Source of the DNA: Deltaproteobacteria bacterium CG03_land_8_20_14_0_80_45_14
GTDB taxonomy: Bacteria > Desulfobacterota > BSN033 > UBA1163
Length of the DNA: 34,434 nt
Assembly: GCA_002780715.1 (NCBI GenBank)
Contig: PEUO01000066.1
Span: 1 to 34,434 of the forward strand
Direction of reading: 5' to 3'
Part shown: positions 1 to 34,434 of the stretch, piece by piece
How the letters are laid out: the number at the start of each line of letters is the position of its first letter
How positions within the stretch are numbered: the stretch's first letter is position 1
Translations under genes and position numbers: made by a program
Notes under the pieces: generated by a model
Told to the model about the DNA's origin: nothing
The model's database searches: none
What the model saw: only the letters and a program-made list of their open reading frames with translations

Positions 1-3824
<3,824 letters not shown>

Positions 3825-3843
3825 TTATTCTGATTTGGGGTCC

Positions 3844-4182
3844 CTATTTCCCAAATCCGGCCAGATACTCTTTGATCAGCATCTCATTTTTATTCTGAAC
3901 CTTCTGCATCTCACCCAATTCCACATTTTCAAGAGGCAGTTTCATCCGTTTATTTCTCAATCGAGTCATCTCAGCATCCAAATACTGAATTGTGTTGGCG
4001 ATCGCTTCTGCCATGGATGAGATGGACTCCTGGGCCTTTCCAAAGGTTTCTTTGTCCAAATAAGCACGGTTCAAAAGATGGAATCGCTCGAAGAATTTTT
4101 GGAACTTTTCCAATTCCTCCTTTTTCCCCTTCTTTTTAGAATCCAGCTTTTTCGTCAACTCCAAAAATTTTTCAGTATCCAT
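3844..4182 (-). CDS. Hypothetical coiled-coil protein
   Basis: 112-residue protein that I do not recognise. It is rich in Lys and Glu, predicted helical throughout, with heptad-like stretches (KKGKKEELEKFQKFFERF near residues 18-35, and TIQYLDAEMTRLRNKR further on), no membrane segment and no cysteine. The start is supported by a GGGGGAG Shine-Dalgarno six bases upstream of the ATG. It is convergent with glnD (19 bases between the stops) and lies 102 bases downstream of the hicAB pair on the same strand, so it may be read from the hicAB promoter. A small cytosolic coiled-coil or binding protein is all that can be said. Confidence 0.7.
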   Translation of the reverse strand: MDTEKFLELTKKLDSKKKGKKEELEKFQKFFERFHLLNRAYLDKETFGKAQESISSMAEAIANTIQYLDAEMTRLRNKRMKLPLENVELGEMQKVQNKNEMLIKEYLAGFGK

Positions 4183-4284
4183 ATCATCTCCCCCAATCTA
4201 TTTCCTATTTTGAAGAGGATAACGGTGAGTGTGGTTGGTGTAGGGTCATCAAATATTCAACTTGATGCTTTAAATTAATCTTGA

Positions 4285-4608
4285 TTATTTACTCAGTTTA
4301 GAGCTGGCAAGCCGATTTAAGCTCACTCCGGATTCCGCTGCCTTGATCGCGAGATTTCTGTGCACCTCTGGTGGTACACGCACAACAAATTTCCCACTAT
4401 ATCGCTTGGAAGCAATGGGCTGGGGGATTGTTTCGCTTCTTTCCTGCATATCCTTTACAACCTCTGCTACCACTTTTCGAATACCTTTTAAGGCTGCCTC
4501 TGGTGTTTTAGCCAACCAGCTCAAGCTAGAAAATTCCGCACACAACCCTACATATTCATAATCTTCTTCGGACCAAGTCACTCGATAGGTATATCGGTCA
4601 TTCTTCAT
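4285..4608 (-). CDS. hicB: HicB-family antitoxin
   Basis: 107-residue antitoxin of a HicAB module. The N-terminal half (YTYRVTWSEEDYEYVGLCAEF, then KTPEAALKGIRKVV) matches the degenerate RNase H-like fold that binds HicA. The C-terminal part (FVVRVPPEVHRNLAIKAAES then GVSLNRLA) is a ribbon-helix-helix-type DNA-binding segment, as in HicB antitoxins that repress their own operon. It overlaps the upstream hicA by 11 bases, the usual coupled arrangement with toxin first. A palindrome within the hicA promoter (4868-4885) is the likely operator. Confidence 0.88.
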   Translation of the reverse strand: MKNDRYTYRVTWSEEDYEYVGLCAEFSSLSWLAKTPEAALKGIRKVVAEVVKDMQERSETIPQPIASKRYSGKFVVRVPPEVHRNLAIKAAESGVSLNRLASSKLSK

Positions 4609-4858
4609 TCTCAGGATCTACCTCCAACCTCTCAATAGCCAAAAGCACTTGCTTCACCTGGTATGCCTTAGCTTTTCCATGATCATTTTGGATATTCACC
4701 CTTGGATCACCCTGCCAAGGAGTTTTATATATTCGATGACTGCTGCCAACCTGCCGTGGTTTCCCGAAATAGAAATCGCATGCCTTGCACAAATCCCTGA
4801 ATCGAACATCTTTGGGATTTTGGTTCATTTGTGCAAGGATCTCTTCCACACCCCCCAT
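4598..4858 (-). CDS. hicA: HicA-family toxin (mRNA interferase)
   Basis: 86-residue protein with the HicA double-stranded-RNA-binding-like core: GSSHRIYKTPWQGDP carries the conserved active-site His after Gly-Ser-Ser, followed by RVNIQNDHGKAKAYQVKQVL, the strand and helix that close the fold. HicA toxins cut mRNA and are neutralised by HicB. It is longer than the usual roughly 60-residue HicA because of about 25 extra N-terminal residues (VEEILAQMNQNPKDVRFRDL). The start at 4858 lies close behind a strong sigma-70 promoter and no clear Shine-Dalgarno is visible, so translation may be near-leaderless. hicB follows with an 11-base overlap. Confidence 0.85.
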   Translation of the reverse strand: MGGVEEILAQMNQNPKDVRFRDLCKACDFYFGKPRQVGSSHRIYKTPWQGDPRVNIQNDHGKAKAYQVKQVLLAIERLEVDPENEE

Positions 4859-4865
4859 ATTTTAT

Positions 4866-4893
4866 ATGATATCATTATTGATATCTTTGTCAA
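4866..4893 (-). promoter_or_regulatory. hicAB promoter with palindromic operator
   Basis: On the - strand TTGACA (4893-4888) and TATCAT (4871-4866) are 16 bases apart, close to the sigma-70 consensus. The spacer and -10 contain an inverted repeat GATATCA (4868-4874) / TGATATC (4879-4885) with a 4-base centre. It lies 8 bases before the hicA ATG. A repressor bound here would block RNA polymerase directly, fitting HicB autoregulation (inference). Confidence 0.72.
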
Positions 4894-5128
4894 GATCTGG
4901 TCACAGCTAAAACTTTCTTGAGGCGTAAGAACTCTTTCTTGGATTGCCAGAAATAAAGTAGCACCACCCTCCCCTCTCTGCTTTTTTTTAAACAGCCTGA
5001 TGAAAAACCATCATTTACTTCCAATCTCAACCCCTTTCTAAAATGATCATCCTTTTTCATGTAAAAATAATTATAAGTGATTTCAAGGAGTTATAGGTCT
5101 GAAACTTATTCGCCCAAATGGCTCCGAA
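4894..5128. other. Intergenic stretch upstream of the glnA promoter
   Basis: About 235 bases between the divergent hicAB promoter and the sigma-54 promoter. No convincing gene. This is where NtrC-type enhancer sites would be expected, but I found no clear TGCACC-N5-GGTGCA-like palindrome by eye. Confidence 0.5.
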
Positions 5129-5144
5129 TGGCATGTAATTTGCT
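5129..5144 (+). promoter_or_regulatory. Sigma-54 (RpoN) promoter of glnA / leader RNA
   Basis: TGGCATG-TAAT-TTGCT matches the sigma-54 consensus TGGCACG-N4-TTGCW at all but one position. The diagnostic GG (5130-5131) and GC (5142-5143) have exactly the required 12-base offset. Transcription would begin near 5155, about 210 bases before glnA. Sigma-54 control of glnA is classical and fits the nitrogen-assimilation context. Confidence 0.82.
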
Positions 5145-5154
5145 TTTTATTTCC

Positions 5155-5270
5155 ACAAATACAAAGGGGTATTAAGTAGACGAGGGCGTCTCTACCTGTG
5201 ATGGCAGGTTGAAAAAAAGACAAAGGCGTCTCCACCTGTCATTGACAGGTTAAAAGAGGCGCCTTTTTTA
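5155..5270 (+). ncRNA. Putative tandem-hairpin leader RNA or small RNA upstream of glnA
   Basis: Downstream of the sigma-54 promoter come two near-identical units, GGCGTCTC-T-ACCTGT (from 5185) and GGCGTCTC-C-ACCTGT (from 5225), each followed by the pairing strand CAGGTT. Unit 1 makes a short hairpin (5194-5209). Unit 2 makes a longer one that ends in a T run. Both copies of GGCGTCTC can pair with the same GAGGCGCC (5256-5263), so two mutually exclusive folds are possible. It could be an attenuator for glnA or an independent RNA of about 115 nt. The transcript start is inferred from the promoter. No known riboswitch class was recognised. Confidence 0.55.
5222..5269 (+). terminator. Intrinsic terminator inside the glnA leader
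   Basis: Outer stem AAAGGCGTCTC (5222-5232) pairs with GAGGCGCCTTT (5256-5266) with one G-U pair. Inner stem ACCTGTC (5234-5240) pairs perfectly with GACAGGT (5244-5250). Six T residues (5264-5269) follow. It lies between the sigma-54 promoter and glnA, so read-through must be possible or must be regulated for glnA to be expressed from that promoter. Confidence 0.75.
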
Positions 5271-5278
5271 AATTCTAT

Positions 5279-5349
5279 CGCCCCTCACCTCATCTCTCTC
5301 CCCATCGCCTGCCTGCCGGTAGGCAGGGGGAGAGGGGAGGGTGAGGGGG
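5279..5349. repeat. GC-rich inverted repeat just before the glnA ribosome binding site
   Basis: CCCCTCACC...CTCTCTCCCC pairs imperfectly with GGGGGAGAGGGG...GGTGAGGGG around a perfect inner hairpin CCTGCCT (5308-5314) / AGGCAGG (5321-5327). The right arm ends immediately before the glnA Shine-Dalgarno AGGAGG (5353-5358). Elements of this look are common intergenic repeats. Here the structure could also affect glnA translation. Confidence 0.7.
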
Positions 5350-5363
5350 TAAAGGAGGAAGAA

Positions 5364-6689
5364 ATGGATAAAGACAAAGAAAATATATTGAAGATGGCAA
5401 AGGAAAACGACGTCAAATTTATTCGGCTCTGGTTCACGGACATTCTGGGGATTTTAAAAGGGTTTGCCATCACCATCGATGAATTGGAGGGCGCTCTTGA
5501 AGAAGGAATGGGATTTGATGGCTCCTCCATTCAGGGCTATGCCCGCATCGATGAGAGCGATATGATCGCCAAACCTGATCCAAAAACCTTCCAGATCATT
5601 CCCTGGAGACCAAAAGAGAATGCTGTCGCTAGGATGTTTGCAGATATCTATGAACCCGATGGAACGCCATATAAAGGGGATCCCCGATGGGTGTTAAAAC
5701 GCACTCTTAAAAAAGCTGAAGAGCAGGGCTACACCCTTTACGTCGGTCCTGAGCTGGAGTACTTCTATTTCAAAGGCAATGATGGAACAGAGATACTTGA
5801 CAAAGGAGGCTATTTTGATCTTACTCCCCTTGACATGGCAACCGAGCTTCGACGGGAAACCATTTTAACTTTAGAAGCGATGGGAATTCATGTGGAATAC
5901 AGCCATCACGAAGTGGCTCCCAGCCAGCATGAAATTGACCTTCGCTATGCTGAAGCCCTGGCCATGGCAGACAATGCGATGACCTATCGACTCGTTGTTA
6001 AGGAAATTGCATTGAAGCATGGTGTCTATGCGACCTTCATGCCCAAACCCATTTTCAGTCAGAACGGAAGCGGGATGCACACCCACCAATCTCTTTTCAA
6101 GGGTGATAAGAATTCCTTCTTCGATCCAAAAGATGAATTCCATCTTTCCAAGATTGCCAAGTCTTATATGGCCGGAATCTTGAAACACTCCAAGGAAATT
6201 ACTTCCATCACCTCCCAATGGGTTAACTCTTATAAAAGGCTCGTCCCGGGCTACGAAGCGCCAGTCTATATTTCATGGGCTCGCAGGAATCGATCGGCGC
6301 TCGTTCGGGTTCCCATGTATAAGCCGGGAAAAGAGAAAGCCACACGGATGGAATTCCGGTCCCCTGACCCGGCCTGCAATCCCTATCTGGCATTTGCCGT
6401 AATGTTGGCGGCAGGCTTAAAGGGGATTGAAAAGGGTTATGAACTTCCTCCCCCTGTTGAAGAAGACATCTTTGAGATGTCCGAGGAGGCGAGGAAGAGA
6501 CACGGGATCGACTCTCTTCCAGGAAATTTGTTGGAAGCGATCCAGCTCACAGAGAAAAGTGAGCTGGTAAAGGAAACATTGGGAGATCACATCTTCCAAA
6601 AATTTATTGAGAATAAGAAGATCGAATGGGATCAATATCGAACCCATGTCTCCCAATTCGAATTGGAAAAATATCTCCCTATTTTATAG
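5364..6689 (+). CDS. glnA: Glutamine synthetase, type I-alpha
   Basis: Dodecameric cytosolic enzyme joining ammonium to glutamate with ATP. At 441 aa it has the length of the short (alpha) GSI class. Active-site motifs seen: DGSSIQGYARIDESDM (residues 52-67), GPELEYFYF, NGSGMHTHQSLF (ammonium and metal site), MEFRSPDPACNPYLAF. Arg61 in YARIDESDM corresponds to the Arg62 that mediates glutamine feedback inhibition in the Bacillus enzyme. The loop carrying the adenylylated Tyr in E. coli-type (beta) enzymes (NLYDLPPEE) is absent; the region reads LPPPVEEDIFEMSEEARKR instead. So it is probably feedback-inhibited rather than adenylylated. AGGAGG lies five bases before the ATG. Transcription is likely from the sigma-54 promoter at 5129 through a structured leader. 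The glutamate synthase-like fusion gene follows after 213 bases. Confidence 0.97.
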   Translation: MDKDKENILKMAKENDVKFIRLWFTDILGILKGFAITIDELEGALEEGMGFDGSSIQGYARIDESDMIAKPDPKTFQIIPWRPKENAVARMFADIYEPDGTPYKGDPRWVLKRTLKKAEEQGYTLYVGPELEYFYFKGNDGTEILDKGGYFDLTPLDMATELRRETILTLEAMGIHVEYSHHEVAPSQHEIDLRYAEALAMADNAMTYRLVVKEIALKHGVYATFMPKPIFSQNGSGMHTHQSLFKGDKNSFFDPKDEFHLSKIAKSYMAGILKHSKEITSITSQWVNSYKRLVPGYEAPVYISWARRNRSALVRVPMYKPGKEKATRMEFRSPDPACNPYLAFAVMLAAGLKGIEKGYELPPPVEEDIFEMSEEARKRHGIDSLPGNLLEAIQLTEKSELVKETLGDHIFQKFIENKKIEWDQYRTHVSQFELEKYLPIL

Positions 6690-6733
6690 ACGGTTGCTCA
6701 GAAAATAAAAGTGTATAGTTCGTGAAGATAGCC

Positions 6734-6829
6734 TATGGGTTACGGTTACGAAGCCCGTTTCGTAAATCGTCAAATGGTTACGGTTAAAGATTTGGAAGAC
6801 GAACAACGTAACCGAATGACGATACGGGC
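6734..6829. repeat. Dispersed intergenic repeat, copy A
   Basis: Contains GAAGCCCGTTTCGT and ends in TAACCGAATGACGATACGGGC. The right end is an imperfect reverse complement of the left (GCCCGT...GGTTACG against CGTAACC...ACGGGC). A second copy with the same order of motifs lies at 16902-16992 between carA and carB. It reads as a short hairpin-forming interspersed repeat of about 95 bases. Confidence 0.75.
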
Positions 6830-6902
6830 CCTGAACCTATCATGGTACAGGGCGGGCATCTTTACCGTCACCTGTGGACTATAACATTTGAGGTTGATTA
6901 AA

Positions 6903-9900
6903 GTGAACCAGAAGAAACCTAAATTAACGTGGGTTAAATCTCTCGAAGCATTCTTGCATCGGAATCCTGACCTCAGGAAAATAGACAACCCAGAGAAACT
7001 CGAATATTACCGCAATGACCTCAACGTGGATCTCCCGCCCTTGATCCGTGACTTGATGCTAAAGAGTCTTCCCGATCTCATTTTCCAACCTGCCGCGGAA
7101 GAACACCTCCTGGAGATCTTCGCCTTTGCCCGTGAGCATAAAATCCCATTGACCGTCCGGGGGGCTGGAACGTGGGGATATGGCGGGGCCGTTCCTACCC
7201 GTGGAGGAATACTGATCGATCTCGGGTTAATGGACACAATTGAGGTCAATCCTGAAGCCCTCCAGTTGACAGTGGGTCCAGGGGCCCGTTTTCTCGATAT
7301 ACACCGGCAACTTGAATGCTACGGCCTTACCCTCCTCAGCATGACTTCCGGTAAGGGAGGAACCCTTATAGGCTGGATGGCTACGGGGGGCATGGGATTT
7401 GGCACCTTTCATCATGGCCCCGTCCGGAAACAGTTGATCTCTATCCGGGTGATCACACCCGAAGGAAAAGTTAAAGATCTAAAAGCAGAAGATCCAGAGA
7501 TCGGCAATTTTCTTTCCACGGAAGGCCAGATGGGAATTATCGTTAGCGCTACGCTCAAGGTTGGACAGCGTCCATTCCAATGGTTCCCATTTTTACTCCC
7601 CTTCGAAAAATCCTCCGCTGCCTATGCCTTTGCGAAGCAGCTTTCACGTCATCCCTCACCCAGGCCTCATGATCTGATCATCTACCATACCGAATTGACA
7701 CGCATCCTCAAGGCCCAATCAAATGGAAGGATGTCCGTTGAGCCCAAAAATCTGGTCTTAGTCGCCTTTTCCGAGAAAGAGCAAGCCCATGGGTTCAAGG
7801 CTTATCTTGAGGAACACGGAATTCAAACGGCGGATGAAGAATCCGCCCACACCCTCTGGGAAGAGCGGTTCCTTCCCATGTCCATCAAACAAATCGGACC
7901 TTCTCTACTGGCCGCGGAAGTGGTTCTCCCCCTGGATCAGGTGGCTTCATACTTCGAAAAGATCAGCGAATGGGGCAAGCACTTAGGCGTAACGTTTTAC
8001 CCTTCCTCTCATCTTATCAGCCAGGAGCAAGTGCTATTTCTTGCCATGATCACCTCTGATCATCGGAAGGCCATCTTTTACATAGACCTCATGCTCGTTC
8101 CCATGATGGTCAGGCTCGCTGTTCAGTTTTACCAAGGGAAACCCTATGGTTTGGGAATATGGAATACCCCCTTCCTGCGCGACCTCTATTCAAAGGAAGA
8201 ACTAAAAGAACTGATCCGATATAAGAAAAAAGTGGACCCATCTGGAATCCTCAATCCAGGAAAGTTCTTTGGCGTTTCAGGAAGACTGGGGCCTCTCCAA
8301 AAAATACTGTTTCACTCAGACATCTTTAATCTTGAACTCTCCGCAACGCAGTGGCTCCTTTTCAAACTGTTTTCCATCATTCCGGAGAAGACACTTCGTC
8401 AGCGTATACCCATCATTCCCCAAGGGCTTGAAGGGGTCTCAAAGGATATCCTGTCCTGTGCCCAATGTGGAAATTGCGTGTCTCGATGCCCTGTCTATCG
8501 TGCGACCAGGGATGAAACCTTCACGGCCAGGGGAAAGCTGCTCACCATGAAGAGGGCGCTGGAAACAAAAAAACTGGAGCTGTCGAAGGTTTTGCCTCTC
8601 TACTTCTGCCTTCACTGTGGCCGTTGTGATGAAGGATGTCAGGTCAACATAAAACATCGCCAACTTTACAATGATCTTGAGAAATATTTATCGGCTACCA
8701 TCGATTTCCCGATTCAGGAAGTGACGGACTTTATCCAGGAAGTGGAAAGGAGTCCCGAGTTTTACCGTTTCCTCGATGTGATCCGAACGGGTTTCGATCA
8801 AAAGATTCACGAACAACGTCAGACTTTCCCGAGATATCGCGTCCTCATTGACGAAGAGTATTGTCTTCATTGCGGGACCTGCGTGGATGCCTGCATGTAT
8901 AGCGTACGGAAGCGTGATGAGTCAGATCCCCGCCGTGTTGTGATCGCTGACGAAACGCTTTGCCGCGGCTGCGGGGCCTGTTTGGAACGCTGCCCCCAGA
9001 TTGCCGTTGGACTGCCAGCCACTTCGGTTGAACTCCATCCAGATTATCTCAGCATGGATGATCCATACTGGGGCAACGAGGTCATCGCACGGATCGACAT
9101 GGAGGCAACAACAGGCAAAATTCCTGTTTCCGGGACAGGTCAAGGAGACCCACATCGCGGCTCCGGTAATGACGGCATTCGCTTCGGTCACTTTCACATT
9201 GTAGGGCCTGCTCAAAACCTTCTCTACGAAAGCTCTGCAGATGCCATCGCCATTCAACTGGGTCAACGATCCAAGTATCTGAAGTTCAATGGAAAGAGAA
9301 TCGAGACTCCAGCCCCCCGCCTCATTGGATTAAAAACTCCCCTTACCCTCGATGTCCTGCCGATGGATGGAGGGGAAGATTTACTGGATGCCATGTTTGA
9401 AGCGGCCATCACGATGGGAACTCGTGTTACCCTCCGGTTGGAGGAAGTGGAAAGGTACAGATCGAAAATTGGGAATAGAATCAACTCCCTGATTCTTAGG
9501 CTGACGCCAGACGACTTAGAAAAGTGGCCTGAAGTGTCAAAGAATTATTCTCTCGATTTAATAGAAATCGAAGTGGATGAACCTGTTCTTGAGCAAGCCA
9601 ATGAATTAAGAGGTCTCTTTCCCGAATCAACGGTTCTCTGCGCCGTGATAAAAATTAGGAAGGAGGACGTGAATTCCGAGCTTCGGCCCTCCCCTGCCTT
9701 TCGGAATATGCTGGAATCTCTGTTCCAATCACCTTTTGATGTCCTCTGTCTTACCTCGAATTACGATCCGGAAAAAGGATATTACCCCACCACGGATGCA
9801 GTGCCTGCCGTGCATCGCTTTCTGGTCGAGAAGAAAGTCCGGCACCGGTTTTCCATCCTGGCGGCCGGTGGGATTCGGTCCGCTGCGGATTCACAGAAAA

Positions 9901-12900
9901 CTATCCAGCGAGGGGCCAACGGAATAAAGATCGATTGGCCTGTGCTGCTGACTTCCGATCCAATGGCGCGTCAAAAATTTCTGAGAGGGGAGCGGATCCA
10001 GTTCTCCTATGATCCGTCGGCATTGGCAAAACGGATTACTAATCTTATCCGGGTCTGGAATGTCCAGATCATCGAGGTGTTAGGGGCATCAGGTTTTAAA
10101 GATATCAAGAAGACGGTAGGGGAAGAAAACCGTCTTCTCATTTTCGACGACCTGGAGGAAAGGGTTTACGACCTCTCCAAAAACCGAGAGCGGTTGGAGC
10201 GAAACCGCCTGACTAACCTGTCGCGTATTCAACGGGAAGGAGCGGGCGATGGTTGGCGGTACAGTCAATTAAAAAATTTAATCAAACCAGCCCAGCCTCC
10301 CCATCGATTTTACAATTGTGATTTAAAGCCCTCCTGTTATCAAATCTTCGATCGCGATCATGTCTGGCCGGCCTCTCTCATTGCTTCCGTGGGTCGCATG
10401 GCAAGCGGGAATCCTGAAACGCTTCTTCTTGGCCATACCCAAGAACGCGGAAATTTGGGGGATGGTTTTGATTTTATCCAGGTCCTTTTCCAGCATAACC
10501 CTGACACCCTTCCGGAAGAAAATCTGGACCAAGTATCGACCGGGCTTCAGATGAACCCTAAATTAAGGCTGAAGGCGCCCTTTATTGGGGCGGGGATGTC
10601 AATTGGGTCCATCGGCCCCGGAACCTGGCGTGCCCGCGTACTGGCGACACGCGCCCTCGACACCCAAATGGACACTGGCGAAGGGGGATACCCGACCTTC
10701 TATATTCTCGACGCAAAATGGAATCCCATTGACCTGACCGAAACGCAGGTCCTCCTGCTCAGTCGAATAATGGAAGTTCGAAAGCTCATCCCCGTCGGGG
10801 AACTGATGAAAAAGGTCCAGGAGGAACTGGAGGAATCTCCTGAAATTGAGAAGATATTGGAGGCCCTCAAAAAATATCCTGCTTCCATGACCGTTCAGTT
10901 TGTCCCCATCGTTTTCCCCGAGGATGAACCTTATGTCGCCACCCAGCTCAAGACAGGGCTTTTCGGGGTAACCAAGGAGACGATCCGCAAGGCCCGTCGT
11001 GTGGTGATCGCTTACAGCCAGGGAGCAAAACAGGGTGTGGGCGGACATTTATTGGGGAGAAAAGTTTTTGGTCTTGTCTCGAGACTCCGTGGAGTGGCAG
11101 AAGGGGTCAGCCTTATCTCCCCTTTTCCATTTCATAATTGTTACTCCATCGAAGATGTCAAGGCATTCATCGATGCCGTGCGCATGATCAACCCACGGGC
11201 TTCCATCTGTATCAAGGTCTCACCATCACCGGATATCGAGTTTATCGTTTCCGGCCTTGCCCGGATCGCCAAGGATAACCAAATGGTCATTGAGGTCTGG
11301 CTGGACGGGCCTCGCGGAGGAACAGGCGCAGCCCCGGATATCATTAAAGGCCAGATGGGAATGCACATGGAGTATGCGATCCCCATCTGCCATGAAAAAT
11401 TGCTGGATGATGGGTTGAGGGATTACGTCGTCTTCCTGGGAAGCGGCGGATTTCGCACCTGGGGAGATGTGATTAAAGGGATGGCCATGGGGCTCGATGG
11501 CGTTGTCTTCGGGACAGCGGATCTCGTGGCGATCGGCTGCGTTCGGGATCGTAACTGCGAATCAGGGTGCCGGAGTGGTATTTCCACGATTGAACCGAAG
11601 ATGCAGTTGCTGCGTAATGTGGAATTAAATGCCCAGCAGATCATTAACTTTCGCGCCATTCTTCAAGCCCAGGCAGTCAGAGCCCTCGCCGCCCTGGGCA
11701 TGAAAGACATTCGGGAACTCCGGGGGCGGTATGACTTTATTGAATGGCCCGTGCTCGAAGAAAGGGTCAGGGATCGTCGCCGTCGCAGGGGAGAAATTTC
11801 ATTGACTGAACCTCTAAGAAAGCAAGAGCCTGGAGAACCTGCTCGGGTACAACTATCAACAATAGGACCTCATCCCGCCCCTTCGGATTGCGGGGTTGCG
11901 GCTATTGTATCCAACCATTTCATCCCGAGTCATGTAATGGATCTCATGCTGGATCGCATGGCTAACCGGGGTATGGATGGCGTGGGTATCTGGAAGGGAG
12001 GGTGCTATCCCCAACATATGGATCACTATGCCATTCATGTACTGGCCAAGGGTAAACTCCAATCGCAGGTCGAGCAGGAATACACGACCAGAGAACCAGA
12101 TATTGACCCTGAAGAGATACGAAGAAGGGCCAGGCAGATGACCTTGGCCACGCGCCGCCGTATCATGGAAGAAATTCTGGAACAGTATTTCAAAGGTCTT
12201 CAACTAGATGGATTTGATGGCGACATGGAGGAATGCCGCACTCCTTATCGACGAGATCAAGTAGGAAACGAACAGGATTTTCGATGCTTTGGCGAGAAGG
12301 ATCCAGGGGATGTCTTCCGATTCTTCGCACGGGTGAAACAGGAAGAGTTATATCGCTTTATAGAAAGCGAATTATTGAATGACCCTATCTGGCCGCCCCA
12401 GCAGATGCGTTATCAGAATCTGACCATTGAAAATTATAAAGAGAATACAGAATTTCTGCAGGAGGCTGAGGACGAGTACATCTATCGGCTGGCTCGCAGG
12501 ATCACACGAGAGAACTACGTGGAACATCAACAGAAGAAAGTAGCCGTGCTTTCTTGTGGGAAGAATTCCGGCTGTTGGAAAAGCGATGGTCGGCATATCC
12601 CTTGGGAACTCCCCGAAGCGCCGGTGAACATTATCCATCGCCGGCTGGCCACCGGCTCTGTGGTAGATCAGATGAACGCCCATCCTTTTGCCGAGCTACA
12701 TACCGCTTTGACCCATAATGGAGAAACAACGAATTATCGCACGATGCTCAACCGGGTGTCTCAATTCAACTTAACACCGCTGGCCCAAACTGACACAGCC
12801 GTCGCTTCTCTCAAGCTTCACCTGCTCAGCCAGTACCTCCATTATCCCTTCGATGCCCTGGTTGAATCCTTCTCCCCCACCACAGGATGGAACCTCGCCC

Positions 12901-14600
12901 AGTTGCCACCTGAAATCAGAGAACGTTTCGAACGCGTCCAGGAGGTGGAAATGGAAAGCGCTCCAGATGGTCCCTATCAGTATCTCTGCGGCCGCATTGA
13001 CCCTTATCACAGAGTGATTGAACGGTTGGATATTATCGATCCATCTTTGCTCCGACCTAATGTGGCCATGCTTTATGACGATGGAGAAAATTTCGTAAGC
13101 ATCATCTGTTCTGAGAAGCAAGGAAGCGATGCGGGGTTGGAGGAACTTTATCGCTTGGGATTGATGAAAAGCACGGTTTCTCCATTGACCTTCACGGTCA
13201 ACCCGGGCATGGTGAGCAGGGTGTTCTACGATGAGAAGGGAAAGATTACAGGTCACGAGGTCTTGGACAAATTCGGTCGAAAAATAAATATCCCCCACGG
13301 AACGTTTCCTTCTTCAGAAGGCCGGAGCCTTTCGCCTGTTTTATTTGAAGAGGTAAATTCTAAAAGCAATCCTTCATCAAGTATACGAAATCAACAGACC
13401 ATGGAAATTGGTAATCCCCTCTCACCCCCCTTTAGTCTCCGACCCGGAGCGGTCTCTGACCCGGAGGGCAACGGGGGGTTGGGGGGATTTGTACGTGATC
13501 ACCTCCCCGAATTAACTTTTGGTCAATTCAAGGCTGTACTGGAAGCAGTGACGAAAACTTTTCCGCCTTTGCAGGCGGTTGAGAAGCTGACCCAAATTCA
13601 TGACCATTTAGCCGGCTGGAATACCGGAGGAAAAGACAGAGGAGCTTTAATTCATATCGTACGCGAGCACATCAATTCGTTGCTGGATCGCATGAATGGT
13701 GGAAGCGGGATGCTCCGCGTTACGTTGGAGGACGCTGGAAAATTGAAACCACCGGAAGATACGAACCAGGCGCTAATAGTGGATGCCCGAGGATTTCAGC
13801 CTGAAGGAGTGGACCCTCTACGGGTGCTGAGCTGTTTCCTCGATCACGCACATCGGATGGGGTGGCGAAGATTCATCGTCTACAGAGTGGAAGGCCAACG
13901 TGGCATAGGGATGGGTATGGGCTCTGGGGACACCTCAGACACGAGCCTGGACGTTTATGGAAGCCCGGGTGAATATTGCGGCGCCTTCAATATGGGCGCC
14001 CTGGTGCGGATACACGGCCAGGCACAGAATTTTACCGGAATGGTCATGCATTCTGGCACACTGGAGATTCATGGTGATGTAGGCAAAGTGACGGGATACT
14101 CTGCAAAAGGAGGGACTTTCAATATTCTTGGCAATGTAGTAGACCGCGGGTGGGTCTGTGCGGTGAGCGATCCGAGAGGTCCTGGATTGCAGGTAAACAT
14201 CGTAGGCACTGCCTATGAACACCTCTGCCAGGCCTTCATGGGAGGGTCAGTGATCATGTTAGGGCTTTCCTGGGGGAATGATGGAATCCTCCATCGAATG
14301 GATTCCCCTTACCGTGGTGGAAAGATCTTGGCCGGCGCTTCCGCCGGGGAGATCCTCTTCTACGACCCCAAGGGTAGACTGGAAGAGGCCCAGTACAAAA
14401 GTTGTGCAGCACACCCGATCGACGACAAAAAGTGGGAAGAAATCATGGAACGTCTTATGAACCTGGAGAAAATCTTCGGTCTCGGTATCTCCAGGGAGAA
14501 CGGCCATCTCACAGCGATGATCGATGGACATCTGCAAACTCTCACCCCCAAGAGTTTTCGATGGATATTACCGAAGGGAGAACTGGAGGGCTACCACTAA
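6903..14600 (+). CDS. Giant fused glutamate synthase-like protein (FAD oxidase, Fe-S, FMN core, amidotransferase, GXGXG)
   Basis: About 2,565 aa, numbered from GTG 6903, which has TGAGG nine bases upstream; TTG at 6888 is a weaker alternative. Domains: GlcD-like FAD-binding oxidase (about 40-460, VRGAGTWGYGGAVPTRGG near 85); GlcF-like pair of Fe-S motifs (Cys519/522/525/529 and 569/572/575/579); ferredoxin module (Cys654/657/660/664 and 687/690/693/697); a poorly recognised stretch (about 720-1110) ending like a degenerate FMN-barrel end; FMN glutamate synthase core (about 1140-1635) with DGPRGGTGAAPDI and 3Fe-4S Cys1546/1552/1556; class II amidotransferase starting at Cys1663 (SDCGVAAI), with HRRLATG near 1912 and HNGE near 1938; low-complexity linker (2170-2196); GXGXG domain (about 2350-2500). 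Likely glutamine plus 2-oxoglutarate to two glutamates, with electrons entering by the FAD/Fe-S front end instead of GltD. No frameshift or stop is seen. Electron donor and true activity are inference. Confidence 0.85.
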   Translation: MNQKKPKLTWVKSLEAFLHRNPDLRKIDNPEKLEYYRNDLNVDLPPLIRDLMLKSLPDLIFQPAAEEHLLEIFAFAREHKIPLTVRGAGTWGYGGAVPTRGGILIDLGLMDTIEVNPEALQLTVGPGARFLDIHRQLECYGLTLLSMTSGKGGTLIGWMATGGMGFGTFHHGPVRKQLISIRVITPEGKVKDLKAEDPEIGNFLSTEGQMGIIVSATLKVGQRPFQWFPFLLPFEKSSAAYAFAKQLSRHPSPRPHDLIIYHTELTRILKAQSNGRMSVEPKNLVLVAFSEKEQAHGFKAYLEEHGIQTADEESAHTLWEERFLPMSIKQIGPSLLAAEVVLPLDQVASYFEKISEWGKHLGVTFYPSSHLISQEQVLFLAMITSDHRKAIFYIDLMLVPMMVRLAVQFYQGKPYGLGIWNTPFLRDLYSKEELKELIRYKKKVDPSGILNPGKFFGVSGRLGPLQKILFHSDIFNLELSATQWLLFKLFSIIPEKTLRQRIPIIPQGLEGVSKDILSCAQCGNCVSRCPVYRATRDETFTARGKLLTMKRALETKKLELSKVLPLYFCLHCGRCDEGCQVNIKHRQLYNDLEKYLSATIDFPIQEVTDFIQEVERSPEFYRFLDVIRTGFDQKIHEQRQTFPRYRVLIDEEYCLHCGTCVDACMYSVRKRDESDPRRVVIADETLCRGCGACLERCPQIAVGLPATSVELHPDYLSMDDPYWGNEVIARIDMEATTGKIPVSGTGQGDPHRGSGNDGIRFGHFHIVGPAQNLLYESSADAIAIQLGQRSKYLKFNGKRIETPAPRLIGLKTPLTLDVLPMDGGEDLLDAMFEAAITMGTRVTLRLEEVERYRSKIGNRINSLILRLTPDDLEKWPEVSKNYSLDLIEIEVDEPVLEQANELRGLFPESTVLCAVIKIRKEDVNSELRPSPAFRNMLESLFQSPFDVLCLTSNYDPEKGYYPTTDAVPAVHRFLVEKKVRHRFSILAAGGIRSAADSQKTIQRGANGIKIDWPVLLTSDPMARQKFLRGERIQFSYDPSALAKRITNLIRVWNVQIIEVLGASGFKDIKKTVGEENRLLIFDDLEERVYDLSKNRERLERNRLTNLSRIQREGAGDGWRYSQLKNLIKPAQPPHRFYNCDLKPSCYQIFDRDHVWPASLIASVGRMASGNPETLLLGHTQERGNLGDGFDFIQVLFQHNPDTLPEENLDQVSTGLQMNPKLRLKAPFIGAGMSIGSIGPGTWRARVLATRALDTQMDTGEGGYPTFYILDAKWNPIDLTETQVLLLSRIMEVRKLIPVGELMKKVQEELEESPEIEKILEALKKYPASMTVQFVPIVFPEDEPYVATQLKTGLFGVTKETIRKARRVVIAYSQGAKQGVGGHLLGRKVFGLVSRLRGVAEGVSLISPFPFHNCYSIEDVKAFIDAVRMINPRASICIKVSPSPDIEFIVSGLARIAKDNQMVIEVWLDGPRGGTGAAPDIIKGQMGMHMEYAIPICHEKLLDDGLRDYVVFLGSGGFRTWGDVIKGMAMGLDGVVFGTADLVAIGCVRDRNCESGCRSGISTIEPKMQLLRNVELNAQQIINFRAILQAQAVRALAALGMKDIRELRGRYDFIEWPVLEERVRDRRRRRGEISLTEPLRKQEPGEPARVQLSTIGPHPAPSDCGVAAIVSNHFIPSHVMDLMLDRMANRGMDGVGIWKGGCYPQHMDHYAIHVLAKGKLQSQVEQEYTTREPDIDPEEIRRRARQMTLATRRRIMEEILEQYFKGLQLDGFDGDMEECRTPYRRDQVGNEQDFRCFGEKDPGDVFRFFARVKQEELYRFIESELLNDPIWPPQQMRYQNLTIENYKENTEFLQEAEDEYIYRLARRITRENYVEHQQKKVAVLSCGKNSGCWKSDGRHIPWELPEAPVNIIHRRLATGSVVDQMNAHPFAELHTALTHNGETTNYRTMLNRVSQFNLTPLAQTDTAVASLKLHLLSQYLHYPFDALVESFSPTTGWNLAQLPPEIRERFERVQEVEMESAPDGPYQYLCGRIDPYHRVIERLDIIDPSLLRPNVAMLYDDGENFVSIICSEKQGSDAGLEELYRLGLMKSTVSPLTFTVNPGMVSRVFYDEKGKITGHEVLDKFGRKINIPHGTFPSSEGRSLSPVLFEEVNSKSNPSSSIRNQQTMEIGNPLSPPFSLRPGAVSDPEGNGGLGGFVRDHLPELTFGQFKAVLEAVTKTFPPLQAVEKLTQIHDHLAGWNTGGKDRGALIHIVREHINSLLDRMNGGSGMLRVTLEDAGKLKPPEDTNQALIVDARGFQPEGVDPLRVLSCFLDHAHRMGWRRFIVYRVEGQRGIGMGMGSGDTSDTSLDVYGSPGEYCGAFNMGALVRIHGQAQNFTGMVMHSGTLEIHGDVGKVTGYSAKGGTFNILGNVVDRGWVCAVSDPRGPGLQVNIVGTAYEHLCQAFMGGSVIMLGLSWGNDGILHRMDSPYRGGKILAGASAGEILFYDPKGRLEEAQYKSCAAHPIDDKKWEEIMERLMNLEKIFGLGISRENGHLTAMIDGHLQTLTPKSFRWILPKGELEGYH
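13413..13490. repeat. Intergenic-type inverted repeat embedded in coding sequence
   Basis: AATCCCCTCTCACCCCCC (13413-13430) and CGGGGGGTTGGGGGGATT (13472-13489) are imperfect reverse complements with two GACCCGGAG copies in between. The outer arms match the intergenic element at 27674-27718. It encodes the Pro/Gly-rich linker between the amidotransferase and GXGXG domains. Confidence 0.7.
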
Positions 14601-14896
14601 AGCATCATTGTAAAATGAACAATGACCAATTGCCAATTAGCATTAAAAGTCTAAATATCATTGCTAATTTTGAAATGTTAATTCTTCAATTTGCACTGAT
14701 TTTTGAAAAGGAATTGGGCAGGGGGGCAAAACCTGGCATCGGCGGTCACCTCCCCGGGGAAAAGTTGCAGAGGACATCTCGAAGACGAGAATGATCCCCA
14801 AGGGCACGGACGCCCTCTCCCCTGCCTTTTAATTTATTTAATAATACACCATAAGGTAACCTCTCAGTTTCTGAACATAAACCTTTCGGTCAATGG
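14601..14896. other. Intergenic region with a possible structured RNA or terminator
   Basis: No gene seen. GGCAGGGG (about 14716-14723) pairs with CCCCTGCC (about 14820-14827), which is followed by TTTTAATTT; between them is a small perfect hairpin TCTCG-AAGA-CGAGA. This could be a long terminator structure for the giant gene or a structured RNA of about 115 nt. I do not recognise a known RNA family. Confidence 0.4.
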
Positions 14897-14981
14897 TGTA
14901 ACTCAGGGCTTCAGCCCTGATTCATCCCTCCGGGCCAGAGGCCCTCATGGACTGGCGGCAGCCCTGAAGGGCTGAGTTACA
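14897..14981. repeat. Cruciform-type intergenic repeat
   Basis: TGTAACTCAG at the left end and CTGAGTTACA at the right end are reverse complements. Just inside each is a small hairpin: AGGGCT-TC-AGCCCT on the left and AGCCCT-GA-AGGGCT on the right. The centre (CATCCCTCCGGGCC...GGCCCTCATGG) is also partly self-complementary. It has the look of a MITE/REP-type element of about 85 bases. Confidence 0.75.
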
Positions 14982-15094
14982 TGTTGCGGCAGCAATCGGA
15001 TCCCGTAACTGGGGAATTATACCATAAAATAAATTTTACTTGAAATCTCCGAAGAGACTTGGTATGATCCTAAAAAGACGGGGAGGTGGAGAAC

Positions 15095-15382
15095 ATGGCA
15101 GTGAGGATCATCATCGATCGAAAGGTGAAGAAGGGAAAAGAATCGGATTTTGCAAAAATGCTCAGGGAATTGAGATCCAAGGCAATTCCCTCGAAGGGTT
15201 ATATCTCAGGGGAAACGCTTCGGGCACAGGATGACCCTCATAACTATATTGTGATCACCACATGGCAAAGCGTTGAGGATTGGAAGCTGTGGGAAAAGAA
15301 TCCAGAGAGGAAAAAAATCCAGGCCAAAATTGAAAAACTAATGGCCAGGCCCACCAAGACAAAGATATACTTGTATGCCTAA
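15095..15382 (+). CDS. ABM-domain (antibiotic biosynthesis monooxygenase fold) protein
   Basis: 95-residue single-domain protein of the dimeric alpha/beta-barrel ABM superfamily. Seen: AVRIIIDRKVKKGKESDFAK at the start, RSKAIPSKGYISGETLR, then YIVITTWQSVEDWKLWEKNP, the typical Trp-rich strand-helix of the family. Members include small monooxygenases and haem-degrading proteins, but many have no known substrate and none can be assigned here. The ATG at 15095 is chosen because GGGAGG (15081-15086) lies eight bases before it. A GTG at 15086 would overlap that site. It stands alone, flanked by repeats, with a terminator about 235 bases downstream. Confidence 0.82.
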   Translation: MAVRIIIDRKVKKGKESDFAKMLRELRSKAIPSKGYISGETLRAQDDPHNYIVITTWQSVEDWKLWEKNPERKKIQAKIEKLMARPTKTKIYLYA

Positions 15383-15460
15383 GAGGTGATCGAACATCTT
15401 GACCCATTCGAGGGCGCCAAACCTCCACCGTTTGGGGGAGCGGTTAAATGCCTTCTCAGG

Positions 15461-15542
15461 GTCAACTCTAAGCCTTCGGCCCGAGACTCCGGCAAACTCA
15501 ATTGAGCCGCTCAGGCCGAGGGCAAGTTGTCGAAGGGTTGAC
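15461..15542. repeat. Imperfect palindromic element
   Basis: GTCAAC (15461) and GTTGAC (ending 15542) are the outer ends. CCTTCGGCCCGAG pairs with CTCAGGCCGAGGG further in. A perfect CTCAATTGAG (15498-15507) marks the centre. It is an intergenic hairpin repeat of about 82 bases. Confidence 0.65.
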
Positions 15543-15566
15543 AATTAGCAATGGGTGTGGTAAAAA
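15538..15566 (+). promoter_or_regulatory. Possible sigma-70 promoter for carA
   Basis: TTGACA (15538-15543) followed after 17 bases by TAAAAA (15561-15566). The -35 is perfect and the -10 weak (four of six). It would start a transcript near 15573 that meets the terminator at 15618-15661 before carA. The overlap with the palindromic repeat above lowers confidence. Confidence 0.35.
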
Positions 15567-15617
15567 GTTAAAAACGGGGTAAAGAAATTTTATATGATCA
15601 AACGAGTGAAACAACTT

Positions 15618-15661
15618 AAAGACCCTCGACCCTGTTCATTCGGGATCGGGGGTCTTTTTTT
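15618..15661 (+). terminator. Intrinsic terminator between the ABM gene and carA
   Basis: AAAGACCCTCGACCC pairs with GGGATCGGGGGTCTTT (G-U pairs allowed) around the loop TGTTCATTC, and a run of seven T residues follows. It either ends the ABM-gene transcript or acts as an attenuator of carAB if a promoter lies upstream of it. Confidence 0.85.
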
Positions 15662-15698
15662 ATGGGGAGATCGCGCCGAAGTATGAAATTTCAATTTA

Positions 15699-15723
15699 CT
15701 CCCCTCCCGCCGAGGGAGGGGAG
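15699..15723. repeat. Perfect hairpin CTCCCCTCCC / GGGAGGGGAG
   Basis: Ten-base perfect arms around the loop GCCGA, 19 bases before carA. A close relative (TCCCCTCCC-ACCAA-GGGAGGGGA) lies at 20448-20470 upstream of dcd, each followed shortly by a TTTGG-like stretch. Short dispersed hairpin. Confidence 0.8.
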
Positions 15724-15741
15724 ATTTTTGGCAGTGATGCG

Positions 15742-16884
15742 ATGAAATCAAAACAAAAGGCCATATTGGCCTTAGAGGATGGGGCTGTATTCGAAGGATG
15801 GTCTTTCGGGTTTTTGGGAGAAAAGACAGGAGAAGTTGTTTTTAATACCAGCATGACCGGCTACCAGGAGATCCTCACCGATCCTTCCTACAAAGGTCAG
15901 ATCGTCACCATGACCTATCCCCTTATTGGAAACTATGGAATCAATGAAGAGGATATCGAATCCAAAGGACCGAAGGTAGAAGGGTTCATCGTCAAAGAGA
16001 ACAGCTCCATTTTCAGCAATTGGCGGGGAGATAAATCCCTCTCTGACTATTTGATCAATCACCGCATGATGGGGGTGGAGGGCATGGATACCCGGGCGAT
16101 CACCAAGCATATCCGCTTGGCGGGCGCCATGAAAGCTGTCCTCTCCGCGGAAGATCTCAACCGAGATCGCCTGATTGAAAAGGCCAAGACCTCCCCGGGT
16201 CTGATCGGCCGGGACTTGGTCAAAGAAGTGACCTGTGAGAAACCTTTCCCATGGACGAGTGGCAACGATTCTCAATTTTCCTATTCCAATCCTCAGTCCT
16301 TGACCTCCAAATCTCGTTTTAAGGTGGTCGCTCTGGACTATGGGGTCAAATATAATATCCTTCGTTCCCTTTGCGATTGGAACTGTGAGGTCACTGTTCT
16401 TCCCGCTTCCTCCGGAGCAGAATCCATTCTCTCCTATCACCCGGACGGAATTCTTTTATCCAATGGTCCAGGTGACCCCGAGGGAGTTCCCTATGCCATT
16501 GAAACGGTCCGCCAACTGATTGGGAAAAAACCGATCTTTGGAATCTGCCTGGGACACCAGCTTCTTGGATTAGCCCTTGGAGGAAGAACGTTTAAGTTGA
16601 AATTTGGCCATCGGGGAGCCAATCAACCTGTCAAAGATTTAAAAACGGGTAAGGTGATGATCACTTCCCAAAACCATGGGTTCTGTGTTGACCCTAATTC
16701 TTTGGATCCGGAAGAAGTCGAACTCACCCAGATTAATCTCAACGATCAAACCCTGGAGGGGATGAGGCACAAGCGATTTCCAATCTTTTCCGTTCAGTAT
16801 CACCCCGAAGCTTCTCCAGGGCCCCATGATACGCAGAATCTCTTCGGCGAGTTTATTAGGATGATGGAATTGAATTCAACATAA
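15742..16884 (+). CDS. carA: Carbamoyl phosphate synthase, small (glutaminase) subunit
   Basis: 380 aa, standard length. It hydrolyses glutamine and passes ammonia to CarB for carbamoyl phosphate, the precursor of pyrimidines and arginine. N-terminal CPSase domain: LEDGAVFEGWSFG, GEVVFNTSMTGYQEILTDPS, GVEGMDTRAIT. C-terminal class I amidotransferase with triad nucleophile Cys269 in GICLGHQ and His354/Glu356 in QYHPEASPGPHD. No strong Shine-Dalgarno is seen before the ATG at 15742, but the N-terminus aligns well with the family. carB follows after 159 bases, which include a dispersed repeat. A terminator and possible attenuator lie upstream. Confidence 0.97.
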   Translation: MKSKQKAILALEDGAVFEGWSFGFLGEKTGEVVFNTSMTGYQEILTDPSYKGQIVTMTYPLIGNYGINEEDIESKGPKVEGFIVKENSSIFSNWRGDKSLSDYLINHRMMGVEGMDTRAITKHIRLAGAMKAVLSAEDLNRDRLIEKAKTSPGLIGRDLVKEVTCEKPFPWTSGNDSQFSYSNPQSLTSKSRFKVVALDYGVKYNILRSLCDWNCEVTVLPASSGAESILSYHPDGILLSNGPGDPEGVPYAIETVRQLIGKKPIFGICLGHQLLGLALGGRTFKLKFGHRGANQPVKDLKTGKVMITSQNHGFCVDPNSLDPEEVELTQINLNDQTLEGMRHKRFPIFSVQYHPEASPGPHDTQNLFGEFIRMMELNST

Positions 16885-16901
16885 TGGGCAAAAGAGTCTT
16901 T

Positions 16902-16992
16902 TGGGTTAAGGTTAGGAAGCCCGTTTCGTTTTACGTCAAAGGGTTACGTCAAGTCCTTAAAACCAACGACCTAACCGAATAACTATACGGGC
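16902..16992. repeat. Dispersed intergenic repeat, copy B (between carA and carB)
   Basis: Shares GAAGCCCGTTTCGT, GTCAAAGGGTTACG and CTAACCGAATAACTATACGG with the copy at 6734-6829, in the same order and orientation. The ends can pair (GCCCGT with ACGGGC). Confidence 0.75.
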
Positions 16993-17043
16993 ATCGTTGC
17001 CGTTCCCGTTTTGACGAAATTTTTGTCTTATTGGAATAAGGTA

Positions 17044-20000
17044 ATGCCTAAGCGGACAGACATCAAAAGGATCCTGATCATCGGCTCCGGACCCATTGTG
17101 ATCAGTCAAGCCTGTGAATTTGACTACTCCGGCACTCAGGCCTGCAAAGCTTTGAAGGAAGAAGGATTTGAAATCGTGTTGGTGAATTCCAACCCCGCTA
17201 CGATCATGACCGACCCTGAGATGTCTGATCGGACTTACATCGAACCCATCACTCCAGAAATATTAGAAAAGATTATTGAAAGGGAAAGACCGGACGCCCT
17301 TCTCCCCACTTTAGGCGGTCAGACCGGCCTCAATGTTTCCGTCGCCCTTTATGAATCCGGAGTTCTTCAGAAATATGACGTTCAAATGATCGGGGCTAAA
17401 TATGAAGCCATCAAGAAAGGAGAAGATCGAAATCTCTTCAAGAAATCGATGAAGAAGATCGGCCTCGATCTTCCCAGAAGCGGATTGGCCTATTCTCTCT
17501 CTGAAGCATCGGGGGTGGCGAAGGAGATTGGTTTTCCTCTGATCATCCGGCCCAGTTTCACTCTGGGAGGGACAGGGGGTGGAGTGGCCTTCAATATTGA
17601 AGAATTCGAAGAGATAGCGGCTCGTGGACTGGAGTGGAGCATGACGGGTGAGATTCTGATTGAAGAGTCTGTTCTCGGTTGGAAGGAATTTGAACTGGAG
17701 GTGATGAGGGACCTCCATGACAATGTCGTCATCATCTGTTCCATTGAAAATTTTGATCCCATGGGCATCCATACGGGTGATAGCATCACCGTTGCCCCTG
17801 CTCAAACTTTGACCGACAAAGAATATCAGAGGATGAGAGACGGAGCGATTCGAGCCATTCGAGAAATTGGGGTGGAGACCGGAGGGTCTAACATCCAATT
17901 CGCGATCCGTCCTGAAGATGGACGAATGGTCATTATTGAGATGAACCCCAGGGTTTCGCGCTCTTCGGCCCTCGCCTCCAAAGCCACTGGATTCCCAATC
18001 GCCAAGATGGCAGCAAAGTTGGCGGTGGGATATACTCTCGACGAAATCCCCAACGACATTACGAAAAAAACGCCTGCCTGTTTTGAACCTACCATCGACT
18101 ATTGTGTGGTGAAGATTCCAAGATTCACTTTCGAAAAATTTCCTGGAGCAGATCCTACGCTGACCGTTTCGATGAAGTCAGTGGGTGAAACCATGGCGAT
18201 TGGCCGGACTTTCAAGGAAGCCCTTCAAAAAGGACTTCGCTCTTTGGAGATCGGAAGACACGGCCTGGGAGCGGATGGAAAGGATAAATTCCCCTTCCCC
18301 ACGGAGATATTGAATGAAGCCATGCGGTCCAACCTCCTTGAAGAGGTAAGGCAAAAGCTCTCGACACCGAATGCGGAAAGGATCTTTTATCTTCGACATG
18401 CTTTCCTCTTGGGGATGAAGGTGAAGGAGATCCACGAGCTGACGAAGATCGATCCCTGGTTTCTTACCAATATTCAAGAAATCACAGACCTTGAAAAGGA
18501 GATTCGCTCTTATGGAACGAAGGTGATGGACCTAGAACTCTGGAAAAAGACCTTGATTCCCGATCAACTTCAATTCCCAGAATCTCTTTTGAGAAAAGCA
18601 AAGGAGTTTGGTTTTTCTGACTGCCAACTGGGTTACCTGCTCGGTTTTGATGAAACCGCTCTCCGAAACATGCGAAAGGAGAAAGGAATTCTCCCCACTT
18701 ACAAACTGGTGGATACCTGTGGGGCGGAATTTGAAGCCTATACCCCTTATTACTATTCGACTTATGAAACAGAAGATGAATCCGAGGTTTCTTCGAGAAA
18801 AAAGATTATGATTTTAGGGGGAGGTCCCAATCGAATTGGCCAGGGGATCGAATTCGACTACTGCTGCGTCCATGCCTCCTTCGCCTTAAAAGAATTGGGT
18901 TATGAAACGATCATGGTAAACTCCAATCCGGAAACAGTTTCGACGGATTATGACACCTCTGATAAACTCTATTTCGAACCCCTTACCTTTGAAGATGTTT
19001 TCCATATCATCAATGTCGAAAAACCCGATGGAGTCATCGTCCAATTTGGAGGCCAAACCCCTCTCAATCTGGCTATTCCCTTGGAGAGGGGTGGAGTGAA
19101 AATTATTGGAACGACTCCTGACAATATCGATCGGGCTGAAGATCGAAAACGCTTTAAAACCCTTCTCAAGAAATTGGGTCTCATCCAACCATCAAATGGC
19201 ACTGCCAATTCGGTGGAGGAGGCGAGAAGGGTTGCGGAAGAGATTGGCTATCCGGTCGTCGTGAGGCCCTCTTACGTATTAGGGGGAAGGGCCATGGAGA
19301 TCGTTTACGATGAGGAAGCCTTAAAGGGTTTTGCTCGCCGCGCGGTGGAGGCTTCTTCCGAACATCCCATTCTCATCGACAAATTTTTAGAGGATGCCAT
19401 TGAAATTGATGTCGATGCTATTGCTGATGGAGAAGCTTGCGTCATCGCTGGAATCATGGAGCATATTGAAGAGGCCGGGATCCATTCTGGGGACAGCGCT
19501 TGTGTCACCCCTCCCTATTCCCTGACCGATGATTTGATCGAAGGGTTGAAACGAAACACCTATGCCTTAGCTAAGGAACTCCAGGTTGTTGGTTTGATGA
19601 ATATTCAATATGCGATCAAAAATGATAGCATCTATATTCTGGAAGTCAACCCAAGAGCCTCCAGAACTATTCCTTTCATCAGCAAAGCGACAGGAATTCC
19701 CTGGGCAAAAATGGCTGCCAAGGTGATGGCGGGGAAAAAGCTTCATGAATTGGGGATCCGGGGAGAGGTCGAAATCCACCATATCGCCGTAAAGGAATCG
19801 GTCTTTCCATTTAATCGTTTTTATGGGGTGGATACTGTGTTGGGTCCGGAAATGAAATCCACTGGAGAGGTGATGGGGATTGATACCGATTTCGGGATGG
19901 CCTTTGCAAAATCTCAAATTGGCGCCGGGCTCAACATCCCTCTTAAAGGAAAGGTCTTCATCAGCGTCATGAACAAATACAAACGGTCTATCGTCTTTCC

Positions 20001-20400
20001 CGCTAAGAAATTGGTTGATCTCGGATTTGAGATCGTGGCCACCAAAGGAACCGCTAAGGTCTTGGCCAACAATGGAATTCCTGTCAAAACTGTATTCAAG
20101 GTCGGTGAAGGCAGGCCGGATATTGTCGATCAAATTAAAAATGGAAAGATCAATCTGGTGATCAATACCCCAAGTGGAAAGAAACCCAAGGCAGATGAAG
20201 TAGCCATACGAAGCCAATCCGTAGCCCATAACATTCCCTGTATCACCACTCTCTCTGGCGCAGAGGCTGTCGTCAATGGCATTGAATCCTTGAAGAGAGG
20301 GATGTCTGTGAAGTCGATTCAGGAATATCATCGGGGGATTTCATCTTCTTCAACATCAACTGAAGCTATTTGCTTGGAAAGTGGAGCTTCCCGGATATGA
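17044..20400 (+). CDS. carB: Carbamoyl phosphate synthase, large subunit
   Basis: 1,118 aa from ATG 17044 ([20 protein letters not shown] is the canonical N-terminus). A TTG at 17011 would add 11 non-conserved residues. It makes carbamoyl phosphate from bicarbonate, two ATP and ammonia delivered by CarA. Order: N-terminal ATP-grasp half (about 1-400, with [17 protein letters not shown]), oligomerisation region, second ATP-grasp half beginning near [19 protein letters not shown] (with [18 protein letters not shown]), then the MGS-type allosteric domain from about residue 965 ([20 protein letters not shown]). It is roughly 40 residues longer than the typical 1,070-1,080 aa, partly from a Ser-rich C-terminal tail ([15 protein letters not shown]) of no known role. 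[12 protein letters not shown] replaces the usual GPIVIGQACEFD. Confidence 0.97.
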
Positions 20401-20447
20401 AATATCTCTTATTTCCTTTCCTCCTCTGATGGAGAATACTGTAAATA

Positions 20448-20470
20448 TCCCCTCCCACCAAGGGAGGGGA
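20448..20470. repeat. Perfect hairpin TCCCCTCCC / GGGAGGGGA
   Basis: Nine-base perfect arms around ACCAA, just after carB. Related to the hairpin at 15699-15723. No T run, so a poor terminator. Confidence 0.75.
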
Positions 20471-20485
20471 GGAGTTTGGTTGTAA

Positions 20486-20582
20486 ACCCCGTTAGAAATT
20501 CCAGCAGGGCATTAAACCCCGCCGGAATTATTCTAAAATCTAACCCCGCTCCAGAGCAGCGGGGCATTATTTCTAACGGGGT
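20486..20582. repeat. 97-base MITE-like element with 14-base terminal inverted repeats
   Basis: ACCCCGTTAGAAAT (20486-20499) and ATTTCTAACGGGGT (20569-20582) are exact reverse complements at the two ends. Inside, CCCCGCT and AGCGGGG form a further hairpin. It ends 5 bases before the dcd Shine-Dalgarno. Confidence 0.8.
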
Positions 20583-20599
20583 AAATGGAGGATCATTTT

Positions 20600-21112
20600 A
20601 TGGGAGTCCTGACAAGAGAACAAATTTTGAGGGAGATCAAGCAGGGAACCATCGAGATTGAACCTTTTCAGGAAGACCAGGTGGGTCCAGGTTCCATTGA
20701 CCTCCATTTGGGAAACGAGTTCAGGGTTTTTAAGAAACTGAGAAATGCCTGTATCGTTGAAGATAGCATTTCGGTTGAAGAACTCACTGAACGTCTCGAG
20801 GCGGAAGAATCTTTCACCCTGATGCCAGGTGAGACGGTCTTGGGGATTACCCGGGAAAGGGTCAAACTGCCCTCCAATATTTGCGGTTGGCTTGAAGGAA
20901 GGAGCCGCTTTGCTCGAATGGGCCTGGTCATTCATATGACCGCGGGATTCGTTCAACCCGGGATTAACAATCGCCAGGTGCTGGAGATCGGAAACCTGGT
21001 GCCGTTTCCTCTGGTTCTTAAACCAGGTGTCCGAATCTGTCAGATCATCCTCGAGCGCACTGAAGGAAAAGCCTTTTATCAAGGCAGGTTTATGAGTCAG
21101 GACCGTCTTTAA
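20600..21112 (+). CDS. dcd: dCTP deaminase
   Basis: 170 aa from ATG 20600, preceded by GGAGG (20587-20591) at eight bases; an ATG at 20585 overlaps that site and adds five residues. The enzyme deaminates dCTP to dUTP for thymidylate synthesis (bifunctional versions also release pyrophosphate; the two cannot be told apart here). Seen: GPGSIDLHLGNEF, the nucleotide and active-site stretch GRSRFARMGLVIHMTAGFVQ, then PGINNRQVLEIGN carrying the catalytic Glu. Together with carA and carB just upstream it makes a pyrimidine neighbourhood. A MITE-like repeat separates it from carB, so co-transcription is uncertain. Confidence 0.93.
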   Translation: MGVLTREQILREIKQGTIEIEPFQEDQVGPGSIDLHLGNEFRVFKKLRNACIVEDSISVEELTERLEAEESFTLMPGETVLGITRERVKLPSNICGWLEGRSRFARMGLVIHMTAGFVQPGINNRQVLEIGNLVPFPLVLKPGVRICQIILERTEGKAFYQGRFMSQDRL

Positions 21113-21117
21113 AATCA

Positions 21118-21182
21118 GTTCCGAGTTGCAAGTTTGAAGTTTCAAGTTATAAACCTCAAACTCGAAACCCGAAACCCGGAAC
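21118..21182. repeat. GAAACCCGAAAC-type hairpin repeat, copy 1
   Basis: GTTCCGAGTTGCAAGTTT at the left pairs imperfectly with AAACTCGAAACCCGAAACCC..GGAAC at the right. A similar element sits at 34233-34298. Intergenic palindromic repeat. Confidence 0.65.
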
Positions 21183-21203
21183 AGGTCATTCCAAATTTAA
21201 AAG

Positions 21204-21950
21204 ATGAATCGTTATTCCATTGGTTCCATCCTTGGTATCTTATTGTTATGGGAACTTTTGGTCAGATGGCTGGAGATACCTAAATATCTTCTTCCCACAC
21301 CGACTACAATCATCGCTTATATCATCGCTAAATTTCAACTCCTCGCCAACCACACACTCATGACTCTCCTGGAGGCAGGGGTCGGCTTCATCGTCGGGTC
21401 TTTTTCTGCTATTGCGACAGCCATTCTTTTTCTCTGGTACCGGCCTTTGAAAGAAATGTTCTATCCCTATGCAGTGATTCTGAACAGTACGCCAATCGTT
21501 GCCATCGCCGCACCCATTGTGATCATCTTTGGGAGTGGTATGGGGTCCAAGGTGGTGACCGCCATCATCTGTGTTTTCTTCCCAGTCTTGGGACCAACCT
21601 TTAAGGCCCTTGCTTCCGTGGGCGCATCAGAGATGAAATGGATGGATTCTTATCATTCATCCAGATGGCAAAAATTTTGGTATCTTCAATTCCCCTTTGC
21701 CCTCCCACAGATATTTGCTAGTTTTAAAGTCGCCTGGACGTTGGCCGTGATCGGTGCGGTCGTGGGGGAGGTATTTGGAGCTTATCGGGGATTGGGATTT
21801 CTCATCGTGGACGCCATCTACATCATGGATACCCCCAGGGTTTTCGCCAGCATTATTGCCTGTTCTTTATTGGGACTTTCCTTTGTCGGGGCAATCACCC
21901 TCATTGAAAAACATACTATTGATTGGCATATCTCTGAAGAGAGGAGGTGA
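21204..21950 (+). CDS. ABC transporter permease (SsuC/TauC/ThiX type)
   Basis: 248-residue inner-membrane permease with about six hydrophobic segments (for example ILGILLLWELLV near the start, AIATAILFLWY, IVAIAAPIVIIFG). The coupling loop that docks on the ATPase is at GASEMKWMDSYHSSRWQKFW followed by FPFALPQIFASF. The family imports taurine, alkanesulfonates, nitrate, or thiamin and flavin precursors. The substrate is not visible from this gene. First gene of an importer operon: binding protein, phosphoribosyltransferase-like protein and ATPase follow on the same strand. No strong Shine-Dalgarno is visible before the ATG. The EAA-type loop is somewhat degenerate compared with SsuC. Confidence 0.88.
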   Translation: MNRYSIGSILGILLLWELLVRWLEIPKYLLPTPTTIIAYIIAKFQLLANHTLMTLLEAGVGFIVGSFSAIATAILFLWYRPLKEMFYPYAVILNSTPIVAIAAPIVIIFGSGMGSKVVTAIICVFFPVLGPTFKALASVGASEMKWMDSYHSSRWQKFWYLQFPFALPQIFASFKVAWTLAVIGAVVGEVFGAYRGLGFLIVDAIYIMDTPRVFASIIACSLLGLSFVGAITLIEKHTIDWHISEERR

Positions 21951-21963
21951 TTCGTAGTTCGGA

Positions 21964-22002
21964 ATCAAAACGCCATGCGCTATGCTCTATGCGCTCTGCG
22001 TT
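21964..22002. repeat. Short GCGCTATGC-type palindromic repeat
   Basis: AACGCCATGCGCTATGCTC...GCGCTCTGCGTT is partly self-complementary. It resembles the reverse complement of 30596-30630 (AACGCAAAGCGCAGAGCGC then AGAGCATAGCGTT). Dispersed intergenic repeat between permease and binding-protein genes. Confidence 0.5.
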
Positions 22003-22027
22003 CTAAAAGAAAGGAGGAGGGAAAAAC

Positions 22028-23008
22028 ATGAAAAGATTCTTATCATACTTTATATTGTTGACGGTGGTCAGTCTGCCCTGTTATGCCATCGGTCAAGAAA
22101 AGGAGGCCATCGTCCATGAAGCCTGGTTTGTTCATATGGAATCAGCAGGCGGCTGGGTGGCGGTGGATAAAGGTTTTTATGGAAAGGTGAAAGTGAAAGA
22201 GGTCCAGGGAGGACCTGGAATCTCTCCAATTCAAAAGGTCGTTGCTGCGGTGAGAGCTGGGAACATTGCCTTTGGGAATGACTACCCAGAAAATATCATC
22301 CGGGCGCGAGAAAAGGAAGGAATCGATCTGGTTGTCCTAAGCGTTGATTTTCAAACCAGCGCCATGAGGATCATCAGCTGGAAGCCAATCAAATCAGCCA
22401 AAGATATCAAAGGAGACTTCGGCATCTGGATTGGATATGATGCCAAGGCAAAATGTGCCGTCGGCAAGGGTTGGGAGAAGCAGTTTACCATCCAAAACCA
22501 GGGTGGGGATATCAAGCCATGGCTGGCTGGAACTTGGCCAATCGCCTCTGCGATGACCTATAACGAATTGATCACGGCCCAGCGTGAGACGAAAAAAATG
22601 GGAAAAACATTCTATACGACCGACTATAAAGATCTGGGGATTGACTGGATGGATAACGTCCTTTTCACCACAGAAGAAATCATCAAAAAATATCCGGATG
22701 CCGTCCAAGCCGCAGTGACGGGAAGATATAAGGGATTCCAATGGGCTCTTGAAAATCCCAAAGAGACCTTTGAAATTTTGAAAAAGATTAACGAAGGTCT
22801 TGACTTTGCCCACGAGATGGATGCCGTGGCTACGATGAAGGCTTTAATGATTACGCCTGATACAAAAAAGAATGGCTTGGGTTACATTCTCCCGAAGAAA
22901 TGGGAAAATATAGCCAAGGATATGTTCAAGGCCGGTCTCTTAGAGAAGATGCCGGATGTGAAAAAGTTTTATACAGAGAAATTTTCAAGCGGGGTAATGC
23001 CTAAATAA
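22028..23008 (+). CDS. ABC transporter substrate-binding protein, NMT1/THI5-like
   Basis: 326-residue periplasmic solute-binding protein. N-terminal signal peptide: MKR, hydrophobic FLSYFILLTVVSLPC, then a likely signal peptidase I cut in the YAIGQ region; there is no proper lipobox. The mature part has the NMT1/THI5 layout: GGWVAVDKGFYGKVKVKEVQ, an aromatic-rich binding lobe and a Lys-rich C-terminus. The family includes binders of hydroxymethylpyrimidine, riboflavin, nitrate and aromatic compounds. AAGGAGGAGGG precedes the ATG. It belongs with the permease upstream and the ATPase downstream. Ligand unknown. The PRTase-like neighbour hints at a nucleobase-like ligand (inference). Confidence 0.87.
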   Translation: MKRFLSYFILLTVVSLPCYAIGQEKEAIVHEAWFVHMESAGGWVAVDKGFYGKVKVKEVQGGPGISPIQKVVAAVRAGNIAFGNDYPENIIRAREKEGIDLVVLSVDFQTSAMRIISWKPIKSAKDIKGDFGIWIGYDAKAKCAVGKGWEKQFTIQNQGGDIKPWLAGTWPIASAMTYNELITAQRETKKMGKTFYTTDYKDLGIDWMDNVLFTTEEIIKKYPDAVQAAVTGRYKGFQWALENPKETFEILKKINEGLDFAHEMDAVATMKALMITPDTKKNGLGYILPKKWENIAKDMFKAGLLEKMPDVKKFYTEKFSSGVMPK

Positions 23009-23021
23009 TTCAAACAAAGAT

Positions 23022-23154
23022 GGTTACCAGGACATCGGGTTACCAGGTAAAGTGGATATCAGGATAACAGGATGTCAGATTAAGTCCTTTAGACGAATTT
23101 CCCTGATCTCCTGATATTCTGGTATCCTGCACCCTGATTGTCTGATTTCCTGAT
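23022..23154. repeat. Array of short related repeats (GGTTACCAGG, ATCAGGAT)
   Basis: Two direct copies of GGTTACCAGG (23022-23031, 23038-23047), then ATCAGGATAACAGGATGTCAG. These are followed by their imperfect reverse complements (CTCCTGATATTCTGGTATCC and TGTCTGATTTCCTGAT). The whole can fold into a long irregular hairpin between two genes of the importer operon. Confidence 0.65.
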
Positions 23155-23182
23155 AAACTTCAGTATTCGAAGGAGGCTTTGC

Positions 23183-24163
23183 ATGACATCTCGTACCTTT
23201 TTGGAAAATGTGGGAAACCTTTACAGCGTCAATGCTATTGGAAGCGCCAAGGCATGGGAGGTACGCCATCTCCGAAATGACCCGACCATCCCGCCTTTGA
23301 TTTATGTCATCGAAAGCGATGTCGGTCAACAATTTCTCCTTGGAAGGGGGATTAGCGGTCGGCCAAAATTCAATATGATTCGCTACATTGCCAAATCTTT
23401 CAACGAGTTGTTCTTTGAACAACTCAGCGGCGAAGAATTATCTCAATACATTATTCTCAGGGGCGCCTACCCTTTCGATCTCCAATGCGCATTCGGGAAC
23501 GCCCCACCCTACGACCGTCTGCTCCTCCCAACCGGTTTTATCAAACTTCAAAGGGTCCTCAACCAAGAAAACACGGACTGGGAGATTCATGCGCAAAACT
23601 TCATCGGAGAATATCAGGGAAATACCTGGCTGATCCCAGATACAGCCATTGCTTCGGGTTCAACGATCGCCTACTTTTTAAGAAACGGATTTGCCCATCA
23701 CCTGCCAAAGCAGGTCTATGTCATTACGGCATGCGGTAGCCTGGAGGGTATCCAGAGAATTTATCAAGAATGCCTGAAGAAGAATGTAGAATTGATACCT
23801 GTTTTTTCTCAATGCATCTTTGAGGTCTCAAAAGTTGGAAACCTACCAGGGCTTCCGCTCACCGACCTTTCCATCATCAGCCCCGGTTCTATTACAACGA
23901 AGAAACTTTATGAAAAAGCGCTTCACCGGTACCAGGGGGCCCGAATGTGCTGTATCGGTGACATCGGAGAGAGTTTGGAAAACCCCGTACAATATTCAAT
24001 CCATACCCTCTGGGAAATGCAGATTCTGAGGATGGATCCGAAAAAGGAAGATTGGAGCGCCTGGACAGTTGATGTTCAAACAAAAAGTTTTCAGAAAAAA
24101 GTCTCAGATTTCAACTCCGCTCTGTCTGATTACTTTCTAGAGATTTGGAAGGAAGAACGTTGA
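23183..24163 (+). CDS. Phosphoribosyltransferase-like protein encoded in the importer operon
   Basis: 326 aa from ATG 23183, chosen because AGGAGG (23171-23176) lies six bases before it; an upstream in-frame start at 23138 adds poorly placed residues. Features of a type I PRTase fold: YIILRGAYPFDLQ near residues 89-101 resembles the PPi-binding 'RGG' loop, and LIPDTAIASGSTIAYFL (150-166) resembles the PRPP loop (DDxxxTGxT), with Asp153 kept and the first acid replaced by Pro. A strand QVYVITACGSLEGI follows, as in PRTases. No close family is recognised. The gene sits between the binding-protein and ATPase genes and overlaps the latter by one base (TGATG), so it is co-translated with the importer. 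It could process the imported compound with PRPP, or be a regulator using the fold. Function inferred only. Confidence 0.7.
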   Translation: MTSRTFLENVGNLYSVNAIGSAKAWEVRHLRNDPTIPPLIYVIESDVGQQFLLGRGISGRPKFNMIRYIAKSFNELFFEQLSGEELSQYIILRGAYPFDLQCAFGNAPPYDRLLLPTGFIKLQRVLNQENTDWEIHAQNFIGEYQGNTWLIPDTAIASGSTIAYFLRNGFAHHLPKQVYVITACGSLEGIQRIYQECLKKNVELIPVFSQCIFEVSKVGNLPGLPLTDLSIISPGSITTKKLYEKALHRYQGARMCCIGDIGESLENPVQYSIHTLWEMQILRMDPKKEDWSAWTVDVQTKSFQKKVSDFNSALSDYFLEIWKEER

Positions 24164-24990
24164 TGCATTCAGAATCTATTCCTCCTGTCGCCATCCGTCT
24201 GATCAATGTGAAGAAACATTTTAAAGACCGTGATGTGGAAGCTCTGGGGGGAGTCAACCTGGAGGTCGCCCAGGGCGAGTTTATCTCTCTGATTGGCCCG
24301 TCTGGATCAGGAAAGAGTACGCTTCTTGAACTTTTGGGAGATATCGGCGATGAGGGCGGCCCTTCTGAAGGAGAGATCCTTATCGAAGAGAAGACGCCTC
24401 AAGAACTGAGGCAAGCAAGGGGATATGGAATTGTCTTTCAAGATTCCACCCTTTTTCCCTGGTATCGTGCCTTTGAAAATTGCCTTTTGCCCTTTCGGAT
24501 TGCAAAAAGTGGACTTCCAAAAGGAGAGCAGATCAAAAGGATTGAATTGTTATTGGAGATGGTAGGCCTGGACAGGAAATTCTGGCCTTATTATCCTAAA
24601 GAACTCTCTGGAGGAATGCAACAGAGAGTGGCAATTGTCAGGGCCCTTGCTTTGGACCCTCCTCTTCTCTTGATGGATGAGCCCTTTGGCGCCCTGGATG
24701 ATTTGACTCGAAAATCGATGCAGATGCTCTTACTCGATATCTGGGCAAAAACAAGGAAAACCATCCTGATGGTGACCCATTCCATTTCTGAAGCCTGTTT
24801 CATGTCTGACCGGGTAGTTGTCCTTTCTCACCGCCCAGGCCGTATCATTCGAATTATTTCCATTCCTCTGGACAGGCCGCGTGAACGGTCCATGGCAGAG
24901 ACCAAGGCATTTGCCAGAATCTGCAGAATGGTGAGGGAGGCATTAGGCTCTGGAGGAGAATTGGGAGAAGATACTTCGATCAAGAACTAG
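24163..24990 (+). CDS. ABC transporter ATP-binding protein (SsuB/TauB/NrtD type)
   Basis: 275-residue cytoplasmic ATPase that powers the importer. Walker A GPSGSGKSTLL, Q-loop VFQDSTLFPW, signature LSGGMQQRVAIVRALA, Walker B LLLMDEPFGALD and switch His in MVTHSISEA are all intact. ATG 24163 overlaps the TGA of the preceding gene by one base, with GGAAGGAAG just upstream; a TTG at 24145 is unlikely. The insertion GDIGDEGGPSEGE after Walker A is slightly longer than usual. Its C-terminal codons (GEDTSIKN) have a near-copy at 30571-30594 on the far side of the toxin-antitoxin island. Confidence 0.95.
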   Translation: MHSESIPPVAIRLINVKKHFKDRDVEALGGVNLEVAQGEFISLIGPSGSGKSTLLELLGDIGDEGGPSEGEILIEEKTPQELRQARGYGIVFQDSTLFPWYRAFENCLLPFRIAKSGLPKGEQIKRIELLLEMVGLDRKFWPYYPKELSGGMQQRVAIVRALALDPPLLLMDEPFGALDDLTRKSMQMLLLDIWAKTRKTILMVTHSISEACFMSDRVVVLSHRPGRIIRIISIPLDRPRERSMAETKAFARICRMVREALGSGGELGEDTSIKN

Positions 24991-25024
24991 TCTATTGCGG
25001 AATCGCTGCTTCTAAATTTTATCC

Positions 25025-25053
25025 TTGCAAGATTCCTACCCATCGATTATAAT
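25025..25053 (+). promoter_or_regulatory. Sigma-70 promoter of the AbrB-type/PIN module
   Basis: TTGCAA (25025-25030), 17-base spacer, TATAAT (25048-25053), near consensus. It lies 20 bases before the antitoxin ATG, with AAGGAG between them. Confidence 0.75.
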
Positions 25054-25073
25054 CAAACCAAGGAGAAAATAGT

Positions 25074-25319
25074 ATGACTACTACGAAATCAGTAAGACTA
25101 AGCAAGAAAGGGCAATTCGTGATCCCGAAAGAGATGCGCGAGGCATTAGGGGTAAAGGAGGGCGAGGAACTTCTCGTTACATTCGAGGGAGGAAGGGTAG
25201 TGCTGACACGCCCACAAGAGTATGCCCGCGCAACTCGAGGCTCACTGAAGGGGACATGGGGCAAGAGTCAGCGGGCAGTGGTGCGCTATCTGGAAAAGGA
25301 ACGTCAGTCGTGGGAATAA
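25074..25319 (+). CDS. AbrB/MazE-type antitoxin (SpoVT-AbrB domain)
   Basis: 81 residues. The swapped-hairpin AbrB DNA-binding domain fills the N-terminus: SVRLSKKGQFVIPKEMREAL, then GVKEGEELLVTFEGGRVVL. The C-terminal tail (GSLKGTWGKSQRAVVRYLEK) would wrap the toxin. It neutralises the PIN nuclease encoded directly downstream and probably represses its own promoter (known family behaviour). AAGGAG precedes the ATG. The toxin gene begins inside its last codons (10-base overlap). Confidence 0.9.
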   Translation: MTTTKSVRLSKKGQFVIPKEMREALGVKEGEELLVTFEGGRVVLTRPQEYARATRGSLKGTWGKSQRAVVRYLEKERQSWE

Positions 25320-25774
25320 GGCAGACGAAGTTTTTATCAGAATTAAAAAGGCTTACAAAAATAGGATTAGATAGCTCTATCCTTATCTATCACCTCGAAA
25401 ATGTTGAACCTTATGCCGATCTGACTGAGGCCGCCATTGCAAGTATTGCAAGAGGTTTACTCAAAGCGGTAGTATCCACGATCTCTGTAACAGAACTTTT
25501 AATCCAGCCCTTCGCCGAAGGGCGAGAGGATCAAGTCATGGCCTTTGAGCGCTTTCTTTTCTCTCTTCCTAATACCTCTCTAATACCCCCGAACTATTTT
25601 ATCGCAAAGGAAGCAGCTCGCCTGCGAGCCAGGTATATGATCCGCACCCCCGATGCACTCCTTATCGCCACAGCTCTAAGTGAAAAAGCAGAGGGTTTCC
25701 TCACGAACGACGCCCGACTGGCTCGCCTAAAACCGGAGGGCATATGCATTTTAGCACTTGATGACTACTTATAG
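25310..25774 (+). CDS. PIN-domain toxin, VapC-like
   Basis: About 154 residues from GTG 25310 (AAAAGGA nine bases upstream). The frame is open further upstream to 25256, but that part overlaps the antitoxin gene and is not PIN-like. The four acidic PIN residues are present: Asp in GLDSSILIYHLE, Glu in SVTELLI, Asp in RTPDALLIATAL and Asp in LTNDARL, so the Mg-dependent RNase site looks complete. Paired with the AbrB-type antitoxin by a 10-base overlap. The last 29 bases of the gene are included in a 196-base repeat that recurs at 27208. Confidence 0.9.
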   Translation: MGIRQTKFLSELKRLTKIGLDSSILIYHLENVEPYADLTEAAIASIARGLLKAVVSTISVTELLIQPFAEGREDQVMAFERFLFSLPNTSLIPPNYFIAKEAARLRARYMIRTPDALLIATALSEKAEGFLTNDARLARLKPEGICILALDDYL

Positions 25775-25941
25775 ATGGCCTCCCTTGTCTCGGTATTTGC
25801 AGCCATGCGGCTGACAAATGTACCGTCACACCTCCATACGTTATGCGCTTGCGCGCCGGAGCGCTTCAGCCCACAGGTGCGCTATGCCCTACCTGGCCTC
25901 CGTAGTCCCGCAAGACGGGACGAAAGATGGGTGCACCATGC
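25746..25941 (+). repeat. 196-base direct repeat, left copy
   Basis: Aligns without gaps to 27208-27403 with about eight mismatches. It begins inside the end of the PIN toxin gene (from GCATTTTAG) and contains a REP-like palindromic core at 25847-25870. The two copies bracket the Phd/PIN module. Confidence 0.9.
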
Positions 25942-26100
25942 TATTTTCTGCAAAATGGGGTACGGACACGAAACACGGACACGTGTTTTCTGAGAAATGT
26001 CTACCGGATCGCTTTTGAGAAAGAAAAAGAACTCACGGATACGGCGTTGAAGTTGGCCGAGGTTGGGAAACCGAAATCGAATTGGGAGTTCCAGGGGCTT

Positions 26101-26256
26101 TTAGGATTCGCCGCCTTCGCCTTTGGATTTCTGGCCGGAAGATAATTCCTTTAGTTTATCCATTGTCTTAAAGCAGCTCTTACAATTTCCAATTCCTTTT
26201 TTGAATTCTTTATCTTGATCGGCAGGGACCTTGGATTTTGAGGATTTCTTCTTCAT
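26101..26256 (-). CDS. Small CxxC protein translationally coupled to a PIN toxin
   Basis: 51 residues starting MKKKSSKSKVPADQ, very Lys-rich with GNCKSCFK in the middle (a single CxxC) and a Gly/Ser/Lys-rich tail. Its ATG at 26256 directly follows the TAG of the PIN toxin gene (TAGATG), so it would be third in the Phd-PIN operon and translated by termination-reinitiation. No homologue is recognised. It may be a small metal- or nucleic-acid-binding accessory protein, or chance coding. A + strand frame (25927-26145) overlaps its 3' end and is less convincing. Confidence 0.45.
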   Translation of the reverse strand: MKKKSSKSKVPADQDKEFKKGIGNCKSCFKTMDKLKELSSGQKSKGEGGES

Positions 26257-26682
26257 CTAAGCCTTTGTCATTAATACTAAAAAGGTTGAAGGGTCCAGGA
26301 TCCTGATTCCCTGAAAGATTTTCAGATCTTTGAGATGATGATCTCCGGAAACAATAAAGTCTGCTTTTCCTTCGATAGCGGCAGACAGGTATTTGTTGTC
26401 CGCTGGATCATCTTTGATCTCCTGGATCTTTGTTGTGCCCGGGACAATGAAACTAACCCGGGTCGCTCTTTTAATAAATTCGTCAATCTCTCTTGGCGTG
26501 CGGCGGTGGAGTTTCCGGAGTTTGGCATACAAGAGCACGGTCTTGACTTCCGAGAGGATGTCCTTTGATGAAATCAGAGTTACTTTACCCTCTTTTGCCA
26601 GTTGAAAAACTTTAGCCGGGTTGGAATGGGATTTCAGTACCGTGCTGACAAAGATGTTGGCGTCCAAAACAACTCTGATCAT
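26257..26682 (-). CDS. PIN-domain toxin (PIN_3-type)
   Basis: 141-residue PIN nuclease of the 'putative toxin component, PIN family' group. RVVLDANIFVSTVLK gives the first Asp. DILSEVKTVL gives the Glu. DDPADNKYLSAAIEGKADFI and VSGDHHLKDL give the later acidic residues. This is the standard layout of that group. It overlaps the Phd antitoxin gene by four bases (ATGA), a coupled antitoxin-toxin operon. Expected to be an RNase held inactive by the antitoxin. Confidence 0.9.
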   Translation of the reverse strand: MIRVVLDANIFVSTVLKSHSNPAKVFQLAKEGKVTLISSKDILSEVKTVLLYAKLRKLHRRTPREIDEFIKRATRVSFIVPGTTKIQEIKDDPADNKYLSAAIEGKADFIVSGDHHLKDLKIFQGIRILDPSTFLVLMTKA

Positions 26683-26963
26683 CGTTTTTTGGCTTTTGGT
26701 TTTCTATAAGCACGTACCGCTTCATCAACGAGCCTGTTTACGACTTCATAGTCTTCCTCTTTAATGTTAGCGCTCATTGCGCTTACGCTTTCAAAGAATT
26801 CATCCCATTCCTGCTGAAGGGACTGATATTTTTCTATAGGAATCACTGCCACAAGAGGTTTCCCGGCCCGCTCAATGATATACTCGTCTCCTTTGAGCGC
26901 CACCTCATTCATCACCTGGCCAAGATTTTGCCTGGCTTTGAGAGCCGAAATTGTCTTGTACAT
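26679..26963 (-). CDS. Phd/YefM-type antitoxin
   Basis: 94 residues. The N-terminal Phd/YefM fold is clear: TISALKARQNLGQVMNEV, DEYIIERAGKPLVAVIPIEK. The C-terminal helical, charged tail (NIKEEDYEVVNRLVDEAVRA) would bind the PIN toxin. An AGGAGGG ribosome site precedes the ATG. The promoter is consensus-like and overlaps an inverted repeat, fitting autorepression. Confidence 0.92.
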   Translation of the reverse strand: MYKTISALKARQNLGQVMNEVALKGDEYIIERAGKPLVAVIPIEKYQSLQQEWDEFFESVSAMSANIKEEDYEVVNRLVDEAVRAYRKPKAKKR

Positions 26964-26976
26964 TTTAGTCCCTCCT

Positions 26977-27029
26977 TATATCAATTGTTATAACTGATAT
27001 AATTATAGCAAGTTCTAAAACGCTGTCAA
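26977..27029 (-). promoter_or_regulatory. Consensus sigma-70 promoter and operator of the Phd/PIN operon
   Basis: On the - strand TTGACA (27029-27024), 16-base spacer, TATAAT (27007-27002), both hexamers perfect. Downstream, TATATCA (26977-26983) and TGATATA (26995-27001) form an inverted repeat around GTTATAAC, covering the expected start site. Likely binding site of the Phd antitoxin (inference). Confidence 0.78.
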
Positions 27030-27207
27030 GAGGTGGGGCATCTTCAGACCTCTGAGCGTGTCGGGCGTATCATTCCGCATTTCCAGTGGAGGAGGGCCAA
27101 TTCTCTGTTGATGTCGTACGTCCACGTCAAAATTGCCCACCATTATGATGCAGCCATCGGTGGTTAAGAAGTTTAAATAACTTAAGTACGTCCCCGAAGC
27201 CCTATAA
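27030..27207. other. Intergenic stretch upstream of the second direct repeat
   Basis: No complete gene. A - strand fragment reading ELALLHWKCGMIRPTRSEV before a stop lies near 27053-27110 and may be a remnant of a mobile-element gene, but I cannot assign it. Confidence 0.35.
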
Positions 27208-27403
27208 GCATTTTAGTACTTGATGACTACTTATAGATGGCCTCCCTTGTCTCGGTATTTGCAGCCATGCGGCTGACAAATGTACCGTCAAACCTCCATA
27301 CGTTATGCGCTTGCGCGCCGGAGCGCTTCAGCGCACAGGTGCGCTATGCCCTACCTGCCCTCCGTAGTCCCGCAAGGCGGGACGAAGGATGGATGCGCCA
27401 TGC
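27208..27403 (+). repeat. 196-base direct repeat, right copy
   Basis: Second copy of 25746-25941 (offset exactly 1,462 bases, about 96% identical by eye). It repeats the last codons and stop of the PIN toxin gene at 25310-25774 without the rest of that gene. Confidence 0.9.
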
Positions 27404-27506
27404 GCTGTGCGGTATTCTGTTTGGGGAGCCAACTTTTTTATGGATGACACCTGCTCTCTATACTAAATGCATGTTTGCCAGCCTGACCCCGAAGACGTTT
27501 ACAGTG

Positions 27507-27608
27507 TTAGAGGTTTTCATTAATTTCCTTATCCGAAAAGCCCATTGCCTTCAGCCTTTTTCTTAGGAATTTGTTTTCTTCTTCTTTGGCCCTTCGGGCT
27601 CGCCCCAT
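27507..27608 (-). pseudogene. Short charged reading frame, probable gene fragment
   Basis: 33 codons from ATG 27608, MGRARRAKEEENKFLRKRLK then AMGFSDKEINENL and a stop. The frame continues a few codons upstream (LETIAE) to a stop. It looks like a helical C-terminal tail left from a larger gene. No clear ribosome site. Unassigned. Confidence 0.3.
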
Positions 27609-27673
27609 TTCTGCTATTGTTTCTAACTAATTTTTCATGACGGATTCGTCACCCTCGAACCATGAAAATTGAT

Positions 27674-27718
27674 AATTCCCCCGCACCCCCCTTTAGAAAA
27701 GGGGGGCAAGGGGGGATT
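27674..27718. repeat. CCCCCC/GGGGGG inverted repeat
   Basis: AATTCCCCCGCACCCCCC, spacer TTTAGAAAA, GGGGGGCAAGGGGGGATT. Same family as the element embedded in the giant gene at 13413-13490. Confidence 0.8.
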
Positions 27719-27816
27719 TGAAAGTTATTTTCTAAGTAAGTAACGAAGCAACAACAAGGCCCACCAAAAATGTTTCAAGAACAGGTGACTTCATTTCTGC
27801 CTCCCCCCTATTCTTG

Positions 27817-28182
27817 TTAGGTTCCCGATGATACACGGAGTCTGTATTTGGATGATATTGCTCTTTCACCAGGAATAAAAGTGATTTCTATTTGCGCACC
27901 CAAAGCACCCGCAAGGCGTGCAAGTACTCCCACGCTTGGAAGGTAGGGTGTATTGAGGTTCTCAATGCGCGAAATAACTGTCTGGGTTGTTCTGGCCCGT
28001 TTAGACAAAGCAGCTTGGCTTAAACCCTGGCTTTCCCTGGCCTTACGAATCATCTCCCCAAGCGCTTTCTTAATTCGCTTGGTCCGTGCTTCCGAAAACG
28101 CCATTCGGAAGGCAGGATCCTTCATTTCCTGGGCCACCAACTCTTCAATACCTGATCCCATCCATTTCTTCTTAGGATTCAT
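27817..28182 (-). CDS. higA: HigA-type antitoxin (XRE helix-turn-helix)
   Basis: 121 residues. The XRE/Cro helix-turn-helix is at GEMIRKARESQGLSQAALSK, then RARTTQTVISRIENLNTPYL, followed by LARLAGALGAQIEITFIP. An N-terminal arm of about 40 residues precedes it. It would bind and neutralise the RelE/HigB-type toxin encoded upstream and regulate the operon. It overlaps higB by 11 bases (toxin first, as is usual for higBA). Confidence 0.88.
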   Translation of the reverse strand: MNPKKKWMGSGIEELVAQEMKDPAFRMAFSEARTKRIKKALGEMIRKARESQGLSQAALSKRARTTQTVISRIENLNTPYLPSVGVLARLAGALGAQIEITFIPGERAISSKYRLRVSSGT

Positions 28183-28468
28183 GTAACACCTCCTTCATTC
28201 TCCGTATGGCAGTCTCGATCTCTTGAACTGGAGCCTTTTGGCTTTTTTTCTTATAAGCATGGAGAAGAACCATCATTGGGCCGGTTACGGTGACATAAAA
28301 GATACAATATGAGGCCCCAGCTTCAACATAAAATTCCCAAAGTTTTTCTCGGATCTGCTTGAATCGGACTCCAGGAGCTTGCAGCCCATGTTCCCGAATT
28401 GCGTCTAAAACATCGGCCGCAGCCGCTCGGTCGCGAAGCGGAAGTCCTGATAAGTACTCACGGAGCAT
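28172..28468 (-). CDS. higB: HigB/RelE-type toxin (Gp49-like), probably N-terminally truncated
   Basis: 98 residues. The core matches the HigB/Gp49 group of RelE-fold ribosome-dependent mRNases: EYLSGLPLRDRAAAADVLDA, IREHGL, KLWEFYVEAGASYCIFYVTV, MMVLLHAYKKKSQKAP then EIETAIRRMKEVL. Family members usually have about 10-20 residues (the first strand) before the position where this one starts. Only two bases separate the ATG (28468) from the terminal repeat of the transposase element (28471), with an in-frame stop and no Shine-Dalgarno just upstream. The insertion probably removed the native 5' end and promoter. Activity doubtful. Confidence 0.82.
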   Translation of the reverse strand: MLREYLSGLPLRDRAAAADVLDAIREHGLQAPGVRFKQIREKLWEFYVEAGASYCIFYVTVTGPMMVLLHAYKKKSQKAPVQEIETAIRRMKEVLHES

Positions 28469-28480
28469 AAGGGGTCAGGT

Positions 28481-29347
28481 CTATTTTGTTAGCATTTCGT
28501 CTTTTGCCCTTAAAATTCTGCTGACAGAAGTAAAATGTATCCTTAAATGGTCGGCAACCTCCCTCTGAGTGTATCCATGTTCAAAGACTGCCTCGCCTAT
28601 GCTCTTGTCTCTTTTCCGTTTATCTCGAAGCACCTCCGATCTAAAAATGTCTCTCAAAGGAGGGCTGTTCATGAATCGCTGGCTCTTCGCTATCTCCGGA
28701 ATCTGTTTTCTTCCTCTCACATAGTCACGTAGGCTTTCTATGAAATCACCCTCCCCAAAAATACTCTGCGCCCTCACACTATTCCACATCGATTCAGCCC
28801 CAATTCCTTCCCTGACAAATCTCCTATAGCCAGCCTCTGCTACCTTCCTTTTGGAACCAAACTGGCTTAATACCCAATCTGTCTCAAGACATGGGCGCGG
28901 TTTCGTGCGTCCGCCTGTCCCCCCATAACTACTCCAGATCCAATCTTCAGGTCTCTGCACCTTTTTCGCACGGACCGGATTGAGTACCACATATCGGCAC
29001 GCCTCCAGAAGATGACTATCCTTCTGCACCAGAACTGCCTTAAACCTTCCTTGAAAGAGATGCCCTACCCTGCCATGCCGCTTATTGAATCTTTGGGTAT
29101 AGATACCGTTCAACTGCCGCATGCCTATCGAAAGATTTCCGTCGGGTGTATCAATGAGCAGATGGTAATGATTGCCCATCAGGCAGTAGGCGTGGCAGAG
29201 CCAATTGTATCGAAGGCTAACATCCTTAAGGGTATCCAAGAACATCTTTCGGTCCTGATCGTCTCTGAAAATTGCCTTTCTTTCGTTTCCTCTGCTCGTG
29301 ATGTGATAGACAGCACCTGGAAATTCTATACGCAACGGACGTGCCAT
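28481..29347 (-). CDS. REP-associated tyrosine transposase (RAYT, Y1_Tnp/HUH)
   Basis: 288 residues from ATG 29347 (MARPLRIEFPGAVYHITSRG, the typical RAYT start; AGGA six bases upstream). A TTG at 29365 is a weaker alternative. The HUH metal site is in CLMGNHYHLLIDTP and the nucleophilic Tyr is expected in CRYVVLNPVRAKKV. GRVGHLFQGRFKA is also a family mark. The C-terminus has a helix-turn-helix-like segment (YTQREVADHLRIHFTSVSRI). RAYTs cut and join single strands at palindromic REP sequences. The reading frame is intact, and the gene is flanked by inverted repeats. Confidence 0.93.
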   Translation of the reverse strand: MARPLRIEFPGAVYHITSRGNERKAIFRDDQDRKMFLDTLKDVSLRYNWLCHAYCLMGNHYHLLIDTPDGNLSIGMRQLNGIYTQRFNKRHGRVGHLFQGRFKAVLVQKDSHLLEACRYVVLNPVRAKKVQRPEDWIWSSYGGTGGRTKPRPCLETDWVLSQFGSKRKVAEAGYRRFVREGIGAESMWNSVRAQSIFGEGDFIESLRDYVRGRKQIPEIAKSQRFMNSPPLRDIFRSEVLRDKRKRDKSIGEAVFEHGYTQREVADHLRIHFTSVSRILRAKDEMLTK

Positions 29348-29376
29348 GGGTATCCTATACCGCAATAATAATGATT

Positions 29377-29438
29377 ATGTCAACAAAATAGACCTGACCC
29401 CAATTTTATGTCAACAAAATAGACCTGACCCCAATTTT
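29377..29438. repeat. Tandem duplication of a 31-base terminal repeat
   Basis: The 31-base unit beginning ATGTCAACAAAATAGACC and ending CCAATTTT occurs twice back to back (29377-29407, 29408-29438) without mismatch. It contains the right inverted repeat of the transposase element. Confidence 0.92.
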
Positions 29439-29440
29439 GA

Positions 29441-29459
29441 CCCCAATTTGGGATTGGGG
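29441..29459 (-). terminator. Hairpin downstream of the PIN/partner module
   Basis: CCCCAAT-TTGGG-ATTGGGG, seven-base perfect stem. On the - strand it lies downstream of the 29539-29766 gene, with only a short A/T-rich stretch after it, so terminator function is weakly supported. Confidence 0.35.
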
Positions 29460-29538
29460 CAAGGACCACAGGTTAAGATCCGGGAGAAGTTGACCGAAGA
29501 TCACCGGGAAGGCCATCAAAGGGGATTAAATGAAAGGC

Positions 29539-29766
29539 TCAATCGGGATGTCTTTCGGTAACTTTCTGTTTATGGGCCTTGGTCTTCCCAAACGGAACCG
29601 ATGTTGGCTCAACAAAGCGCTTCCTCAGACTTTCCCAAAGGGGATCCTTTTCGAGAAGCTTCCGGGTTTTTTCATGTTTCTCTTCCCAGGAAAGTCCCTG
29701 GTCCTCCTTGTCAATTTCTTCCCGTCGCTTTCGCATCCAAGCTACCGCATCAAACGTCTTTTCCAC
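29539..29766 (-). CDS. Putative antitoxin partner of the PIN toxin
   Basis: 75 residues, highly charged and helical: EKTFDAVAWMRKRREEIDKE, LSWEEKHEKTRKLLEKDPLW. It starts inside the end of the PIN gene (17-base overlap) and follows it on the same strand, so this is a toxin-first pair. No DNA-binding motif is obvious. I place it as the antitoxin or partner from size and context only, not from a named family. Confidence 0.7.
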   Translation of the reverse strand: MEKTFDAVAWMRKRREEIDKEDQGLSWEEKHEKTRKLLEKDPLWESLRKRFVEPTSVPFGKTKAHKQKVTERHPD

Positions 29767-30220
29767 CGGATAACACCTCCTTCGGAGTACGAATTTCGAT
29801 CAAACCATAACCCTGTTCTAAATTTACAGCATTGAACAATCGAATTCTACCAAGATTGACAATATGCCTGAAATTCCAACTGACGAGAACATCAACACGG
29901 CCAATTGTTGCCAATGCCACATGAAGAGCATCTGATCGACTGCCCGGGCCTACAATACCGTGGGATAGATACGCCTCTGCAAGCGTATCCGCTTCAGCCG
30001 TATCCGAAAGGATGATCTGATGGGCCTCAGGTATTTCAAGGAGGCGATTCCGGACGCTTTGAGGCGCCCCTTGAAGCTCCCGCAACGTATGCTCCGAGAG
30101 AACCATTATGTAGACTCCCCGGATGAACAGTTGCCACAAAGCAAGGGTCGCTTCAGCAAATTCGCTATCTTCGCAACCACCAATGACAGAGGCATCAATA
30201 TAAACGTAAAATCTCTTCAT
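29750..30220 (-). CDS. PIN-domain protein (toxin of a toxin-first pair)
   Basis: 156 residues. PIN acids: Asp in VYIDASVIGGCED, Glu in SEHTLRELQG, Asp in GSRSDALHVALAT. The later SWNFRHIVN replaces the usual second Asp region, and EIRTPKEVL closes the protein. This 'YIDASVIGG' type of PIN is often found next to a short charged protein, as here. AAGGAG seven bases before the ATG. Likely RNase; substrate unknown. Confidence 0.87.
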   Translation of the reverse strand: MKRFYVYIDASVIGGCEDSEFAEATLALWQLFIRGVYIMVLSEHTLRELQGAPQSVRNRLLEIPEAHQIILSDTAEADTLAEAYLSHGIVGPGSRSDALHVALATIGRVDVLVSWNFRHIVNLGRIRLFNAVNLEQGYGLIEIRTPKEVLSGGKDV

Positions 30221-30535
30221 TCGGATCTCTCCTTATTACTTTTTCCCCGTTCTCCCAGACGAGGCCAACCAATTTTTAAACTCAATCATTTCAGTTTTTG
30301 TTCCTTCCCCATCGCAAAAAAGCTGGCTTCTGTGAGGTTCGTTTTTGACTCCGATCTTAAATTCTTTCACCCCCTGTTTCAACCGCCCCCGAAAGTTGAC
30401 CTATTTATACCAAAAATTTAATTTTATAGCAATTTCCAACCGTCGGGCTTGTTTATTGACACTTCGACCAGTCTCCTGTTTTGATTTTGCGGCGGGAAGC
30501 CTAAAAATAAAGTTTAAAGGGGGCTCTCACTATTT
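30221..30535. other. Intergenic region without a recognised gene
   Basis: AT-rich spacer beyond the last toxin-antitoxin module. Short frames on the + strand show no family features. Nothing convincing seen. Confidence 0.5.
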
Positions 30536-30594
30536 AGGAATCAGAAGCAGGAAACCTTGAGGGGAACGAAGAAGATACCTCGATCAAGGATTAA
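30536..30594 (+). pseudogene. Possible remnant of an ABC ATPase 3' end
   Basis: The frame reads ESEAGNLEGNEEDTSIKD then stop, preceded by an in-frame stop. GAAGATAC-C-TCGATCAAG (30571-30588) matches 24967-24984 at the end of the importer ATPase gene in 17 of 18 bases, in the same frame and at the same distance from the stop. Confidence 0.4.
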
Positions 30595-30643
30595 AAACGC
30601 AAAGCGCAGAGCGCAGAGAGCATAGCGTTAAAAAAAATTTGCA

Positions 30644-31237
30644 TTAGATCGCCACTTTGGATTTTGAACGTTGAAAATTGGATTTCTTATTATCAGGATA
30701 TTTTCCGTATTCAATGACCACCTGATCGATGCCTGCCAATTCCTTCAGTTCCACATTGACAGAATCCTGCCTGGATATCTCTAAGGTCTTCCCGACATAA
30801 TCAGCACAAATGGGCAATTCTCTGTGGCCCCGATCAATTAATACGGCTAATTCTATCCGGCGAGGCCTACCCAAGTCTAACAGAGCATCGAGGGCAGCCC
30901 GGATCGTTCTCCCTGTGAAGAGGACATCGTCGATTAAAAGGACACTCTTGTCTTCAATCGGAAAATGAATCTCAGTCTTCTTAACCTCTGGTGTTTGACT
31001 CAGCCTGGTCCAATCATCACGATAGAGGGTGATATCAATAATTCCGGTGGGAAGGTCGATCCCTCTTTTTTGAAGAACCTTTTGTCTTAACCGCTCTGCC
31101 AGAAAGACCCCTCCGGTCCGGATCCCAACCAAGACCATTTCATTCAATTGAGGGTGCCTGCTGAGCAATTGTTCGCATATTTGATTTAGAGCAATCTCAA
31201 TATCCTTTTCTCCTTGCACAATCTGTTTTGAAACCAT
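30644..31237 (-). CDS. pyrR: PyrR bifunctional protein (pyr regulator / uracil phosphoribosyltransferase)
   Basis: 197 residues. Type I PRTase with a clear PRPP loop VLLIDDVLFTGRTIRAALD, and PyrR-type blocks: LVGIRTGGVFLAERL near residue 36, DITLYRDDW, VLIDRGHRELPICADYVGK. PyrR senses UMP/PRPP and in many bacteria binds leader RNA to terminate pyr transcripts; many also make UMP from uracil. A C-terminal tail of about 15 residues (PDNKKSNFQRSKSKVAI) is an addition. carAB and dcd in this window are candidate members of its regulon, but no PyrR-binding loop was recognised before carA. Confidence 0.93.
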   Translation of the reverse strand: MVSKQIVQGEKDIEIALNQICEQLLSRHPQLNEMVLVGIRTGGVFLAERLRQKVLQKRGIDLPTGIIDITLYRDDWTRLSQTPEVKKTEIHFPIEDKSVLLIDDVLFTGRTIRAALDALLDLGRPRRIELAVLIDRGHRELPICADYVGKTLEISRQDSVNVELKELAGIDQVVIEYGKYPDNKKSNFQRSKSKVAI

Positions 31238-31246
31238 CTGAGTAGT

Positions 31247-31396
31247 CCGTAAAGCGTAAGGTGTGAGGGGTCATTCTTTGTTTTGCGGTATTGCGGTGTT
31301 GCAGTGCTGCGGTTTTGAAGTTAACGGCCACACGGCAAAACAGCATAACTGCAGCACAGCAATAAACCCGCTTACGACTTACGCCTCACGCCCTCA
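31247..31396. repeat. Long imperfect palindrome between pyrR and the carboxypeptidase gene
   Basis: GTAAAGCGTAAGGTGTGAGG at the left and CTTACGACTTACGCCTCACG near the right are imperfect reverse complements. Inside, GCGGTGTTGCAGTGCTGCGG faces AACTGCAGCACAGCAATAA. Intergenic element of about 150 bases. Confidence 0.65.
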
Positions 31397-31415
31397 CGGG
31401 ATATAGTCTTCGAAC

Positions 31416-32711
31416 TTAGAGTCTTTTTGTCGGTGGCCGGCGAAACCACCAAAATCCTAAGACAATAATGATAGCAAGCCCACAACCGATTCCGACAAGG
31501 ATTGGCCAGGGAGGAATTAAGCTCTTCTCCACATTCAAAGATGCAAGGAGATTGACTTCTTTTGTTAACTTGCCCTCGTTTTGGATAAGAGCTTTGGCTA
31601 CCACCTGACCTTTCTGAATCGGAGCAACGATAAACTGTGGCAATTGTGGAACGGTGGAAACTAAATTCTCTTTGCCCTTTGCCACAGTTACCCTCCCATC
31701 CTCTGCAGCGGTAAGGATCACCTCTTTCAACTTCCCTCTCTTCACCTTCACAGGGCCAAAGGTTGCCCCCTTCTTAACAGCTTCTACTGTAGAAAAATTC
31801 TTAAAACCATATTCTAATAATTTCTGCGCCTCGGGAGCCCTTTTCCTCACTTTGTCGCAACCCATCACCACAGCAATCATCCTCTGTCCATCTCTCTTTG
31901 CTGTAGTAGCCAGATGATAACCTGACTCCTCAACATGGCCTGTCTTCAATCCATCCACTCCAATATTCTTCTGGAGAAGGGTATTTCGATTTCCCTGCCG
32001 AATCCCATTGTATTCAAATTCGACCGTGGAATGGAGGACGAGCGCTTCCGGATGGTCTTCGATATAACGTTTCGACAATACGGCCATATCCATGGCTGTG
32101 GTATATTGATCCTCAGCAGGCATCCCATGGGAATTTTTAAATTGAGAATCCTTCAATCCCAGGAGTTTTGCCTTCTCATTCATCTTCGAAACAAAGGTTT
32201 CCTCGGATCCCGACAAATGCTCTGCCAAGGCGATGCAGGCATCATTTCCTGAAGCGATGGCAACTCCCTTCATCAGGTCTTCCACCTTCACCCTCTCTCC
32301 AACCTTGATGAACATTTTCGAGCCTTGCATCCTCCAGGCTTTCTCACTGACTGTCACCATATCATCCGTCTTAAGTTGTCCGGCGCGAATGGCATCATAG
32401 ACCACATAGAGAGTCATAACCTTGACGAAACTGGCAGGGGAAATTCTCAAACCTGGATTTTGTTCGTAAAGAACCTGGCCCGTGAGACCATCCATTAAAA
32501 CAGCAGATTGAGCGTCACACTGAAGGCTTCCTGAAGTGGTCGGGGTAGCCTGGGACGTCTCGGTCTTCTGGGTAGTCTTCGCCTTTTGGGAGGCTTTGGG
32601 TGTCTTGGAAGTCTTAATCGTCTTGGAAAAGATTTGATTTGGAAAAGCCGCTAAAAAAAGTATTAAAAACAGAATGACCATCCAACCATTTTTACGAAAA
32701 CGAATCATCAT
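31416..32711 (-). CDS. dacA: D-alanyl-D-alanine carboxypeptidase (penicillin-binding protein 5/6 type, S11)
   Basis: 431 residues (two adjacent ATGs; the second, at 32708, is better spaced from GGAGG). Periplasmic enzyme trimming the last D-Ala of peptidoglycan stem peptides. N-terminal signal or anchor segment (MVILFLILFLAAFP), then a Thr/Lys/Ser-rich linker (residues about 30-60), then the peptidase S11 domain: Ser94-x-x-Lys97 in SPASFVK, SGN at 154-156, KTG at 256-258 in VDGLKTGHVEESGYH. A PBP5-type C-terminal domain follows. It ends with a membrane helix (ILVGIGCGLAIIIVLGFWWF) and a basic tail, so it is bound to the inner membrane. Active-site motifs are complete. The Lys/Thr linker is unusual. 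Confidence 0.94.
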   Translation of the reverse strand: MMIRFRKNGWMVILFLILFLAAFPNQIFSKTIKTSKTPKASQKAKTTQKTETSQATPTTSGSLQCDAQSAVLMDGLTGQVLYEQNPGLRISPASFVKVMTLYVVYDAIRAGQLKTDDMVTVSEKAWRMQGSKMFIKVGERVKVEDLMKGVAIASGNDACIALAEHLSGSEETFVSKMNEKAKLLGLKDSQFKNSHGMPAEDQYTTAMDMAVLSKRYIEDHPEALVLHSTVEFEYNGIRQGNRNTLLQKNIGVDGLKTGHVEESGYHLATTAKRDGQRMIAVVMGCDKVRKRAPEAQKLLEYGFKNFSTVEAVKKGATFGPVKVKRGKLKEVILTAAEDGRVTVAKGKENLVSTVPQLPQFIVAPIQKGQVVAKALIQNEGKLTKEVNLLASLNVEKSLIPPWPILVGIGCGLAIIIVLGFWWFRRPPTKRL

Positions 32712-32879
32712 TTTCCTCCCCCGGATTTATTTACAAATTAGGATGAAGAGTTTTATTTCTAACAGATTCGATTTTATTTTTCAATCTGAATATTGAAATA
32801 AACATTCATCTGGGTTAGATTATTTTCCTAAGTCATATTTCATCAAAGGCTCGACGTCCATCAACAATGAAATTTTTTG

Positions 32880-33013
32880 TTGTCATTCCTGCCCCGGTTT
32901 TCACCGGGATAAACTCCAGCAGGAATCCATATCTCTTTGTAAGACAAATACCTGGATTCCCGTTTGCACGCCTGCGCGCTGAAGCGCTTCGGCGCGCAAG
33001 CACGGGAATGACA
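32880..33013. repeat. TGTCATTCC-ended intergenic element with REP-like core
   Basis: TGTCATTCC at the left (from about 32880) and GGAATGACA at the right are reverse complements. Inside, ATTCCCGT...ACGGGAAT brackets GCGCGCTGAAGCGCTTCGGC, a palindrome that matches the core of the 196-base repeats in 23 of 24 bases (reverse strand, 32978-33001). CCCCGG-TTTTCA-CCGGG forms a further hairpin. Confidence 0.8.
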
Positions 33014-33061
33014 GAATTGGGATCCAAGGAATTTAGACTATTTACAAATTAAGCAACATGG

Positions 33062-34222
33062 GTGATATTTTCTGTCCTCCTAATGGATAAAGAAACTTCT
33101 CTTTTGAAAGTACTAAAAGAATTCACAACGGTCACTTCCACAGGATACCGGGAAATAGTTCCTTTTCTCCCCAAGGACCGGGCGCCAATTGGTTTTTTCT
33201 GTCCTTATGTTCCGGAAGAACTCATCCATGCGGCTGGGGCTCTTCCCTTCCGTCTTATGGGCACACCCATTAAGATGTCCCGTGTCCAGGCCCATCTTCC
33301 CCCTCACTGCTGCCATTTAGTAAAATCTTCCCTTGAAAGTTTACTCCAGGGGGAGCTCGATTTCTTGAAGGGAATTATTTTCAGCCATACCTGTGACTCC
33401 ATGCAAGGGCTTGCAGATATCTGGGCTCTTCAGAGACGTACTCCTCTTCAATTCAATTTAATGATGCCCTCACATTTAGATTCCGAACTTTCCCGTACTT
33501 TCTTAAAAGCAGAGATAGAGCGATTTAAGACCTTTCTGGAATCCAATGTGGGAAAGATTACTCCCCAATGTCTCAATGCCTCCATCCAGCTTTTTAATCG
33601 TATAAGGGAAAAACTTCAAGAGATTTACATCCACAGAATAAAATGGCATGCCCAAATCTCTGGGAGTGATTTTGCCCGGATCATTCGAGCAGGATGCCTG
33701 ATAGATCGTGAGCGATACATCGAACTTTTGAACGATTTATTGAATGCATTACCTGAAAAAACAGAAGAGAGCGAAAATGTAGTTCCTATTTTTCTTGCGG
33801 GGAATATGACCCATTCTGACTTCTATTTCTCTTTAATCGAAGAGACGGGCGCCATCGTGGTCCAGGATGATCTCTGCAGTGGAGCGCGATTTCTCCGCCT
33901 CATAGTACAGGAAGATATCGATCCAATCGAGGGCCTCGCCAATCGTTACTTTACATCCTTTTTGTGTCCAACCAAATATAAAGGGGCTCATGCCCATATA
34001 GAGACTCTTCTAAAAGAGGTTCAAAAATCTGGGGCGAAGGGGGTCATCTTCCTTCTTTACAAATATTGTGAAACCCATTTTTTCGACTATCCGGATTTGA
34101 AACAGGCTCTCGAATCGAAAGGGATCCCAACGCTTCTTCTTGAAGTGGAAGACCCGTCCTACTCTATTGGACAACTGAAGATTCGGGTTCAGGCTTTTGT
34201 GGAGATGCTCAGTCCGATTTGA
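33062..34222 (+). CDS. 2-hydroxyacyl-CoA dehydratase subunit-like protein (HgdB/BcrC/BadD family)
   Basis: 386 residues from GTG 33062 (ATG 33083 is an alternative; neither has a good ribosome site). Family signatures: FFCPYVPEELIHAAGALPFRL at residues 46-66 (starting with Cys47 region), Cys83-Cys84 in PHCCHLVKSSL, Cys111 in FSHTCDSMQG, later DDLCSGARF and KYCETHFFDYP. The cysteines would hold a [4Fe-4S] cluster. Relatives dehydrate 2-hydroxyacyl-CoA or reduce aromatic CoA rings and need an ATP-dependent activase and a second subunit. Neither is seen in the window, so this may be a stand-alone member of unknown substrate. Next to nothing functional upstream. Confidence 0.85.
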   Translation: MIFSVLLMDKETSLLKVLKEFTTVTSTGYREIVPFLPKDRAPIGFFCPYVPEELIHAAGALPFRLMGTPIKMSRVQAHLPPHCCHLVKSSLESLLQGELDFLKGIIFSHTCDSMQGLADIWALQRRTPLQFNLMMPSHLDSELSRTFLKAEIERFKTFLESNVGKITPQCLNASIQLFNRIREKLQEIYIHRIKWHAQISGSDFARIIRAGCLIDRERYIELLNDLLNALPEKTEESENVVPIFLAGNMTHSDFYFSLIEETGAIVVQDDLCSGARFLRLIVQEDIDPIEGLANRYFTSFLCPTKYKGAHAHIETLLKEVQKSGAKGVIFLLYKYCETHFFDYPDLKQALESKGIPTLLLEVEDPSYSIGQLKIRVQAFVEMLSPI

Positions 34223-34232
34223 GAAGATTTCT

Positions 34233-34298
34233 GTTTCGAGTTGGGAGTTTATAGTCTCGTGTTAAAAAAACCAAAACTCGAAACCCGAAACACGAAAC
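34233..34298. repeat. GAAACCCGAAAC-type hairpin repeat, copy 2
   Basis: GTTTCGAGTTGGGAGTTT pairs imperfectly with AAAACTCGAAACCCGAAAC. Related to 21118-21182. It lies just after the dehydratase-like gene. Confidence 0.65.
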
Positions 34299-34434
34299 GA
34301 TTGGCTACTTGGAATAGTAGACCAAGGACAAATATGGAAGAGTATAAATCCAAAGAAAATCCTTAACGAAAAATAAACTCGACTTCTGCGTATCGTCGCC
34401 TGATGATGGCTTATTACTTTATGGTAAAGCATCC

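Follow-up and report, generated by a model that had tools for sequence, protein, structure and literature searches.

What donates electrons to a glutamate synthase that is encoded in a single gene with a flavin and iron-sulfur module of its own, and with no GltD nearby? Glutamate synthase (GOGAT) is one of the main routes by which nitrogen from ammonia reaches amino acids. Its accepted electron donors are NADPH, NADH, and ferredoxin, and F420H2 has been proposed. The question is raised by a stretch of DNA of 34,434 nucleotides (the window), which contains the following genes:

6903..14600, + strand: complete gene of the fused glutamate synthase (2565 aa with GTG 6903 as start, 2570 aa with TTG 6888)
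87..863, + strand: amt, ammonium transporter (part)
1251..3824, + strand: glnD-like uridylyltransferase
5364..6689, + strand: glnA, glutamine synthetase
15742..20400, + strand: carA and carB, glutamine-using carbamoyl-phosphate synthase

The reading frame is open from TTG 6888 to 14600 without interruption (2570 aa), and residues are numbered here from TTG 6888 in this 2570-aa frame. GTG 6903 is a better start than TTG 6888, because GAGG is positioned 9 nt upstream of it and relatives have a Met at about the same place. The Pfam domains follow one another in the order FAD_binding_4, FAD-oxidase_C, Fer4_8, a pair of Fer4, Glu_synthase, GATase_6, and GXGXG. An earlier note on this DNA had described an uninterrupted frame from 6903 to 14600 with an FAD-linked oxidase, cysteine-rich motifs, a glutamate synthase core, an amidotransferase, and a GXGXG domain, and both the open frame and the Pfam matches confirm it.

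The domains of the fusion are separate genes in other lineages, which would be expected if an assembly or annotation artefact had united separate genes. However, 15 of the 17 same-family genomes contain the fusion, and 11 of the 15 carriers have it as one frame of more than 2,500 aa (2531–2571 codons) in separate assemblies. Calditrichota-type genomes, too, have an intact fusion in one gene. The assembly join, which the earlier note had named as evidence against its reading, is rejected because the same one-frame fusion recurs across the family, and we give an artefact practically no weight. The same-family fusions are 66–82% identical, and the fusion was also found in one genome from a different family of the same phylum (G047). 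The domains are under purifying selection, with dN/dS of 0.03–0.16 where synonymous change is unsaturated, whereas the linkers are poorly conserved. Three genomes (G001, G005, and G010) have a broken frame, with the break at a different place in each, and the break in G001 contains an ambiguous base. The fusion of G015 runs off its contig.

Upstream of the fusion are amt, the glnD-like gene, and glnA, and downstream are carA and carB. The position directly after glnA had been taken to indicate a GOGAT role, and the glnA context recurs in relatives. The neighbors that recur across loci encode glutamine synthetase of type I or III, carAB, amt, guaA, purF, and hisHA. These recurrent neighbors, for the most part genes of nitrogen and glutamine metabolism, were searched for a hint of the donor, and none could be read from them. 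The window also contains a HicB-family gene (PF05534; 4285–4858, − strand) between glnD and glnA, overlapped by an 86-aa frame that has a HicA-type look by eye and no Pfam match. A 98-aa protein with an ABM domain (monooxygenase-like; 15086–15382, + strand) is encoded between the fusion and carA. Further away are an IS200-like (Y1) transposase (28481–29365, − strand) and, at a distance of 18 kb, a gene of the 2-hydroxyglutaryl-CoA dehydratase D-component family (33062–34222, + strand), with no evidence of a tie to the fusion.

The segments of the gene that correspond to a GOGAT follow the iron-sulfur domains:

9024..10217, + strand: GOGAT central-type (second Glu_synthase-like) barrel, residues 713–1110 (weak PF01645 match, profiles)
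10536..11702, + strand: Glu_synthase FMN domain, residues 1217–1605 (PF01645, 254.9 bits; aligned to 1ea0/2vdc)
11538..11570, + strand: [3Fe-4S] Cys 1551, 1557, and 1561 (invariant; aligned to the corresponding three cysteines of GltB 1ea0)
11808..11888, + strand: fast-evolving linker (17–50% identity among relatives; conserved S-D just before Cys1668)
11889..11891, + strand: codon of Cys1668, predicted to be the amidotransferase nucleophile and, once the chain is cut, the N-terminus of the second chain
11889..13337, + strand: class II glutamine amidotransferase domain, residues 1668–2150 (GATase_6, conserved motifs)
13935..14429, + strand: GXGXG beta-helix domain, residues 2350–2514 (Pfam)

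The central barrel is matched by profiles to the separate Fd-central genes of relatives. The seven best Foldseek matches of residues 641–1640 are all GltB structures; the underlying AF2 model is weak (pLDDT 69.6, pTM 0.56) and serves as evidence of fold only. The [3Fe-4S] cysteines of the fusion have the spacing CX5CX3C instead of CX5CX4C, and a second ferredoxin domain, present in the separate FMN subunit, is missing from the fusion. The domains of GltB are ordered amidotransferase, central, FMN, and GXGXG. The order in the fusion is permuted relative to it: central, FMN, amidotransferase, and GXGXG. The FMN/[3Fe-4S] core, the amidotransferase, and the GXGXG domain that had been recognized earlier are thus all present, but the additional central barrel, the permuted order, and the internal position of the amidotransferase cysteine had been missed. 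In genome G000, the fusion is the sole strong Glu_synthase match. A second, short Glu_synthase-like protein of 559 aa (L040:1467-3146, G000:C16; 58.9 bits) is encoded in the same genome between GAF-domain-like and two-component-type genes, and counterparts of about 530–560 aa are present in many relatives.

The amidotransferase domain is strongly diverged. Its GATase_6 match (residues 1901–1972) scores 26.9 bits, just below the 27-bit Pfam cut-off, and a sequence profile of the domain did not reach the GltB chains of the PDB. Nevertheless, Cys1668, R1919, N1944-G1945, and D1969 are conserved, and the positions of the catalytic motifs are invariant. Class II amidotransferases require the catalytic cysteine at the N-terminus. 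Since Cys1668 is internal, a cut before this residue is predicted, which would turn the fusion into two mature chains. In separate amidotransferase subunits the cysteine follows a propeptide that ends in (E)GG and is mostly 12–50 residues long, lengths that rest on a mechanical choice of start. The fusions have a variable linker before the cysteine, which ends in S-D in the clade of the window and S-N in the Calditrichota type. An internal translation start at Cys1668 was considered and rejected, because the preceding codon encodes Asp and there is no start codon directly before the cysteine.

No gltD was seen in the window or in the operons, as the earlier note had observed for the neighborhood of the gene. 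None of the 26 genomes contains a match to TIGR01317 over the cut-off, and since most are MAGs and G000 is 86.6% complete, the absence is not absolute. The best matches reach 270–277 bits, compared to the cut-off of 447.7 bits, and were rejected as a hidden GltD: they are NfnB, and NfnA adjoins the gene in G000 and in the four relatives checked. Members of the phylum that have the core without the FAD gene commonly have MvhD (FlpD) in front of Fd-central, often together with MetV and MetF, and other FAD-less core clusters include HdrA or HdrABC. Because these other redox modules stand elsewhere in the position of the FAD/Fe-S part, that part of the fusion is read as an electron input. In the loci L121–L134, which lack the FAD module, the three-gene GOGAT core follows MvhD, often with MetV/MetF, or is accompanied by HdrA/HdrABC. 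It is possible that these are GOGATs linked to HdrA-type electron bifurcation or to methylene-THF reductase, an arrangement for which no description was found.

The putative input module forms the N-terminal part of the protein:

7071..7481, + strand: FAD-binding domain (PCMH/FAD_binding_4), residues 62–198 (Pfam, AF2, Foldseek)
7596..8264, + strand: FAD-oxidase_C substrate domain, residues 237–459 (Pfam, alignment)
8457..8639, + strand: GlcF/LutB-type 2x[4Fe-4S] dicluster, Cys524–584 (Fer4_8 at 522–588, Pfam)
8838..8999, + strand: second 2x[4Fe-4S] ferredoxin domain, Cys659–702 (Fer4 pair at 651–704, Pfam)

Four cysteine-rich 4Fe-4S motifs had been noticed in the sequence, and they are present as CxxCxxCxxxC at residues 524–534, 574–584, 659–669, and 692–702. 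All eight cysteines of the dicluster are invariant in the 75 sequences that cover the region. The description of this part as GlcF-like holds for the N-terminal dicluster, but Pfam detects no CCG domain in the fusion. The AF2 model of residues 1–640 (pLDDT 86.8, pTM 0.87) has mouse LDHD (TM 0.82–0.84 over target), LctD, AGPS, and isopod D-LDH as its best Foldseek matches, and the modeled structure confirms a D-lactate dehydrogenase fold for the FAD domain.

We consider it likely that the protein is a glutamate synthase in which this dedicated FAD/Fe-S module replaces GltD. The proposal of a GOGAT with its own electron module is supported by the domains, the conserved residues, and the co-conservation of the module with the core. 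The enzyme activity, the direction of electron flow, and the cleavage are inferred from sequence. A reductant would reduce the FAD of the D-lactate-dehydrogenase-fold domain, and electrons would pass from the FAD through the two [4Fe-4S] clusters of the dicluster and the two of the second ferredoxin domain to the [3Fe-4S] cluster and the FMN. The amidotransferase would hydrolyze glutamine, and the ammonia would be channeled to the FMN site, where 2-oxoglutarate would be aminated and reduced to yield two glutamates. The cut before Cys1668 would separate an electron/FMN chain (residues 1–1667) from an amidotransferase/GXGXG chain (1668–2570).

The substrate site of the module bears on the identity of the reductant. 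The closest solved sequences to the module are LctD, LDHD, and glycolate/D-lactate oxidases, and together with the fold they suggest that the module could be a true D-2-hydroxyacid dehydrogenase (for lactate, glycolate, or 2-hydroxyglutarate) that feeds the GOGAT. Such a GOGAT is thermodynamically allowed. If D-2-hydroxyglutarate were the donor, the 2-oxoglutarate substrate would be produced too. In mLDHD, the Mn ion is held by His398, His405, and Glu442, the substrate carboxylate is bound by Arg347, and the enzyme, which needs the metal, is inactive after EDTA treatment (PMC10589216). A profile alignment places these residues at H375, V382, P419, and R327 of the fusion, respectively. Arg327 is invariant in 76 of 76 homologs, in agreement with a hydroxyacid as the substrate. 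However, two of the three metal ligands, at the V382 and P419 positions, are replaced in all 76; no homolog has His at the position of V382. H375 is His in the fusion clade of the window and in some other homologs, and Tyr, Gln, Thr, or another residue in many. Pro419-Tyr420, in which Tyr420 corresponds to the neighboring mLDHD His443 so that an EH motif is changed to Pro-Tyr, is likewise invariant (76/76). The invariant residues of FAD-oxidase_C are W324, R327, E344, P419-Y420, G423, and W425. The site therefore retains the carboxylate-binding arginine and a conserved pocket of its own (W324, E344, Y420, and W425), without the metal site. The kept arginine and pocket favor a real small-molecule substrate, whereas the loss of the metal site disfavors the standard hydroxyacid mechanism. 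The hydroxyacid donor of the earlier note is thereby weakened, and we consider it unlikely. A small carboxylate-bearing reductant that does not react by the metal-dependent hydroxyacid mechanism would fit Arg327 best.

Two other sources of electrons have to be weighed against such a small reductant. The module occupies the place of GltD, and NADPH is used by other members of the FAD_binding_4 family, for example MurB; the module could be a functional GltD of another fold that takes electrons from NADH, NADPH, or F420H2. There are proposals of F420H2-dependent GOGATs whose input subunit is of another kind (PMC3448663, PMC9012536). Yet Pfam detects neither a Rossmann nor an FrhB-type domain in the protein, the module is present in lineages with very different carriers, and the invariant pocket residues look like a small-molecule site, which makes a nucleotide donor improbable. 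The cluster-rich architecture could instead indicate that reduced ferredoxin feeds the four clusters directly, with the FAD as a second branch through which electrons leave or are confurcated, in the manner of lactate dehydrogenase/Etf. By profile, the closest solved relative is LctD, from the confurcating Ldh-EtfAB complex, and the sister core associates with HdrA/MvhD. However, EtfAB is absent among the recurrent neighbor families examined, and the gene encodes one FAD only and no bifurcating flavoprotein family. We regard feeding by ferredoxin as quite improbable.

With the FAD module alone as the query, 80 loci were retrieved; the search was built on conserved motifs of the module, so the figures describe that subfamily. 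The module is fused to the core in 18 loci, has the core next door in 52, and is without a GOGAT in three (L110–L112). The remaining seven (L057, L082, L091, L095, L101, L108, and L118) were set aside with the FAD gene at or near a contig end; L082, which has a separate frame of 1544 aa, was counted as unresolved. Downstream DNA is thus readable at 73 loci, and at 70 of them the GOGAT core comes directly after the FAD module. In other lineages, four colinear genes of one operon encode these domains as FAD-FeS (about 620 aa), Fd-central (about 470 aa), Fd-FMN (about 493 aa), and GATase-GXGXG (about 875 aa), and the operon often has glutamine genes as neighbors. The carriers include Syntrophus, Smithella, Syntrophomonas, Dehalococcoidia, Opitutia, Aminicenantes, Brocadiaceae, and others, as well as Methanophagales (ANME-1), Methanocellales, and Thermoplasmata. 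Relatives with only separate genes and an intact gltD had been named earlier as evidence against the proposal: separate genes do exist, but they form colinear operons led by the FAD gene, and no gltD was seen.

A partial fusion, in which Fd-central and Fd-FMN form one frame of 963–969 aa and FAD and GATase are separate, occurs in L081, L090, and L109, from Aminicenantes, Acidobacteriota, and Elusimicrobia. The homologs without a GOGAT link in L110–L112 consist of an FAD protein of 481–487 aa and a GlcF of about 390 aa, and the CCG domains were confirmed in the GlcF of L112. Two of these loci are near lipoate ligase genes, and L112 is near genes for RACo, a radical SAM protein, and an MtmB-like methyltransferase; the neighborhoods of L110–L112 give no clear hint of the donor.

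The Calditrichota-type fusions (L120, 2890 aa; L114, 2162 aa and cut by the contig end) are joined with the clade of the window on one side of a branch in both trees, one built from the cores of 66 loci and the other from the FAD modules of 79. The fused clade has SH-aLRT support of 100 in the core tree and 98 in the FAD tree, with long branches flagged. Two independent fusions are therefore unsupported, and one old fusion or transfer is the simpler explanation. The evidence for a single origin is good, but not final.

In comparison to known systems, the fusion shares with the NADPH-GOGAT GltBD of Azospirillum brasilense (1ea0/2vdc) the alignable FMN barrel and [3Fe-4S] cysteines, the central domain, the class II amidotransferase, and the GXGXG domain. 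It differs in the lack of GltD, the fused FAD/Fe-S input, the amidotransferase positioned after the FMN domain, and an extra ferredoxin domain. Ferredoxin-dependent GOGATs (1llw, 1ofd) have a homologous FMN core and no GltD either, whereas in the fusion an FAD module and ferredoxin-like domains are part of the protein itself. The F420H2-dependent GOGAT (FGltS) of methanogens and ANME, proposed from genomes and not proven (PMC3448663, PMC9012536), also combines a GOGAT core with an alternative dedicated input subunit. However, that subunit is FrhB/Fsr-N-like and not of the D-LDH family, and the fusion has no such Pfam domain. LDHD, LctD, and GlcD resemble the module in fold (TM about 0.8 over target), FAD domain, and the arginine for the substrate carboxylate, but the fusion has lost two of the three metal ligands, with EH changed to Pro-Tyr, and the known enzymes have no GOGAT association. 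The Fe-S partners of GlcF/LutB/YdiJ type have the same N-terminal 2x[4Fe-4S] dicluster, and differ in the CCG domains that the fusion lacks.

The statement that no enzyme of this architecture has been described stands for open PMC articles, to which the search extended. The concept of an alternative-input GOGAT, in contrast, has already been published for F420 (PMC3448663, PMC9012536). What is without a description in the open PMC literature is the D-LDH-family module, its wide operonic spread, and the one-gene form. It is possible, although we advance it only tentatively, that these enzymes constitute a new class of GOGAT in syntrophic bacteria, Chloroflexi, and ANME-1-type archaea, in which a small carboxylate, and not NAD(P)H, ferredoxin, or F420H2, donates electrons through a metal-free flavoprotein of the D-LDH fold. 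The class would include a self-cleaving polyprotein in one clade, and its core would be a platform with interchangeable modules (FAD/Fe-S or MvhD-MetVF/HdrA).

A further kind of dedicated input module that is retained in organisms ranging from Syntrophus and Smithella to ANME-1 archaea would mean that nitrogen assimilation in energy-limited anaerobes is probably mis-modeled in current reconstructions. The fusion adds the testable prediction of an internal maturation of the 2,565-aa chain, and the module makes it testable which metabolite pays for glutamate in these anaerobes.
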